A DNA stretch of 64,000 bases from Caldilineales bacterium (GTDB taxonomy: Bacteria; Chloroflexota; Anaerolineae; J102), in assembly GCA_019695115.1 (NCBI GenBank), contig JAIBAP010000025.1, positions 1 through 64,000 on the forward strand, in the 5' to 3' direction. Of this stretch, positions 1-64,000 are shown piece by piece. Numbering within the stretch: the stretch's first letter is position 1; each line of letters opens with the position of its first letter. The notes under the pieces were generated by a model, which did not search any database, was not told the DNA's origin, and was given only the letters and a program-made list of their open reading frames with translations. Both the position numbers and the translations under genes were made by a program.

Positions 1-60
1 ATCGCCGTCGTAAACGGCATCCCTGACCTCATTCCTCATCCTTTTCTATCGCTTTTGTAA
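1..60. other. window edge, possible gene ends
   Basis: No gene can be assigned. On the minus strand a short open stretch ends in a TGA near position 33 and overlaps an ATG at 32 in the ATGA manner typical of operons, with a GGATGAGG-like ribosome site. The downstream gene would run off the left edge after about ten codons. A plus-strand frame is also open to a TAA at 58-60. Which of these is real cannot be decided inside the window. Confidence 0.2.
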
Positions 61-126
61 GGTTCAGAACCGCAATACCGAAATCGCGGCGCTTCAACTC
101 GTCACCGAGTTACCGGAAACTAAAGT

Positions 127-189
127 ATTAGTTATTAGTTATTAGTTACCAGTTACCAGTTACGACCTGCCACCTGCGACCTGCAACCT
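127..189. repeat. heptanucleotide array (9 units)
   Basis: Nine consecutive 7-bp units lie in unbroken phase. Three copies of ATTAGTT are followed by ACCAGTT twice, then ACGACCT, GCCACCT, GCGACCT and GCAACCT. The unit changes along the array but the 7-bp step does not. The array lies upstream of the M24 peptidase gene and encodes nothing recognisable. Confidence 0.85.
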
Positions 190-273
190 TCCTCCAAACG
201 TGAGAGATTCCACAAACAGGGTGCATGGTACAAGAAGGCCGGGCTTTGGTCAACCTTGTGGTATCATCCGGCC

Positions 274-1464
274 ATGAACGCCACGACACTCTCCACCATC
301 CAAGCCATGTTGCAGCGCCAGAACCTGGACGGCTGGCTGCTCTATTGTTTTCGCGACCTCAACCCCATCGCCAAACGGCTGGCCCCACTGCCGCCGCTCG
401 GCCTGCTCAGCCGGCGCTGGGCCTACTGGATCCCGGCCGCCGGCGAACCGGCCTGGCTGGTGCACGCCATCGAGCGCGGGGGGTTTGCCCAACGCCCGGA
501 GCGGGTCGAATCCTATAGCTCGTGGGCATCATTCGAGGCGGCCCTGCTGCGGCTGACCGGCGGCCCCAAGCGCATCGCCTGCGAATACAGCCCCCGCTGC
601 GGCATCCCCTATGCTTCGTATCTCGATGCCGGCACGGCCGAGCACCTGCGCGACCTCGGTTTCGAGCTGCACGCCTCCGCCGACCTCATCCAGGCCGTCC
701 TGGCGACCTGGACGCCCCTCCAACTGGCCAGCCACCGCCGCGCCGCCGCCGCCTGCCTGGCCGCTAAAGACGCCGCCTTCGCCTTCATCGCCCGGCGGCT
801 GGCCGACGGCGCGGCTGTGACCGAAGTCGAGGCGCAACAGGTGATCCTGGATCACTTCGCCGCCGCTGGCATCGACCCCGACCATCCCCCCATCGTCGCC
901 GTCAATGCCCACGCCGGCAACCCGCACTACGCGCCCGACCCCGAACACCCCACCCCCATCCACAGCGGCGATCTGATCCTGATCGATCTGTGGGGTCGCG
1001 TGGCCGGCGACCCGGAGGCCGTCTTCGCCGACATCACCTGGATGGGTTTTGCCGGGCCGCAGCCGCCGGCCGAGATGCAGCGCGTCTTCGATGTCGTCGC
1101 CCGCGCCCGCGATGCCGGTGTGCAGCTGGTGCAGGAGCGGGTCGCGGCCGGGGCTCGGCTCTGCGGCTGGGAGGTGGACGATGCCGTGCGCGGGGTCATC
1201 GCCCAGGCCGGGTATGCCGACTACTTCATCCATCGCAGCGGCCACAGCCTGGATACCGCCATCCATGGCTCTGGCGTCAACATCGACAACCTGGAGATGC
1301 GCGACACCCGCGCCCTGATCCCGCACATCGGCTTCACCATCGAACCGGGCGTCTATCTGCCCGACTTCGGCGTGCGGCTTGAGATCAACCTGTATATCCA
1401 CCCCGACCGCGCCGAAGTGACGACCCTGCCCCTGCAAACCGCCTTCATCACCATGGCTGTTTGA
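274..1464 (+). CDS. M24-family metallopeptidase (Xaa-Pro aminopeptidase-like)
   Basis: A 396-residue protein with a creatinase-like N-terminal domain (about 1-150) and a pita-bread M24 catalytic domain (about 155-396). All five expected metal ligands are present: D238 in LIDLWG, D253 in ADITW, H324 in RSGHSLD, E357 in IEPGVY and E370 in RLEINLY. It should be a cytoplasmic dimetal aminopeptidase removing N-terminal residues before proline, or a close relative acting on other amide substrates. The start at 274 was chosen over an ATG at 256 because family proteins begin with a sequence like MNATTLSTIQ. A TATCAT six bases before the start hints at a leaderless or very short transcript. The stop codon lies inside the first unit of a 43-bp tandem repeat. 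Confidence 0.85.
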   Translation: MNATTLSTIQAMLQRQNLDGWLLYCFRDLNPIAKRLAPLPPLGLLSRRWAYWIPAAGEPAWLVHAIERGGFAQRPERVESYSSWASFEAALLRLTGGPKRIACEYSPRCGIPYASYLDAGTAEHLRDLGFELHASADLIQAVLATWTPLQLASHRRAAAACLAAKDAAFAFIARRLADGAAVTEVEAQQVILDHFAAAGIDPDHPPIVAVNAHAGNPHYAPDPEHPTPIHSGDLILIDLWGRVAGDPEAVFADITWMGFAGPQPPAEMQRVFDVVARARDAGVQLVQERVAAGARLCGWEVDDAVRGVIAQAGYADYFIHRSGHSLDTAIHGSGVNIDNLEMRDTRALIPHIGFTIEPGVYLPDFGVRLEINLYIHPDRAEVTTLPLQTAFITMAV

Positions 1465-1583
1465 TCCGCGAAGAACGCGAAGGGCGCGAAGGATTGGCTT
1501 GAGTTGATCCGCGAAGAACGCGAAGGGCGCGAAGGATTGGCTTGAGTTGATCCGCGAAGGACGCGAAGGGCGCGAAGGATTGG
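1463..1583. repeat. 43-bp tandem repeat, 2.8 copies
   Basis: Units start at 1463, 1506 and 1549; the third is partial, with one substitution. Each unit contains AACGCGAAG and GGCGCGAAG, which are themselves near-repeats. The first unit overlaps the TGA stop of the preceding peptidase gene, so the array begins exactly at a gene end. Confidence 0.9.
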
Positions 1584-1595
1584 ATTGCCCCCCAC

Positions 1596-1623
1596 CACGG
1601 AACACGGAACACGGAACACGGAA
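1596..1623. repeat. heptanucleotide array (CACGGAA x4)
   Basis: Four exact 7-bp units are followed by a C-rich stretch. The same unit recurs at 21112-21132. The reading frame of the TsaC-like gene is open through this array, but the array is unlikely to be translated. Confidence 0.85.
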
Positions 1624-1652
1624 CACCCACTCCCCTCCTCCCCCCCACCGCC

Positions 1653-2246
1653 CTCGATCTCATAGTCCAATTACTATGCGAAAAGCGGCTGGCCGTCTTC
1701 CCCACCGAGACGGTCTACGGTATTGGCTGTCTGGCCGAGGACGAAAGCGCGGTCGCTGACCTGTACGCGGCCAAGGGACGGGACTTCCGGGCGGCGCTGC
1801 CGGTGATGGTGGCCTCGACCGCCCAGATCGAGCAGGTCGCCCGGCCGCTGCCCGGCCTCGATCGGCTGGCGGAGCGTTTCTGGCCCGGCCCGCTGACCAT
1901 CGTCCTCCCCAAACAGCCGTGGCTGCCGCTGTTGGTCACGGCTGGCGGCGATACGGTGGGCGTGCGCATCCCCGACCATCCCCTCGCCCTGGCCATCTTG
2001 CAGCGGGTTGGCCGACCGCTGGCGGTTTCCAGCGCCAACCTTTCGGGGCAGCCGCCCGCCCGCACTGCCGCCCAGGCCCTGGCCCAGTTGGATGGCCGGG
2101 TGGACGTGATCCTGGACGGGGGTGAAGCGCCGGGCGGGCAGGCGTCCACCGTTTTCGATCTCACGACCAACCCACCCCGCATCTTGCGCCAGGGGCCTGT
2201 GTCGGCGGGCGAGATCGGGGATTGCCTGGGAGTAGCTTTGGTCTAG
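1653..2246 (+). CDS. tsaC: TsaC/Sua5-family threonylcarbamoyl-AMP synthase, start unresolved
   Basis: The frame encodes the YrdC fold. LAVFPTETVYGIG and the YAAKGR motif bind nucleotide and bicarbonate, and SSANLSGQPP lies near the C-terminus. The enzyme makes threonylcarbamoyl-AMP from threonine, bicarbonate and ATP for the t6A37 modification of ANN-decoding tRNAs. The length (about 198 residues) suits the short TsaC type. Alignment with E. coli TsaC would put the natural start near 1640-1665. However, there is no in-frame ATG, GTG or TTG between the stop at 1548-1550 and the GTG at 1803, which lies beyond the motif region. The possibilities are an ATA start at 1662, another rare start, or a frame error in the C-rich run at 1631-1646. 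The coordinate given marks where similarity begins, not a start codon. The gene converges on the response regulator with a 4-bp overlap. Confidence 0.75.
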   Translation, partial: LDLIVQLLCEKRLAVFPTETVYGIGCLAEDESAVADLYAAKGRDFRAALPVMVASTAQIEQVARPLPGLDRLAERFWPGPLTIVLPKQPWLPLLVTAGGDTVGVRIPDHPLALAILQRVGRPLAVSSANLSGQPPARTAAQALAQLDGRVDVILDGGEAPGGQASTVFDLTTNPPRILRQGPVSAGEIGDCLGVALV

Positions 2247-2896
2247 AGCAGCCCCAACTGCTGCGCTCGCACCGCCGCCTGGGTGCGGTCGCGAGCGCCG
2301 ATCTTGCCCAGGATGTTGGTGACATAGTTCTTGACCGTGCCCTCGGCCAGGAACAGGCGCTCGGCGATCTCGCGGTTGCTCAACCCTCTGGCCACCAGCA
2401 GCAACACCTCTCGCTCGCGCTCGGAAAGCGGCTCCAGCAGATGGTCGGCAGCCGAACGTCCGGGCGGGGCCAGGCGGGCGAACTCGGCCACCACTTTGCG
2501 CGTGACCGAAGGATCGATCAGCGCCCCGCCGGCGGCAACGGTGCGGATGGCATGGGCCAGTTCCTCGCCCGACACGGCCTTGAGCAGGTAGCCCTGCGCG
2601 CCGGCCCGCAAGCCCTCGAACACATATTCGTCATCGTCGAAGGTGGTCAGGATGATGACGCGAGCGTTGGGCCAGCGCTCGCGCAGGCGTCGCGTGGCTT
2701 CGACGCCGTCCATCACCGGCATACGGACGTCCATCAACACGACATCGGGCTGCTGCGTCTCGTAGGCGGCCAGTGCAGCCTGGCCATCGCCGGCCTCGCC
2801 GATCACGGCAAAGCCATCCTCGAATTCCAGTAGCGTGCGCAGTCCCTCGCGCATCAAGCGTTGATCATCGACAAGGAGGAGACGGATGGGGGGCAT
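2243..2896 (-). CDS. NarL/FixJ-type response regulator
   Basis: A 217-residue protein. The receiver domain (1-120) carries the acidic pair D10-D11 and the phospho-acceptor D56 in VLMDVRMP, with the conserved lysine in GYLLK. A LuxR-type helix-turn-helix (about 150-217) contains LSEREREVL and GLSNREIAERL. It should bind DNA as a phosphorylated dimer. The histidine kinase gene lies 64 bp upstream on the same strand, separated by a heptamer array, so the two form a two-component system. The ABC-2 exporter genes immediately upstream of the kinase are likely targets or sensing partners, as in many antibiotic or envelope-stress modules. That link is an inference from position. Confidence 0.92.
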   Translation of the reverse strand: MPPIRLLLVDDQRLMREGLRTLLEFEDGFAVIGEAGDGQAALAAYETQQPDVVLMDVRMPVMDGVEATRRLRERWPNARVIILTTFDDDEYVFEGLRAGAQGYLLKAVSGEELAHAIRTVAAGGALIDPSVTRKVVAEFARLAPPGRSAADHLLEPLSEREREVLLLVARGLSNREIAERLFLAEGTVKNYVTNILGKIGARDRTQAAVRAQQLGLL

Positions 2897-2903
2897 GGGG
2901 AGA

Positions 2904-3001
2904 GTCGCAGGTCGCAGGTGGCAGGTGGCGAGTGGCAGGTCGCAGGTGGCGGGTGGCGGGTTAGCCGTTGACTGTTGATTGTTGATTGTTGATTGTTGAT
3001 T
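2904..3001. repeat. heptanucleotide array (14 units)
   Basis: Fourteen units lie in unbroken 7-bp phase. GTCGCAG and GTGGCAG variants lead through GTTAGCC and GTTGACT to four copies of GTTGATT. The array fills the gap between the response regulator and kinase genes and also supplies the last codons of the kinase. Confidence 0.9.
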
Positions 3002-4256
3002 GTCTCCTCATCTCCCCGCCTCCGCCAAATGGCGCCGAAAACGTGGCTTGCACACCGCCGCCGGGCCGGGGAGCAAGCTCGAAGCCGCCGCTCAGTTGTG
3101 CCGCCCGCTCGCGCAGCCCGCGCAGCCCGAACCCGGACGACTCGGCGGCGGTGGGCAGGCCGGCGCCATTGTCCTCGACCCGGAGAAACACCAGGCCGTC
3201 CTGCTGCCACAGCCGCACCCAGGCCTGGCGGGCGTCGGCATGGCGCTGGACATTGGTCAGCAATTCCTGGGCGGCGCGGAAGAAAGCCAGACGGTGCGAA
3301 GCGGGCAGGTCGGGCAAGTCGGCGGGCAGGTCGAGCGCCACCGCGATCCCCGTTGCCTGACCGAAATGGGTCACAAGACGCTGCAACGCCTGATCGAGAC
3401 CGAGATCGGCCTCCAACGGCGCCCGCAGCGCCGCCACCGTCTGCCGCAGCTCGGCCAGGGCCTCGTTCACCTGCTCGCGCACCGTGCCCACCACCGCCGT
3501 CGCCCGTTCGGGGTCGCGGGCGATCAGCCGTTGCGCTGCCTCCAACTGCACCGCCGCCACCGTCAGCCGATGGCCCAGGGTATCGTGCATCTCTCGCGCC
3601 AGCCGGTTCCGCTCCTCCATGATCGTCAGTTCCTCGACCTGGGCGGCGTAGTCGTGCAAGCGGCGGTTGGCGGCCTCCAACTCCTCTTGGGCGGCCTCGG
3701 CGGCGGCCGTGTTGGCGGCGAAGGCGGCGAAGAAATAGTAGCCGCCGGCATAAACCACCGCCAGCGCCAGGGCGAAGGCGCTGTTCTCGGTCGTGAACAG
3801 GATCAGAGCAGCGGTGAGGATGGCAAAGCCGGCGATATACAGCCGCCAGATGCGGGGGCCGAACAACGACGGCGCTTCGGCGCTGAGCACGAAGAAAAGC
3901 ACCGGATAGAGGCCAAAAGACGGCGCCAACCAGATGAGCAGGGCAATGATGGCGGCGCGGGCGGTCATGAACAGATGGCGCAGCCACAGTGGCCCTGACC
4001 ACCACGAGCGCACATGCGCCGCCGTGGTCAGGCCGATCAAAACCACTTGCAGCCCGATCACCACCACCCGCTCCGACGGAGGCAATTCGACCAGCAGCGA
4101 CACCACCAACACGGCCACCAAGACCAGATAGCCGCCCAGTTCGGGCAACAGACGGCGCAGGGTGGTGGTGAGGGTGGTTCGCATGGCGCGACGCTGGCCG
4201 GCATCCGCACAGGTGGCGGCGGCGCTGAGGAGGTGCAAACGGAAGGGTGTGGTCAT
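2961..4256 (-). CDS. NarL-system sensor histidine kinase
   Basis: A 431-residue membrane kinase. About six hydrophobic segments lie between residues 40 and 182 and no large external sensor domain is visible. A coiled region (182-212) leads to a HisKA_3 dimerisation domain with the phospho-acceptor H224 in REMHDTLGH. A HATPase domain (about 320-415) carries the N box around LLTNVQRHADA and the G boxes VEDNGAGLP and GFGLRGLRER. The start at 4256 (MTTPFRLHLL) is preferred; 4185 is also possible, and anything further upstream would be read from the overlapping permease gene. The last dozen or so residues (asparagine-, glutamine- and serine-rich) are encoded by the heptamer array, so the original stop codon has apparently been overrun. 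Confidence 0.88.
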   Translation of the reverse strand: MTTPFRLHLLSAAATCADAGQRRAMRTTLTTTLRRLLPELGGYLVLVAVLVVSLLVELPPSERVVVIGLQVVLIGLTTAAHVRSWWSGPLWLRHLFMTARAAIIALLIWLAPSFGLYPVLFFVLSAEAPSLFGPRIWRLYIAGFAILTAALILFTTENSAFALALAVVYAGGYYFFAAFAANTAAAEAAQEELEAANRRLHDYAAQVEELTIMEERNRLAREMHDTLGHRLTVAAVQLEAAQRLIARDPERATAVVGTVREQVNEALAELRQTVAALRAPLEADLGLDQALQRLVTHFGQATGIAVALDLPADLPDLPASHRLAFFRAAQELLTNVQRHADARQAWVRLWQQDGLVFLRVEDNGAGLPTAAESSGFGLRGLRERAAQLSGGFELAPRPGGGVQATFSAPFGGGGEMRRQSTINNQQSTVNG

Positions 4257-4282
4257 TGTACCAGAATCCGAACCAGGCGATC

Positions 4283-5497
4283 TCATTCGTAGCGGAAGCG
4301 CCAGACCCCGAAGGCCAGGAAGAGGGCGCCAAAGCCGAGCAGAACCAGGGCCTCGGGCAGCACAGCCGGCAGGCCCAGCCCGCGAGTGATGATGTCGTTG
4401 TAACCCTGCATCGCCCAGAAGGTGGGCGTCAGGCGGGCGATCTGCTGCATCCAGGCGGGCGTGATCTCGATCGGCCACCATGCCCCGCCGATGGCGGCGA
4501 TGCTGTACATGAGGATATTGCTCAGGGCCGCGGCCTGGGCAAAGGTGCGGGCCAGCCCGGCGATCATCATGCCCAGGCTGGCAATGGCAAAGGTGGTGGC
4601 CAGGACCATGAGCGCCAGGGCCGCCGGCGCCTGGCCCCAGTTGACGCCGAAAAGGAACTGGCCGGCCAGGATGAGGATGGCGGCCTGGGCCAGACCGGCG
4701 ACGAAGATGCCAACCAGCTTGCCGCCGAGGATGACGCCTTTGCCCATTGGCATCACCAGCAGCCGCCGCAGGGTGCCCTGGCTGCGTTCGAGGATGATCA
4801 CGCCGGCGCCGTTGAGCAGAAAGACGAGCGCAAACGTGACCAGCATCCCCGGCGAACTCTGCGCCATGCCGTTGGGGATGCTGGCGGCGTTCGCCAGCCG
4901 AGTGACCGGCTGCGAACGGACGACTGCCGGCAGCTCGCCCGACCAGGCCGTCTGCGCCCGGTCGAGCGACTCGGCGAAGATCGCCTCCCTGGCCCCGGCC
5001 GACGCCGCCAGACCGAGCTTGCCGGCCACGCCGGCGGCGATCTCGGCCGACTGCACGACCCCGCTCAGTTCCGAGACCGCCGCCCAGACTGACTGCTCGA
5101 CCGACTGCGCCGGCCGCATCTGGGTGGCGCTGGTCACAAGCTCCAGGGTGGTCGGCTCCCCCCTTTCCAGGGCGGCGCCAAGACCGGGGGCGATGAGCAG
5201 GGCGGCCACCAGGTCATCGGCCTCGACGCCGGCGATGGCCGCCGTGCGGTCGCGGCCGGCGTCCACATCCAGGCCGGGGGCGGACAGAAGGCGGTCGCGC
5301 AACGCCTGGCTGAGCCGGCTGCCATCTTCATCGACCACGGCCAGGGGCCAGCGCGACGGCTCGTCACCGCGCTCCAGCACCGAACCGAGCACAAAGGTGA
5401 AGATGAGCGGCATGGCCAGGGCGAAGATGTAGACGTTGCGGCTGAGCAGCGTGGTCCGCCAATAGTGGGCGGCGATGGTGAAAAGACGAGAGAGCAT
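4283..5497 (-). CDS. ABC-2 type transporter permease
   Basis: A 404-residue protein with the YhaP/DrrB-like plan. One N-terminal membrane helix (about 15-40) is followed by a large extracytoplasmic domain (about 45-195) and five further helices in the C-terminal half. The motif LNGAGVIILERSQGTLRRL marks the conserved ABC2 membrane region. The start at 5497 follows the stop of the upstream permease by 17 bp. With that permease and the ATPase at 7015-8004 it forms a heterodimeric exporter, likely for hydrophobic or amphipathic compounds. Substrate cannot be read from the sequence. Confidence 0.88.
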   Translation of the reverse strand: MLSRLFTIAAHYWRTTLLSRNVYIFALAMPLIFTFVLGSVLERGDEPSRWPLAVVDEDGSRLSQALRDRLLSAPGLDVDAGRDRTAAIAGVEADDLVAALLIAPGLGAALERGEPTTLELVTSATQMRPAQSVEQSVWAAVSELSGVVQSAEIAAGVAGKLGLAASAGAREAIFAESLDRAQTAWSGELPAVVRSQPVTRLANAASIPNGMAQSSPGMLVTFALVFLLNGAGVIILERSQGTLRRLLVMPMGKGVILGGKLVGIFVAGLAQAAILILAGQFLFGVNWGQAPAALALMVLATTFAIASLGMMIAGLARTFAQAAALSNILMYSIAAIGGAWWPIEITPAWMQQIARLTPTFWAMQGYNDIITRGLGLPAVLPEALVLLGFGALFLAFGVWRFRYE

Positions 5498-5514
5498 AGC
5501 AGTGTTCTTCGAGT

Positions 5515-6771
5515 CTAGCGGACGAAACGACGGGGGAGACGCCACCAGGCCAGGGCAAAGAAGACGGCTGCCAGGCCGATGAGGACGCCCGCCTCGAGGA
5601 GGATGTCGGAAAAGCCTTGCCCGCGCAAGGTCAGGTCGGTAAAGCCATCCAGCGCCCAGCGGTTGATGGTCAGTTTGCTGAAGGGCTGCAACCAGGCAGG
5701 ATAGGCCTGGGCCTGGATGAAAGTGCCGCCCAGGATGGCCGATACCAGGGCGATGGCGGCGCTGACCACGCCCGCCTGGGCGGCGTCGCGGGTGAAAGCG
5801 GTGATCAGCAGGCCCAACCCGGCTGCCGCCGCGACCGTGGCAACCGCCATCAGAGCCAGGCCGGCCACTGAGCGCCCCCAGTCAAGCCGGAAGACCAACC
5901 AGGAGGCCAGGATGAGCAGGAAAAGCTGGAGCAGACCGGTGAGGAAGACGCCGCCGGCCTTGCCCAGGAGGATGTCGGCGAAACCGGTGGGCGTGCTCAT
6001 CATCCGGGCCAGGGTGCCGTCGCGCTCTTCGTCCAGGATGGAGTTGGCGGCGTCGAAGAGGCTGAACATGAGGAAGAAGATGGCCATGGCCGGGGCGAAG
6101 TAGGCCAGCGGGTTGGCGGCGTTGCCGGCCTTGCCCGCGGCGCGCGTGTCGAGACGGATGGCGCCGGTCTCCTGGCCGGTCATGCCGGCCTGGATGCTCT
6201 CGGCCAGCGCCGCCGGCAGGTCGGCCAGGGCGGGGCCGAGCTGGTCGGCATGCGCCAGCGCCTGCTCGGCGCCGATCTGCCCGCCGATGGCGGCGGCGTC
6301 GAAGCCGTTGATGATCTGCGTGAGGACGGCATTGAGCACCAGCGGGCTGAAGGCTGATGCCGGGTCGGTGTAGAGAAGGAGGGTGGAGGTGGGGGCGGCG
6401 TCCGGCCGGCTGCGGTCGCGGATGCTGGCGCTGAACTCAGGCGGGATGTGGATGACCCCGCGCATCTCGCCGGCTTCGACCAGCGCCCTGGCCGCGGCCA
6501 GATCGCTCATCACGGTTGGCTCCAGCAGCTCGGCCAGGTCATCAGAACGGAGGATGTCCACCAGGGTCTGGCCCAGGTCGCCTTCGTCGTCATCGACGAC
6601 CACGAAGGGGATGTCGGTCAGGGGGGCGGTGTTGTTCTGGCCGCCAAACCCGCCAAAGGCGGCGCCGACGATGGCAGCGATGAGCAACGGCGCCGCCAAC
6701 ATCAGCATCAGGCCGTTGCGGTCGCGAAAGCGGATGAGGTTGTCTTTGAGGGCGATGCGCCAGGCTTTCAT
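5515..6771 (-). CDS. ABC-2 type transporter permease
   Basis: A 418-residue paralogue of the next permease. It has an N-terminal helix (about 20-42), an external domain containing VVVDDDEGDLG (about 50-195) and five C-terminal helices. SILDEERDGTLARMMSTP is the conserved cytoplasmic ABC2 segment. It is the first permease after the ATPase gene and is separated from it by a 74-bp tandem repeat region. Co-transcription with the neighbouring permease (17 bp gap) is very likely. Confidence 0.88.
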   Translation of the reverse strand: MKAWRIALKDNLIRFRDRNGLMLMLAAPLLIAAIVGAAFGGFGGQNNTAPLTDIPFVVVDDDEGDLGQTLVDILRSDDLAELLEPTVMSDLAAARALVEAGEMRGVIHIPPEFSASIRDRSRPDAAPTSTLLLYTDPASAFSPLVLNAVLTQIINGFDAAAIGGQIGAEQALAHADQLGPALADLPAALAESIQAGMTGQETGAIRLDTRAAGKAGNAANPLAYFAPAMAIFFLMFSLFDAANSILDEERDGTLARMMSTPTGFADILLGKAGGVFLTGLLQLFLLILASWLVFRLDWGRSVAGLALMAVATVAAAAGLGLLITAFTRDAAQAGVVSAAIALVSAILGGTFIQAQAYPAWLQPFSKLTINRWALDGFTDLTLRGQGFSDILLEAGVLIGLAAVFFALAWWRLPRRFVR

Positions 6772-6786
6772 GGCAGGAGGGTGGGG

Positions 6787-7035
6787 CGTGGGTTCAATCG
6801 CGCAGGGCGCGGCGATGGGAAGGTGGGCGGATTGCTGGGATGAGCGGATGGAGGGTGGGGCGTGGGTTCAATCGCGCAGGGCGCGGCGATGGGAAGGTGG
6901 GCGGATTGCTGGGATGAGCGGATGGAGGGTGGGGCGTGGGTTCAATCGCGCAGGGCGCGGCGATGGGAAGGTGGGCGGATTGCTGGGATGAGCGGATGAG
7001 GAGGGGGCGTGGGTTCAATCGCGCAAGGCGCGGCC
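6787..7035. repeat. 74-bp tandem repeat copying the end of the ATPase gene
   Basis: Units start at 6787, 6861, 6935 and 7008 (last spacing 73). Each unit contains a near copy of the final roughly 20 bp of the ATPase gene, including its stop codon, plus a spacer with GCGGATTGCTGGGATGAGCG. The fourth copy is the real gene end. The spacer motif recurs, inverted, in the repeat region at about 12.7 kb. Confidence 0.92.
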
Positions 7036-8004
7036 GGTGAGATGAAGGAAGACGGCTTCCAGGTTCGGTTCTTTGATCTGCAAGTGCTTGACATGGGCGC
7101 CGGCGGCAGTGATGGTGGAGACCACGTCGCCCAAGACACTGTCGGCCTCGCTCACCTGCAGCAGCAACGGCAGGCGGCCATCGACGGCGTTTGCGGTTGT
7201 CTGCAGATCGGCGTGGTTCACACCGGCCAGGCCCCGCAGTTTTTCCAGCAGGCGCTCCTGGTCGGCGCCGTTCATGGCCAGGCTCAGATCGATGGTATCG
7301 AACTGCCCCACCAGTTGCGTCAGCTCGGCCAGTGTGCCCAGGGCGATCAGCTCGCCGTGGTCGATGATGCCGATGCGGTGGCTCAGCTCTTCGGCCTCTT
7401 CCATGTAGTGCGTGGTGTAGAGGACGGTCATCCCGGCCTCGTTCAAAGCCTTGATCGTATCGAGGATGCGGCGACGGCTCTGTGGGTCGATGCCGACCGT
7501 CGGTTCGTCCAGATACAGCACCTTTGGCTCGTGCAGGAGGCCAACGGCAATGTTCAGGCGGCGCTTCATCCCGCCCGAGAAGGTCTCCACCCGGTCTTTG
7601 GCGCGGTCGGCCAGCCCGGCGATGTCGAGGGCGACCGCGACGCGCTCGTTCAGGCGGTTGCCGGCCAGACCATACATCCGACCCCAGAACAGCAGGTTCT
7701 CGCTGGCGCTGATGGTGGGGTAGAGGGCGATGTCCTGCGGCACCACGCCGATGACCTTCTTCACGGCCATCGGGTCGGCCAGGACGGAATGGCCGTCGAT
7801 GCGGGCGTCGCCATCGGTGGGGGCCAGCAGGCCGCTGAGCATCGAGAGGGTGGTCGTCTTGCCGGCGCCGTTGGGTCCGAGCAGGCTGAAAAGCTCGCCC
7901 GGCTGAATCTCGAACGAGACGCCCTTGACGGCCAGGACGCCGGTGGGCGGGTTGTAGTGCTTCTTCAGGTTGGCGACGGCGATGATGGGGGGTGAGGCAG
8001 ACAT
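7015..8004 (-). CDS. ABC transporter ATP-binding protein (ABC-2 exporter)
   Basis: A 329-residue ATPase of the CcmA/DrrA type. Walker A is GPNGAGKTTT, the Q loop follows at VPQDIALYP, the signature is FSGGMKRRL, and Walker B is VLYLDEPTVGID. The H loop is TTHYMEEAE. A C-terminal DUF4162-like domain (about 225-329) is typical of drug and lipid exporters. The start at 8004 (MSASPPIIAV) was chosen because upstream codons fall in the shadow of the LiaF-like gene. It energises the two permeases that follow on the minus strand. Confidence 0.93.
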   Translation of the reverse strand: MSASPPIIAVANLKKHYNPPTGVLAVKGVSFEIQPGELFSLLGPNGAGKTTTLSMLSGLLAPTDGDARIDGHSVLADPMAVKKVIGVVPQDIALYPTISASENLLFWGRMYGLAGNRLNERVAVALDIAGLADRAKDRVETFSGGMKRRLNIAVGLLHEPKVLYLDEPTVGIDPQSRRRILDTIKALNEAGMTVLYTTHYMEEAEELSHRIGIIDHGELIALGTLAELTQLVGQFDTIDLSLAMNGADQERLLEKLRGLAGVNHADLQTTANAVDGRLPLLLQVSEADSVLGDVVSTITAAGAHVKHLQIKEPNLEAVFLHLTGRALRD

Positions 8005-8013
8005 GGGGCGACT

Positions 8014-8060
8014 CAAGAAAGAAAGCCCCAGCCAGGGCGGTGGCTCGCCCTGGCCGGGGC
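8014..8060 (-). terminator. intrinsic terminator after the LiaF-like gene
   Basis: On the minus strand a 15-bp GC-rich stem (arms 8046-8060 and 8025-8039, 6-base loop) is followed by a T-rich run, CTTTCTTTCTT. It sits between the LiaF-like gene and the ATPase gene, so it would end or attenuate transcription into the exporter operon. Confidence 0.75.
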
Positions 8061-8071
8061 GCGGAATGCGA

Positions 8072-8608
8072 TCAGGCTTTGGTGTAGCGACGCAGGACCA
8101 GGTAGAGGCCGAGGACGATGAGGGCGACGGGCCAGGCGAAGCGCAGCCCTTCCAGCACTTTGATACCACTGTCGCCGGCCAGCAGCAGGCCGCCGATGGC
8201 AGCCAGGATGCCGCCAGGGATGAGCGGCCACCACACCACTTTGGGGCCGACAAAGCGGGAGAGCAGGGTGATCAAGACCCAGCCGCCGGCGAAGCAGAGC
8301 AGGAAGATGCCGCCCTGGGCCGTTTCGCTCATCGGCGCCCAGGATTGCTCGATCAGGATGGCGCCGAGGCCGATGCCGCCCAGGATGCCACCGGGGACGA
8401 GCAGGCCGGCGGTACGGGTGAGCAGCCCCCAGACCAGGAAGATGATGGCCAGAGTTGGCAGGACGAGGAGGCCGAGACTTTCGAGGTTGAAGAACTGGCC
8501 GATCAAGGTCAGGACGCCGATGAGGATGAGGGCGATGCCGCCGACCAGCAGGTTGCGGGTGGGGCGGGGGGTGGGAAGTGAGGTGTTGGGGGGGAGTTGG
8601 GTGGTCAT
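8072..8608 (-). CDS. LiaF/LiaI-like transmembrane protein
   Basis: A 178-residue membrane protein. After a Thr-Pro-rich N-terminus it has about six hydrophobic segments in pairs, with the repeated pattern of a glycine-rich turn between helices (GGIALILIG, PGGILGGIG, PGGILAAIGG). This is the LiaI-LiaF-like transmembrane region found in envelope-stress proteins and phage-shock-like modules. The start at 8608 (MTTQLPPNTS) avoids an unlikely basic leader. The C-terminal LiaF sensory domain is absent. It precedes the ABC exporter and two-component system, which suggests a role in membrane-stress sensing; this is positional inference only. Confidence 0.7.
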   Translation of the reverse strand: MTTQLPPNTSLPTPRPTRNLLVGGIALILIGVLTLIGQFFNLESLGLLVLPTLAIIFLVWGLLTRTAGLLVPGGILGGIGLGAILIEQSWAPMSETAQGGIFLLCFAGGWVLITLLSRFVGPKVVWWPLIPGGILAAIGGLLLAGDSGIKVLEGLRFAWPVALIVLGLYLVLRRYTKA

Positions 8609-8765
8609 GGCAGATGCTCCGGGGTTTGCTGCGGCCGCAGGAAGCGGTGAAGTTCGAATCGATGTTGCTTGCAGCATACGCCCGTTGGGGTCATGTCGGG
8701 GAGTGCAGGAGGTCACATGTCGGGTCATGTGCTGCGGCGTCTCGGTCTTGCAGCGATGGCGAAGT

Positions 8766-8820
8766 CAGCACCCCCAGGTGGGGCTTAGGTGACTGAAGCC
8801 CCCCGGGGGGCGTGCCTACT
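8766..8820. repeat. dispersed imperfect hairpin element
   Basis: The core GTCAGCACCCCCAGGTGGGG is followed by a C/G-rich partner arm. The same core occurs at about 28.48, 28.56, 45.43 and 45.50 kb. The region 8609-8992 otherwise holds only the promoter of the Rieske operon and no gene. Confidence 0.7.
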
Positions 8821-8862
8821 CCACCTGTTGTGACGATGCAAACGATTGTTCCTTTTATCACT

Positions 8863-8891
8863 TTGACACCCCTTCCCCACCGTGCTATAAT
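8863..8891 (+). promoter_or_regulatory. sigma-70 consensus promoter of the bc operon
   Basis: A perfect TTGACA (8863-8868) and a perfect TATAAT (8886-8891) are separated by 17 bp. Transcription would begin near 8898, leaving a leader of about 95 bases before the Rieske gene. The leader contains GAAACGGTTTC-like inverted bases whose role is unclear. Confidence 0.85.
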
Positions 8892-8992
8892 CCCGCCCCG
8901 TTGCCTGAGAAACGGTTTCAGGCGCTGGCCCGGATCAGGGCCGTTTCGTCATTCCTTTTTCGATTCATTCGTTTCGAGGGTGTGTTTCATCT

Positions 8993-9820
8993 ATGGCCGA
9001 TACCGAGACTTCAACCCATGTGGAAATGACCAAAGAAGAACGCATCGCCGCCGCCAAAGCGCGAGCCGCCGAACGGGCCGGGGCCACGGCAGCCAGCGCC
9101 GCCAGGCCCGCCGCCGAGGGCGAAGAAGGGCCGAGCGAGGCGGCGCAGCGATTCCAGGCGATCAAGGAAGGTCAGAAAGCCACACCAAGCCGCAAAGAGC
9201 GCGAGGCCGCCCTGCTCAACCGTGCAGTCGATATCGCTCCCCGCGCCAGCATCGAGGCCATGCCGCAGGCCGCCCCGCGCAAGGCCGATGTCCTACCGAT
9301 CAACCGCCGCGAGTTCCTCACCTATGCCTGGGGCGGGGCCATGGGCCTGGTGCTTGCTCAGGGTGGTCTGGCGACGCTCTGGTTCTCTTATCCTCGCTTC
9401 CGAGAAGGCGAATTTGGCGGCGTCTTCACCCTGACCGATGTGCCCGAGGCCGGCGTCAAACCCGGCGAGAACCTGACGGGCAAGTTCTGGTGGGCGAACA
9501 CGGCCGACGGCATCGCCGCCCTTTACAAGGTATGCACCCACCTCGGCTGCCTGTTCGAATGGAAAGACCAGACCTCGCGCTTCGAATGCCCGTGTCACGG
9601 TTCCAAATTCAATCAGGCAGGCCGAAACATCCACGGCCCGGCGGCCCGCGATCTCGATCAGTTTGTCGTCGCGGTCTTGGATTCTTCAGGCACCCAAGTC
9701 GACCAGACGACCGAGGACCATCGCTATGTGAGTGTCGTCGCTGGCGCCAGCTACAAAGTCGACACCGGTCGCAAGCTGGTAGGCCGTCCATCTGATCCAG
9801 CCCTTCAAGTGGAGGCTTGA
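8993..9820 (+). CDS. qcrA: Rieske iron-sulfur subunit of a bc-type complex
   Basis: A 275-residue protein. Its long charged cytoplasmic N-terminus (1-100) is rich in Ala, Glu and Lys. A membrane anchor (about 110-132) is preceded by [13 protein letters not shown], a twin-arginine-like signal. The Rieske fold binds a [2Fe-2S] cluster through C181 and H183 in CTHLGC and C199 and H202 in CPCHGS; C186 and C201 form the usual disulfide. It takes one electron from quinol at the Qo site and passes it to cytochrome c. It is the first gene of the operon, 2 bp before cytochrome b. Confidence 0.93.
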
Positions 9821-9822
9821 AC

Positions 9823-11436
9823 ATGAGCATCAGTCAGGATATCAAAGGCCAGGGAGTGCGCGGGGCCATCGGCAAGAAGGCCGATTCGGTCTTCGAGCGC
9901 GTCACCGCCGGCATCCCCTGGCGGGATTTTCGCAAGATGCTGCGCGGCGATCCCCCCGACCGCCCTAACCCACGCCTGAAACCTCACTCCGAGTCCTTCT
10001 GGCTCCACATCAAACCCACCTACTATCACGAGGCCGTGACGCGAGTCACGCACACCTTCCGCCTGGGCCTCCTCAGCACCTACCTTTTCTTCATCGAATT
10101 GGTGACGGGCTTGATCCTGATGGTGTGGTATGCGCCCACGCCCGAGCGGGCCTACTCCGACATGGTCCGGCTGCTCTCGAACGTGCCGCTGGGCCAACTG
10201 ATGCGGGATATCCACCGTTTGGGGGCGGAGGCGATGGTGATCGTCGTCTTCCTCCACATGGTGCGCACCTTCCTGACCGGCTCCTACAAAAAGCCGCGGC
10301 AATTCACCTGGCTGACGGGCATCGTCCTCTTGGGCGCCACCCTCTTCCTCAGCTTCTCTGGCTATCTGCTGCCCTGGGATCAGCTTTCGTTCTGGGCCGT
10401 CACCATCGGCACCAGCATGGCCGAGGCCTCGCCCACACCACCAGGCACAGGCTTCATCGGCCAGGCCCTGTTCGGCACACCCGACTGGTTGGGGCAGTTC
10501 GTCAACCTCATCCTGCGCGGCGCGCCCGACATCGGCGCCAGCGGTCTCTTGCGTTTCTACCTGCTCCACATCTTCTTCCTGCCCCTGATCGTCATCTTCT
10601 TCTTCTTCTTCCACTACTACAAGGTCGTCCACTTTGGCATTTCGTTGCCGGCCAAGGAGGAGGAACCGGGGCAAGATACGGCCAGCCGCGTGCCGGCCGA
10701 CAGACGCCGCTACTACCTGATGGATGTGGCTATCGATGAGATTGCCTTGCTCTCGATCGTGACCCTGATCATCTTCGCCGCCAGCGCCTTCTTCTACGAC
10801 GCCAAACTGGAGCATATCGCCAACCCCCTGAAGACGCCACTGCACACCACGGCCCCCTGGTACTTCTACTGGTTGCAGGGGCTGCTGAAAATCGGCAACA
10901 AGGTCTTCTGGGGCTTGCTCGTGCCGGGCATTGCCGTAGGCTTGCTCACACTCTTACCCTATCTAGACTACAACCCCATGCGCCGGGGCAAAGACCGCCG
11001 CGGGATGCTGGTCATCGGCTTCACAGTCATCTCGGCCCTGGCGGTGCTCTCGTTCATGGGCCTGCCGCTGTATGCCGTCCAGTCGCCTCCGGCCGAAGAA
11101 GTGGTGCAGGAGTTCATGCCTGAAGAAGGCGTCGGCCCGATGCGCGAAGTGCCATGGCCAGAGTTGGAGGTCGGCGTCTATGACACGCGCACCTTCGTCG
11201 GCAGCGTCCCGCTCTCGGAATTCGAGCATGTCCTGCTCGATTTCGCCAAGCGCATCGAATCGAACCCAGGGCTGGCCGGCGGCTACGGCATCGTCACCAT
11301 CGAAGCCGCCCAACCTGGTCTGAAACGGATCAAGTTCGAGATCGACTACACCGGCGCCGATGGCGCGGCAAAGCAGTTCGTCAAGCCCTTCTACCTGCAC
11401 GAAAACTCGCTGTACTGGGAACAGTTCAACTTCTGA
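9823..11436 (+). CDS. qcrB: cytochrome b of a quinol:cytochrome c oxidoreductase
   Basis: A 537-residue membrane protein holding two b haems between helices B and D. The ligands are H131 and H145, and H249 and H264; the 14-residue spacing in helix D resembles cytochrome b6. The C-terminal half carries the helices that correspond to subunit IV and then a soluble tail (about 440-537). At the place of the Qo-site motif PEWY the sequence reads APWY, so the usual acidic residue is replaced by proline. The start at 9823 (MSISQD) follows a GTGGAGG ribosome site. Confidence 0.92.
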
Positions 11437-11454
11437 GGAGGTCAAGAAACAACC

Positions 11455-12597
11455 ATGTACGGAATTTCACGCCTTCTCGTTGCCACCGTTGGCATCGTCG
11501 CCATGTTCGTCGTCGTGCTGCTCTATGGCGCGGCCGAAAACGATCGCATGGAGAGCTACGCCGCCAATTTCAAGGGCCGCGAGATAGAGGCCGGCGCCGA
11601 CCTCTATTTCCAGGCTTGCACTGCCTGTCATGGACAGCACGGCGAGGGCCTGGTCGGCCCGGCCCTGAACGCCGCCGATCTGTTGGTGAACGCGCCGGGC
11701 GAGACCCGTCCCCCGCGTCTGATCACGAAAAACTACGTCGGTGATTTGCGCAGCTACCTTGAGGGCACCATCACCTACGGTCGCGTGGGCACGGTAATGC
11801 CGGCCTGGGGCCAGGCTGCTGGCGGCCCCTTCCGGCCCGACCAGGTGCATTCGCTCGCCTCCTTCATCATGAACTGGGGCCTGGACCCTGGCAAACAATG
11901 GGGTGGAGCGCCCGATCGCGTCGCCATCGGCGGCGTCGAACCGGTCACCGTGGCCGGCCCGGCCATCGCCCCCACCCCGCCCGCACGCGACGTCCAAAGC
12001 CCGGCCCTGGGACGATACCTCTTCGAAGGTCCGGCCGGCTGCATCGAGTGCCACACCCTCAACGGCGTTGGCGCTGCCACAGGGCCTGTCCTGGATGGCG
12101 TGGTGCAGGCGAAAGGTCGGGACTATGTGCGCAATGCCATCGTCAATCCCGAGAACACCGTCGCCGCCGGCCATGCCCCAGGCATCATGCCCGAAACCTT
12201 CAACTTCAGTATGACCGACATCGAGATCGAGTCGTTGATCGACTACCTCGAGAACCCAGCTGCGGCAGCGCCGGCAGCCACTGGCGCCACCCTGGCAGCC
12301 AGCGGTGGACTGGACGGCCAGCAGGTCGCCAACAACGCCGGCTGCCAGGCCTGCCACTCGCTGGACGGCAGCAAGATCGTCGGCCCCAGTTGGAAAGGTC
12401 TCTTCGGCTCGACCAGAGAGTTCGAAGATGGCAGTACGGTCACAGCCGACGAAGCCTATGTGCACGAGTCCATCGTCAACCCGAATGCCAAGATCGTCAA
12501 GGGCTTCCAGCCCAACTTGATGCCCGCCACCTATGCCCAAACCCTGAGCGAAGATCAGATCACGGCGATCATCGAGTTCATCAAGACGCTGCAATAG
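11455..12597 (+). CDS. three-haem cytochrome c of the bc-type complex
   Basis: A 380-residue protein with an uncleaved N-terminal anchor (about 6-25) and three monohaem cytochrome c domains in a row. The haem sites are C55-C58-H59, C196-C199-H200 and C297-C300-H301. Each domain has a plausible Met ligand (GTVMPAWG, GIMPETF, NLMPATY). A Pro-Ala linker separates domains one and two. It would act as the electron exit of the complex, replacing cytochrome c1. A GAGGAGG ribosome site lies 18 bp after the cytochrome b stop. Confidence 0.92.
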   Translation: MYGISRLLVATVGIVAMFVVVLLYGAAENDRMESYAANFKGREIEAGADLYFQACTACHGQHGEGLVGPALNAADLLVNAPGETRPPRLITKNYVGDLRSYLEGTITYGRVGTVMPAWGQAAGGPFRPDQVHSLASFIMNWGLDPGKQWGGAPDRVAIGGVEPVTVAGPAIAPTPPARDVQSPALGRYLFEGPAGCIECHTLNGVGAATGPVLDGVVQAKGRDYVRNAIVNPENTVAAGHAPGIMPETFNFSMTDIEIESLIDYLENPAAAAPAATGATLAASGGLDGQQVANNAGCQACHSLDGSKIVGPSWKGLFGSTREFEDGSTVTADEAYVHESIVNPNAKIVKGFQPNLMPATYAQTLSEDQITAIIEFIKTLQ

Positions 12598-12620
12598 CCT
12601 CCACCCACCTCGACACCTGC

Positions 12621-12657
12621 AAAGGCCCCTCTGCCCAGAGGGGCCTTTCTCTTTTTC
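12621..12657 (+). terminator. intrinsic terminator of the bc operon
   Basis: A 13-bp perfect stem (AAAGGCCCCTCTG and its complement) with a 2-base loop is followed by TCTCTTTTTC. It lies 24 bp after the cytochrome c stop. Confidence 0.92.
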
Positions 12658-12660
12658 AGC

Positions 12661-12810
12661 CCGATCCCCCCCCATCCGCGCATCCCAGTAATCCGCCCAC
12701 CCTCCTCATCCGCTCATCCCAGCAATCCGCCCATCCCCCCATCCCCCCACCCGCTCATCCCAGCAATCCGCCCATCCACCCCCATCCGCCCACCCTGACC
12801 TCCGATCACG
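12661..12810. repeat. C-rich degenerate repeats shared with 6.8-7.0 kb
   Basis: Many CCATCC, CCGCCCA and CTCATCCCAGCAATCCGC units are repeated irregularly. The last is the inverse of the spacer in the 74-bp tandem repeat at 6787-7035. No gene is visible between the terminator and the next stop codon. Confidence 0.8.
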
Positions 12811-12842
12811 GAAGGCCCTTCTCTTTTTCGGCCCTGCTCCTT

Positions 12843-15170
12843 CTACCGTCGTCCCCGCGCCCTCTCCCCGACCCATCCCCCGCCCATCGCCAGCAACACC
12901 CCCGCCGCCACCAGCAAACCGACGACGAACGGTCGTGAACGAAACCGCAGCTCCACCTGATGCTGGCCAGCCGGCACCTGCACCGCCTGCCAGACGCCAT
13001 CGGCCCGCAACACCGGCTGCCAGGCCCCCCCGTCAATCCTTGCCTCCCAGCCCGGATACCAGGTCTGGCTAACCAAAAGCACATCCGGCGCCGACGAATC
13101 GGTCATCAGCCGCATATCATTGGCGCGCTGTGAAGCCACCGTCGCGCTGCCGCCCGGCCCGTTCTGCGCTTCCCCACCCTCCAGCGCCGCCTCCGCCAGC
13201 GGCTGGAAAGCCGGGGAACGCACCGCCGCCCGTGCCGCCGCCAGGTCGGGAACCGGCGTCGCCCGGCCCAGCAGGTGGGCGCGGGGCTGGAAACGCCGGT
13301 TGCGATACAGGTTCAGGTCGGGGTCGCCATCGAAGACCAGCTCCCACACCTGCCAATCGAGCGTCACATCCTTGCGCCCCAGCACATATTTCGTATTGAG
13401 CAAGGCATACAAATCGGTGCTGCGGCTGCCCACGGCGTTCCAATAATCCACATAATAGCCCAGGGTCAGGGGATTGGCGACGCCCCAGACATCGTACAGA
13501 CCATGCAACTGGGCCGTATCAGGCTGCCAGAGGGCGTCGATGTCGGTGCGGGCGTCGAGGCGATAGAGATCGGGGTCGGTGGCCAGGAAATCGACAAGAG
13601 CCTGGCGGTAGAAATTCGCCGTCGGTTCGTCGCTCGAAATATCCTCATACGCCCCCAACGAAGCCAGATCGACGAGCACCAGGGCCACAGCCAGAGCTGC
13701 GAACAAACCCGGCCGTATCCAGCCCCGGTAGCGGGCATAAAGCAGCGCCAACCCGGCCACAAAGAAGAGGGCGAACTGCATGAGGGCAATGGTGACGATG
13801 CTGGCACGCAAGTGCTGGGCGGCTGCGGCATCTTGCGTGAGGAGGAGCACGGCGTAAATCAGGGGGATGGCAACGGCGATGAGGATGATGAGCAGCGTGC
13901 GGCAGAAGCGCCAAAAAGCGGCGAAAGCGGCCCTGTCCGCCTCCGACCACGCCTCCATCATCGCCTGCAACCCGCGCCCCGCCAGCAAGGCCAGGCTGAG
14001 GTCGAAGACAAAGATGAAACGGGCCGGGGCGCGCAGTTGTTCCAGACCGGGCAGCAGCCAGGTCAGCCAGCCATGAATGATGCTGTAGACGCCGAGGCTG
14101 AAAGCCAACGCCAGCGCCGCCAGCCCCACCAGCAGCCAACTCCGCCGGTCGCGGCGCAGCAGAACGCCGAGGACCGCCAGCAGCAAGGTGAGGATGCCGA
14201 CATAGCCCGCCTCGACCCGCGGCCACAGGCCCCAGTGCAGGGCCGGGCCACGACCGAAAAAGTTCGGCAGGATGAGACCGATCAGTTGGGCGGGCGAGAG
14301 CGAATAAGCGACCGTCTCGGCGTAGCGCCACTCGGCCCGCTCGCTCAACCGGGCGAACTCGAAGCCAGGGAGCAGCAAAGGGGCCATCAGGCCCACCGTC
14401 ACCCCGGAGGTGATCACAAGCGTGATCACGGCCCTTCGCCAGGGCGGCTTGCCGTTGTTCCGGGACAGGATCAACCACAGGCCCACCCACATCGCCGCCG
14501 CCATCAGGCTGAAGAGCGTCATCTGCGGATGCCCGGCCAGCGAGCCAACCCCCAGCGCCAACCCGGCCACAGCCGCCCAGCGCCAGGCCCCGCCCCCGCC
14601 TTGCTGCAGGCTGCGATCCACGCCCCACAGAGCCAGCGGCAGCCAGCTTGCCACCGCAATCAAGTTCAGGTTACCGAAATGAACGATGAACAAGTCGCTG
14701 AACATAAAAGCCGTCGCCGCAAACAAGGCCCCCCATCGGCCCAGTTTCAGCCCCCGGCCCAGCAGGTAGGTCGTCGTCCCCGCCCACCAGATGTGCAACA
14801 AGACCAGCCATTGCATGTCGGCGTAGCGCAACCCCGGCCCCAGCCAGAAGCGCAGCAAGTGCGGCGGATAGAGGATACCCGACTGCACCTCAGCCACGAA
14901 CGGCGTCCCGCCGAACAGGTGCGGGTTCCACAGCGGCCACACCCCCTGGCGCAGGCTCTGTTGAATGAACGAATAGGTGGGGAACAGGAAGCTGCCCAGG
15001 TCGCCGCCATCGGCAGGCATAAAGACATCCCCGCTCACCAGTCGCCAGAAGAAGGCGAGCGTGAAGACGGCCAACAGACCGGGTGCGAGGACATCGAGCA
15101 GGAGCGAGCGGCGCCGCCAGGCCACCCATCCCAGCGCCAGCAGATAGAGCACGGCGAAAAGGAGAAACAT
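12843..15170 (-). CDS. YfhO-family multi-spanning membrane protein
   Basis: A 775-residue protein with a GT-C-like plan. About a dozen hydrophobic helices begin at residue 1. The first external loop has the acidic motif MPADGGDLGS and the segment PLWNPHLFGGTPF, both typical of YfhO proteins. A hydrophilic C-terminal domain (about 560-740) and one final helix (about 745-765) complete it. Family members are thought to transfer sugars from lipid-linked donors onto envelope polymers such as lipoteichoic acid. The start at 15170 (MFLLFAVLYL) was chosen because the frame further upstream is the shadow of the plus-strand membrane gene. Confidence 0.85.
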   Translation of the reverse strand: MFLLFAVLYLLALGWVAWRRRSLLLDVLAPGLLAVFTLAFFWRLVSGDVFMPADGGDLGSFLFPTYSFIQQSLRQGVWPLWNPHLFGGTPFVAEVQSGILYPPHLLRFWLGPGLRYADMQWLVLLHIWWAGTTTYLLGRGLKLGRWGALFAATAFMFSDLFIVHFGNLNLIAVASWLPLALWGVDRSLQQGGGGAWRWAAVAGLALGVGSLAGHPQMTLFSLMAAAMWVGLWLILSRNNGKPPWRRAVITLVITSGVTVGLMAPLLLPGFEFARLSERAEWRYAETVAYSLSPAQLIGLILPNFFGRGPALHWGLWPRVEAGYVGILTLLLAVLGVLLRRDRRSWLLVGLAALALAFSLGVYSIIHGWLTWLLPGLEQLRAPARFIFVFDLSLALLAGRGLQAMMEAWSEADRAAFAAFWRFCRTLLIILIAVAIPLIYAVLLLTQDAAAAQHLRASIVTIALMQFALFFVAGLALLYARYRGWIRPGLFAALAVALVLVDLASLGAYEDISSDEPTANFYRQALVDFLATDPDLYRLDARTDIDALWQPDTAQLHGLYDVWGVANPLTLGYYVDYWNAVGSRSTDLYALLNTKYVLGRKDVTLDWQVWELVFDGDPDLNLYRNRRFQPRAHLLGRATPVPDLAAARAAVRSPAFQPLAEAALEGGEAQNGPGGSATVASQRANDMRLMTDSSAPDVLLVSQTWYPGWEARIDGGAWQPVLRADGVWQAVQVPAGQHQVELRFRSRPFVVGLLVAAGVLLAMGGGWVGERARGRR

Positions 15171-15261
15171 GGGAAGCAGGATAGCAAAGTCGCCTACGAA
15201 CCACAAATCAGGGCCAAACACCGGACAGGTTGCAGCAACCAGCCAGCGAATGGGCCGCTGT

Positions 15262-15291
15262 TTGACCCTTGACCCGCCTCTGCCGCATACT
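15262..15291 (+). promoter_or_regulatory. probable promoter, leaderless
   Basis: TTGACC (15262-15267) and CATACT (15286-15291) are 18 bp apart. The next gene's ATG is at 15300, about where transcription should begin, and no ribosome site is present, so the transcript would be leaderless. Confidence 0.5.
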
Positions 15292-15299
15292 TGCCGGCC

Positions 15300-15944
15300 A
15301 TGACCACCCTTCGCCCCTCCCGCCTGCTCATGCTCCTGGGCGCCAGCCTGCTGGCTTGGCTGCTCGTCCTCGTCACCGCCCCCACCGAACGCACGCTGGG
15401 CACACTCGTCCGCTGGGTCTATGCCCACGCCAGCCTGACACAAGTGGCGCTGCTTTTCTTTTTGGCAGCGGCCGTCCTGGCTGTGGTCTACCTGACCGGC
15501 AAAGAAAGTTGGTATGACTGGTTTCGGGTGGCCGGTCTGGTGGCTCTGGGCCTCTGGCTGTTTGGTTTCATGCTTTCGATGGTTCCCGCCCGCCTGAGCT
15601 GGGGTGTGTGGGTGGATTGGAACGAGCCGCGCACCCAGCTCACCTTGCTCGTCCTTGTCTTGGGCGGCGTCGTCCTGTTCCTGGGTCGATGGGTCGATTC
15701 CCGCCGTTTCGACGCCCTTGCCCAGATTCTCTTCTCCGCCCTGGTGCTCCTCCTCAACCGCAACACCGGCGTTATTCGCCACCCCTTCAACCCCATTGGC
15801 AGCGCCGCCAGCACCGCCATTCCCCTCACCTACGGCCTCGTCTTCCTCATCGCCCTCTTTGCCAGTGGCGTACTCGTTCTGCTGCTGCTCAGCACCCGCC
15901 ACCCTCGACCAGCCGCCGCCCGGCCCTTCCGAACGACCCACTGA
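15300..15944 (+). CDS. uncharacterised six-helix membrane protein
   Basis: A 214-residue protein with about six hydrophobic segments (roughly 8-26, 42-62, 75-95, 112-130, 140-155 and 175-200). Short charged loops include KESWYDWFRV and VDWNEPRT. The overall plan resembles small cytochrome-assembly or transporter accessory proteins, but no diagnostic motif was recognised, so the function is not assigned. It is immediately followed (2 bp) by the NAD(P)HX repair gene and is probably co-transcribed with it. Confidence 0.7.
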   Translation: MTTLRPSRLLMLLGASLLAWLLVLVTAPTERTLGTLVRWVYAHASLTQVALLFFLAAAVLAVVYLTGKESWYDWFRVAGLVALGLWLFGFMLSMVPARLSWGVWVDWNEPRTQLTLLVLVLGGVVLFLGRWVDSRRFDALAQILFSALVLLLNRNTGVIRHPFNPIGSAASTAIPLTYGLVFLIALFASGVLVLLLLSTRHPRPAAARPFRTTH

Positions 15945-15946
15945 CC

Positions 15947-17575
15947 ATGAAGATCGTCACCGTCGCCCAGATGGTCGCGATGGAACAGGCGACCGACGCC
16001 GCCGGCTTCAGCTACGAGCAGATGATGGCTGCCGCCGGCCGCGCCCTGGCTGCCGCGACGGCGGAAACCATCGCGGGACAAGGCCCGCTCACCGCCCCCA
16101 TCCTCTTCCTCATCGGCCCCGGCAACAATGGCGGCGATGGCCTGGTGGCCTGCGCTCACTTGCAGGGACTCGGCGCGCCCGCCCGGCCGTACATCTGGAA
16201 ACGCAAGCGAGAGGGCGATCCGCTGCTGGAGGCGGTGAAGAATGTCGCCTGGGCGGAGCAGGATTCAGATTATGTCAAATTAGTGGAGATGGTCGAGCAT
16301 GCCGGGGTCATTGTCGATGCCCTGTTGGGAACCGGCGCCACTCGCCCCATCGGCGGCGACCTGGCCGACCTGCTGCGGGCCGTGCACGATGCCCTGGAAA
16401 CCCGCCATCGCGCCCAACCCGGCCTTTTCGACCCCGCCCGGCCCACCGCGCCCGCCCGGCCGCTGGTCATCGCCTGCGACTGTCCCAGCGGGCTGAACTG
16501 CGACACCGGCGGCCTCGACCCCCTGGCCCTGTCCGCCGACCAGACCGTGACCTTCGCCCTACCCAAAGCCGGGCATTTCTTGCAGCCCGGTGCTTCAGCT
16601 TGCGGACAACTGACCATCGCCGACATCGGCATCGACCGGCGGCTCGCTCCTACCGACGCCCCCGACCTGCTCACCCCCGCCGAAGTTGCCGCCCTCCTCC
16701 CCGCTCGTCCGGCCGCCGGGCACAAAGGCACCTTCGGCACGGCCCTGATCGTGGCCGGCAGCCGCAACTATCCGGGGGCCGCCGCCATCGCCTGTCAGTC
16801 GGCCTACCGGGCCGGGGCCGGGCTGGTGCGGCTGGCGGCCACCGCCCCGGTCGGGCAGTTGGTGGCCGACCACTTGCCCGAAGCCGTGCATTCCCCCCTG
16901 CCCTCGCACCCCCTGGCCGACGACGAACAAGCTGCGGCTGCGCTCTCGCCCGCCGCTCTGCCCCCGCTGCGCCACCTGCTCCCTGCCGCCGATGCCCTCC
17001 TGGTCGGCCCCGGCCTGGGTGCTCGGCCCGAGACCTTCGCCTTCGTCCGGCGGCTGCTGCTGGCCGAAGCCGGGAACCCGCCGGAGCTACCGCCGCTGTT
17101 GGCCGACGCCGACGCACTCAACGCCCTGGCCGATCAGCCTGATGGCCCCGCCCTGCTGCCACCCGGCAGCATCCTCACCCCCCACCCCGGCGAGATGGCC
17201 CGGCTGACCGGTCTGAGTACGAAGGAGATCAACGCCAACCGCTGGCAGGTCGCCCGGCGTTTTGCCGCTGCCTGGGGGCAGATCGTAGTGCTCAAGGGCG
17301 CCTTCACGGCCGTCGCCCACCCCGACGGCGCCCTGGCCATCAGCCCCTTTGCCGACGCCGCCCTGGCCACGGCCGGTTCGGGCGATGCCCTGGCGGGCGC
17401 CATTGTTGGCTTGCTGGCGCAAGGGCTGGATACCTGGGCAGCGGCCCGCGCCGGCGTCTATCTCCATGCCCTGGCCGGGCGGCTGGCGGCCCAATCACTC
17501 GGCCCCACCCTGCTGGCCTCCGACATCGCCCACCATCTCACACCAGCCTGGGCGCAGATGCAGCGCCTGGTCTGA
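15947..17575 (+). CDS. nnr: bifunctional NAD(P)H-hydrate epimerase / ADP-dependent dehydratase
   Basis: A 542-residue fusion. The N-terminal epimerase (about 1-225) has GPGNNGGDGLV and CDCPSGLNCDTG. The C-terminal ribokinase-like dehydratase (about 240-540) has HKGTFGTALIVAGS, GPGLG, LTPHPGEMARL and the catalytic ATAGSGDALAG. Together they repair damaged NAD(P)H hydrates made by glyceraldehyde-3-phosphate dehydrogenase or heat: the epimerase interconverts R and S forms and the dehydratase restores the S form using ADP. The start ATG at 15947 lies 2 bp after the preceding stop. The organisation matches E. coli Nnr. Confidence 0.94.
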   Translation: MKIVTVAQMVAMEQATDAAGFSYEQMMAAAGRALAAATAETIAGQGPLTAPILFLIGPGNNGGDGLVACAHLQGLGAPARPYIWKRKREGDPLLEAVKNVAWAEQDSDYVKLVEMVEHAGVIVDALLGTGATRPIGGDLADLLRAVHDALETRHRAQPGLFDPARPTAPARPLVIACDCPSGLNCDTGGLDPLALSADQTVTFALPKAGHFLQPGASACGQLTIADIGIDRRLAPTDAPDLLTPAEVAALLPARPAAGHKGTFGTALIVAGSRNYPGAAAIACQSAYRAGAGLVRLAATAPVGQLVADHLPEAVHSPLPSHPLADDEQAAAALSPAALPPLRHLLPAADALLVGPGLGARPETFAFVRRLLLAEAGNPPELPPLLADADALNALADQPDGPALLPPGSILTPHPGEMARLTGLSTKEINANRWQVARRFAAAWGQIVVLKGAFTAVAHPDGALAISPFADAALATAGSGDALAGAIVGLLAQGLDTWAAARAGVYLHALAGRLAAQSLGPTLLASDIAHHLTPAWAQMQRLV

Positions 17576-17623
17576 ACGGCGCAAGGGGCCGAAGAAAGGC
17601 AGCAAGAGGGGCGTGAGTGACGG

Positions 17624-20600
17624 CTACGGCTGCCAGGTCTCTCGCAGCAGGGGCAGGAACAAGCTTTGCCTGGCCGGGGTGGGCGTGGCCGTGATCGGTG
17701 GTGTGGGGGAGAGGGTGCGGGACGGGGTGGGGGTGGCCGTTGGACTGAGGGTGGGAGTCGGCGTCGCCGTCGGGCTGGTTGTGGCGGTCGGCGTCCGGCT
17801 GGGTGTGCTCGTCGGCGTCAGTGTTGACGTGTACGTCGGTGTGGCCGTTGCTGTGGCCGTCGCCGTCGGCGTCGGTGTGGCGGTGGGGAGGGGTCGCGCC
17901 GGGAAGTTGTTATCGGATGATTCTTGACCGGCGAAGACCTGGGTGAAGCGATAGGCCAGGGGGATCTCCCAGCCGGCGGGCGGGCTGGCATGGATGAGAT
18001 AGACGCCGGGCGGCAGGTCCTCGATCTGAAACCGCCCCTGCTCGTCCGTCAGCGCCTGGGCCACCGGGTCGGATTGATCGAAGAGGAAGAGGCGGACCTG
18101 GGCGCCGCTCAGACGGGTCTCGGCCGGCTCGCATTCATAGTTGTTGTTCTCGTCCTCGAAAACGCAGCCGGAAAGACCGCCGGTGGTCGAGGTGGGCGTG
18201 GCGGTCGGGGTCGCCATGGCGGTGGCGGTCGGGGTCGGCGTCATGGTAGCCGATGGCGCCGGGGTGGGCGTGGCGGTGGCGGAGGGGGGTAGGGTTTCTG
18301 TCACCGTTGGCGTGGGTGTGGCCGTGGCGGCGTCTTCTGGGGTGGGCGTGGCCGAGGGGGTCGGGGTCTCTGCCGCCGTTGGTGTGCTCGTGGCAGTGGC
18401 GGCGTCTTCTGGGGTGGGCGTGGCTGTCGGCGACGGCGTGGAAGTGCGGGTGCGCGTGGGGGTGCGGGTGGGGGTGCGGGTGGATGTGGCGGTGGGCGAC
18501 GGCGTTGGCGAAGGCGTAGGCGTGGGGGTGGCGGTGGGGGTGAAGCTGGGATCGAAGTTCGGGTTGTCGCTGAGGGCGATTTTGTCCAGCCGGGCGTCGG
18601 CCTCACGGCCGCTGAAGCGCAGGGTGTGCAGGCCGGCGCTGAGAGCATTGGGCTGCACCGGCCCTCGCTGCCAGACCCATTCCCAGCGGTCGTTGCGGGG
18701 CTGAACCTCGAAGATGGCGTCGGTTCCACCGTCGAGCGACACCCAGAAGGAGTTGTGAAGCCCATCCAGACCCATGACCCGCGCCCACAGATAGTAGTTG
18801 CCGGCCGTAGGGATGCTGATGATGAAGCTGACGGCGCCGGTGAGCGTGGGGTCGGGCGCGTAGCTGGTGATGGAGGTGCTGACATAGCGGCCGGCTGAAG
18901 CCTGCGCGTCTGCCTTCGCCGACATCGGCGCCGCCACCAGAGCATCCTCGGCCTCCTGCTGCCAACCGTTATCAGGCGGCGGCTCGTAGCCTTCTGCCGC
19001 CAGATCGACCGTCGTCATCGCCCCACCCACCACCGTCACCTGCTGATCGGTCGTGGTCAGGCTGTGACCAGGCGGCGGCAGGGCCAGCAGCCGGTAGTTG
19101 CCCGGCTCCAGATCGGCGAACTGATAGGCGCCGGTGGCGTCGCTCGTGCGGTCGCCCACCTTGACGCCGTTGGCGGCAAAGAGGCTGAGCCCGGCCCCGC
19201 TCAACCCAGGCTCCCCGCTGTCCCACAGACCGTTGCTGTTGCTGTCGCTAAAAACCACGCCGTCGATCCCACCCAGCTCCGTCGCCAGCCCGCTCAGATA
19301 GATGGGGTCGGCGCCGATGGTGATGGTGAGATGGCCGTCGCGCCGGCCGTCGGGGTCCGAAGCCTCGCCATCGACCAGGGTGGTGACGGCGCCGGTGTGC
19401 GCCACCTTGCGGACGCTGCCGCCCTCCTGCGCCAGGGCGAAACTCCACCCCACCGAGCCGGCCAGCGACCAGATCACCAGCTTGTGCTGGCCGGCCTTCG
19501 TGAATTCATAGCCCTCCAGACTGGTGGGAAAGCCGCGACGGACGCGCAGGAAACTGGCTCCATCCAGTTCAGTGGTCAGGGTCTTGTAGGCGTGATAGGC
19601 CGGTTTCAGTTGGAAAGAGCTTGTGATCAGGCCGTAGTAGTACGGATCGGCAGGATAGGGATAATCGACCAGGGTGAACCAGCTGATGGGATAGAGCTGC
19701 GCCGACATCGAGCGGGCGTAGACCTGAGTCACATAGCGGTCGGGGCGCTCGCTGGCCGGCGGGAAGGGGGCCGAGGCCCGCATCCCCGTCTCGCTGACGA
19801 CCAGGGGGCGGCTGAGGCCGCGGGCCGCGAGTTTGGCCTTGAGATGGCTGGCCTTGCCGACGATGTCGCTGTTGTAACGGTCGCTTGTGTTCCAGTTGAA
19901 GGCGAAGGCGGGGTAGTAGTGGAAATCGAGCGCATCGATATATTGTCCGCCACCTGCGACCAGAAAGTCATCCAGAAAGTTCTTGTCCACACGGCCGTAG
20001 CTGGTGGGCGGCGAATACCAGTCGTCATAGGCCAGCCCGCCGTTGGTGACGATGACATCCGGCATGCCCTGTTTGATGGCCGGGTAAGCGACGGCCATCA
20101 TCTGGGCATAGGCGGCGCCACCAGCGCCAGCGACGCTGTTGGGATGGCCCTTTCCCCAGCAGCCGCCAAAATCAAGGGTGGCGTCGGCGATGTCCGGCTC
20201 GTTGTACACGCCCCAGTAATGGACGATGCCGGGGAAGTTGGTCTGGATGTGGCTGGCGGCGGCGGTCAAGAAGGCGCCCAGGTCGTCGAGATACCCTGCT
20301 TTCAGGGGGCCGCAGTTGGTCGTGGCCACCCAGGTGGGGTTGGCGACGGCATAGATCATCACCTTCATGCCATTGGCAGCAGCATTGGCAAGGTCGGCGT
20401 CCAGCTGCGTCCAGCGGTAGACGCCGGGGCTGGTCTCGGTGCGGCGCCAGTTGAGCGGATAACGCAGCCACTGCACCCCGCCCGCCTTGCCCTGAACCAG
20501 CCCCTCGCCGGGGCCGATCTCGCGCAGCACCTGCACACCCCACGGATTGGGAGGAACGGTATCGGCAGCAGCAGCGACCGGTCTCCTGCCCGATAGCGTC

Positions 20601-20680
20601 AGGAAAACAGCCAGAATCGCCAGCAAGGCAAATCTGGCCCAGAAGATAACAAGACGGCGTGGAAACGAAGTGATGGACAT
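17624..20680 (-). CDS. secreted clan GH-A glycosidase-like protein with SdrD-type and carbohydrate-binding modules
   Basis: A 1018-residue extracellular protein. A signal peptide (about 1-38) is followed by a TIM barrel (about 45-380) with acid/base E161 in YNEPD and nucleophile E297 in VVSETG, the clan GH-A arrangement. A SdrD/Cna-B-like domain follows (about 480-560, starting FSDSNSNGLWDSGE). A CBM6-like jelly roll (about 575-700) then leads to a Thr-Pro-Ser linker of about 100 residues. A second SdrD-like domain (FEDENNNYECEP) and another Thr-Pro linker come next. The tail, SLFLPLLRETWQP, resembles the short hydrophobic ends seen on surface proteins of Anaerolineae and may anchor or sort the protein. 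Substrate is not predictable. The start was set at 20680, just before the signal peptide. Confidence 0.82.
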   Translation of the reverse strand: MSITSFPRRLVIFWARFALLAILAVFLTLSGRRPVAAAADTVPPNPWGVQVLREIGPGEGLVQGKAGGVQWLRYPLNWRRTETSPGVYRWTQLDADLANAAANGMKVMIYAVANPTWVATTNCGPLKAGYLDDLGAFLTAAASHIQTNFPGIVHYWGVYNEPDIADATLDFGGCWGKGHPNSVAGAGGAAYAQMMAVAYPAIKQGMPDVIVTNGGLAYDDWYSPPTSYGRVDKNFLDDFLVAGGGQYIDALDFHYYPAFAFNWNTSDRYNSDIVGKASHLKAKLAARGLSRPLVVSETGMRASAPFPPASERPDRYVTQVYARSMSAQLYPISWFTLVDYPYPADPYYYGLITSSFQLKPAYHAYKTLTTELDGASFLRVRRGFPTSLEGYEFTKAGQHKLVIWSLAGSVGWSFALAQEGGSVRKVAHTGAVTTLVDGEASDPDGRRDGHLTITIGADPIYLSGLATELGGIDGVVFSDSNSNGLWDSGEPGLSGAGLSLFAANGVKVGDRTSDATGAYQFADLEPGNYRLLALPPPGHSLTTTDQQVTVVGGAMTTVDLAAEGYEPPPDNGWQQEAEDALVAAPMSAKADAQASAGRYVSTSITSYAPDPTLTGAVSFIISIPTAGNYYLWARVMGLDGLHNSFWVSLDGGTDAIFEVQPRNDRWEWVWQRGPVQPNALSAGLHTLRFSGREADARLDKIALSDNPNFDPSFTPTATPTPTPSPTPSPTATSTRTPTRTPTRTRTSTPSPTATPTPEDAATATSTPTAAETPTPSATPTPEDAATATPTPTVTETLPPSATATPTPAPSATMTPTPTATAMATPTATPTSTTGGLSGCVFEDENNNYECEPAETRLSGAQVRLFLFDQSDPVAQALTDEQGRFQIEDLPPGVYLIHASPPAGWEIPLAYRFTQVFAGQESSDNNFPARPLPTATPTPTATATATATPTYTSTLTPTSTPSRTPTATTSPTATPTPTLSPTATPTPSRTLSPTPPITATPTPARQSLFLPLLRETWQP

Positions 20681-20732
20681 ATCCCCAAGACGTTGGCCCC
20701 GCTGCAAACTGGCTGCGCGCAAGGCAAATCGC

Positions 20733-20885
20733 TTACCGATCATCCGCGCAATACAGGATCAGGCCGATTTCTTGCCCTTCCCGCGGCAGGGTGTGGGCAT
20801 CGACGATGAAGCCGTTTACCATGATCAGCCAGGCGGTAGCACTCCCGCCTGGCGCGGGAACGCTGTAGGGGTCTTTGACTGGCAT
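20733..20885 (-). CDS. 50-residue protein of unknown function
   Basis: A short open frame runs from an ATG at 20885 to a TAA at 20733. It starts MPVKDPYSVP and ends GLILYCADDR. The support is structural: an AGGAGG ribosome site lies 6 bases before the ATG, and a TTGAGC-18-TATAAT promoter lies upstream on the same strand. The composition is balanced, with a hydrophobic middle (AWLIMVNGFIV). No family was recognised. It is the first gene of a likely transcript that continues 52 bp later into the secreted glycosidase-like gene. It is shorter than the usual ORF-calling cut-off. Confidence 0.65.
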   Translation of the reverse strand: MPVKDPYSVPAPGGSATAWLIMVNGFIVDAHTLPREGQEIGLILYCADDR

Positions 20886-20930
20886 CGCGGCCTCCTGCAC
20901 AGGGAATGGTCGGTCGAACGCACGGTCTCG

Positions 20931-20960
20931 ATTATACCCGGCCTCGCCACCGCGCTCAAG
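20931..20960 (-). promoter_or_regulatory. promoter for the 50-residue gene
   Basis: Read on the minus strand, TTGAGC (20960-20955) and TATAAT (20936-20931) are 18 bp apart, about 45 bp before the small gene's ATG. Confidence 0.65.
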
Positions 20961-20992
20961 GCGGCCCCCGTCGCTCGCCCTGAGCGCCTGGC

Positions 20993-21023
20993 TTACGAAG
21001 CGGCGAGCGGATCAGAGTATAAT
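20993..21023 (+). promoter_or_regulatory. possible promoter for the M28 peptidase operon
   Basis: TATAAT at 21018-21023 has only a weak CTTACG at 20993-20998 as a -35 partner (19 bp). Between it and the peptidase ATG lies a heptamer array, so the leader would be about 110 bases long. Confidence 0.4.
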
Positions 21024-21083
21024 CGCAGTCAACACTCGCGCAGAGACGCGTCAGCCCGCCCACTCCGCCTCACCCCCACACCC

Positions 21084-21132
21084 CACGTTTCACGTCTCAC
21101 GCCTCACGTTTCACGGAACACGGAACACGGAA
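21084..21132. repeat. heptanucleotide array (7 units)
   Basis: CACGTTT, CACGTCT, CACGCCT, CACGTTT and then three CACGGAA units are in one 7-bp phase. The array ends 8 bp before the peptidase start and includes no clear ribosome site. Confidence 0.85.
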
Positions 21133-21140
21133 CACACCCC

Positions 21141-23138
21141 ATGCACCTCCCCACCCTCTTCCACACCCTCCAGGGCGCCATCTCTGGCGAGGCTGCCAAA
21201 CGCTATGTGGCCGAGATCAGCCGCCACCACCGGGTGCAAGCCAGCCCCGGCTATCGGGCTGCGGCCGAATGGCTGGCCGCCACCCTGCAAGCCCACGGCC
21301 TCCAGGCCGAAATCGAGCGTTTCCCGGCCACCGCATACGACCACTTCTGGGCGCAGCCATCCTTCCAGGAATGGCGCTGTCAGACGGCCACACTCGACTG
21401 GCTGCGTGGGCCGGGCGAGGCCGAGCGGATGTGCGACTTCCGCGCCATGGCCCTGGCGGTCATCCAGCGCAGCGAGGCCGTGAACGGCGAGTTCCAGGTC
21501 ATCGATGTAGGCGACGGCCAACAGGCCGACTATGAAGGCCGGGATGTGGCCGGAAAACTGGTGCTGAGCCGGGCGGCCGTGCGCGACACCTATCGCCGGG
21601 CCGTGGCCGAGCGAGGCGCCGCCGGCATCCTCTTCGACCACATCGACGCCACCGTGCCTGGCCGCAGCCGCGCCGACCTGCCCGACGCCCGCCAGTATGC
21701 TTCATTCTGGTGGCAGCCGGAGCTGGCCAGGAGCTGGGGCTTTGTCCTCAGCCCGCGGCAGGGCGACGCCATCCGCGCCGCCCTGACCAGAGGCGAGACC
21801 GTGCACATGGCGGCCCACATCGAAGCCGAGTTCGTGGACGGCGAGTTCGAGGTCGTCGTCGCCACCCTCCCCGCCAGCGGGGAAGACGAACAGGCCGTGC
21901 TAGGCCTCGCCCACCTCTGCCATCCCCAGGGCTTCGCCAACGACAACGCCTCCGGCGCCGCCTGCCTGCTGGAGACGGCCCTCACCCTCGCCCGCCTGGT
22001 CGCCTCCGGCGAACTCCCCCCGCCGCGGCGAACCCTCACCTTTTTGTGGATGCCGGAGATGACCGGGACCTTCGCCTGGCTGTCCGCCCATGCCGACGCC
22101 ATCCCCAGCTTCGTGGCCGGGATCAACCTGGACATGGTGGGCGAGCGACAGGAAACGACCGGGAGCGCCATGCTCATCGAGCGCCCGCCCGAAGCGATGG
22201 CCTCGTTTGCCCCGATTCTATTGGAGCGGATGCGCGAGGAGTTGTTCCACGAACAAAGCTCGCACGGCCACACCGATGGCTATCCCCTGTTTCGCCACGC
22301 CGTCGTCTCCTTCAGCGGCGGCAGCGACCACGCCATCACCTCCGACCCGGCGGTGGGCATCCCCACGCCCATGCTCCTCCAATGGCCCGACCGGTTCTAC
22401 CACACCACCGCCGACACGCTCGAACATGTCGATCCGCGCTCGTTGCAGCGGGCCGGGGCGGTGGCGGGCAGCTATCTCTACTGGCTGGCGCAGGCCGGCC
22501 CGCGCGAGGCCCGCTGGCTGGGCTGGGAGATGGTCGCCCGCTACGAGCGCCGCCTGAGCCGCGAAAGCCAGGACGAGGCCACCCGATTGCTGGCTCTCCG
22601 GCCCAGCGAACGCAGCCAGGGCTGGCGGCGGCTGAACGAGGTCGCCGCCTTCCGCCAGGAGCGGGCCGTGGCCGCCCTGCAGACGCTGGGCCGGCTGGCC
22701 GATGTCGATGCTCATCTGCCCGGCTGGCGATCCCAGGTCGAAGAGATCACGGGCTTTCTCCTCGATCACTGCCGCCAGCAGATCCAGCCTGGCGCCGAAT
22801 CAGCCCTGGTCACAGAGACGGCCGCAGCGGCTGACCCGGAGGCGTCGCTGATCCCCGTCCGCCACTACCGCGGCCCCATGATGGAGATGATGCCGCCGCT
22901 TTCGGGCCTGGGGCTGGACGACGAAGATGCCGCCGCCTGGTCGCGGCTGCACGAGGAAATCTCGGATTGGGAGAGCTGGCGACAATACGCCGAATTCTGG
23001 GCCGACGGGCGGCGGACCCTGGCCGAGATCGCCCGGCTGGTGGAGCTGGAGACGGGCCGGGCGCTCGGCCCGGCCTTCGCAACCTACTTCCGGCTGCTGG
23101 AAAAGGCGGGCCTGGTGCGGATGGAGGGGCGCGCATGA
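21141..23138 (+). CDS. M28-family zinc peptidase with extra C-terminal domain
   Basis: A 665-residue protein. A PA-like insert (about 110-215) lies within an M28 aminopeptidase fold. Metal-site motifs are HPQGFANDNASG (about 257-268), the general-base region LWMPEMTG (about 305), NLDMVGE (about 330) and GGSDHAIT (about 395). After the catalytic domain a further 230 residues contain a helical region and a winged-helix-like end (ETGRALGPAFATYFRLLEK). The start at 21141 begins MHLPTLFHTL; it lacks a signal peptide, so the enzyme is probably cytoplasmic. Its stop overlaps the next start (ATGA). Confidence 0.82.
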   Translation: MHLPTLFHTLQGAISGEAAKRYVAEISRHHRVQASPGYRAAAEWLAATLQAHGLQAEIERFPATAYDHFWAQPSFQEWRCQTATLDWLRGPGEAERMCDFRAMALAVIQRSEAVNGEFQVIDVGDGQQADYEGRDVAGKLVLSRAAVRDTYRRAVAERGAAGILFDHIDATVPGRSRADLPDARQYASFWWQPELARSWGFVLSPRQGDAIRAALTRGETVHMAAHIEAEFVDGEFEVVVATLPASGEDEQAVLGLAHLCHPQGFANDNASGAACLLETALTLARLVASGELPPPRRTLTFLWMPEMTGTFAWLSAHADAIPSFVAGINLDMVGERQETTGSAMLIERPPEAMASFAPILLERMREELFHEQSSHGHTDGYPLFRHAVVSFSGGSDHAITSDPAVGIPTPMLLQWPDRFYHTTADTLEHVDPRSLQRAGAVAGSYLYWLAQAGPREARWLGWEMVARYERRLSRESQDEATRLLALRPSERSQGWRRLNEVAAFRQERAVAALQTLGRLADVDAHLPGWRSQVEEITGFLLDHCRQQIQPGAESALVTETAAAADPEASLIPVRHYRGPMMEMMPPLSGLGLDDEDAAAWSRLHEEISDWESWRQYAEFWADGRRTLAEIARLVELETGRALGPAFATYFRLLEKAGLVRMEGRA

Positions 23139-24007
23139 AGCCCATCGACCCCGCTGTTCTCCCCATCAGCCCGGCCTTTGCCCATGCCGCTGCCCTGGTC
23201 ACGGCCATCGACCTGGCCCAACGCGCTGGCGACCTCCTCCTGACCATCCATCAGCGCGGCCCGCGGCGGGTCGAGCGCAAGAGCACGGGCGTGGATCTGC
23301 TGACCGAAGCCGATCTGGCCAGCCAGGAACTCATCGTCGCCGGGCTGCGCGCCGCCTTCCCCGACCATGGGCTCATGGCCGAAGAAAAGGGCGACGACCG
23401 GGCGGCGGCCAGCGGCGCGCTGTGGTTGGTGGATCCGTTGGATGGCACCACCAACTTCGCTCACCGATTCCCGGTTTTCGCCGTCTCCATCGCCTTGTGG
23501 GTGGATGGCGAGCCGCAAGTGGGTGTGGTGCGGGATGTGGTGCGCGGGCGAAGCTATTGGGCTGCGGCCGGGCAGGGCGCCTGGATGGATCTGGAGCGGC
23601 GTTTGCAGGTCTCGCAGACGGCGGAACTGGGACAAAGCCTGCTGGCCACCGGCTTCCCCTACTCGCGCGCCACCAACCCCGACAACAACCTGGCCGAATT
23701 CTGCCATCTGATGCCGCGCACGCGCGGGGTGCGTCGTGCCGGCTCGGCCGCCCTCGACATGGCCTGGCTGGCCGATGGCCGGCTGGATGGCTACTGGGAA
23801 GCGGGGCTGTCGCCGTGGGATTGGGCGGCGGGGCTGCTGCTGGTGCGCGAAGCCGGGGGCCTAATCAGCGATTACCAGGGCCAACCGTGGCAGATGGGCA
23901 AGAAACAGTTCGTCGCCAGCAATGGCTCCCTCCACCCCGCCCTCCTCGATGCCATCCAGACGGCGCGGCAGCTGCTAGGATCGACGCCGTCATCGATGGT
24001 AGAATAG
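23135..24007 (+). CDS. inositol monophosphatase family protein
   Basis: A 290-residue sugar/inositol phosphatase. Metal ligands are in AEEKGDD (E83/E84), VDPLDGTTNF (D100, D103) and SPWDWAAG. It should dephosphorylate inositol phosphates, histidinol phosphate or PAP with Mg2+; the exact substrate cannot be told. The start overlaps the M28 peptidase stop by 4 bp, implying translational coupling. Confidence 0.88.
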   Translation: MKPIDPAVLPISPAFAHAAALVTAIDLAQRAGDLLLTIHQRGPRRVERKSTGVDLLTEADLASQELIVAGLRAAFPDHGLMAEEKGDDRAAASGALWLVDPLDGTTNFAHRFPVFAVSIALWVDGEPQVGVVRDVVRGRSYWAAAGQGAWMDLERRLQVSQTAELGQSLLATGFPYSRATNPDNNLAEFCHLMPRTRGVRRAGSAALDMAWLADGRLDGYWEAGLSPWDWAAGLLLVREAGGLISDYQGQPWQMGKKQFVASNGSLHPALLDAIQTARQLLGSTPSSMVE

Positions 24008-24054
24008 GAGCGAACGACGGGCCGAGCAATCCCTCGGTCGCGGACGAACAGCGT

Positions 24055-25017
24055 ATGACCTCCTACGATATTGCCGCCAAAGTCCTGATCGACACCTGCC
24101 GCGAGGAAATCCTGCGGCGTTTTCTGGGCATCCCGGTGACAGCCAGCACCCTGCTCGAGGATGCGCCCCAGGAAACGACCAGCGTTCGTCGCAGCGATTT
24201 CCCCCTGTTGGTGACGGATGAACAGGGCAATCAGAGTCTGGTGCTGATCGAGGTGCAGAACGAGTGGGAGCATTCCTTCCCCCTGCGCTTGCTCGAATAT
24301 CGCAGCCGTCACATGCTCAGGCACGACGTCGACGCCGTTACCTGCGTTCTGCTTCTGCGGCCATCGAAGGCGGCCGGCGACCACTATCAGGATCGGGAAG
24401 TCGACTATCACTTCCATCTGGTGCGCATCTACGAACTTGAGGCAGCGACCGTGCTGGGCGAGCAGGCATTCTGCCTGCTGCCGTTGGTGCCACTGATGCG
24501 GGGCGGCATTGCCCTGACCGAGGCCGCCGACCGCATGATCTACCAAAGCCCACTGCCCGACGACCGCAAGAGCGACATGCTCACGACCATGACCATTCTC
24601 GCGGGGCTGGTATCGGATGAACTGCCCCAAGTACTTGTTTCACGAAGGAGAGATCTGATGATCCAATCAGCCGCTTACGACATCATCAAACGCGAAGGCA
24701 TCCAGGAAGGCATCGAGCAAGGCATGCAGCAAGGCATGCAGCAAGGCATGCAGCAAGGCCTGGAATTGGGCATGGAGCGCGGCCGTCAGTTGGAGCGCGA
24801 AAGGATCGAACGCGAGATGCTGCTCCAATCCATTGCTTTCGGTCTGGATGTACGGTTTGGCAACCAGGGCTTGCGCCTGTTGCCTGAGATCAGCCGGATC
24901 GAAGACAAAGCTATGTTGCATGCCGTCATGGAGCGCCTGAAGACAGCGCCAGACGCCGAAAACCTGCGCGCACTCTACTTGCCCGAGGGCAGTCCATCAC
25001 CGCATGTACGTAACTGA
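24055..25017 (+). CDS. Rpn-type (PD-(D/E)XK) nuclease-like protein
   Basis: A 320-residue protein related to the recombination-promoting nuclease / putative transposase family. The N-terminal domain (about 1-190) has the core DFPLLVTDEQGNQSLVLIEVQNEW, written here only to residue E-V-Q as the DXK-like site, followed by LLEYRSRHM. The C-terminal part contains EGIQEGIEQG and then QGMQ repeats, encoded by a 12-bp tandem repeat at about 24721-24760, a typical slippage-prone region of this family. It partly overlaps the TPR gene (14 bp). Members are often mobile or phase-variable; here the frame is intact. Confidence 0.8.
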   Translation: MTSYDIAAKVLIDTCREEILRRFLGIPVTASTLLEDAPQETTSVRRSDFPLLVTDEQGNQSLVLIEVQNEWEHSFPLRLLEYRSRHMLRHDVDAVTCVLLLRPSKAAGDHYQDREVDYHFHLVRIYELEAATVLGEQAFCLLPLVPLMRGGIALTEAADRMIYQSPLPDDRKSDMLTTMTILAGLVSDELPQVLVSRRRDLMIQSAAYDIIKREGIQEGIEQGMQQGMQQGMQQGLELGMERGRQLERERIEREMLLQSIAFGLDVRFGNQGLRLLPEISRIEDKAMLHAVMERLKTAPDAENLRALYLPEGSPSPHVRN

Positions 25018-26122
25018 TAGCCGCAGGCAAAAGCAAAAGCAGCGCCGAAACCGCCTTCTCGCCCTCCTGGCGCTGATACTTTTCGTCGCCTTGCTGATCG
25101 TGCGCCAGCCGGGGCTGATCCCCAACCCCTTCCAACCCACTCCCACCCCCACCGTCTCGCCCGCCAACTTCCTCCTGACGGCCGATGTCGCCTATCAGGA
25201 GGGGCGACTGGCCGACGCCATCAGCGCCTACAAGGACTATCTGGCCCTGACGCCCGACGATGGCGACACCTGGGCGCAGTTAGCCCGGCTGCAAATCTGG
25301 GCCGGCGACACCGCCGCCAGCCTGGACAGCGCCCGCCAGGCGTACAAGCTGGACGAGGAGAACCCGTTCAACATGGCTGTGCTCGGCTGGGCGTTGGACT
25401 GGAACAAGGACTATGATGCGGCCGTCAAGCTGGCCATCAATGCTGTCGACCGCGACCCGCAGATGGCCGAGGCCAGGGCCTATCTTTCCGAAATCTACGC
25501 CGATCTGGGTAATTGGCCGCGCGCCCTCGAAGAAGCGCAGGAAGCCGTGCGGCTCGACCCGCAAAGCCCCGAAGGACACCGGGCCTTGGGCTATGCTTAC
25601 AATGTGAAGGGCGAGTACAAGAAGTCGATTGCCGCCTATGACGCCGCCATCCAGTCCGCCCCGCAGTTGGCACGGCTGTATTACGAGCAGGGCCAAAACT
25701 ACGTAGCCGAGGGAGACTACGATCGGGCGGTAGAAGCCTATCGGCGGGCGATCAAGGCCAACCCCAACTATGCCGCCGCCTACGACGCCCTCGGTTGGGC
25801 CTACTACTACGAAGACGACCCCGAACGGGCTATCATCGAATTGGAGCGGGCCGTCGCCCTCGACCCCACCATGCCCGAAGCCTGGTCGCATTTGGGCATG
25901 GCGCTCTACCGCCGCCAGCGTTACGAAGACGCGGTCGCGCCGCTCAGCAAGGGCGTCGAATTGGGCGCCGACAACGAGGGGTACTACTTCACGCTCGGCC
26001 TGGCCTATCTCTATGGCGAGCCGCGCAACTGCGAACAAGCCAGGATCTGGTTCCAACGGGCCTTGGACAAGAACCCCACCTCACAGCCGGCGCTGGTGGG
26101 GCTACAGACCTGCTCAGATTGA
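25004..26122 (+). CDS. membrane-anchored TPR protein
   Basis: A 372-residue protein. A basic N-terminus (RRQKQKQRRNR) is followed by one helix (about 19-34) and a Pro-Thr linker, placing the rest outside the membrane. About eight TPR repeats fill 55-372, each with the W-G-Y-A-P spacing (for example YEQGQNYVAEGDYDRAVEAY). It is a scaffold for protein contacts; the partner is unknown. The start overlaps the upstream gene in another frame. Confidence 0.85.
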   Translation: MYVTDSRRQKQKQRRNRLLALLALILFVALLIVRQPGLIPNPFQPTPTPTVSPANFLLTADVAYQEGRLADAISAYKDYLALTPDDGDTWAQLARLQIWAGDTAASLDSARQAYKLDEENPFNMAVLGWALDWNKDYDAAVKLAINAVDRDPQMAEARAYLSEIYADLGNWPRALEEAQEAVRLDPQSPEGHRALGYAYNVKGEYKKSIAAYDAAIQSAPQLARLYYEQGQNYVAEGDYDRAVEAYRRAIKANPNYAAAYDALGWAYYYEDDPERAIIELERAVALDPTMPEAWSHLGMALYRRQRYEDAVAPLSKGVELGADNEGYYFTLGLAYLYGEPRNCEQARIWFQRALDKNPTSQPALVGLQTCSD

Positions 26123-26247
26123 ACCCGCCTCAGGTCGAGAACACCCGGTTCCACCTGGGGTGTGACCGCGGGCGGCGGGCGATAACGAGTCCCTCACCCG
26201 GTCAGGTGCATCCGTCTCTCCGCGCTCGTCATGCCCCCTGTGCGAAT

Positions 26248-26276
26248 TTGACAAGGATCGCAGGCGTGGCTATCAT
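26248..26276 (+). promoter_or_regulatory. groESL promoter
   Basis: TTGACA (26248-26253) and TATCAT (26271-26276) are 17 bp apart. The CIRCE operator begins 10 bp after the -10 element and so covers the transcription start. Confidence 0.85.
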
Positions 26277-26286
26277 TCGGCCCGTG

Positions 26287-26313
26287 TTAGCACTCACCAA
26301 TCGAGAGTGCTAA
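26287..26313. promoter_or_regulatory. CIRCE operator (HrcA site)
   Basis: A perfect TTAGCACTC, 9-base spacer, GAGTGCTAA inverted repeat. HrcA binds this to repress groESL until heat shock draws GroEL away. No hrcA gene is in the window. Confidence 0.97.
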
Positions 26314-26393
26314 CAACACTACTCGGCCGTGTGGCCGAACCGTCTGACCTGTTTCGTCTCATCCTACCACATGTTCTGGAGGTATCCAAACTC

Positions 26394-28383
<1,990 letters not shown>

Positions 28384-28413
28384 ACCGGTAGACCGGGAAA
28401 CCAGAAAACCAGG

Positions 28414-28461
28414 ACCGGGAGAGTAGGAGGAGAATTCCTCTCGCTCTCCCGGTTTCTTTTT
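28414..28461 (+). terminator. intrinsic terminator of groESL
   Basis: The stem ACCGGGAGAG with CTCTCCCGGT encloses an inner palindrome (AGGAGAATTCCTCT) and is followed by TTTCTTTTT. Confidence 0.9.
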
Positions 28462-28472
28462 CATCACCGATA

Positions 28473-28615
28473 GCGGAGTCCGCACCCCCAGGTGCGGCCG
28501 TTGCACATCCAACCCGGTCTGTCTCGATGCCTACCGTTTCGACCTTGAGAGCGGAGTCCGCACCCCCAGGTGCGGCCGTTGCACATCCAACCCGCACCTG
28601 GGCTTACCCAAACAC
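28473..28615. repeat. two copies of the dispersed hairpin element
   Basis: Copies of the core GTCCGCACCCCCAGGTGCGG followed by CCGTTGCACATCCAACCC lie at about 28478 and 28555. In the second copy the partner arm CCGCACCTGGG follows, so it can fold into a long imperfect hairpin. The copies sit between the groESL terminator and the Memo gene end. Confidence 0.8.
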
Positions 28616-29788
28616 CATCCCACACACCGAGACGACCGAGGTGTTGCGCTCGTCGGCCGGGCAAACGGCGTAGCCGGCGCGCTGACCTTCTACAGAACCA
28701 ACCAACTTCAGCATCAAATAGAAGGGCGTGACGCCGCAGACATTGTTGCGGTCTTCGAGGTTGCGGATGAAACCAAGCATCGCCTCGGCATCGCCCGCGG
28801 AGAGATGGGCGATCAGGTCATCGTCGTGAGCGCGCAAGGCGGCCCGCTCGATCAGCCCCACCGCTTCGCCGCCGAAGACCGGGCCGACGTGAGCCAGATC
28901 GCCCGAGGCCACCACCAGCGCCCGGCGACCATGAGCGACCTGCCGTAAGGCCGCCAGCACAGGGGTGGGGGAGCCGTCGAGATGCTGGTAGGAGCCGGTG
29001 AGGATGGGGACAACGGCGACCGGACGCCCCCGGCGCATGTGGTGGAGCCAGACGAGCACCAACTCGATCGAATGCTCGCGACGATGGTAGAGTTCCCCGG
29101 CGAAGGCGGCTTCGTTGCCGATGGCCGTCGCGAGGGTCTCGACGGCTTCCTGGTCGGTGGGAAGGATGCCATAGGGGGTGGCATAGTTCTGGCGGGTGAG
29201 GGTGAGGGGGTTCAGGCCGCCGAAGTGGTCTGTCCCGAACACGATGACGATCTCGGCCGCCTGCGCCATCTCGGCCGCCCGCTTCCACACCTGGGCATAG
29301 ACTTTGTGGCCGCGAGCATAGTCGATGTGCGGGCTGATCAACGCCTTGCCGCTGGCTGGCATGGGCACGACAGGGCCGGCGGCTTCCAGCCAGGCGTCGA
29401 ATTCGACCTGCAACTCGGCCGGGTCGGCGGGATAGCCGCTGCCGGCGATGGTGGGCGGGCGGAACGGGGCCTGCCGATAGGCGGAGAGGGCATCCGCCAG
29501 CGCCAGCGCCGAACGCTCGTTGTGCAGGAAGCAGGCCTGGTCGAGCGCCGCGATCAACGTATCGACAGCCGCCTGGTCGATGCGCAAGCCATAGTCGATC
29601 CGCAGCCGGGCGGTGAGGCGGGCGGGCGGGTGCTGACCATCGCACAGGGCCAGGGCGGGGCCAAGCGCCTGGGGGACGACCAGGGTGTGGTCGCTGAGGT
29701 CGAGCGGGTCGCGCAAGAGCAGCGAAGGCCGGCCCTGATGGAGGGTGGGGCGGATGTCGAGGGGGCGAAGAAGGGGGGATGCTGGCAC
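28604..29788 (-). CDS. Memo-like protein (AmmeMemoRadiSam system protein B)
   Basis: A protein of 394 residues if the GTG at 29788 is used. The C-terminal Memo domain has the metal and putative nucleophile motifs SPHIDYARG, FGTDHFGG, EHSIEL, SGDLAHVGP and NNVCGVTPF. The N-terminal part (about 1-120) is the extra domain of bacterial members. This start gives MPASPLLRPLDIRP, the usual family beginning; an ATG at 29908 would add 40 residues and overlap a promoter. Biochemical role is not settled; Memo proteins bind iron or copper and are related to extradiol dioxygenases. Neither partner protein of the AmmeMemoRadiSam set is nearby. Confidence 0.85.
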   Translation of the reverse strand: MPASPLLRPLDIRPTLHQGRPSLLLRDPLDLSDHTLVVPQALGPALALCDGQHPPARLTARLRIDYGLRIDQAAVDTLIAALDQACFLHNERSALALADALSAYRQAPFRPPTIAGSGYPADPAELQVEFDAWLEAAGPVVPMPASGKALISPHIDYARGHKVYAQVWKRAAEMAQAAEIVIVFGTDHFGGLNPLTLTRQNYATPYGILPTDQEAVETLATAIGNEAAFAGELYHRREHSIELVLVWLHHMRRGRPVAVVPILTGSYQHLDGSPTPVLAALRQVAHGRRALVVASGDLAHVGPVFGGEAVGLIERAALRAHDDDLIAHLSAGDAEAMLGFIRNLEDRNNVCGVTPFYLMLKLVGSVEGQRAGYAVCPADERNTSVVSVCGMVFG

Positions 29789-29878
29789 GGGAGAGTGGGA
29801 TAGCGTCGCGAGGAGTTCGTGCGGTGGCGTGCGAACGGTGATCGGAGGCGGAAGCGGGTGAAGGCCACGCCGCCGGGG

Positions 29879-29908
29879 ATTATAGGGCGTGCGGGCGACA
29901 GCGGCCAA
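29879..29908 (-). promoter_or_regulatory. probable promoter for the Memo gene
   Basis: On the minus strand TTGGCC (29908-29903) and TATAAT (29884-29879) are 18 bp apart. This placement supports a start downstream of 29872. Confidence 0.5.
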
Positions 29909-29949
29909 CTGGCAGGCGATGCCAGCACCCCTACAAAGGGTTGCCGGCT

Positions 29950-29980
29950 TTGACGGCCGGTCGATCCCACGTGCTATAAT
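29950..29980 (+). promoter_or_regulatory. promoter of the SCP2-alcohol dehydrogenase operon
   Basis: TTGACG (29950-29955) and TATAAT (29975-29980) are 19 bp apart, slightly wider than ideal. It leaves a leader of about 90 bases containing the inverted repeat GCCGGCTTCGCCGGC. Confidence 0.6.
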
Positions 29981-30078
29981 CTACGACGCAGTGCGTCATT
30001 TCGGCCGGCTTCGCCGGCCGGTGGGCGTCTGAGCGAGTTCCAATCCACTTTCGCAACACGATACCAGGAGGATTTCAC

Positions 30079-30495
30079 ATGGCTTTTCAATTCCCGTCCG
30101 CCGAATGGGTGGCTGCCTTCAAGGACGCCGTCAACGCCAGCGAGGCATACCGAGTTTCGGCGGCCAAGTGGGAAGGCGATTTTCACTTCATCGTCGAACC
30201 TAAAGGCTCGCTCAAGCAGCCGGTCAAGTTCTATCTCGACCTCTGGCATGGCGAATGCCGCGAGGCGCATCTGGTGGGGGAGGGTGAGACAAAGGAGCCA
30301 GAGTTCATCATCCAGGGCAGCATCGACACCTTCCGCCAGATCTTCGACAAGAAACTCGACCCCATCCGGGCGCTGGTGAGCGGCAAACTGAAGCTGAAGG
30401 GCAATCTCGGCAAGATCATGCGCTCGGTCAAGGCCACGCTCGACCTGGTGAACGCCGCCAGCACTGTGCCCACCCTCTATCCCGAAGGATCGTGA
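30079..30495 (+). CDS. SCP2-like sterol/lipid carrier domain protein
   Basis: A 138-residue single-domain protein. The SCP2 fold is suggested by the pattern of amphipathic strands, the segment EFIIQGSIDTFRQIFDKKLD and the C-terminal KLKLKGNLGKIMRSV. It probably binds acyl or polycyclic lipids in the cytoplasm. A GGAGG ribosome site precedes it, and its stop is only 3 bp before the alcohol dehydrogenase, so the pair is translationally linked. A second SCP2-like gene lies at 37362. Confidence 0.8.
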   Translation: MAFQFPSAEWVAAFKDAVNASEAYRVSAAKWEGDFHFIVEPKGSLKQPVKFYLDLWHGECREAHLVGEGETKEPEFIIQGSIDTFRQIFDKKLDPIRALVSGKLKLKGNLGKIMRSVKATLDLVNAASTVPTLYPEGS

Positions 30496-30498
30496 ACC

Positions 30499-31674
30499 AT
30501 GTGGTTTTTCAAAGCACCTGAAGTCATCTACGGCGAGGAAGCGCTCAATTACCTGGCTGAATTGCAGGGCGAGCGCGCTTTCATCGTCACCGACCCCGTC
30601 CTCCATAAGTTGGGCTTTACCGAGATCGTCTCGGAGCACCTGCGCACGGCCGGGATGCAGATAGGGGTCTTCACCGAGGTCGAGCCGGAACCCTCTCTGC
30701 AAACGGTGCAACGCGGGGCCGAGATGTTGTGCGAGTTTCAGCCCGACTGGATCGTGGGTCTGGGCGGCGGTTCGGCGATGGATGCGGCCAAGGCCATGTG
30801 GGTGCTGTACGAACGACCGGATGTGCAGCCCGACTGCATCGCCCCCTTCCTCTATCTGGGTCTTGGCAAGCTGGCGCGGCTGATCGCTATCCCTACCACC
30901 GCCGGCACCGGGGCCGAGGCCACCGGCGCCCTGGTGCTCACCGATCTGAGCGATGGCCGCAAGGTTTCGGTGATCTCGCGCGAGACCGTGCCCACCCTGG
31001 CCATCGTCGATCCCAGCCTGAGCAAGAAGCTGCCGCAACGCATCACCGCCGACACCGGCCTGGATGTGCTCGTCCATGCCATCGAGGGCTACACCTGCAC
31101 GTTCCACAACGATTTCAGCGACGGTCCCTGCCTGAAGGCTCTGCAACTCGTGTTCGACTACCTCCCCCGCGCCTACGAGGACGGCGAAGACATGGAAGCC
31201 CGCGAGCGCATGGCCAACGCCGCCGCCATCGCCGGCATCGGCTTCGGCAATTCGTTGGCCGGGTTGGCGCACGCCATGGGGCACGCCTTCGGCGCCACCT
31301 TCAAGATCCCACACGGTCGCACCGTCGCCCTCTTCTTGCCCTACGTGATGGAGTTCACGGCCAGCCTGCCGGCTGATATCACCCGCTACTGCGACCTGGC
31401 CCACACCCTGCGCCTGCCCGAAGCCAGCGAGGACGATGCCCTCATGGCCCCCGCCGTGGTCGCCGCCGTGCGCGATCTGGAGCGCCGCCTGGGGCAGCCA
31501 TTGACCGTGGCAGAGTTTGGCATCGGCCGGGCAGAGTACGAGGCCAAGATCGAGCAGATGTGCGAGTTTGCCGAAGGCGACGGCACGATCACGGTCAACG
31601 CCCGCGTCCCCGAACGTGACGAGTTGATCCGGCTTTTCCGCTACGCCTACGACGGGAAGAGCGTCGATTTCTAG
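30499..31674 (+). CDS. iron-containing alcohol dehydrogenase
   Basis: A 391-residue group III dehydrogenase. The NAD-binding GGGSAMDAAK and TTAGTGAEATG are present. Metal ligands fall in DVLVHAIEGY, LAHAMGHAFG and KIPHGRTVAL. It interconverts alcohols and aldehydes; with the aldehyde ferredoxin oxidoreductase downstream it could oxidise an alcohol to an acid. No signal peptide. The array of 73-bp repeats that follows would separate the two genes' transcripts. Confidence 0.9.
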   Translation: MWFFKAPEVIYGEEALNYLAELQGERAFIVTDPVLHKLGFTEIVSEHLRTAGMQIGVFTEVEPEPSLQTVQRGAEMLCEFQPDWIVGLGGGSAMDAAKAMWVLYERPDVQPDCIAPFLYLGLGKLARLIAIPTTAGTGAEATGALVLTDLSDGRKVSVISRETVPTLAIVDPSLSKKLPQRITADTGLDVLVHAIEGYTCTFHNDFSDGPCLKALQLVFDYLPRAYEDGEDMEARERMANAAAIAGIGFGNSLAGLAHAMGHAFGATFKIPHGRTVALFLPYVMEFTASLPADITRYCDLAHTLRLPEASEDDALMAPAVVAAVRDLERRLGQPLTVAEFGIGRAEYEAKIEQMCEFAEGDGTITVNARVPERDELIRLFRYAYDGKSVDF

Positions 31675-31680
31675 CAATTT

Positions 31681-32190
31681 CCCCTCGTAGTAACGACTTT
31701 AGTCGTTATGCTTGCGTAGAGAAACGACTGAAGTCGTTACTACAAAGCCTCATCCCCTCGTAGTAACGACTTTAGTCGTTATGCTTGCAAAGAGAAACGA
31801 CTGAAGTCGTTACTATAAAGCCTCATCCCCTCGTAGTAACGACTTTAGTCGTTATGCTTGCAAAGAGAAACGACTGAAGTCGTTACTACAAAGCCTCATC
31901 CCCTCGTAGTAACGACTTTAGTCGTTATGCTTGCGTAGAGAAACGACTGAAGTCGTTACTACAAAGCCTCATCCCCCCGTAGTAACGACTTTAGTCGTTA
32001 TGCTTGCGTAGAGAAACGACTGAAGTCGTTACTACAAAGCCTCATCCCCTCGTAGTAACGACTTTAGTCGTTATGCTTGCGTGGAGAAACGACTGAAGTC
32101 GTTACTACAAAGCCTCATCCTCTCGTAGTAACGACTTTAGTCGTTATGCTTGCAAAGAGAAACGACTGAAGTCATTACTACAAGGCTTCT
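31681..32190. repeat. 73-bp tandem repeat, 7 copies, each with paired palindromes
   Basis: Units begin at 31681, 31754, 31827, 31900, 31973, 32046 and 32119, an exact 73-bp period. Each unit holds GTAACGACTTTAGTCGTTA and, 16 bp on, AACGACTGAAGTCGTTAC, so each half is a palindrome and the two halves are also inverse copies. Units differ at only a few sites (GCGTAGAG or GCAAAGAG in the centre). It fills the whole gap between the dehydrogenase and AOR genes. Confidence 0.97.
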
Positions 32191-32207
32191 ACGAAAGTTG
32201 GCAACTC

Positions 32208-34127
32208 ATGCCGATTCCCCAGCATTTCACTCCCGCCCCGCCCACGCTGCTGCCCGGCTACATGGGCAAGATTCTGCGCCTAGATCTGAACACGGGCAGG
32301 ATGTGGGACGAGCCGCTGAATGAGAGCTACGCTCGCGACTTCATCGGCGGCAGTGGGCTGGGCGCGCGCTATCTGGCCGATTACGCTGATGGGGACACTG
32401 ACCCGCTGGGGCCAGAGAATCCTCTCATCTTCATGACCGGGCCGCTGGTGGGGACGAGCACCCCGGCTGCCGGGCGTTTCTCGGTGGTGGCGCGCTCGCC
32501 TGCCACCGGGCTGACGGGAGAGGGCAATTCGGGCGGCTACTGGGGGCCAGAGCTGCGGCGCACGGGCTATGATGGCGTCATCGTCACCGGCCAGGCGGCT
32601 ACACCGGTCTGGCTGGAGCTGCGCGAGGGCGCCCACCCGCGGCTGCATGACGCCGCCGAGCTGTGGGGGCTGGATCTGTATCAAACGCAGAGCGCCGTGC
32701 GCGAGTGGATGGGAAACAATCGGGTCAGGGTGGCCTGCATTGGGCCGGCGGGCGAGAATCTGGTGCTGTTTGCGGGGGTGATGAACGACCACGGTCGCGC
32801 CGCCGCTCGCACCGGGCTGGGGGCGGTCATGGGCAGCAAAAAGCTCAAGGCCATCGCCGTCAGTGGGCGGGCCGATGTGCCCTTGCACGACCCCAACGCC
32901 AACAAGCACGCCAACCGCGAGCTGACGAACCATGTCATCGAAGACCTCACCACGCAAATGATGCGGCTGGGCGGCAGCCTGCTGAGCATGGACGTCGGCC
33001 CCATCGTCGGCGATGTCTCGGCCTACTACTACCGCACCAATGTACTCGACGGCATCGAAGACCACATCAACTCCGGCCAGCTCAGCGACCGCTTCCTCAA
33101 ACGCCATGTGCCCTGCTTCCGCTGCCCTATCGCCTGTGGCCGCGAGATCGAACTGCCGGGCCGGGTGGAGAGGGTGGTGGACGGGCCGGAGTACGAGACG
33201 GCATCAGGTTTCGGCCCGCAGTTGGGCGTCACCGATCTGGAAGCGGTGGCCTATGCCGGGCATCTGTGCAATCGCCTGGGGCTGGACACGATCTCGTGCA
33301 GCTCGACCATCGCCCTGGCCTACGCCCTGTTCGATGAAGGCGTCATCGACGAAAGCATCAGCGATGGGCTGGCGTTGCGCTGGGGCGACCCGACGCCCGT
33401 CCCCATCCTGATCGAGAAGATCGCCCATCGCCAGGGCATCGGCGAACTGATGGCGCAAGGCGCGGCGCGCATGGCCGCGGCCCTGGGCGCACCCGAGCGG
33501 GCGGTGCATGTCAACAAGCTGGAGCTGCCCTTCCATGATGTGCGCGCCCATAGCGGCCAGGGGTTGGTCTATGCCGTCTCGACGCGCGGCGCTTGCCACA
33601 TGGTCGGCGATGTCTACCACTGGGAGCAGGGCCGGGAAGCGCCGGAGGTCGGGATCATGTATGGCGACCCGCGCGAGGAATCGCTGGAAAAAGTGCAGAT
33701 GGTCGCCCGCGTGATCGATTTCCGAGCCTTCACCAACAGCGCCATCCTCTGCCACTTCGAGGATGTCCTCATCCCGCAGTTGCTCGAACTTTTCGGGACG
33801 ATCACCGGCTGGTATTGGACGCCCGACGACTTGATGCAGGCGGGCGAACGCATCTACACCTTCAAACGCGTGCTCAACCACCGTTTTGGCCTCACCCGCG
33901 CCAACGATGCCCTGCCCAAACCGGTGTTGCAGGCGCTGGATGATGGCCCCACGGCCGGCTATGCGCCCGACCTGGAGACGCTCCTGGCTTTCTATTATCA
34001 GGTTCGGAATTGGGACCCGGTCAGTGGCCGGCCTTGTCCGGAGAAACTGAGCGAACTGGGTCTGGCCGATTTCACGCCGGAGCTTTGGGGCGCGGCCAGC
34101 GGGCAGGCGTCCGGGCCGGACGCCTGA
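32208..34127 (+). CDS. aldehyde ferredoxin oxidoreductase family protein
   Basis: A 639-residue tungsten/molybdenum enzyme. The N-terminal domain starts near YMGKILRLDLNTG. The [4Fe-4S] ligands are in VPCFRCPIACGRE, and the fourth cysteine is in NSAILCHFED. It oxidises an aldehyde to a carboxylic acid and reduces ferredoxin, using a bis-pterin cofactor. The ATG at 32208 has no clear ribosome site; an internal start just before MGKILRL is possible. No separate ferredoxin subunit is adjacent; a 7Fe-type ferredoxin lies at 48679. Confidence 0.9.
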   Translation: MPIPQHFTPAPPTLLPGYMGKILRLDLNTGRMWDEPLNESYARDFIGGSGLGARYLADYADGDTDPLGPENPLIFMTGPLVGTSTPAAGRFSVVARSPATGLTGEGNSGGYWGPELRRTGYDGVIVTGQAATPVWLELREGAHPRLHDAAELWGLDLYQTQSAVREWMGNNRVRVACIGPAGENLVLFAGVMNDHGRAAARTGLGAVMGSKKLKAIAVSGRADVPLHDPNANKHANRELTNHVIEDLTTQMMRLGGSLLSMDVGPIVGDVSAYYYRTNVLDGIEDHINSGQLSDRFLKRHVPCFRCPIACGREIELPGRVERVVDGPEYETASGFGPQLGVTDLEAVAYAGHLCNRLGLDTISCSSTIALAYALFDEGVIDESISDGLALRWGDPTPVPILIEKIAHRQGIGELMAQGAARMAAALGAPERAVHVNKLELPFHDVRAHSGQGLVYAVSTRGACHMVGDVYHWEQGREAPEVGIMYGDPREESLEKVQMVARVIDFRAFTNSAILCHFEDVLIPQLLELFGTITGWYWTPDDLMQAGERIYTFKRVLNHRFGLTRANDALPKPVLQALDDGPTAGYAPDLETLLAFYYQVRNWDPVSGRPCPEKLSELGLADFTPELWGAASGQASGPDA

Positions 34128-34140
34128 GCAAGAGGCTGGC

Positions 34141-34911
34141 GTGGAAAACAAGCGGCCGCGGCAGAAAAGGCTGGGCCTGGCCCTGGGAGGCGGCGCCTCT
34201 CGCGGCTTCGCCCACATTGGCGTGCTTCAGGCCCTGGCCGAAGCTGAGCTGTGGCCGGAGGTGGTGGTCGGCACCAGTGTTGGTTCGGTGATCGGGGCGG
34301 GGGTGGCGGCCGGCAAGAGTATCGACGAGATCGGCGCCATCGCCCGGCACATTCACTGGGGACGCATCGCTCGCCCGGCCTGGCCGCGCCGCGGCTTCTT
34401 CTCGTTTGCGCCGCTGGAGCAGTTCATCCGCCAGTGGCTGGGCGACATCTGCATCGAGGACCTGCCGCTGCGCTTTGGCTGCGTGGCAGCGGATGCGCTC
34501 TCTGGCTGGCCGCGCCTGTTCCGGGACGGGCGGCTGGCCCCGCGCGTGCGCGCGAGTTGCAGCGTGCCGATCGTGGTCAAACCCGTTTTGATCGAAGACC
34601 GCTGGTATGTCGATGGCGGGCTGATCGACAATCTCCCCATCCGTTTCACCCGCAGCCTGGGCGCCGAGTTGGTGGTGGCCGTCAATCTGTTTGGCCCGCC
34701 CACGCGCCTGCCAACTCGCATCGACACCTACACCGCCGCCATCCTCGGCCATGCCCTCGTCCAGGCTGGCGACGACCCGGCCGGCGCCGATGTGCTGGTG
34801 GAGCCGGAACTGACCGATTTCGACATGGTGCGAATGCCGCGGGGCCGGCTGATCGAACTCGGCTACCAGGCCATGTCGGCCCGCCTGTCAGAGCTACGCC
34901 AGCGCCTCTAA
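34141..34911 (+). CDS. patatin-like phospholipase (RssA type)
   Basis: A 256-residue lipid hydrolase. The oxyanion loop is LALGGGASRGF, the nucleophile is S46 in VGTSVGS and the dyad Asp is D158 in YVDGGLID. It starts at a GTG, 13 bp after the AOR stop, with an AAGAGG ribosome site. A second patatin of different type lies at 37785. Confidence 0.9.
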   Translation: MENKRPRQKRLGLALGGGASRGFAHIGVLQALAEAELWPEVVVGTSVGSVIGAGVAAGKSIDEIGAIARHIHWGRIARPAWPRRGFFSFAPLEQFIRQWLGDICIEDLPLRFGCVAADALSGWPRLFRDGRLAPRVRASCSVPIVVKPVLIEDRWYVDGGLIDNLPIRFTRSLGAELVVAVNLFGPPTRLPTRIDTYTAAILGHALVQAGDDPAGADVLVEPELTDFDMVRMPRGRLIELGYQAMSARLSELRQRL

Positions 34912-34922
34912 CACCGAGTTGT

Positions 34923-34952
34923 TTGACCGGCCCCACCCAGGCCGCCTATAAT
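34923..34952 (+). promoter_or_regulatory. promoter of the epimerase-acyltransferase operon
   Basis: TTGACC (34923-34928) and TATAAT (34947-34952) are 18 bp apart, about 48 bp before the epimerase ATG. Confidence 0.75.
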
Positions 34953-35000
34953 CGCCGGCATGGCGCTCTGTCCACCCCATCCACACACAGGTTATCGGTC

Positions 35001-36014
35001 ATGAAGACGCTTGCTATCACCGGTCTATTCAGCCCCCTGGGGCGACATCTGGCGCAGGCAGCCAGCCAGCAGGGGATGCGCGTGCTTGGCATCGACCTGA
35101 AGCCCATGACCAGGCCCCTGGCCGATGTGGAGTTCATCGAAGCCGACATCCGCAACCCGCTGTTGTCGGAACTGTTCAAGGCCGAGAAGGTCGATACGGT
35201 TGTGCATTGCGCTTTCCGCTGGCGACAGCGCCGCAGCGAAGAGGTCTTCGATAGCAATGTGCTGGGGACGATGCGGATGCTGGGGGCGGCGGCGTTGGCG
35301 GGCGTGCGCAAGGTAGTCTTGCCGTCCAGCACGGTGGTGTACGGCGCCAGCCCTGAGCATCCGGCGTTCTTGGACGAGGGCAGCGCCTTTGCCGGGCGGC
35401 CCAGCTATGCCTTTGTGCGCGAACTGCGCGAGGTCGAGAACTTCGTCAACGGCTTCCGTCGCCAGCAGAGCGAGATGGTGATCACCAGCCTGCGTTTCGC
35501 CAATATCCTGGGTGGGGGGGTGGCCTCGCCGCTGGCGCAGTTGCTCTCGCTGCCGGCTCCGCCCATTTTGCTGGGCTTCGACCCCATGTTCCAGGTCATC
35601 CACCACGATGATGCCGTGGCTGCCCTGCTGCATTGCCTTGCCCATGACTGCGATGGCGTCTACAACATCGCTGCGCGGCCGGCAATGCCTCTGCTCAAGA
35701 TCATGGCCCTTGCCGCCACCCCGCCACTCCCTGTCCTCCACCCGCTGGTCTACCTGGGTTTCCGTTCTGGCCGCCTGCTCTCGCCCAAGATCTACGATCT
35801 GGCGCCGCTGCCGTGGGACTACCTGCGCTATTCGTGGGTAGCGGCGACCGAACGCATGACCGGGGAGCTGGGCTTCGAGCCGACCATCGATGCCGAGACC
35901 ACGGTGCGGCAATTCGGCGAGGCGGTTCGCCGGCAACGCTATCAGGGCCATACTGCCTATCGGTTCATCGTCGATAGGCTACAAACAGGCGCCACAGCCG
36001 TCCCGGCCGGCTGA
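35001..36014 (+). CDS. NAD-dependent epimerase/dehydratase (extended SDR)
   Basis: A 337-residue Rossmann protein. The nucleotide motif is TGLFSPLG and the acidic end of strand two is GIDLKP. The active site has S110 and T111 in LPSSTVVYG and Y136, but the usual catalytic lysine of the YxxxK pair is R140 (YAFVR). It would act on a nucleotide sugar or a sterol-like substrate; the neighbouring acyltransferase and SCP2 genes favour lipid chemistry. Starts at 35001, directly after GTTATCGGTC, with only a weak ribosome site. Confidence 0.85.
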   Translation: MKTLAITGLFSPLGRHLAQAASQQGMRVLGIDLKPMTRPLADVEFIEADIRNPLLSELFKAEKVDTVVHCAFRWRQRRSEEVFDSNVLGTMRMLGAAALAGVRKVVLPSSTVVYGASPEHPAFLDEGSAFAGRPSYAFVRELREVENFVNGFRRQQSEMVITSLRFANILGGGVASPLAQLLSLPAPPILLGFDPMFQVIHHDDAVAALLHCLAHDCDGVYNIAARPAMPLLKIMALAATPPLPVLHPLVYLGFRSGRLLSPKIYDLAPLPWDYLRYSWVAATERMTGELGFEPTIDAETTVRQFGEAVRRQRYQGHTAYRFIVDRLQTGATAVPAG

Positions 36015-36026
36015 CGAGGAACAGAT

Positions 36027-37118
36027 ATGAACGAAAACGGAAACATGATCGTGGCACAGGCGGCGAGCAGTTCGACCGCGGGCGAATTCGACATGGCGAC
36101 GATGGCGGTCGCCGGCGGAGCGAGCGCCGCAGCGATGCCGGCTGAAGTCGTCGAACTCCTCTTGGCCGGTCCGGCTGGCCCGGCCCAACCAACAGACGAA
36201 GCGGTGGGCCTGTTGGCGGCCCTGCAAAGGCGCGTCGACAGCGCCTGGCTGGACCCCGAAACCTACCGGGGCCTGGCCTATGTGTTGCAAGTGGCGGCGC
36301 AGATGCAGGTCGAGTTCGTGCAGCGACGGCTGCGCGGCGAATTCGAGGTGGACGAGTGGGGCTACGATGCCGAGATCGCCGACTATTTCGCCCTGGTGGC
36401 CGGCCTGCTCTATAGCAGCTATTGGCGGGTCGAGATCGGCGGCCTGGAACACGTTCCCGAGCAAGGGCGCGCCCTGATGGTGGCGAATCACTCCGGGGTC
36501 TTGCCGATGGATGGGGCCATGATCGCTTACGGCGTCCGCCAGTATCACCCGGCGCAACGTTTGGTGCGGGCGCTGGTGGCAAACTGGTTCCCCACCCTTC
36601 CGTTTATGTCAACTCTCCTCAACCGCACCGGCCAGGTGCTTGCCCACCCCGACAATGGGCGCCGCTTGTTGGAAGCGGACGAGTTGGTTCTGGTCTTTCC
36701 CGAAGGCTACAAGGGCGTGGGCAAGCTGTTTCGCGACCGCTACAAGCTGGCGCGCTTTGGGCGCGGGGGCTTTGTGAAGATGGCGGTCGAGAGCGGCGCT
36801 CCCATCGTCCCGGTGGCCGTGGTTGGGGCTGAAGAAACGTATCCCATGCTGATGAACGCCAAGCCGGTGGCGCGGCTGCTCGGCTTCCCGTTCTTCCCGA
36901 TCACGCCCACGTTTCCATGGCTGGGACCGCTCGGCGTCCTCCCCCTGCCCAGCAAATGGTATATCGACATCGGCGAACCCATCGACGCCCACCTTCGCCA
37001 GCCCGAGCTGGCCGGCAACCCCTCCTTCCTCTCCGATGTCACCGAGCAGGTGCGCAGCCAGGTGCAGACGATGATCGACCTCAGGCTGGGGAGGAGGAAG
37101 TCGGTGTTTGGCGGTTGA
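36027..37118 (+). CDS. lysophospholipid acyltransferase-like protein
   Basis: A 363-residue protein. The first 120 residues are a family-specific helical region. The PlsC-like domain (about 130-330) has the histidine motif NHSGVLPMD, where six rather than four residues separate H from D, and the motif VFPEGYKG. It should acylate a glycerol-lipid or related acceptor at the membrane. The gap to the epimerase is 12 bp with a GAGGA ribosome site. Confidence 0.82.
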   Translation: MNENGNMIVAQAASSSTAGEFDMATMAVAGGASAAAMPAEVVELLLAGPAGPAQPTDEAVGLLAALQRRVDSAWLDPETYRGLAYVLQVAAQMQVEFVQRRLRGEFEVDEWGYDAEIADYFALVAGLLYSSYWRVEIGGLEHVPEQGRALMVANHSGVLPMDGAMIAYGVRQYHPAQRLVRALVANWFPTLPFMSTLLNRTGQVLAHPDNGRRLLEADELVLVFPEGYKGVGKLFRDRYKLARFGRGGFVKMAVESGAPIVPVAVVGAEETYPMLMNAKPVARLLGFPFFPITPTFPWLGPLGVLPLPSKWYIDIGEPIDAHLRQPELAGNPSFLSDVTEQVRSQVQTMIDLRLGRRKSVFGG

Positions 37119-37170
37119 TTGCGGATTGCGAAGTGCGAATTGGATCGATCACGAATGACACGAATAGAGC

Positions 37171-37346
37171 CAGTTATCAGTTATCAGTCATCAGTTATCA
37201 GTCATCAGTCATCAGTTATCAGTCATCAGTCATCAGTTACCAGTTACCAGTTACAAATTACAAGTTGCCACCTGCGACCTGCCACCTGCCACCTGCCACC
37301 TGCGACACGTCACGTTTCACGCCTCACGTTTCACGCCTCACTCCTC
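37171..37346. repeat. long heptanucleotide array (about 24 units)
   Basis: CAGTTAT and CAGTCAT units alternate, drift through CAGTTAC to GCCACCT and GCGACCT, and end in CACGTTT and CACGCCT, nearly all in one 7-bp phase. The array lies between the acyltransferase and the second SCP2 gene. Confidence 0.9.
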
Positions 37347-37361
37347 CCTCCTCCCACACAC

Positions 37362-37766
37362 ATGCCCTTCTTCACCACTTCCGCCCAACTACGCGACGTC
37401 GCCGAGGAACTATTCCAGCGCATTAGCCGAACGCCGGGGGCCACGGACGACTTCGCCCGCAGCCGAATGCTGATCAGCGTCCACCTCAGCGAACCCGACG
37501 CCTTCATCGGTCTGAACGGCCGCACCCGGCCCGTGACCTTCAGCTACCAGCCCGATGGCGCCACCCCTGATCTGGAACTGCACTTGACCGCCGACACCCT
37601 GCACGATGTCTGGATGGGGACTCGACGGCTGCGCGATGCCTTCTTCGGCGGCGAGATCAGAACCAAAGGCTCGATCTTCAAGGCCATGCAGCTGGCGCCG
37701 TTGTTCCGCCAGGCCGAGGCGCTGTATCCCCAACTGTTGAAGGAAAAGGGATTGCTGGCCAACTAA
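37362..37766 (+). CDS. SCP2-like lipid carrier domain protein (second copy)
   Basis: A 134-residue single-domain protein whose C-terminal part (LHDVWMGTRRL, EIRTKGSIFKAMQLAPLF) fits the SCP2 fold. The start at 37362 (MPFFTTSAQL) comes immediately after the heptamer array. It is distantly related to the SCP2 protein at 30079. Its place among patatin and acyltransferase genes suggests lipid binding. Confidence 0.75.
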   Translation: MPFFTTSAQLRDVAEELFQRISRTPGATDDFARSRMLISVHLSEPDAFIGLNGRTRPVTFSYQPDGATPDLELHLTADTLHDVWMGTRRLRDAFFGGEIRTKGSIFKAMQLAPLFRQAEALYPQLLKEKGLLAN

Positions 37767-37784
37767 ACCGAAGTCACTCTGAGC

Positions 37785-39119
37785 TTAGGGCGCCGTCGAT
37801 CCGGCGGTGGTGCGGCTCAGGTTGGAGCGTTGCTCCAGCACAGCAATCACGCCATCCAGCTCGGCCAGCGTCTGCTGCAACGATTTCGTCGTGTTCGTGG
37901 CCCCGCGCCGACGTTGGCGACGCTGGTCGCCCTGCTCGATCAGGTCGCGCACTACTTCCAGGTTGTTGCCGCTCTGCTGAATGGCGGCCAGGTCTTCGAT
38001 CACAAAGCGCCGGGTGATTTCCAGGCCATGACGGGCGAGTGTGGCCTTGAGTTCGGGATAGCGGTCGGCCAGGCCCAGGGTCACCGATTCGAAACCGTGC
38101 TGGGCGATCGTCACCCGGGCCGAATAGCGCATGATGTTGTAGAAGAACATCTTGTAGTCATCGCGGCGCGGCTCGATGACGATGATATCGACATCGGGAT
38201 GCCGGCGCCGCAACTGCTTGACATGATAATCCAGCCCGCTCTGCATGACGATGCGCAGAATCTGCGAGCCGACGGCCTGAAAACCTTTGTCGCTGATGTA
38301 GCGTCCGTCCGGCCCCAGCAGGGGCACACCCTCGCGGTGGCTATTGTCGATCGGCACCAGCGGGTTGATGCAAACGATCAGCTTCGCCCCCGCCTCCACC
38401 GCCAGGTCCAGGCTGGCCGTGCCCCGCAGCCCGCCATCCACCAGTTCGTTCGCGCCCAGGCGCACAGGACGATAGAGCAAAGGCACGGCGCTAGAAGCGG
38501 CGATGGCGGCGCTGAGAGGCGTGTCGCGCCACGGTTCGCGGCCAAACACCACCCGGTCGCCTGTATCCAGATCGGTGGCGATGATGTACAGATCGGAGCA
38601 GACGGTGTCGAAATCGTCGCTCAGCCCACGCTCGGCCAGATTCTGGCGCACGAAATCCACCAGCGAAGCATTATCGTACAGCCCCGAAGGCAGGACCTCA
38701 AGCAGCGACCAAAGTACGTCGAAGACGTTCATATCGCTGCGATTTCGCAAGTAGTGCGAGATCGCGCCTTTGATCGTTCTTGGCAGGCGCAGGCTTCTGC
38801 GCTTGAATTCACTGGTATTGAATGAAAAGAGATGATCCGGGCGAATCTTGTTCAGTTCAGGATGGCTCCCATCCAACATCTCCATCATCTCGCCCGGCGT
38901 CAGCCCCTTTGCCAACATGGCGCCGATCAGCGCCCCGGCGCTCGTCCCCACGATGATGTCGAAATCCTGCGCCGTGCGGTTGACCAGTAACTCATCGATG
39001 GCCCGCAGGGCGCCGATCTCATAGACCGCACCCGTCAGGCCGCCGCCCGCCAAAACCAGCGCCGTCTTCGATCGCTCGGCCGAAGGTTGTGCGGGGTCGG
39101 ATGTAGGAATCTGATTCAT
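37785..39119 (-). CDS. patatin-like phospholipase (larger type)
   Basis: A 444-residue protein. Oxyanion loop LAGGGLTGAV, nucleophile S60 in VGTSAGA and Asp in LVDGGLRG. The C-terminal 130 residues, including charged helices (EQGDQRRQRRRG), are extra to the hydrolase fold. It follows the PhaR-like regulator by 37 bp on the same strand and is likely co-transcribed. A role in mobilising polyester or membrane lipid would fit, but this is inference. Confidence 0.87.
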   Translation of the reverse strand: MNQIPTSDPAQPSAERSKTALVLAGGGLTGAVYEIGALRAIDELLVNRTAQDFDIIVGTSAGALIGAMLAKGLTPGEMMEMLDGSHPELNKIRPDHLFSFNTSEFKRRSLRLPRTIKGAISHYLRNRSDMNVFDVLWSLLEVLPSGLYDNASLVDFVRQNLAERGLSDDFDTVCSDLYIIATDLDTGDRVVFGREPWRDTPLSAAIAASSAVPLLYRPVRLGANELVDGGLRGTASLDLAVEAGAKLIVCINPLVPIDNSHREGVPLLGPDGRYISDKGFQAVGSQILRIVMQSGLDYHVKQLRRRHPDVDIIVIEPRRDDYKMFFYNIMRYSARVTIAQHGFESVTLGLADRYPELKATLARHGLEITRRFVIEDLAAIQQSGNNLEVVRDLIEQGDQRRQRRRGATNTTKSLQQTLAELDGVIAVLEQRSNLSRTTAGSTAP

Positions 39120-39156
39120 GGCTGAGGGAGGGGCGTCGAGAGAATGTCGTGCGGAT

Positions 39157-39762
39157 TCAGGAACCGGCCCGATTTTCGTCGTCTTGAAGGCTGTGTTCGG
39201 ACCTCGGAGACGGCTGCACCTGGTCGAGCAGCGTGTCCACCCGTCTCATCAGCTCGTCCACCTGCTCTTGCAGACCCCGCACATCCCGGCTCGAGGGCAC
39301 ATTCAGACGATGAAGCGCAGCCTCCACCCGTCGGTCTGGCATCATCTCGCGAGCTGCCGATGAGGCATTGGTGAAGATCTCCTGGCGCAGTCGCTCGGCC
39401 TCTTCCTGCGCCAGCTCGCCCCTGGCCACCAAAGCGTCGAGACGATGGTCGATTTCCTCCTCCAGCATCCGCAGCGCGCCCAATGAACTGTTGAGCGAGC
39501 GTCGCAGATACTCCAACGTCCCCCCGCCTGTGCGCACCAACGTCATCAACACCGTCTGCGGCAGAAAACCCGAGCGTTTCTTCTCCCGTTCGAAGATGAT
39601 CTGCGACAGGGTGACGCTGGTCAGGTCTTCGCCGGTGTCGTGATCCAGCACCTGCACATCCTCGCCCTCCTGAATGAACAAGGCGATGTCGTCGAGCGTG
39701 ACATAGTGCTTGCGTTCGAGGTCGTAGAGCTTGCGGTTGGGATAGCGTTTGATCGTTTTCAT
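39157..39762 (-). CDS. PhaR-like polyhydroxyalkanoate synthesis regulator
   Basis: A 201-residue protein. The N-terminal PHB-accumulation regulator domain (about 1-65) reads IKRYPNRKLYDLE, TLDDIA and the strand QVLDHDTGEDLT, the usual DNA-binding signature. The remainder is helical with coiled-coil-like heptads (GLQEQVDELMRRVDTLL). In PHA producers PhaR represses phasin genes and binds polymer granules. No PHA synthase is in the window. The start at 39762 was chosen because a good promoter lies just upstream and removes the longer alternative. Confidence 0.85.
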   Translation of the reverse strand: MKTIKRYPNRKLYDLERKHYVTLDDIALFIQEGEDVQVLDHDTGEDLTSVTLSQIIFEREKKRSGFLPQTVLMTLVRTGGGTLEYLRRSLNSSLGALRMLEEEIDHRLDALVARGELAQEEAERLRQEIFTNASSAAREMMPDRRVEAALHRLNVPSSRDVRGLQEQVDELMRRVDTLLDQVQPSPRSEHSLQDDENRAGS

Positions 39763-39823
39763 GCCAAGCCAGGGACAAGGACGAATTACCGGGAGCATCG
39801 ATACGAAGAAAAGAACAGTGGTC

Positions 39824-39853
39824 ATTATAGGTTTTCATGCCGCGCTGTGTCAA
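39824..39853 (-). promoter_or_regulatory. promoter of the PhaR-patatin operon
   Basis: Minus strand TTGACA (39853-39848) and TATAAT (39829-39824) are 18 bp apart. The start of PhaR is about 55 bp downstream. Confidence 0.85.
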
Positions 39854-40033
39854 AGTTGATCGGAGTTGGGGAATCCCCTTTCCGGCCAAGTATCCTTTGC
39901 CGGGCCGCCCCGTCATCAAAATCATCGCCGCAAGCAGACCGCCCCGCCGCGGGACCTCAGGCGGCGCCCAGCTCATCGTCTGCACCCACACCCTCCCAGG
40001 ATGGCATCCCCCACCGTCGTCGTCACTACGACT

Positions 40034-40657
40034 ATGTCCTCGCCTAACGCCAACGGCATCTCCCGACGTGAATCGAACAAACACGCCAAGCGGCAGCGCC
40101 TGCTGACCGAATCGCTGCGTCTCTTCCGCGAGAAGGGCTTCGAGCAAACGACGGTGGCCGAGATCACCGTCGCGGCCGGGGTGGCTAAGGGCACCTTCTT
40201 CAACTACTTTCCGACCAAAGAGGATGTCTTGCTGGCGCTGGGCGAGCAGACGCTGGGGAAACTGCAAGTGGTCGAGGCGAGCCAGATGTTTCGCTCCGAC
40301 ACCGTGCAGGACAAGGTGAAGGCGCTGTTCCAGGCCCTGGCAGCCGGGCTGGACGCCGACCGCGAGCTGGTGCGGCAGATGGTCTATCGCGGCTTACGGC
40401 TGCCCGATCTGGTGAATCGCGAGCGCGCCCGTCTCGATTTTCGCTCGACGCTGTCCTTGTTGCTGGCCCAGGGCCAACGCCGCCACGAGATCGACCCCGG
40501 GGCCGACATCGATTTCGTGGCCGATACGCTGTACATGCTCTATTTTCAGCAGGTCGTCGGTTGGTGTACGACCGACTTCTCCGGCTCGTTGGCGGCCCGG
40601 CTGGACAGGGTGGTGGAGCTGGTGTTCGGGGGGATCGAAGGGGATCGAAGGCGTTAG
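40034..40657 (+). CDS. TetR-family transcriptional regulator
   Basis: A 207-residue protein. The TetR helix-turn-helix is in FEQTTVAEITVAAGVAKGTFFNYF; the ligand domain follows (about 70-207). It is transcribed away from the PhaR gene. The start may also be the ATG at 40001. It probably controls a nearby lipid or storage function in response to an unidentified ligand. Confidence 0.87.
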   Translation: MSSPNANGISRRESNKHAKRQRLLTESLRLFREKGFEQTTVAEITVAAGVAKGTFFNYFPTKEDVLLALGEQTLGKLQVVEASQMFRSDTVQDKVKALFQALAAGLDADRELVRQMVYRGLRLPDLVNRERARLDFRSTLSLLLAQGQRRHEIDPGADIDFVADTLYMLYFQQVVGWCTTDFSGSLAARLDRVVELVFGGIEGDRRR

Positions 40658-40664
40658 TTGTGGT

Positions 40665-40795
40665 TGTAACGACTTCAGTGTTCTACGCCAGTGTTCTACT
40701 CCGTAGTAACGACTTCAGTCGTTCTACTCCGTAGTAACGACTTCAGTCGTTCTACTCCGCAGAAACGACTAAAGTCGTTACTACAAAGCGCGCTG
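40665..40795. repeat. dispersed palindromes of the AACGACT family
   Basis: GTAACGACTTCAGTCGTTCTAC occurs twice and related pieces on either side, ending with AACGACTAAAGTCGTTAC. They are the same palindrome as in the 73-bp array at 31.7-32.2 kb. Confidence 0.85.
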
Positions 40796-40884
40796 CCACT
40801 TTTGGCTTTCTGGCCGCGAGAAAGGTATCCTTGCCGGATGGCTGGCGCCCGGCGCCGGCCCATCCCCTTTCCCGGAGTTTGCTC

Positions 40885-42252
40885 GTGATCGTCCCCGCCA
40901 CCCTGACCCCCTTCAGCCGCAGTGTCATCCTCGAAGCCCTGCAATCGGCCCATCGTCGCCAGAGCCTGGCCCTGGGTTGCCAGCCGCACCCCGGCGAAGC
41001 AGCCGACGCTGCCATCCTCTGGGATCAGCAAGCGCTGGCCGGGCTGGTCGTCCAGAGCTGGGGGGTGGAGAACGAACGCATCGCCCATCTGACCGGCCTG
41101 CCCGCCAGCCCCGTCGCAGCGGCGGGGCGCGGCCCACGCCACGGGGCCAAAGCCGCCGATGAGTTAGCGGCCGAACTGCCCGCCCGCCAGGAAAGGCTGC
41201 GCGGTTGGGCGCGGCGCGTGTTTGCGATGCGGTGGAGCCAGGCGCAGCTGTTGCAGGTGATGGAGGAAATCGAGCCGCTCACGACCGACGCCTGCCTTGA
41301 TGAACAGGGCGCGGCGGCGGCGGCGCTGGGCAGCTACGCCTCCTTGTGTGAACTGGCGTCCGGCTGGAAACTTGGCCCCACCGCCCTCCTCGACATCGTA
41401 GCCGGGATCGAAACGCCCACCGGGACGATGGTTGCCGACCTGCTCGCCGGTCTCGACGCCGAAGCATTGCTGGCCCGCTACGGCCACCGCGGAGACACTG
41501 AATTGGAACTGGCGGCGTCACGGCTGGCCGAGACCGGATTCGGCGCCCCGCCAGCAGATGAAAGCGGCGCTACGGCCTGGCAACCCGCCGTCGCCCAGGC
41601 CCGACGCGGCCAGGCCGAAGCCGAACTGAGCGGCCAGGCGGGGTTGCTGCGCCGCGGGGCGGTGCGCAAAGCCATCGCCCAGGCGCAAGCGATGCTAAAG
41701 GCGCACGGCCAGGCGGAGGACGGGCTGGCCTGGGTGCTGGCGGCGGTCAGACGGTGGGCGTTGGCAGCCGGAAGCGAGGGCGCCAAGGACGGCCGCCTGG
41801 ACTCCGTCGAGGATATTTTCTGGCTGGAGTTGGAAGAGATCAAGCAGATGATGACGGGCGAATGGCACAGCCGCGACCATGTCCAACCGCTCATCAGCGA
41901 GCGGCGGCAGGCAAGGGCGGCGCTGTCAGGACAGGCCGCCTCACCGAGCCGGCCGCTTGGCATCGCCGGCGGCAGCCTCACGGCCCCATTTCAGCGGCTG
42001 GATTCACCCACCGAAGCGCTCATTCCGGGCGCCATTCTCGTGGCCGAGCGGATTACCCCAGCCTGGGCGCCTGCCATCGGCCGGGCGGCAGGGCTGGTGG
42101 TCGAGCGGGGCGATTTTCTCTGCCAGGCGGCCGCCGTGGGCCGGGCGGGCGGGCTGCCGACGCTGGTGGCGGCGGCAAAGGCGGCGCCGGCGGCAATGGC
42201 GGGGATTCTGGCGCTCGATCCGGCCCATCATCAGGCTGCCCTGGCCGCATGA
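40885..42252 (+). CDS. PEP-utilising-enzyme-like protein lacking the catalytic histidine
   Basis: A 455-residue protein resembling the C-terminal part of PEP synthase and pyruvate phosphate dikinase relatives. RYGHRGDTELEL and DIFWLELEEI are typical of the linker region. The C-terminal swivelling domain has GAILVAERITPAW and VVERGDFLCQAAAVGR. In active enzymes the last motif holds S-H, with the phospho-accepting histidine; here the pair is C-Q, so the phosphotransfer step should be impossible. No ATP-grasp domain is fused. A GTG start at 40885 with a GGAG ribosome site is preferred over the upstream ATG. Function is not assigned. Confidence 0.7.
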   Translation: MIVPATLTPFSRSVILEALQSAHRRQSLALGCQPHPGEAADAAILWDQQALAGLVVQSWGVENERIAHLTGLPASPVAAAGRGPRHGAKAADELAAELPARQERLRGWARRVFAMRWSQAQLLQVMEEIEPLTTDACLDEQGAAAAALGSYASLCELASGWKLGPTALLDIVAGIETPTGTMVADLLAGLDAEALLARYGHRGDTELELAASRLAETGFGAPPADESGATAWQPAVAQARRGQAEAELSGQAGLLRRGAVRKAIAQAQAMLKAHGQAEDGLAWVLAAVRRWALAAGSEGAKDGRLDSVEDIFWLELEEIKQMMTGEWHSRDHVQPLISERRQARAALSGQAASPSRPLGIAGGSLTAPFQRLDSPTEALIPGAILVAERITPAWAPAIGRAAGLVVERGDFLCQAAAVGRAGGLPTLVAAAKAAPAAMAGILALDPAHHQAALAA

Positions 42253-42332
42253 CCCCGTGCTACTCCGAAGGTATTAGTAACTTTTACACCCATTGTGGCC
42301 AGTGCAGGGCCAAAGATAACCCGCAATCGGTA

Positions 42333-42361
42333 TTGCCGACGGCCCAATCCTTTGCTATGGT
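42333..42361 (+). promoter_or_regulatory. probable promoter of the secreted repeat protein
   Basis: TTGCCG (42333-42338) and TATGGT (42356-42361) are 17 bp apart, about 90 bp before the start. Confidence 0.45.
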
Positions 42362-42455
42362 GTCATTGTAGCTCAAACGGGCGCACCCAACCTGCTTCAT
42401 CGAAGAATCACCGCTGTCGTATCCAAAACTCACTCACCCTTCAGGAGTCGCAACC

Positions 42456-43940
42456 ATGACCAAACGCTACTTGCTTCTCGCCTTGAGCTTTGCCCTGTTG
42501 CTGGCATTGCTGGCCCTTCCCGTGGCCGCCCAGAGTTTCCCCGATCCCGGCACCGGCTCGACCGTGACCGAGCTGGCCAACAAGACCGCCAATGCGGCCC
42601 AGGTCAGCATCTTCTACTACGACCAGAATGGTTCCTCCATCGCCGGCCCCTCGCCCAGCATCCCCGGCAATGGCTCGGTCGCCATCGACCCGGCCAGCAG
42701 CCAGCTGCCCCAGGGCTTCAATGGCGCTGGCGTCGCATCTTCGAACCAGCCGCTGGCCGCAGTGGTGGAGACTGACTACACCGGTGGGCCTGGCGATGGC
42801 TTCCAGATGGGCTTCTACACCGGCGTCTCGCAGGGTTCGGCCAAGATCTGCTTCCCCTCGCTGTGGAAGGTCTCCGGCGCCAACGCCATCATCAGCAGCT
42901 TCGCCGTCCAGAACACCGGCACTTCGGCTGCGGCCGTTGAGTTGACCTATGTCAGCCGCGATGGCACCAGCCAGGGCACCTTCAACGACAACATCCCCGT
43001 GGGCGCTCAGCACACCTACGACCTGGCCACCCCCGGCGGCGCCGTGCCTAACGTGCCCCTGGGTTGGGAAGGCTCGGCCAGCGTGCGCGTGACCAACGGC
43101 GGCACCGTCGCCGGCGTGGCCGTGATCAACCGCGGCGGCTCGAACCCGGCTGCGGCCCGCACTGAGGATTACAACGCCAGCGACTGCGCCAACGTCAGCG
43201 GCGCCACAACCCTGGTGGCCCCCACCGCCTACCGCGTCAAGAACCCCAACTGGACACAGTGGTCGGCCCTGAACGTGCAGAACCTGTCGAACAACACCGC
43301 CAACGTGACCTATCAGTTCACGCCCCGCAACCCCGCCAACCCCAGCCTGACCGTCAACGGCACCATTGCCCCCAACGCTGCTCAGGGTATCAACACCCGC
43401 ACCGGCGGCAACTTCCCGGCTTCCACCTTCAATCCGCTCGATGCCGCTCCGTCCTGGGACGGCACTGTGACCGTGACCTCGGATCAGCCCGTCGTCGGCA
43501 CCGTCATCACCCAATGGGATCGCAGCGGCAGCCTGGAATCCGGCTTCTACTCGGCCGTCAGCACCACCCAGGGCGCCACGAAGTGGTTCTCGCCCAATGT
43601 CAAGCGCATCGTTTCGGGCAGCAACTGGTCGAAGTGGAGCGCGGTGGTGGTGCAGAATCTGGGCAGCAGCAACCTGGACGCCACCATTGCCTTCTACAAT
43701 CGCAGCGGCACCAAGGTGCTCGAATTCGCCAATGAGAGCATCGCCCCCAGCGCCTCGGTCGGTTACAACACCCGCACCGGCGGCAACAAGCCCGCTTCCG
43801 CCTTCGACCCGCTCGGCGGCGCCTACGAAGGTCATGTAGTCGTCACCAGCAACAACGGCCAGCCGATGGTCGTCGTCCTGAACGGCGTCGTGCGTGTGCC
43901 GGGCGGCGCTTCGGGCACCACCAACGGCGTCCCCGAATAA
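42456..43940 (+). CDS. secreted protein of unknown function with repeated beta domains
   Basis: A 494-residue protein. It has a clear signal peptide (about 1-24, ending PVAAQS). Mature sequence is low in charge and cysteine and consists of repeated beta-sandwich-like segments sharing the pattern of aliphatic strands, WSKWSAVVVQNLGS and NTRTGGNKPASAFDPL. The last is repeated almost exactly earlier in the protein (NTRTGGNFPASTFNPL). It is probably extracellular and could be a surface or matrix protein. An AGGAG ribosome site and a strong terminator suggest an independent gene. Confidence 0.8.
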   Translation: MTKRYLLLALSFALLLALLALPVAAQSFPDPGTGSTVTELANKTANAAQVSIFYYDQNGSSIAGPSPSIPGNGSVAIDPASSQLPQGFNGAGVASSNQPLAAVVETDYTGGPGDGFQMGFYTGVSQGSAKICFPSLWKVSGANAIISSFAVQNTGTSAAAVELTYVSRDGTSQGTFNDNIPVGAQHTYDLATPGGAVPNVPLGWEGSASVRVTNGGTVAGVAVINRGGSNPAAARTEDYNASDCANVSGATTLVAPTAYRVKNPNWTQWSALNVQNLSNNTANVTYQFTPRNPANPSLTVNGTIAPNAAQGINTRTGGNFPASTFNPLDAAPSWDGTVTVTSDQPVVGTVITQWDRSGSLESGFYSAVSTTQGATKWFSPNVKRIVSGSNWSKWSAVVVQNLGSSNLDATIAFYNRSGTKVLEFANESIAPSASVGYNTRTGGNKPASAFDPLGGAYEGHVVVTSNNGQPMVVVLNGVVRVPGGASGTTNGVPE

Positions 43941-43965
43941 GTCACCTTCCTCTCCCTCCTCTTTT

Positions 43966-44005
43966 GCTGAGCCGCCGGTGATTGCCGGCGGCTCAGCCGC
44001 GTTTT
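43966..44005 (+). terminator. intrinsic terminator
   Basis: A 13-bp perfect stem (GCTGAGCCGCCGG with its complement) and 6-base loop are followed by GCGTTTT. Confidence 0.85.
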
Positions 44006-44217
44006 GGGCTGTGATGCAGCATTGCTAACCTCGCCGGGCCGTGGAACGGACCCGGCTATCGGGTGGAAGGACCTACGGGCCTGGTCGTCCGACCGGATGC
44101 GAATTGCCTCTGGGTGGGCAACTTCGGTTTTGTCGTTCAGCCACGGCATGGTGTAGTCTCTGCTGCGCGCGGCTGTTCCTGCGCCCCACCTTTCATCCCC
44201 ATCCCCGGAGTCACTGC

Positions 44218-45330
44218 TTGCCTACCGATAGCCTCGTCCACGGCCGCCTCAGCGAACAGCTGCAGGAGGCAGTCAGCGACCACTTCGCCATCGACGCCAT
44301 CCGTTTCGACGTCCCCTTCGGCCGTTTCGGCCATGCCATCCGCCTCAACGGGCGCTTTCTTTCCCCCACGGCAGCGGCCTTCGATGCCATTTCCGCCCGC
44401 GCCGCGGCCCACAGGCTGCTGATCTTCTTCCGCCAGGAGGGTGGGGAGCAGGTCATCTACGCCGTGCAGGATGCGCTGCCCACGCTGCGCCCACGCTGGG
44501 GATTGGCCGCCGGCCTGTTCGCGGCCACGGTGGCCTCGGTGTTCCTCACCGGCGGGCTGAACGAGACTGCCAACGGAGGCATCGGCATCAACTGGAGCGA
44601 TGGCCTGGCCTTCGCCTTGCCGTTGATGACCATTTTGCTGGCGCACGAGTTGGGCCATTTCTTCGTCGGCCGGCGCTACAAGATGGCCGTCAGTCCGCCC
44701 TATTTCATCCCTCTGCCCATCGTTTTGTTGGGCACCCTGGGCGCCGTCATCCTGATGCTGGCGCCGCCGAAGAATCGCCGCCAGCTTCTGCAGATGGGCG
44801 CCGCCGGGCCGCTGGCGGGCCTCGTCTTCGCCATCCCGCTGCTCATCTACGGGCTGAGCAGATCGTCGGTCGGGCCGCTTCCCGCCGGGCCGTTCATACT
44901 CGAAGGCAATTCGATCTTCTACGGCGGGCTGAAGTATCTGCTGTTCGGCCAATGGCTGCCGGGCAACGGGCTGGATGTCAACCTCAACAACATCGCCTTC
45001 GCCGCCTGGGCGGGGGTGCTGATCACGGCCCTGAACCTGATCCCCGCCGGGCAGTTCGACGGCGGCCATGCCGCCTTCACGCTGTTCGGCCAGCGCATCC
45101 GCCCGCTCACCTGGGTGCTGATCGGGCTGCTGGCCGGGCTGGCTGTGCTGACGCAGTACTGGGGCTGGCTGCTGTGGGCGGGGATGCTGTTCATGTTCGG
45201 CCAGGTCTACGCCACGCCAATGGACGACCTGACGCCGCTCGACGGCAAGCACAAGGCCCTGGCCGTTCTGATGCTGGTGCTGTTCGTGCTCTTGTTTACG
45301 CCGATACCGATACGGATGATGGGGGGGTAG
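44218..45330 (+). CDS. site-2 protease family (M50) membrane metallopeptidase
   Basis: A 370-residue protein. An N-terminal soluble region (1-93) precedes about seven membrane helices. The zinc site is H143-E144-L-G-H147 in LAHELGHFF, and NLIPAGQFDGGHA (about 275-287) supplies the third ligand. It cleaves membrane-bound substrates such as regulatory anti-sigma factors. A TTG start at 44218 is chosen because a GGAG site lies 8 bases upstream and the sequence before it reads like non-coding DNA. Confidence 0.87.
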   Translation: MPTDSLVHGRLSEQLQEAVSDHFAIDAIRFDVPFGRFGHAIRLNGRFLSPTAAAFDAISARAAAHRLLIFFRQEGGEQVIYAVQDALPTLRPRWGLAAGLFAATVASVFLTGGLNETANGGIGINWSDGLAFALPLMTILLAHELGHFFVGRRYKMAVSPPYFIPLPIVLLGTLGAVILMLAPPKNRRQLLQMGAAGPLAGLVFAIPLLIYGLSRSSVGPLPAGPFILEGNSIFYGGLKYLLFGQWLPGNGLDVNLNNIAFAAWAGVLITALNLIPAGQFDGGHAAFTLFGQRIRPLTWVLIGLLAGLAVLTQYWGWLLWAGMLFMFGQVYATPMDDLTPLDGKHKALAVLMLVLFVLLFTPIPIRMMGG

Positions 45331-45333
45331 GGC

Positions 45334-45368
45334 GTGTTCCGTGTTCCGTGTTCCGTGGTGCGTGGTGC
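45334..45368. repeat. heptanucleotide array (GTGTTCC and GTGGTGC)
   Basis: Three GTGTTCC units then two GTGGTGC units in one 7-bp phase, directly after the protease stop codon. Confidence 0.85.
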
Positions 45369-45384
45369 GTCGCTGTGATGGGCC

Positions 45385-45535
45385 AGCGGTCGGATCGCTG
45401 CGAGCGATCCGACCGCTCCCTTGATAGCGGAGTCAGCACCCCCAGGTGCGGCTTGTGTGCACGTGACCCGCACGTGGCGTGCTCGGAAATGATTGCGGAG
45501 TCAGCACCCCCAGGTGCGGATTCTTCACCCTTCGT
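45385..45535. repeat. composite repeat: perfect palindrome plus two dispersed hairpins
   Basis: A 15-bp perfect inverted repeat with a 3-base loop (45385-45417, arm AGCGGTCGGATCGCT) is followed by two copies of the hairpin core GTCAGCACCCCCAGGTGCGG. The last copy lies inside the truncated toxin gene. Confidence 0.88.
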
Positions 45536-45678
45536 GGCGAGCAAACGTTTGAAGACCTCATACATACAGAGCGTGGGTACAACCAAGTCAGCAACCTTCT
45601 GAATGGATGGAGCGAAAAAATCAGCATTTGCGCCGTCTGTGAAGTACTCTAACCAGCCCGAAGAGTCGACGACGTTCC

Positions 45679-45894
45679 TCATCGATCCTCCTCCGCTTCT
45701 TCACGCAGGTTGTCCGCATCGATCCCTTGAAACATCCCCCGTGCCTCTTCGATAGACGGCACGATCACCAGGCGCATGCTCTTCTGATAGGGAATGAACA
45801 TCATTCGCTGACCTGGTCGCAAGAGAAACTGCTCGCGGATGGGGCGCGGGATGACGATTTGGTATTTGGCCGAAATGGTAGTGATCGCATCCAT
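45679..45894 (-). CDS. AbrB/VapB-type antitoxin
   Basis: A 71-residue protein. The SpoVT-AbrB DNA-binding fold is visible in ITTISAKYQIVIPRPIREQF and the C-terminal part should bind the toxin. The start at 45894 (MDAITTIS) has a CAGGAG ribosome site 9 bases upstream, and a TACAAT lies further upstream on the same strand. Its partner toxin is truncated. Confidence 0.85.
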   Translation of the reverse strand: MDAITTISAKYQIVIPRPIREQFLLRPGQRMMFIPYQKSMRLVIVPSIEEARGMFQGIDADNLREEAEEDR

Positions 45895-45974
45895 CGTTTT
45901 ACATCTCCTGATCGAACGGCTACAGTAAAACAATTGTAGCACACTACCGCTCGTTTGGTATGGGCGCGGTCAGC

Positions 45975-46075
45975 GGCGAAGGTGCGGCTTGTGCAGAAGA
46001 CCCGCACGTGGGCGTGCTCGACTCCGCAGAAATCGGCCAGCGGTCGGAGCGCTGCGAGCGCTCCGACCGCTCCGC
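45975..46075. repeat. composite repeat, second copy
   Basis: GGTGCGGCTTGTG and GACCCGCACGTGGGCGTGC match the copy at 45.45 kb. A 15-bp perfect palindrome (46039-46071, arm AGCGGTCGGAGCGCT) matches that at 45385 except for one base pair, changed on both arms. Together the two copies flank the toxin-antitoxin genes. Confidence 0.85.
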
Positions 46076-46094
46076 TATCCGCGTCCACAAAACC

Positions 46095-47495
46095 TCAGCC
46101 ACCGCCCCCGCCGCCGGCGTGGATGCCGCCCTCGGTCAGCTTGGCCGGGTCAAGAAGATCGTCTAGCTGCTCGCGGGTGAGGCTGGTCATCTCCAATGCC
46201 ACATCCTTGAGGCTGCGGCCCTCGGCATAGGCCGTCTTGGCTACCTTCGCGCCCAGCTCGTAGCCGATGACCGGGTTGAGCGCTGTCACCAGGATGGGGT
46301 TCTTGTCCACCAGCCCCCCGATCCGCTGCTCGTTGACCACGAACCCGGCGATGGCCTTGTCGGCCAGCACACGGGCGGCGTTGCCCAGGATCTTCTCGGA
46401 GAACAGCAGGTTGTGGGCAATCACGGGCAGCATGACGTTGAGCTGAAACACGCCCGATTGCCCGCCGATGGTCACGGTTACGTCGCTGCCGATGACTTGG
46501 GCGCAGGCCATCAGCATCGCCTCGGGGATGACCGGGTTGACCTTGCCTGGCATGATGCTGGAGCCGGGCTGGAGGGCGGGGAGGGCGATCTCGCCCAGGC
46601 CAGCGATGGGACCGGAGTTCATCCAGCGCAGGTCGTTGGCGATCTTGATCAGGCTGGCGGCCACGGTCTTGAGCTGGCCGCTGAGTTCCACGGCTGCATC
46701 GGGCGCCGACAGCGATTCGAAGAAATTGTCGTTGGCCCGGAAGTTGCAGCCGCTCCAGTCGGCGAGGATGGCGGCGACGCGGGCGCCGAACTCAGGATGG
46801 GCGTTGATGCCCGTGCCCACCGCCGTCCCGCCCTGCGCCAACTCCCCCACCCGCACCAGCGCTGCTTCGATGCGCTCGATGCCCTTGCGCACCTGCGCCG
46901 CCCAGCCGCTCATCTCCTGGCCCAGCGTGACCGGCATGGCATCCATCAAGTGCGTGCGACCGGTCTTGACCACATGGCCCACGGCCTCGGCTTTGGCGAT
47001 GATGGTTTCGTGCAAGTGGCGGAGGCCGGGGAGCAGGACATCGTTGGCCTCCAGGTAGGCGGCGACATTGATCGTGGTGGGGATCACGTCGTTCGACGAC
47101 TGGCTCATGTTGACGTGGTCGTTGGGATGCACCTTGCGGCCAAGCGAGCGCGTGGCCAACGTGGCGATGACCTCATTGGCATTCATGTTGGTGCTGGTGC
47201 CGGAGCCGGTTTGGAAGATGTCGATGGGGAACTGCGCGTCCCACTTCCCGTCTGCCACCTCGCGGGCGGCCTGGATGATGGCGGCGGCCATGTCGGCGGG
47301 CATCAGCCCCAGGTCGAGATTGGCCTGGGCGCAGGCGGCCTTCACCAGCCCCAGGGCGCGGATGAAACTGCGCGAGAAGGGGACGCCGCTGATGGGGAAG
47401 TTATCCACCGCTCGCTGCGTCTGGGCGCCATAGAGCGCCTCTGCCGGCACGCGCACCTCACCCATCGAGTCTTTTTCGATTCGGTAGTCATTCAT
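46095..47495 (-). CDS. fumC: class II fumarate hydratase
   Basis: A 466-residue enzyme. Signature GSSIMPGKVNP, with GSGTSTNMNANE and SSNDVIPT also present. It interconverts fumarate and malate in the citric acid cycle without an iron-sulfur cluster. The C-terminus ends in an unusual run of six glycines, read from the DNA adjoining the composite repeat, so the natural end may have been altered. Confidence 0.95.
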   Translation of the reverse strand: MNDYRIEKDSMGEVRVPAEALYGAQTQRAVDNFPISGVPFSRSFIRALGLVKAACAQANLDLGLMPADMAAAIIQAAREVADGKWDAQFPIDIFQTGSGTSTNMNANEVIATLATRSLGRKVHPNDHVNMSQSSNDVIPTTINVAAYLEANDVLLPGLRHLHETIIAKAEAVGHVVKTGRTHLMDAMPVTLGQEMSGWAAQVRKGIERIEAALVRVGELAQGGTAVGTGINAHPEFGARVAAILADWSGCNFRANDNFFESLSAPDAAVELSGQLKTVAASLIKIANDLRWMNSGPIAGLGEIALPALQPGSSIMPGKVNPVIPEAMLMACAQVIGSDVTVTIGGQSGVFQLNVMLPVIAHNLLFSEKILGNAARVLADKAIAGFVVNEQRIGGLVDKNPILVTALNPVIGYELGAKVAKTAYAEGRSLKDVALEMTSLTREQLDDLLDPAKLTEGGIHAGGGGGG

Positions 47496-47664
47496 TTTGT
47501 TTTTTCCCTATCGAGTTTTGAGCGAAAGTGAATGAATCAGCCACGAATTTCACGAATGACACGAAAATGATCGGTAGGACTTCGTGAAAAGACGTGAAAT
47601 GCGTGGCCGACAGAAGTCTTATCGAGAGTATAACGGCTACGGAAGCGCCCGGCTATGATCCAGG

Positions 47665-48384
47665 TCAGTCGAACCACATCCGCTTGAAATCTTCGTAGTA
47701 GTGCAGGCTGTCGTCCGGCCCCTGCTCGGCCCAGCGCTCGCGCACCCACTTCTCCATCTCGTCCAGGCTGTCGAACTGGCTGACATGCTGGCGCAGGGCT
47801 GCGATCTTGACATCGATCTCAGCGGTGATGTCGACTTTGTGGTTCGGCTGATCGACCATGCAAAGCCACAGTTCGCGGATGCTATGGGGCATCAGGCCCT
47901 CGGCCAGCAGGTCGGGGAAGAACATAGGGTTGCCGGCGGCCGGGAAGACAGCCTCGATCGTGGCCATGCCGGCGTTGCGATGGTCGGGGTGGTTGATGTA
48001 GTTGTCGCCGCGGAAATAGGCTTCGGGATTCTGGCAGATGATCACATCCGGTTTGAGTTGGCGGATGATGCGCACCAGGCGCTTCCGCAATTCGCGCGTC
48101 GGCTGCAAGAAGCCATCTTCCTCGCCCATGAAGATCACATCCTTCACCCCCAGGACTGCCGCCGCCCGGCGTTGTTCCTCCATCCGCTTCTCCACCACTT
48201 GCGACACGGTGACACCCAAATCGTGGTTGCCCTTGTCGCCGCCGGTGAGGACAACGTAAGTGGCGGTCCCGCCTTTGTCTGTGTGCTGTTTGATCACCCC
48301 ACCACTACAGAATTCGGCGTCATCGGGATGGGCCATGATGACGAGGATGTGCTGGATGGGTGGGGTTTGATCGGATGCTTCCAT
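47665..48384 (-). CDS. PIG-L family N-acetylglucosaminyl deacetylase-like protein
   Basis: A 239-residue zinc enzyme. The motif MAHPDDAEF (H19, D21, D22) and NHPDHRNAG give the metal site. Relatives deacetylate GlcNAc-linked small molecules, for example in bacillithiol or mycothiol synthesis, or lipid-linked sugars. It follows a small open frame by 8 bp. Confidence 0.9.
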   Translation of the reverse strand: MEASDQTPPIQHILVIMAHPDDAEFCSGGVIKQHTDKGGTATYVVLTGGDKGNHDLGVTVSQVVEKRMEEQRRAAAVLGVKDVIFMGEEDGFLQPTRELRKRLVRIIRQLKPDVIICQNPEAYFRGDNYINHPDHRNAGMATIEAVFPAAGNPMFFPDLLAEGLMPHSIRELWLCMVDQPNHKVDITAEIDVKIAALRQHVSQFDSLDEMEKWVRERWAEQGPDDSLHYYEDFKRMWFD

Positions 48385-48392
48385 GATGGCTC

Positions 48393-48593
48393 CTAGTGTT
48401 TGGGGCGTCGCTTCTTCAGCTTGAGCGAGCGGGGAATGGGTCGGGGAGAAGACGGCGTCTGCGCTATCTTCTCGCGAAAAAGCTGGTAGTGGCGCTTGAT
48501 GCGCTCGACATAGGCGGGGTCAGTCAGCAAGACATCCCCGGCCAGTTGCAGAAGGGTGGGCGCCAGACGGCTCTGTGGGCTTAGGGAGTTCAA
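48393..48593 (-). CDS. small basic hypothetical protein
   Basis: A 66-residue frame starting MNSLSPQSRLAPTLLQLAG. It has a leucine-rich helix followed by a basic tail (SLKLKKRRPKH). The stop lies 8 bp before the PIG-L start, which suggests the same transcript. No family was recognised. It is uncertain whether it is translated. Confidence 0.4.
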   Translation of the reverse strand: MNSLSPQSRLAPTLLQLAGDVLLTDPAYVERIKRHYQLFREKIAQTPSSPRPIPRSLKLKKRRPKH

Positions 48594-48619
48594 GGCGTCT
48601 GGCTACCGTGGGTTTAGAC

Positions 48620-48655
48620 AACAGAGACCCTCGCCGGAAGGCAAGGGTCTCTGTT
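48620..48655 (-). terminator. strong hairpin after the ferredoxin gene
   Basis: A 16-bp stem (AACAGAGACCCTCGCC with one mismatch) and a 4-base loop lie 23 bp after the ferredoxin stop. There is no clear T run on either side, so it may act as a mRNA-stabilising end rather than a classical terminator. Confidence 0.55.
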
Positions 48656-48678
48656 CGCGAATTCGCAAGCGGAGAGGA

Positions 48679-48948
48679 TCAGGGCGCCGAGTTGTAGCCG
48701 GGGCCGGACTTGAAGAAGGCGGCGTTGAACTCGATCGCCTGCGAAAACTCGGCCGGCACATCCGGTTCGGGGAAGATGGCTTCGACCGGGCATTCGGGCA
48801 CGCAGGCGCCGCAATCGATACAGGTGTCGGGATCGATGAAGTACCAGGGCCACTGGCCTTCGGGAAAACCAGGCACGATGCACTCGACCGGACAGACTTC
48901 GGCGCAGGCGCCATCGCGGATGCAGGTATCAACGATTACATGGGGCAT
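48679..48948 (-). CDS. 7Fe-type ferredoxin
   Basis: An 89-residue electron carrier. The first cluster motif is C9-x5-C15-x3-C19 with D12 in place of the second cysteine, which predicts a [3Fe-4S] cluster; C23 belongs to the other cluster. The second motif is CIDCGACVPEC, a standard [4Fe-4S] set. A C-terminal extension (about 60-89) is acidic and aromatic. It is cytoplasmic and could serve the AOR enzyme or other oxidoreductases. Confidence 0.93.
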   Translation of the reverse strand: MPHVIVDTCIRDGACAEVCPVECIVPGFPEGQWPWYFIDPDTCIDCGACVPECPVEAIFPEPDVPAEFSQAIEFNAAFFKSGPGYNSAP

Positions 48949-49022
48949 GGAGTAGCGACCTCGATGAGAGCAGCAAGATGGCTGTGAGCGGGAGGCGAGT
49001 CAGACCCCGCCAACCTCCGGCA

Positions 49023-49052
49023 ATTGTAGTAGGGCCAGGGGCAGCCTGTCAA
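49023..49052 (-). promoter_or_regulatory. ferredoxin promoter
   Basis: Minus strand TTGACA (49052-49047) and TACAAT (49028-49023) are 18 bp apart. Confidence 0.8.
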
Positions 49053-49093
49053 AACAACACAGCCTTCAGACCGAAACTCTCAGCGCCTCGAGC

Positions 49094-49750
49094 TCACACC
49101 GCCGCCCTCACGTCCACGATCTCGTGGTCAGGGGTTGCCGCCAGCGCCGCCATGGCCTCATCGACCTTGACATCGCTGATCTTGAGCACCATATCATAGT
49201 AGCCGGGGGCGCGGCGGGCCGGGAAGCTGCCCACGCCGGTGATGCCCCAACCGTGCGCCGCCACCACCCCGAAGATCTTGGCAAACTCGCCTTTGCGGTC
49301 CGGGACGCGCACCGTCACCCGGATGCCCTCGGCGCGGATGCCGAGCATCTCCTGGAAGGCGCGCAGCAGGTCGGTCTCGGTGAGGATGCCCGTCACCACT
49401 TCATCTTCGATCACCGGCAGACAGCCGATCTTGTGTTCGGTCATGACCCTGGCCGCGCGCTCGACCGTGCGGTCGGGGCCGATGATTTGGACGTGCTCGC
49501 TCCGCACCATCACCCGTTCCACCGTCATGTTGGCCAGGAAGCGCGAGATCTCCCACACGTTCAGGCTGGCGAGGGCGTCGGGTTTGATCGCCAGACACTG
49601 GCGCGTGATCAGGCCCAGCAGCTTCTTGCCGCTGCCCACCACCGGCAGGTGGCGGATATTATTCTCGGCCATGATCTGTTGGGCCTCGGCGGCGGGCATG
49701 CGCGGCGAGATCAGGATGGGATGGCGGGTCATGCAATCGTTGACCAACAT
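49094..49750 (-). CDS. CBS pair plus ACT domain protein
   Basis: A 218-residue protein of the AcuB type. Two CBS motifs (about 5-60 and 78-130) bind an adenine nucleotide. The ACT-like domain (about 140-215) contains VRVPDRKGEFAKIF. It is probably a ligand sensor. It begins 3 bp after the dual ATPase gene and may be co-transcribed with the peptide transporter. Confidence 0.85.
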   Translation of the reverse strand: MLVNDCMTRHPILISPRMPAAEAQQIMAENNIRHLPVVGSGKKLLGLITRQCLAIKPDALASLNVWEISRFLANMTVERVMVRSEHVQIIGPDRTVERAARVMTEHKIGCLPVIEDEVVTGILTETDLLRAFQEMLGIRAEGIRVTVRVPDRKGEFAKIFGVVAAHGWGITGVGSFPARRAPGYYDMVLKISDVKVDEAMAALAATPDHEIVDVRAAV

Positions 49751-49753
49751 GGT

Positions 49754-51910
49754 TCAAGCCTCTTGGGTTGGGGAGACGACCGGATCGAAAGTGCGCAGGG
49801 TGGCAAGGGGGATGTGGCAGAAGATGCGGTGGCCGTGGCCTGCCTCTTGCCAGGGCGGCGGTGTGGTTTCGCAGATGGCGCCGCCATCGGGCAGCAGGCT
49901 GCGCCGCGGGCAGCGGGTGTGGAAACGGCAGCCGCTGGGCGGGTTGAGGGCGCTGGGGACATTGCCCTCCAGCCGGATGCGCTTCTGCCGGATGGTGGGG
50001 TCGGGGACGGGTACGGCCGAGAGCAGGGCCTCGGTGTAGGGATGGTAGGGCGGGGCGTAGATGGCCTCGGCCGGGCCAATCTCCATGATCTGGCCCAGGT
50101 ACATCACCGCCACATCGTCCGAGAAAAAGCGGACGACGCTGAGGTCGTGGGCGATGAAGATGAGGGTGGTGCCGAATTCTCGCTGCACATCCAGCAGCAG
50201 GTTGAGGATGGCCGCCTGCACCGAGACATCGAGGGCGCTGACGGGTTCATCGCACAGCACCAGGTCGGGGCGAGAGGCCAGGGCGCGGGCGATGCCGACG
50301 CGCTGTTTCTCGCCGCCGCTGAGTTGCCGGGGCAGACGGTCGTAGTAGTTCTCGCCCAGGCGCACGGCCTGCAACATCTGCACCACTTTGTCCCGCACGT
50401 CGTCTTTGGCGGCCAGCCCAAAGCGCAACATAGGCCGCCCGATCTGCTGGCCGACGGTGTAGGAGGGGTTCATGGTCGAATCCGGGTTCTGGAAGACCAT
50501 TTGCAGTTCCTGGATGAGCTTGACATCGCGCTTGCCCAGGCTGGTGGTGATGTCGAAGCCCATGAATTCCTGCTCGCCGGCGGTGGGGCTTTCCAGGCCG
50601 ATGATGGTCTTGACCAGGGTGCTCTTGCCGCAGCCCGATTCGCCGACGATGCCCAGGGTGCGGCCTTTGGGGACGCTGAAGGAGGCGTCTTCCACCGCCT
50701 TGACGAAGCGTTTCTGGCCCCGTCCCAACACATCCTTGAGCGAATTCCCCACCACCGGGTAGTATTTCTGCAGACCATCGACCTTGAGGATGGCGTCCGA
50801 CGCGGTGGCGGCGGCCTTCTTGGTGGCTTCGGCGCGGGCCTCGGCCATGCCCAGCAGGTCGGCGGGCGGTTGCCACTGCGCCGGGTCGATCGACTCGGCA
50901 AAATGGCAGCGCACCAGCACATCACCAGGAAGCGAACGGATCTTCGGGCGCTCGTCCTGGCAGCGGGCCTGAACATAGTCGCAGCGCGGGCCAAAGACGC
51001 AGCCGGCCGGGCGGGCGTGGGGCGGGGGCACGCGACCGGCGATGGGGTAGAGGACGCTGCTGGCTTTGTCCTTGCCCAACCGCGGCAGACAGCGCATCAG
51101 GCCCTGGGTGTAGGGGTGTTGCGGCCGCTTGAAGATCTGGCGCACCGTGCCCCGCTCCACCATCTCGCCCGCATACATCACGCCCACCCGGTCGCAGACG
51201 CGGGCGACGACGCCCAGGTTGTGGGTGATGAACATGATGGCGGTGTCGAAGTCACGCTGCAACTCGGCGATGAGGTCGAGCACGGCCGCCTCGACGGTGA
51301 CATCGAGGGCGGTGGTCGGCTCGTCCATGATCAACAGGGCGGGGTTGTTCAGCAGGGCGGTGGCGATGACGATGCGTTGCTGTTGGCCGCCGGAAATCTG
51401 GTGGGGATAGCGCCGCAGGACATTGGCCGGGTCGGGCATGTAGACCCGCTCCAGCATCTGGATGCACCGCTGCTCCGCTTCCTCGCTGCTCATGCTGCGG
51501 TGGATCATCAGCACTTCCTTCATCTGCTCGCCGATGCGCATCGAGGGGTTGAGCGCCTGCATGGGGTCCTGGAAGACCATGGCGATCTGATCCCCGCGCA
51601 ACTGCCGCAGCTCATCCTCGCTCTTGCCCACCAGGTCCTGGCCCAGGAATCTGATCGAGCCGCGTTTGACATAGCCGTTGGCGCCGAGGAAGTTCAGCAC
51701 CGCCCAGGCGACAGTGCTCTTGCCGCAGCCTGATTCGCCGACGATGGCATGGTTCTCACCCCGGTAGATCTCGAACGAAACATCCTGCACGGCTTCGACC
51801 TCGCCCCCACGTATCTTGTAGGCGACGGCCAGGTTTTCGACTTTGAGCACGGGGCCGCCCCGGTCGCGGGCTTCGTCTTGGAGGGTCCAGTCGAGGGTGG
51901 GTGTGGGCAT
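49754..51910 (-). CDS. peptide ABC transporter, two fused ATPase domains
   Basis: A 718-residue fusion of DppD- and DppF-like proteins. Domain one (about 20-350) has GESGCGKSTVAWAV, ISGGQQQR and LLIMDEPTTALD. Domain two (about 375-700) has GESGCGKSTLVKTI, LSGGEKQR and VLCDEPVSALD. Each domain ends with the oligopeptide-type cysteine motif (CVFGPRCDYVQARC; in the second CRFHTRCPRR). A Glu- and Ala-rich linker joins them. It energises the two permeases encoded just upstream. Confidence 0.95.
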   Translation of the reverse strand: MPTPTLDWTLQDEARDRGGPVLKVENLAVAYKIRGGEVEAVQDVSFEIYRGENHAIVGESGCGKSTVAWAVLNFLGANGYVKRGSIRFLGQDLVGKSEDELRQLRGDQIAMVFQDPMQALNPSMRIGEQMKEVLMIHRSMSSEEAEQRCIQMLERVYMPDPANVLRRYPHQISGGQQQRIVIATALLNNPALLIMDEPTTALDVTVEAAVLDLIAELQRDFDTAIMFITHNLGVVARVCDRVGVMYAGEMVERGTVRQIFKRPQHPYTQGLMRCLPRLGKDKASSVLYPIAGRVPPPHARPAGCVFGPRCDYVQARCQDERPKIRSLPGDVLVRCHFAESIDPAQWQPPADLLGMAEARAEATKKAAATASDAILKVDGLQKYYPVVGNSLKDVLGRGQKRFVKAVEDASFSVPKGRTLGIVGESGCGKSTLVKTIIGLESPTAGEQEFMGFDITTSLGKRDVKLIQELQMVFQNPDSTMNPSYTVGQQIGRPMLRFGLAAKDDVRDKVVQMLQAVRLGENYYDRLPRQLSGGEKQRVGIARALASRPDLVLCDEPVSALDVSVQAAILNLLLDVQREFGTTLIFIAHDLSVVRFFSDDVAVMYLGQIMEIGPAEAIYAPPYHPYTEALLSAVPVPDPTIRQKRIRLEGNVPSALNPPSGCRFHTRCPRRSLLPDGGAICETTPPPWQEAGHGHRIFCHIPLATLRTFDPVVSPTQEA

Positions 51911-51982
51911 AGGCGGAGACGCAGAGAGGGGGGAGGGGGAGACGCAGGGACGCAGGGAGGGAGAGAGGGAGAGGGGAGAAAT

Positions 51983-52124
51983 CGTAGTAACGGCTTTAGC
52001 CGTTCTTCTTCTCGCTCTTGATTACCTTTGATAGCGCGCTAATTCCTGGCAGGGAGGCTCGTAGTAACGGCTTTAGCCGTTCTTCTTCTCGCTCTTGATT
52101 ACCTTTGATAGCGCGCTAATTCCT
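51983..52124. repeat. 77-bp direct repeat copying the end of the permease gene
   Basis: Two 65-bp identical copies (51983-52047 and 52060-52124) contain GTAACGGCTTTAGCCGTT and the last 26 bp of the permease gene, stop included. The second copy is the real gene end; the first is a duplicate downstream of it. Confidence 0.93.
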
Positions 52125-53025
52125 CGCGCAGCCCATCGGCCAGCAGATTCAGCCCGATGACCAGCGAGGCAATGGCGACCGAAGGCGGGATGACGCCCCA
52201 GGCAAAGGCGAAGATGTAGCGGCGGGCGTCGTTGACCATGCTCCCCCAGTCGGGGTCGGGCGGCGGCAAGCCCACGCCCAAGAAGCCGAGGGTGCCGATG
52301 GCGAAGATGGCGTAACCCACGCGCAGGGTGGCGTCCACCAGCAGCGGGCCGCGGGCGTTGGGCAGGATCTCGCGGAACATGATCCAGCCCAGCCGCTCGC
52401 CCCGCGTCTCGGCGGCGCGGATGTAGTCACGCGTCTTGATGTCGAGCGTCAGGCTGCGGACGAGCCGGGCCATGCCGGGCGCGCCGGTGATCATGATGGC
52501 GGCGACGACAACCAGATCGCCCTGCTCGAAGGCGGTGATGATGACGAGATAGAGAACGATGGCCGGGAAGGCGACCAACGCATCCAACACCTGCATGATC
52601 GACTGATCCCACCAGCCGCCGCGATAGCCGGCATTGAGGCCGAGGATGGAGCCGAGAACCAGGGCGCCGAACACACCCCACAGCGCCACCCCGCCGGGGA
52701 CCACCAGCCCGCTGTCACCGGGCAGGCGGGTCTTGAGCAAGATGACCTGCGTGCCCTCCATCAGTCGCGAGAGGATGTCTCGGCCCAGGTTATCGGTGCC
52801 GAGCAAGTTGGTCGAGTTCGGCAGCTGGTTGGGCTGGAAGAGTTGGGCATTGGGGGGAGAGGGCGTCCAGAAGAGCGAGATGATCCCGACCACGAACCAG
52901 AAGACGACCAGGATCAGGCCAACGGTGGCCACCCGCGATTCGAAGATGATCGAAATGCCTTTCCACCACGATTGCAGGCGGGAAGGGCGGGCCGAGGCAG
53001 GGGCGAGGGGTTGGGAGAGGGCCAT
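52099..53025 (-). CDS. peptide ABC transporter permease (DppC type)
   Basis: A 308-residue permease. N-terminal helix (about 30-52), then five helices in the BPD_transp_1 fold. The EAA-like loop is RAAETRGERLGWIMFREILPN, quoted only in part here: GERLGWIMFREILPN. The external loop before it holds GTDNLGRD, typical of DppC. It pairs with the permease at 53089. Confidence 0.94.
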   Translation of the reverse strand: MALSQPLAPASARPSRLQSWWKGISIIFESRVATVGLILVVFWFVVGIISLFWTPSPPNAQLFQPNQLPNSTNLLGTDNLGRDILSRLMEGTQVILLKTRLPGDSGLVVPGGVALWGVFGALVLGSILGLNAGYRGGWWDQSIMQVLDALVAFPAIVLYLVIITAFEQGDLVVVAAIMITGAPGMARLVRSLTLDIKTRDYIRAAETRGERLGWIMFREILPNARGPLLVDATLRVGYAIFAIGTLGFLGVGLPPPDPDWGSMVNDARRYIFAFAWGVIPPSVAIASLVIGLNLLADGLREELARYQR

Positions 53026-53044
53026 GTTTGTGGGGGTGGGTGGT

Positions 53045-53087
53045 AATTGGAGATTGGAGATTAATCTCCAATCTCCAATCTCTAATC
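53045..53087. repeat. palindromic heptanucleotide array
   Basis: ATTGGAG units run into their own inverse, CTCCAAT, so the array forms a perfect hairpin GGAGATTGGAGATTAATC with its complement, still in 7-bp phase. It fills the gap between the two permease genes. Confidence 0.85.
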
Positions 53088-53088
53088 A

Positions 53089-54387
53089 CTAAGAATAGCG
53101 AATCCTCGGATTGAGCATCGTATAGGCAAGATCGCCGAGCAAGCGCGTGACGATGGCGATGATGACCAGGAGCATGGCCGCGGCTTCGACAGCGTTGACA
53201 TCGCCGAAGACCGCGGCCTGATAGATGTAGGTGCCCAGGCCGGGGTAGCCAAAGATGGATTCGACCACGACCACACCACCGATCAGCCAGTTGACGTGCA
53301 ACATGATGATGGTGATGGGGGCCAGCAAGGCGTTGCGCAGGGCGTGGTTGAGGATCACCCGGCGCCGGGGCATGCCTTTGATAAAGGCGGTGCGGATGAA
53401 GGCGGCGTCCATGACTTCGACCATGCTAGAGCGGGTCATGCGGGCCACATAGCCCAACTCGGCGGCGGTGAGCGTCATCACCGGCAACACCAGCAGTTTG
53501 GGATTTTCGAAGATGGCGTTGGCGCTGGTGAAGATGGCTACCGCCGGGAAGACCTGCAGCCAGACGCCAAAGATCAGGATCAGAAAGATGCCGGTGACGA
53601 ACTCCGGCGTGGCGGTGAAGGCCAGCCCACCGATGGAGATCGTGCGGTCGACGGCTTTGCCCTCGTTGGCGCCGGCCAATACGCCCAACACCAGCGCCAG
53701 GGGCATGACGATGAGGAAGGCGACGCCGGCCAGCACTAGGGTGTTGCGGACGCGCGGGAGCAGGGTGACGGCCACGGGCCGGCCCGTTTGCAACGATTCA
53801 CCGGCATCCAGGCGCAGCAGGCCTTTGCGCAGCGGGATATACTGGCGCGGGCCGTCGCCCTCTTTGCGGAAACCGGCCTTCGTGCGCACCCACACCGTCT
53901 CTCCCGACCCCTTCACCCACATCACAGCGCTGTTGTTGGTGTTCACGCCCCAGAAGGCCTGTTCACCTTTCTCATTCGTCTCCCACTTCACCGTGGCCGG
54001 CTCTTCGGTCGAGGAACCGTCGGCCTGGCGCCGGAAGACCACCATCTCCCCCTCTTTCATCTCCCAACGCACCGGCCCATCCTCCTCTTTCACCCACCAT
54101 TCCGCCTCGCCTGTGCTTGGATTTCGTAACGACACCAAAGGCTGCCCGGCTTGACGGCTGGCGCGGCGGTCGCTGCCGATCAGCCAGTCGAGGTAGCGCT
54201 GCCAGGCCGGGGCGTCGAGGCCCAATTGGGCGCGATACGACGCTCGCTGCTCGGGCGTCGATTCGATCCCCAGGATTTTCACCGTCACATCACCTGTCCC
54301 TACCTCGAGAAAGAAAAAAAGGGTGATGGAGACGATCAGCATGGTGATGACCGTGGAAACGATGCTTCGCATCAGGAATCGCGCCAT
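53089..54387 (-). CDS. peptide ABC transporter permease (DppB type) with a large insertion
   Basis: A 432-residue permease. The first helix (about 8-28) and the external motif YRAQLGLDAPAWQRYLDWL are normal. Between residues about 72 and 190 there is an extra segment of about 118 residues, rich in Trp and beta-prone (EWWVKEEDG, AVMWVKGSGETVWV). After it the family resumes with DAGESLQTGRPV and the remaining helices, including the cytoplasmic EAA-like loop AFIRTAFIKGMPRRRV. The insertion should face outside, near the binding protein. Typical DppB proteins have about 310-340 residues. Confidence 0.93.
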   Translation of the reverse strand: MARFLMRSIVSTVITMLIVSITLFFFLEVGTGDVTVKILGIESTPEQRASYRAQLGLDAPAWQRYLDWLIGSDRRASRQAGQPLVSLRNPSTGEAEWWVKEEDGPVRWEMKEGEMVVFRRQADGSSTEEPATVKWETNEKGEQAFWGVNTNNSAVMWVKGSGETVWVRTKAGFRKEGDGPRQYIPLRKGLLRLDAGESLQTGRPVAVTLLPRVRNTLVLAGVAFLIVMPLALVLGVLAGANEGKAVDRTISIGGLAFTATPEFVTGIFLILIFGVWLQVFPAVAIFTSANAIFENPKLLVLPVMTLTAAELGYVARMTRSSMVEVMDAAFIRTAFIKGMPRRRVILNHALRNALLAPITIIMLHVNWLIGGVVVVESIFGYPGLGTYIYQAAVFGDVNAVEAAAMLLVIIAIVTRLLGDLAYTMLNPRIRYS

Positions 54388-54410
54388 GGGTGTGTCTCCG
54401 TGGTGAGGGT

Positions 54411-54605
54411 GTGGTGCGTATTATGTGGTGCGTGAAACGTGAGGCGTGATGTGTGGTGCGTATTACATGGGGTGTGGGGCGTATTGCGTATTTCTTAGAA
54501 TGGTGCTGAATTCTAAAGAAATACGCAATACGCAAGCTGCTGCATCATTGTTGCGCGTCCCGCCGAATGAAGTCTCCTACGGAACACGGAAGACGCAATA
54601 CGCCA
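54411..54605. repeat. heptanucleotide arrays (GTGGTGC family)
   Basis: Twelve units lie in one phase (54411-54494), many beginning GT: GTGGTGC, GTATTAT, GTGAAAC, GTGAGGC, GTATTGC, GTATTTC. A shorter inverse set (AATACGC, ACGGAAC, ACGCAAT) follows near 54520-54605. The region separates the binding protein and permease genes. Confidence 0.85.
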
Positions 54606-54609
54606 ACCC

Positions 54610-56361
54610 CTATGCTTCCTTCCAGACGTTGTTCATCAGATAGTAGGCGGTGGGATGGCCGACGACATTGTGGAACTTCTTGCTGGTGATGTTCCACACC
54701 TTCTTCCAGAAACTGTTGCCGATGGCGCCGCGCTCTTGCATGATCTGTTCGAGCTGGCAGAAGAGCGCGCGACGCTTTTCCACGTCCAGCGTGCCTTCGG
54801 CCTGTGTCAGGATGGTGCTGAACTCGTCGTCGTACCAACGGGTTTCATTCCAGGCACCGATCGATTCCTTGGTATAGGCCAGCGGCAACACCATCGTGCC
54901 CAGAGGCCGGTGCGTCCACGAGGTGATGCCCAACGGCACCTCTGTCCAGCGATCCCAGTAACCGCCCGCATCGGTAATGTCCAATTCGATGTCGAAGCCA
55001 GCCGGAGCCGCCAGTTCTTTGAGCGCCTGGGCGATCTCGGGTTCGTTCTGGTCGTTCTTGGTAGCCAGCGAGACCTTGAGCGGCAATGTCATGCCCTTCT
55101 CTTTGGCGTATTCCTCCAGAAGAGATTTCGCCGTGGCCATATCGTAGGCTGGGATGGGCTGCTGGCAGTACTCGGGATGGATGGGAGCGACATGGGCATC
55201 GATGGAAAGGTCGCCCTGGCCGAAGTAGGCCAGATCGAGGATCTTCTGGCGGTCCTGGCAGAGCTTGAGCGCCGTGCGCACGCGGTTATCGTCCCAGGGC
55301 GCCATGTCCACGCGCATGCGCAAGACCAGACACTGGGCCGTGCTGGCAGGGTACACCGCCAGGTTGGTGTTGCCCTTCAGTACCTGGAAGTCCTGCGGTC
55401 GCGGATCGTACATGGTGTCCACCTGACCTGACTGTAAGGCAGCGACGCCGGCATCCTTATCGGTGGAGACGAAGATCAATTGATCGAGATAAGGCAAGGA
55501 CTGACCATCCTCGCCCATCTGCCAATAGTCCGAACGCCGTTTGAAGACCGCTCGCTCACCGTTTGCGTACTCCTCCAGGGTGAAGGCGCCGGTTCCGACT
55601 GGAGCTTTGACGATATCGCCCTGGAAGCTGCGGTGGAGGATGACGGCAGGGTAGTGGAAGAGGTGTTCGGGCACGGCAATGTTGGGCGTCATCAGATGCA
55701 GACGGACGTGGTAATCGTCCACTTTCTCGACGTTGGACATGCCGCCCTCTACGATCTTCTTGCCATCGGCGTCGGCCTTGTAGAGATAGGAGAGCAGGCC
55801 GAACATCGACGACCCTACATCCGGGTTGAGCCACTCGCCGAAGGTGAAGATGACATCGTCGGCGGTCAACTCATCGCCGTTGTTGAATTTGATCCCCTTG
55901 CGCAGGTACAGATCCCAGGTCTTGACATCCTCGCTGGCCGTCCACTTCTCCAGCAAGTACGGCCGGGTGATGTTGTCCGGGCCGGTCTCGGTCAGGTATT
56001 CGTTGGTCTGGCGGACGATGTTGGCGCCCTCGACCCAGGACAGACGGGCGGGGTGGTCGAGCAGCTGCAACTGCATCGAGCACGTCCAGGTGCCACCGCG
56101 CTTGATGGCCGAGGCAGCGGGCGCGGCGGTGGCAGCCGCTGGGGCCTGGGTGGCTGCGGGCGCTGCTCCCCCGCCTCCCCCGGCGCAGGCAGCGACGAAG
56201 GTGGCGGCGCCCACCGACATACCAAGTAGCGTAGCAAAGCGCAGGAACTCGCGGCGAGAAATGCGGCCCTGCTCCAGTTGCTCGTAGGCGGCGGGGATAG
56301 CAGGATGGATGGCTTCCATCTGCTTCTTATCGACTTGCGGCTTGTTCACGATCTCCTCCAT
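54610..56361 (-). CDS. peptide-binding lipoprotein (SBP family 5)
   Basis: A 583-residue extracytoplasmic binding protein. ISRREFLRF and a hydrophobic stretch lead to the lipobox FVAAC (C59), so a Tat-type or Sec-type lipoprotein signal is likely. A Gly-Ala-rich linker precedes the SBP_bac_5 domain (about 90-583). GDELTADDVIFTF is the family signature. It delivers peptides or related solutes to the permeases. The start at 56361 (MEEIVNK) was chosen; a longer form from 56463 is possible. A 300-bp upstream gap (to 56777) contains the promoter and no gene. Confidence 0.92.
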   Translation of the reverse strand: MEEIVNKPQVDKKQMEAIHPAIPAAYEQLEQGRISRREFLRFATLLGMSVGAATFVAACAGGGGGAAPAATQAPAAATAAPAASAIKRGGTWTCSMQLQLLDHPARLSWVEGANIVRQTNEYLTETGPDNITRPYLLEKWTASEDVKTWDLYLRKGIKFNNGDELTADDVIFTFGEWLNPDVGSSMFGLLSYLYKADADGKKIVEGGMSNVEKVDDYHVRLHLMTPNIAVPEHLFHYPAVILHRSFQGDIVKAPVGTGAFTLEEYANGERAVFKRRSDYWQMGEDGQSLPYLDQLIFVSTDKDAGVAALQSGQVDTMYDPRPQDFQVLKGNTNLAVYPASTAQCLVLRMRVDMAPWDDNRVRTALKLCQDRQKILDLAYFGQGDLSIDAHVAPIHPEYCQQPIPAYDMATAKSLLEEYAKEKGMTLPLKVSLATKNDQNEPEIAQALKELAAPAGFDIELDITDAGGYWDRWTEVPLGITSWTHRPLGTMVLPLAYTKESIGAWNETRWYDDEFSTILTQAEGTLDVEKRRALFCQLEQIMQERGAIGNSFWKKVWNITSKKFHNVVGHPTAYYLMNNVWKEA

Positions 56362-56713
56362 TGAGTGTGGAAAAAGGATGGAAGGGAAGAAAACGATGAT
56401 GTGTGGATGCACTCGATAATCCGTCTGTTGTTTAGCTGGCCTCCTTTGCCAATGGAACGCCACAGTGGGCTACTGGCAGCTTGCCTCCCTGATTTCACCA
56501 CAACAACGCGTACAGAACCCGCAGGAAGGGCATGATTTTCACTTGCTTGAACACAAGACACGAAGATCACAAAGAAAACACAAAGTGGTGAAGCTTACCG
56601 TCATTGCGGTGAACTTCACCGCCGTGTTGCCGTTGCCTGTGCGTCCTTTGACGCTTCGTGCCTTGCCACTCTCTTTCGGGAGCGCAACATGACGCCCGCG
56701 AAAATTGGCCGGG

Positions 56714-56741
56714 AGTATAACACATCCCAAAATGAGGACAA
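56714..56741 (-). promoter_or_regulatory. possible promoter of the peptide transporter operon
   Basis: Minus strand TTGTCC (56741-56736) and TATACT (56719-56714) are 16 bp apart. The leader to the binding protein would be about 350 bases, long enough to hold a regulatory RNA, though none was recognised. Confidence 0.45.
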
Positions 56742-56777
56742 AACCGCTTCAAGCGTCGCCGGGATGCCCGCGCTGCC

Positions 56778-57878
56778 CTAGAAGACGATCACGCCGCGCG
56801 CGTTTTCGCCCGCCAGCATGTCGGCGTAGGCCTGGTTGATCTGGTCGAGCGAGTAGGTCTTCGAGACCATGCGGTCGAGATCGAGCCGACCGCGACGGTA
56901 AAGGTCGATGATGCGCGGGAAATCGCGAGCGGTGTTGGCGCTGCCATAGTAGGTTCCCGTCACCGTCTTTTCCTGGCGGGTGATGATGGCCCCCGGCAGG
57001 TTGGTGCCGCTGCCCATGGGCGAGACGCCCGCCAGCACCACCATCCCGCCCGGCCGGATGACCTCCAGGCATTGTTCCTGCACGGCTGGGATGCCGATGG
57101 CCTCGAAAGCATAGTCGGCGCCCCGGCCTTCGGTCATCTGCCGGATGGTCGCGACCAGATCTTGGCCCGGCAGCAGGAAATCGGTGGCGCCGAAAGCAAG
57201 GGCCATCTCGCCTTTGGCCTCGGCCTTGTCGATGACGATCATCTGGCTGGCCCCTGCCAGCCGTGCGCCCAAAACGACGCTCAACCCCACCCCCCCGGCC
57301 CCGTACACCACCACACTGCTCCCCGGCCGCACCCTGGCCGTGTTCAGGGCCGCCCCCACCCCGGTCGTGACCGCGCAACCCACCAGCGCCGCCACCGTCA
57401 GGGGCACCTCGTGCGGCACAGGCACACAGCACTGCACCGGCACAACCACATACTCGGCAAAGCAGGCCAGGGCGCTGAAGTGATAGATCGGTTGGCCGTT
57501 CTGTGAAAGCCGGGTGGTGCCGTCCATCATCGTCCCCGCCCACAGCGGCCCCACATAGGTGGTGCAGAGGCTGGGCCGGTCGTTGAGGCAATAGAAACAG
57601 GTTCCGCAACTGGGCGCCCAATTGAGGATGACATGGTCGCCCGGCCGCACCGCCGTCACCCCCTCGCCCACCGCCGCCACCACCCCAGCGCCCTCGTGTC
57701 CGGGCGCAACTGGCAGGGCGTGTTTGGTGGCGCCCGTCACCAGGTGCCAGTCGCTATGGCAGACGCCCGCCGCCGCCACCTTGACCAGTACTTCGCCGGC
57801 GTGCGGCATTTCCAGATCGACTTCTTCGATGCGGAAAGGATCATGAACTTTGTGCAGGACAGCAGCTTGGATTTTCAT
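56778..57878 (-). CDS. zinc-dependent alcohol dehydrogenase (class III-like)
   Basis: A 366-residue MDR-family enzyme. Catalytic zinc ligands are in VCHSDWH and GHEGAGVV; the structural zinc cysteines are in CGTCFYCLNDRPSLC. The NAD site is VYGAGGVGLSVVLGA. It oxidises alcohols or S-hydroxymethyl thiols. No partner gene is adjacent. Confidence 0.92.
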   Translation of the reverse strand: MKIQAAVLHKVHDPFRIEEVDLEMPHAGEVLVKVAAAGVCHSDWHLVTGATKHALPVAPGHEGAGVVAAVGEGVTAVRPGDHVILNWAPSCGTCFYCLNDRPSLCTTYVGPLWAGTMMDGTTRLSQNGQPIYHFSALACFAEYVVVPVQCCVPVPHEVPLTVAALVGCAVTTGVGAALNTARVRPGSSVVVYGAGGVGLSVVLGARLAGASQMIVIDKAEAKGEMALAFGATDFLLPGQDLVATIRQMTEGRGADYAFEAIGIPAVQEQCLEVIRPGGMVVLAGVSPMGSGTNLPGAIITRQEKTVTGTYYGSANTARDFPRIIDLYRRGRLDLDRMVSKTYSLDQINQAYADMLAGENARGVIVF

Positions 57879-57973
57879 GGATGACTCGCAGGATTTATGA
57901 AGCTGAACGCATCAGGAACACGACTGGGCCTAGAAGATCGCAACCTTCGCCAGCGGCTCGCATTGGCGTGATT

Positions 57974-58249
57974 CTACTGCGCCTGTTGCAACTCCAACCG
58001 CTCTGCAACCCAGAGATTGACCAACGTTTCCGGCATGAGACCGCGCTGTCGCGCCCAAATCTCGACTCGCTCATAAAGATCCGTCTCCATTGTTACGCGT
58101 CGCCTGCGCGCAGCTCTCACATCGAACTGTACCTCCCGGGTTTGGTCCCAATAGTCAGCCAGACTATGGGTATCCCAAAACTCAGCCATCTCATCGTCGG
58201 TACGCGCTCCTGATATGCTGCTCAACAGGGGAATGTCATTTTTGCTCAT
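57974..58249 (-). CDS. CopG/BrnA-type antitoxin
   Basis: A 91-residue protein. The N-terminal EMAEFWDTHSLADYWDQ is characteristic of the BrnA/CopG antitoxin group, and the C-terminal RRRVTMETDLYERVEIWARQ forms a ribbon-helix-helix. The start at 58249 has an AAGGAG ribosome site that lies within the upstream toxin remnant. Confidence 0.85.
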   Translation of the reverse strand: MSKNDIPLLSSISGARTDDEMAEFWDTHSLADYWDQTREVQFDVRAARRRRVTMETDLYERVEIWARQRGLMPETLVNLWVAERLELQQAQ

Positions 58250-58346
58250 AGCGTCTTCGCTCCTTAGCTTCATCCTGCGTTACCTGATGCTTGATAGCCA
58301 GCTTCTCGATGATGTCAGGCAACCAGATAAAATCGTCAATGTACAC
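58236..58346 (-). pseudogene. BrnT-like toxin remnant
   Basis: A 36-residue frame from a GTG at 58346. FIWLPDIIEKLAIKHQVTQDEA matches the N-terminal third of BrnT-type ribonuclease toxins (written in part: WLPDIIEKLAIKHQVTQ). After DEA the sequence changes to KERRRYEQK and stops, overlapping the antitoxin start. The remaining toxin domain is missing, so the toxin is probably inactive while the antitoxin is intact. Confidence 0.6.
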
Positions 58347-58352
58347 GAACAC

Positions 58353-58732
58353 GGCTCCACTTGGTGACACGGCGGCTGTACGCCGAGATGTCTTTGCTGG
58401 GTAGTCTGAAATGGACACGACTATTTCACAGTATAGGCGTGATGCAATACGCCGTCAATGACACGATTGACCCTTCCTTGATCCAGGCCCCTCCCGATGG
58501 CACAGCCAGCTTCGGCGCGTCTCGGCTCGCTCATCAAGTTCCGAGACAATCCCAGTATTCTCAACCCCATTGTCTCATAGTGTCTATGGCAGCACGACGT
58601 TTCTCATTATCTTGTGAATAATGGTACAATGTGATGGTCAATCGGTTCTCCAGGCTAGGCCTGTAAACGGGAACCAAAACCCTGGTCGTCTTTTTGGACG
58701 GCCGCCATCCTGAAAAGTGAGTCAGCAAAAAA
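58353..58732. other. gene-poor stretch with a possible decayed minus-strand frame
   Basis: No intact gene was found. A minus-strand frame from 58534 to 58421 ends with a natural-looking amphipathic helix (NRVIDGVLHHAYTVK) but has no ribosome site, and a second short fragment ends near 58561. They may be remnants of another mobile or toxin-antitoxin gene. A TACAAT at 58625 without a good -35 may serve the OsmC gene. Confidence 0.3.
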
Positions 58733-59155
58733 ATGGCAACAATCAGCACCTACTACAAGGGCGATATGCTGTTCGAGAGCAAACTCGGCGCCCATACGCT
58801 TGTCATCGATGTGCCGGCCAGCATGGGCGGCAAGGACCGTGGCCCCACCCCGCCGGAGATCTTCGTTGCGTCTCTCGGCTCGTGCGTCGGCGCCTTTGTC
58901 GCCCAGTACTGCGGCCGTAGCGGCATCGATGCTACCGACATGACCGTCGATGTGACCTTCGACAAGGTGGAGAACCCCACGCGCCTGGTCAATCTCAAAG
59001 TGCATGTCGATCTGCCGCATGGGCGGTGCGCCGATCGCCAGGCGGCGATCCGGCGTGTTGCCGAACACTGCCCCGTGCACGAGACGATCCTCACCTTACA
59101 GGGAATCGAGATCGACATCGTTGGCGAAGAGCAGCACGCCGCCCGTCCCGCCTAG
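58733..59155 (+). CDS. OsmC/Ohr-family protein
   Basis: A 140-residue protein. The two redox cysteines are C51 in LGSCVGAF and C113 in HCPVHETI. OsmC and Ohr proteins reduce organic hydroperoxides using thiols. A cytoplasmic dimer is expected. No ribosome site of strong type precedes the ATG. Confidence 0.9.
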   Translation: MATISTYYKGDMLFESKLGAHTLVIDVPASMGGKDRGPTPPEIFVASLGSCVGAFVAQYCGRSGIDATDMTVDVTFDKVENPTRLVNLKVHVDLPHGRCADRQAAIRRVAEHCPVHETILTLQGIEIDIVGEEQHAARPA

Positions 59156-59390
59156 ACGACGGAGAAAAGCCCGCGCCAGCCTGGCTGGACGCACCCGGCC
59201 AGGCTGCCAGAGGCGGAGGGATGGTCACAGCCAGGACGCTCGCTTGCATTCAGGCCTTTCTCCCGACGGTGCGCCATTGGCGGGGCGGCGACGCGCTCCG
59301 GCATCGGCGTCGAGCCTCGTCCCTGCTCAGGTCGATCGCAAAAGGCTGCCAGAATTGCCAGGAAGGGAAAAGTAACGGAAAATAGGGACG

Positions 59391-60608
59391 ATGATGAAGC
59401 ACGCACCACCGAGCCACGCTGCGCTGCTCGCCGCCTTCAGATCAGGGGGGAAGGCGGCAATGGCATGGGCTGTCGCCCTTCGCTCTTTGCTCATCCTGCC
59501 CTTCGCTTCCCTCTTCCTGGCGGCGCTGTCGTTGCTCATGGTTAGCGGCGTGGCCGTTGCCGCGCCCGCCGCCCAGGCGGGGGCCGACGCCAATGCCGTC
59601 TGCCAGGCCTGCCACGGCGTGCCCGGACGCGAGATGGAACTGCTCGGCGGCGAGACCATGTCGGTCTTTGTCGATGGCGATACCTACGCCCATTCGGTGC
59701 ACGGCCGCAAAGACATCACCTGCACCGCCTGCCACACCAACATCAGCGGCTTTCCGCACCCGCCGCAGATGGCCCGCGACCGCCGCGACTACCAGCTCCA
59801 GAACTACGCCGCTTGCCGCAACTGCCACCCCGAAGTCTACGACAAAACGCTCGACTCGATGCACACGCGAGCGCTGGCCAGCGGCAACCGCAACGCCGCC
59901 GTCTGCACCGACTGCCACGGCGCCCATGATGTCACCCCGCCCGACCTGCCGCGCGCCAAGATCTCAGAGACGTGCAGCCGTTGCCACAGCGCCATCTTCG
60001 AGCAGTACAAGGCCAGCGTGCACGGCGCCGCCCTGCTAGAAGAAAGCAACCCCGATGTGCCCACCTGCATCGATTGTCACGGCACGCACACCATCGATGA
60101 CCCCACCACCGCCCAATTCCGGCTGCAGTCGCCGGAAATCTGCGGCAAATGCCATCGCGACCGGGCGCTGATGGCGCGCTACGACATCTCGACCGATGTC
60201 TTCAACACCTATGTCGCCGATTTTCACGGCACCACCGTCACCCTCTTCGAGCGCCAGCACCCCGACCAGGCCACCAACAAGGCCGTGTGCTACGACTGCC
60301 ACGGCATCCACAACATCAAGGCCGTCACCGACCCCGAGGCCACCGTCGTCAAGGAAAACCTGCTCGTCACCTGCCAGAAATGCCACCCCGACGCCGCCGC
60401 CAACTTCCCGGCCTCGTGGACGAGCCATTTCATCCCCGACCGCGAGCACAACCCCCTCGTGTATTATGTCAATCTGTTTTATCTGATCTTCATCCCCGCC
60501 ACCCTCGGTTTCATGGTCGCATTCGTCTCGCTCGACGCCCTCCACCGCCTCGCCAGCCGCATCCGGCGTCGTTTCCGCCCCTCTACCCCGGAGACCGGCC
60601 ATGACTGA
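59391..60608 (+). CDS. nine-haem membrane-anchored cytochrome c
   Basis: A 405-residue protein. A signal anchor (about 28-58) precedes nine CxxCH sites at C71, C111, C142, C172, C195, C226, C251, C300 and C328. One further helix (about 360-382) follows near the C-terminus, so the haem domain lies outside the membrane and is held to it. The layout resembles NapC/Cbc-type periplasmic multihaem partners. Its 3' end overlaps the b-type cytochrome gene by 8 bp, implying tight coupling. Confidence 0.9.
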   Translation: MMKHAPPSHAALLAAFRSGGKAAMAWAVALRSLLILPFASLFLAALSLLMVSGVAVAAPAAQAGADANAVCQACHGVPGREMELLGGETMSVFVDGDTYAHSVHGRKDITCTACHTNISGFPHPPQMARDRRDYQLQNYAACRNCHPEVYDKTLDSMHTRALASGNRNAAVCTDCHGAHDVTPPDLPRAKISETCSRCHSAIFEQYKASVHGAALLEESNPDVPTCIDCHGTHTIDDPTTAQFRLQSPEICGKCHRDRALMARYDISTDVFNTYVADFHGTTVTLFERQHPDQATNKAVCYDCHGIHNIKAVTDPEATVVKENLLVTCQKCHPDAAANFPASWTSHFIPDREHNPLVYYVNLFYLIFIPATLGFMVAFVSLDALHRLASRIRRRFRPSTPETGHD

Positions 60609-61950
60609 ACACGTCCAGGGCGGCTCCTACACTCGCTTCAGCCGCAGCGACCGCATCGAGCACCTGATCTTCATCACCGCCTTCACGGTCTTGGTGATCA
60701 CCGGTCTGCCCCAAAAATTCTTGCCGGCGGCGTGGGCCGACTTGCTCATCCGGCTGCTGGGCGGGATCGAAATCGTGCGCATCATCCACCGCCTCGCCGC
60801 CGTGGTGATGATCGTCGAAAGTGTTTTCCACATCCTGGCCGTCGCCTACAAGATGTTCGTGCGGCGGTCGGGGCTGCCCATGCTGCCGGGGTTGCAGGAT
60901 GTCATCGACTTCTTCGTGGCCGTGCGCTACAACCTGGGCCTGAGCAAGAAACGTCCCTACTACGACCGCTACAGTTTCGAGGAAAAACTCGAATACTGGG
61001 CCGTCATCTGGGGCACGGTGGTCATGGTCGTGACCGGCTTCATGCTCTGGAACCCGATCACCACCACCCTGCTGCTGCCCGGCAGCTTCGTACCCGCGGC
61101 CAAGGCCGCCCACGGCGGCGAGGCCCTGCTCGCCTTCCTGGCTATCGTCGTTTGGCACCTCTACAACGTCCATATCAAGACCTTCAACAAAAGCATTTTC
61201 AATGGCAGGCTGACCGCCGAACAGATGGAGCACGAGCATCCGAAGGAGAAAGATCGCATCGACGCCGGCCTGGTGCGGCCACTGCCCCCACCGGCGGTGA
61301 TCAGGCGGCGCAACCGTGTCTTCTTCCCCATCGCCGGGATGATCGTCGCTGTGTTCGTGGTGGTCATGTACTTCTTCCTCACCTACGAGCAGACGGCCAT
61401 CGCCACCGTCCCGCCGCAGGAGGCCCCGGTGGAGGTCTTCGTCCCTGCCTCACCCACGCCACCGCCGGCTGACGCCGCCGACCAGGCAGCGGCGTTGGAT
61501 CGGAGTCGGGCCGCCGCCATCCCCCACGAAATCGTCGGGCGCGAAAACTGCCTTTCGTGCCACGGCCTGGGCGCCATCGCTCCTTTCTCGGCCCTGCACG
61601 ATGAACTGCAACTAGGCAACGACACCTGTCTGACCTGCCACCAACCCTCGCCCAACGCCGTCGGCCTGCCCTCGGTCGAGCCGGCGCCGAGTTTCTCGGC
61701 CGACATCCTGCCCGTGCTCCGCAGCCGCTGCGTCGTCTGTCATGGAGCCACCGCCGACCTGAACCTGAGCAGCTATAGCGGCGTCATTCGTGGCACGGCC
61801 GGAGGCCCGATCCTCCAACCCCGCAACCCCGACCACAGTCGCCTGCTCAAGCTCAACGACCTGTCTGATTCCGAACATCCCACCCGCTTGACGACCGAGG
61901 AGCTGGCCCTCGTGCGCGCCTGGATCGAAGCCGGGGCGCCGAACAACTGA
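60601..61950 (+). CDS. b-type cytochrome fused to a three-haem cytochrome c domain
   Basis: A 449-residue membrane protein. The N-terminal half (about 20-195) has four helices of the formate dehydrogenase gamma / Ni-hydrogenase b type, with likely b-haem histidines H21, H63, H186 and H191. A fifth helix (about 240-262) leads to a soluble domain with c-haem sites C317-C320-H321, C343-C346-H347 and C377-C380-H381. The last belongs to a PSCyt1-like module (DILPVLRSRCVVCHG). It would take electrons from quinol and hand them to its c-haems and the neighbouring multihaem proteins. Confidence 0.9.
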   Translation: MTEHVQGGSYTRFSRSDRIEHLIFITAFTVLVITGLPQKFLPAAWADLLIRLLGGIEIVRIIHRLAAVVMIVESVFHILAVAYKMFVRRSGLPMLPGLQDVIDFFVAVRYNLGLSKKRPYYDRYSFEEKLEYWAVIWGTVVMVVTGFMLWNPITTTLLLPGSFVPAAKAAHGGEALLAFLAIVVWHLYNVHIKTFNKSIFNGRLTAEQMEHEHPKEKDRIDAGLVRPLPPPAVIRRRNRVFFPIAGMIVAVFVVVMYFFLTYEQTAIATVPPQEAPVEVFVPASPTPPPADAADQAAALDRSRAAAIPHEIVGRENCLSCHGLGAIAPFSALHDELQLGNDTCLTCHQPSPNAVGLPSVEPAPSFSADILPVLRSRCVVCHGATADLNLSSYSGVIRGTAGGPILQPRNPDHSRLLKLNDLSDSEHPTRLTTEELALVRAWIEAGAPNN

Positions 61951-62069
61951 GGCGCCGCCTCCTTCGCTCTATCCCGACGAACTCTATCCGCACCGGGCTT
62001 CCACCCGGACGGCAGACCCCTCTCGATCACTCCGTTCCGACGGTCGGCAATCCCGGCAGGAGTCCGAAC

Positions 62070-63671
62070 ATGATCCGCAGATTTCGCACCTGGCTACGCA
62101 CACACTGGCGACTGGCTTTGACCGCGGCCTTCATCCTGGCCGCGGCGGGGACCGCCATTTTCGTGGTTGGCGTCACCGTCTGGGAATACACCAACAGCAC
62201 GCCCTTTTGCGGCGAAACCTGCCACACCATGCCGCCAGAGTACGTTGCCTATCAAAAATCGCCGCACGCCCGCGTCTCGTGTGTGGACTGTCACCTGGGC
62301 CAGGACTCTGTTCTCGAAGCCATACCGCGCAAGGCCAAAGAGGTCAGGCACGTGGTCTATGCCCTGACCCAAGACTACGAGATCCCGATCTACGTCCGCA
62401 GCCTGCGCCCGGCCCGCGAGACTTGCGAGAAGTGTCATAGCCCCGAAAAATCGTCGCTCGACAGCGTCAAGAAGATCGAACGCTATCAGACTGACGCCGA
62501 AAACACACCGGTCAGGACCTACTTGACGCTGAAAACGGGCGGAGGGGTCGATCGCGCGGGGCAGGGCCGGGGCATCCACTGGCACATCACCAGCCAGGTC
62601 TATTATCTGGCCAATGACGAACTGAAACAGGATATCGCCTACGTCAAAGAAGTGAAGCTAGATGGTTCGACGGTGGAATATTTCGATCTCGAGAGCAAGA
62701 TCACGCCGGCAGAGGTGGCCGACCGTAGCGCCGAACTGCGGCGTATGGACTGTATCGATTGCCACAACCGGGTCTCACACAAGTTCGATGCCCCCACCGA
62801 CGCCATCGACGACGCCATCAGCAGCGGTCTGATCGATGGCTCGCTGCCCGAGATCAAAGCCAGGGCCACCGAGGCGCTGTCGGTGCACAATGTGAGCCGC
62901 GAGCAAGCCATGGTGCAGATCGACAACCTGCCGACTTGGTACCAGAGCAACTACCCCGCCGTCTTTGCCGAAAAGGAAGCGCAGATCCGGCAGAGTGTAG
63001 AGGCTCTGCGAACGATTTTCGACGGCATCTACTTCCCCGATATGAAGGTCGGGTGGGACACGCACCCCGACAACATCGGCCACAAGGACTTCCCCGGCTG
63101 TTTTCGCTGTCACGACGGCAAACACACCAGCCCTGCCGGCGAAACCATCCGCCTGGAGTGCAACGTCTGCCACACGATCCCGCGCCTCTCTGGCCCTGGC
63201 CTGCCATCTGCCACCATCAACCTGGAACCCAGCAACGAGCCTGATTCCCACCGCGATAGCAACTGGCTGGCCCGCCACCGCGACGAATTCGACGCCACCT
63301 GCGCCGGTTGCCACAGCACCTTCAACCGCGGCGGCTCGGACAACACCTCGTTCTGCGCCAATGGCGCCTGCCACGGCGTCGAGTGGAAGTTCGCCGGCCT
63401 GGATGCGCCGGGCCTCAAAGCCATCCTCCCCCCGATCACCGAAGCCACCGACATCCCGGTGCAGGAAGCCGGTCAAGGCGAAGGCTCCGGTTTCGTGCCC
63501 TACATCCCCCACCCGCTGAGCGAAGAACGCATCGGCCAGTGTCGCACCTGCCACGGGCCAGAGGGCATCAAGCCGATGCCGCAATGGCACGAAGATGAGC
63601 AGTTCCCGCTCGAAGCCTGCACCGACTGCCACCAACTGGCGCCGGGCCTGCGGCCAACGCCGGCGCCCTGA
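62070..63671 (+). CDS. ten-haem cytochrome c with NapC/NrfH-like start
   Basis: A 533-residue protein. One membrane anchor (about 14-36) precedes the haem sites. Eight are CxxCH, at C71, C119, C228, C344, C364, C411, C491 and C517. The first is C47-x3-C51-H52 and the ninth by position, at C429, is C-x4-CH (CANGACH). The first two sites together recall the NapC/NrfH quinol oxidases. The large insert (about 125-225) is haem-free. A GGAGT ribosome site precedes the start. It is probably the quinol-facing or terminal subunit of the cluster. Confidence 0.88.
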   Translation: MIRRFRTWLRTHWRLALTAAFILAAAGTAIFVVGVTVWEYTNSTPFCGETCHTMPPEYVAYQKSPHARVSCVDCHLGQDSVLEAIPRKAKEVRHVVYALTQDYEIPIYVRSLRPARETCEKCHSPEKSSLDSVKKIERYQTDAENTPVRTYLTLKTGGGVDRAGQGRGIHWHITSQVYYLANDELKQDIAYVKEVKLDGSTVEYFDLESKITPAEVADRSAELRRMDCIDCHNRVSHKFDAPTDAIDDAISSGLIDGSLPEIKARATEALSVHNVSREQAMVQIDNLPTWYQSNYPAVFAEKEAQIRQSVEALRTIFDGIYFPDMKVGWDTHPDNIGHKDFPGCFRCHDGKHTSPAGETIRLECNVCHTIPRLSGPGLPSATINLEPSNEPDSHRDSNWLARHRDEFDATCAGCHSTFNRGGSDNTSFCANGACHGVEWKFAGLDAPGLKAILPPITEATDIPVQEAGQGEGSGFVPYIPHPLSEERIGQCRTCHGPEGIKPMPQWHEDEQFPLEACTDCHQLAPGLRPTPAP

Positions 63672-63700
63672 AGACCCCACCACACACCACGGAGTCAGCC

Positions 63701-63958
63701 ATGAGTTGCACCCACCTTGATCAAATAACCGTTCACAACGTCACCCCCGGCGCCCACGGCTGCGAGGACTGCCTGAAAATCGGCGGGCGCTGGGTTCATC
63801 TGCGCATCTGCCTCAGTTGCGGGCATATCGGTTGCTGTGATAACTCGCCCAATCGTCACGCCACCAAGCATTTCCAGGCCACCGGCCACCCCATCATCCA
63901 GTCCTACCAACCGGGCGAGGACTGGCAATGGTGTTTTGTCGATAAGGAACTGCTCTAA
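63701..63958 (+). CDS. UBP-type zinc-finger protein
   Basis: An 85-residue protein. The zinc ligands are in GCEDCLKIGG, CLSCGHIGCCDN and RHATKHFQATGHP, matching the zf-UBP fold. Stand-alone bacterial members often sit near metabolic or redox genes; their role is not defined. It follows the ten-haem gene by 29 bp and is probably co-transcribed. Confidence 0.87.
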   Translation: MSCTHLDQITVHNVTPGAHGCEDCLKIGGRWVHLRICLSCGHIGCCDNSPNRHATKHFQATGHPIIQSYQPGEDWQWCFVDKELL

Positions 63959-64000
63959 AACGAGTGTCCCCGGCCCACGGCTGCCATACGCAGCCCGGGC

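Follow-up and report, generated by a model that had tools for sequence, protein, structure and literature searches.

Three adjacent genes in the genome of a Caldilineales bacterium (Chloroflexota), designated g1, g2 and g3, probably make up a module that works as a quinol:cytochrome c oxidoreductase and exports electrons to extracellular cytochromes. They lie within a 64,000-nt stretch of contig JAIBAP010000025.1 (positions 1 to 64,000, hereafter the window). Comparison of the predicted proteins supports the view that g1 and g2 represent a two-gene CbcL type, while g3 encodes a predicted quinol dehydrogenase resembling ImcH. In Geobacter, CbcL and ImcH oxidise quinol at the inner membrane as part of extracellular respiration (PMC6295460, PMC9129911, PMC12307469).

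All genes of the region discussed here are on the forward strand. The first, g1 (59391–60608, 405 aa), encodes a nonahaem c-type cytochrome with nine CX2CH motifs and two hydrophobic segments, one near the N-terminus (residues 33–51, a signal or anchor) and one forming a C-terminal helix (362–380). It is followed by g2 (60601–61950, 449 aa), a dihaem b-type membrane cytochrome of the FdnI/HydC type in which the b domain (residues 9–221) and a last helix (240–258) precede a C-terminal extension with three CX2CH motifs. The third gene, g3 (62070–63671, 533 aa), encodes a decahaem protein with one N-terminal helix, eight CX2CH motifs, a CX3CH motif (CGETCH) as its first haem site and a CX4CH motif (CANGACH) as its eighth. 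The 9, 3 and 10 c-haem sites that a first-pass annotation had ascribed to three adjacent membrane genes are confirmed by these motifs; same-composition shuffles contained on average 0.04 (g1), 0.002 (g2) and 0.04 (g3) CX2CH motifs and never more than two. The tight spacing it had reported also holds, with g1 and g2 overlapping by 8 nt, g2 and g3 separated by 119 nt, and g3 ending 29 nt before the next gene. Pfam and NCBIfam models identify g1 as a multihaem cytochrome, g2 as b561/FdnI type with a PSCyt1-like last haem, and the N-terminus of g3 as NapC/NirT–NrfH. Cytochrome c assembly proteins are encoded in this genome.

We judge the module to consist of these three genes. The earlier reading had it ending with the downstream UBP zinc-finger gene (63701–63958, 85 aa, PF02148), but none of the relatives' loci showed a zf-UBP match close to the module (E 0.01), and this gene was rejected as a component. 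The upstream OsmC-like gene (58733–59155, PF02566) was likewise set aside, as it is not kept beside the module in relatives' loci.

A catalytic redox subunit is absent from the window and from the remainder of the contig (64,000–71,346), which carries AzlC/AzlD-, MurJ-, cytidylyltransferase-, shikimate-pathway- and AroE-like ORFs (named from ORF translations). The initial observation that the module lacks such a subunit extends to its relatives, where no terminal reductase or dehydrogenase catalytic subunit adjoins the module. Instead it is flanked in these genomes by larger multihaem cytochromes, by CcmF, by an octahaem/4Fe–4S/NrfD operon (in relatives of the same class) or by Rieske/cytochrome b genes (in the same genus), with a complex I gene nearby in one relative (L039). 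At six loci (L040, L041, L042, L046, L047 and L049) an octahaem gene and, after it, two size-matched genes lie beside the module on the opposite strand; for L040 and L049, Pfam matches verify that these two are 4Fe–4S and NrfD genes.

We compared the window's proteins with CbcL- and ImcH-type proteins from G. argillaceus, Geobacter sp. OR-1, Geomonas sp. Red32, Oryzomonas japonica, Geomesophilobacter sediminis and Anaeromyxobacter soli. These fit the published descriptions of the two families; CbcL and ImcH of G. sulfurreducens themselves were compared by description only. Among the searched genomes, fused nine-c-haem proteins of 617–655 aa with up to six predicted helices occur in Geobacter, Geomonas and Oryzomonas, and match the published description of CbcL (PMC6295460, PMC9129911). 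The two window proteins are collinear with such fused proteins from end to end, in keeping with the original guess of a split CbcL: residues 48–392 of g1 align with residues 10–316 of a fused protein, and residues 9–221 of g2 with its residues 343–569. The g1 protein is the counterpart of the periplasmic half of CbcL plus its first membrane helix, and g2 that of the membrane half, with the trihaem extension as an addition. All nine haem motifs of g1 are in one-to-one register with those of the fused proteins. Their histidines are conserved in every protein compared (16/16 from the same phylum and 6/6 of the fused type), as are seven further g1 histidines.

The b domain of g2 matches E. coli FdnI (1kqf_C, E 1.6e-5), and its conserved His21, His63, His171 and His186 align with His18, His57, His155 and His169 of FdnI, the b-haem ligands of that protein. 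This agreement bears out the assignment of g2 to the FdnI/HydC kind made from the sequence at the outset. In the CbcL/MtoC/MtrH family six transmembrane helices follow the c domain; here a hydropathy scan picked out a single helix closing g1, then three hydrophobic stretches within the g2 b domain and the last helix, while a fourth g2 region (~165–195) fell below the hydropathy threshold, yet aligns with FdnI.

Like CbcL, MtoC and MtrH, the pair has one helix followed by a dihaem b domain of FdnI/HydC type and then a last helix, the parts standing in an identical order, and it lacks a catalytic subunit; with CbcL it also shares nine c-haem motifs in matching places. It differs from all three in being encoded by two overlapping genes rather than one. 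It is further set apart by the trihaem tail of g2 (which in some relatives has a single haem or lacks haem altogether), by an identity of only ~25–31% to the fused type, and by its separate branch in a tree of b domains. In this tree, which is unrooted and has long branches, the Geobacteraceae fused proteins form a long branch of their own (support 100/100), and the proteins of the window's phylum, every one of them split, fall elsewhere, as does a split protein from Anaeromyxobacter soli that lies with them. The c and b domains are encoded by separate genes in the window and all phylum relatives examined, and are fused in all Geobacteraceae loci examined. Anaeromyxobacter soli, outside the window's phylum, carries both a split g1/g2-type pair (L176, 41–43% identity) and, at a second locus (L177), a fused form with seven haems.

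The resemblance of the g3 N-terminus to NapC/NrfH was also borne out, with matches to NrfH (2j7a, E 2e-9) and the NapC/NirT Pfam family, and can now be sharpened to ImcH. The comparisons led to the CbcL type for g1–g2 and to ImcH for g3, whose ImcH-like matches in five genomes of Geobacteraceae type are 40–42% identical to it over the core. Seven haems of g3 are collinear with those of the ImcH-like proteins, namely the CX3CH first haem, a motif typical of ImcH (PMC6295460), and the six that follow. Like ImcH, g3 combines a NapC/NirT-like start and a CX3CH motif followed by CX2CH motifs with a conserved CHxM motif and lysine: Met54 of CHxM is invariant (26/26), and the position of Lys88, aligned with NrfH Lys82, is lysine in 24 of 26 proteins. 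Full-length g3 relatives within the phylum retain the CX4CH site. Unlike ImcH, g3 has one helix rather than three, carries three extra C-terminal haems and shares an operon with a CbcL-type pair. ImcH itself is needed when extracellular respiration runs at higher potential. Single-helix ImcH homologues are already known from Anaerolinea thermophila and also from Intrasporangium (PMC6295460). In two same-family relatives (L191 and L192) we observed a second, paralogous family of g3-like 10-haem proteins (~36–40% identity), located near other multihaem genes and a protein of 1,013–1,023 aa with five haem motifs. An ImcH-like gene adjoins a fused CbcL-like gene in Oryzomonas japonica (L180), and the pairing of ImcH with CbcL is therefore not limited to the window's phylum.

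Across the phylum, g1 and g2 stand side by side. A g2 match (cut-off E 1e-10) was found in 33 of 301 sampled phylum genomes, in some cases to the haem tail only. Wherever the b domain was matched and enough sequence was available, a g1 homologue lay directly upstream of g2 on the same strand (26/26 loci), and the two are also adjacent in seven loci of the window's own family, the window included. The overlap between them is often 1–8 nt. A g3 gene follows g1–g2 in about a third of the 26 loci; since it is missing from this position in many phylum members, the two predicted quinol entry points are separable.

Large multihaem cytochromes recur next to the module in relatives. Within the window's family, a gene for a 28- to 34-haem protein lies immediately upstream of g1 in seven genomes, and the four with sufficient upstream sequence share the order 22-haem, 28/34-haem, g1, g2, g3. 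Elsewhere in the class, other families often have before g1 a gene for a 10-haem protein (700–750 aa), mostly with a lipobox-like signal (read by eye). In the present genome OsmC precedes g1, and the 22- and 34-haem genes are found on another contig (C52), where 10-haem (764 aa), 22-haem (601 aa) and 34-haem (1257 aa) genes stand in tandem (L007, 3798–11930). The latter two are homologous to the genes that immediately precede g1 in relatives, and the 22-haem protein has a lipobox-like LAGC signal (read by eye). A further contig of this genome (C26) holds a truncated second g1 copy near its start (L006, 427–1086), covering residues 62–184 at 89% identity (86% at the DNA level) and continuing into different sequence; it is either a duplicate in decay or an artefact of assembly.

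Taken together, these comparisons suggest how the module may work. The g1 and g2 proteins would form a two-subunit CbcL-type enzyme in which quinol is oxidised at the dihaem b domain of g2, electrons crossing its two b-haems before they reach g1 and its nine c-haems at the outer face of the membrane. The g3 protein would provide an ImcH-like second entry point for quinol oxidation, with its own haem chain. From the haem parts of g1, g2 and g3, electrons would probably pass to the secreted or lipid-anchored 22-, 28–34- and 10-haem cytochromes, which are conserved beside the module in relatives and are the likely next carriers. These large cytochromes could then conduct electrons across the wall to an external acceptor, e.g. 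a metal oxide, humics or a partner cell. The first-pass annotation had proposed that the module itself hands electrons to such an acceptor, but its pairing in relatives with 22-, 28- to 34- and 10-haem secreted cytochromes suggests that it is probably not the terminal reductase. A route through an MtrB/PioB-type outer-membrane porin was rejected for lack of a PF11854 match, which covers the MtrB/PioB family only, in this genome. The sequences themselves establish the genes and their conserved order, the haem motifs, the collinear homology to CbcL- and ImcH-type proteins and the retention of b-haem and quinol-site residues; quinol oxidation as the direction of flow, the acceptor, assembly of a single complex and any simultaneous use of both entry points are inferences. 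A more ambitious and distinctly tentative picture is that of a porin-free wire, in which split CbcL and ImcH entry points at different potentials sit in one complex wired directly to wall-spanning 22- and 34-haem cytochromes, giving ~78 c-haems per operon.

The direction of electron flow cannot be read from sequence, because MtoC, which belongs with CbcL, is believed to work the opposite way in Fe(II) oxidisers and to supply electrons to quinone (PMC6295460). On such a reading, electrons given up outside by Fe(II), a cathode or a partner cell would enter through the large cytochromes and reduce quinone at g2 or g3. MtoC and MtrH occur in Fe(II)-oxidation clusters, the two directions being indistinguishable by sequence features (PMC6295460), and the current-producing Chloroflexi isolate Ardenticatena maritima gives both anodic and cathodic current (PMC5808234). 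Nevertheless, ImcH-type proteins have so far been tied to quinol oxidation only (PMC6295460), and we regard reverse flow as unlikely.

Somewhat less probable still is that the module acts as a periplasmic hub whose electrons go to soluble terminal reductases with genes elsewhere in the genome, and not to an external acceptor. CymA-type proteins supply several reductases, two NrfD-family genes are present elsewhere in the genome, and g3 shares with NrfH, NapC and CymA not only the N-terminal matches given above but also the N-terminal helix, the first haems, the CHxM motif and the quinol-site lysine. However, NrfH, NapC and CymA have four or five haems and usually a soluble reductase partner, and what relatives keep as partners of the module are not reductases but giant cytochromes that are secreted. 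A partnership with NrfA was rejected, as no PF02335 match was found in this genome. That the three genes are merely a chance run of cytochrome genes with separate functions is very improbable. Although g3 is not always beside g1–g2, and in one same-family relative (L186) adjoins a 34-haem gene in a stretch from which g1–g2 are absent, order, strand and overlaps are kept across many genera, as is the pairing of g1 with g2 described above. Export of electrons through g1, g2 and g3 to extracellular cytochromes remains our preferred reading.

Other systems resemble the module in part. CbcBA of Geobacter sulfurreducens has separate b and c subunits, the latter with fewer haems than here. Compared by description, it too lacks a catalytic subunit and is a cytoplasmic-membrane oxidoreductase linking quinones with cytochromes of the periplasm (PMC10553843). 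Mco of ANME archaea, also compared by description, consists of a VhtC-type cytochrome b gene followed by a gene for a 7–11 haem cytochrome, and is accompanied by giant multihaem cytochromes (MHCs) with no outer-membrane porin route (PMC9012536); unlike our module, it is archaeal, methanophenazine-linked and without an ImcH-like part. A survey of quinol oxidases recorded zero CbcL and one ImcH homologue in Chloroflexi (PMC6295460), and a study of Anaerolineales genomes describes large MHCs and no porin complexes, its searched text making no mention of quinol or CbcL (PMC7399161). Our literature search, which took in few subscription-journal papers and no bioRxiv preprints or supplements, turned up neither a two-gene CbcL type nor this operon. 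The parts are of known kinds; the presence of ImcH and a two-gene CbcL type together in a single operon appears, as far as that literature goes, to be undescribed. Searches based on fused proteins would miss or under-score the two-gene type.

The operon combines two Geobacter-type electron-export systems, one of them divided between two genes. If our interpretation is correct, it would be a natural example of CbcL- and ImcH-type entry points within one operon, and adjacent g1–g2 genes, with or without g3, would be a genomic marker for electron exporters in this group of bacteria. The module would then represent the missing inner-membrane step of electron export in the group.
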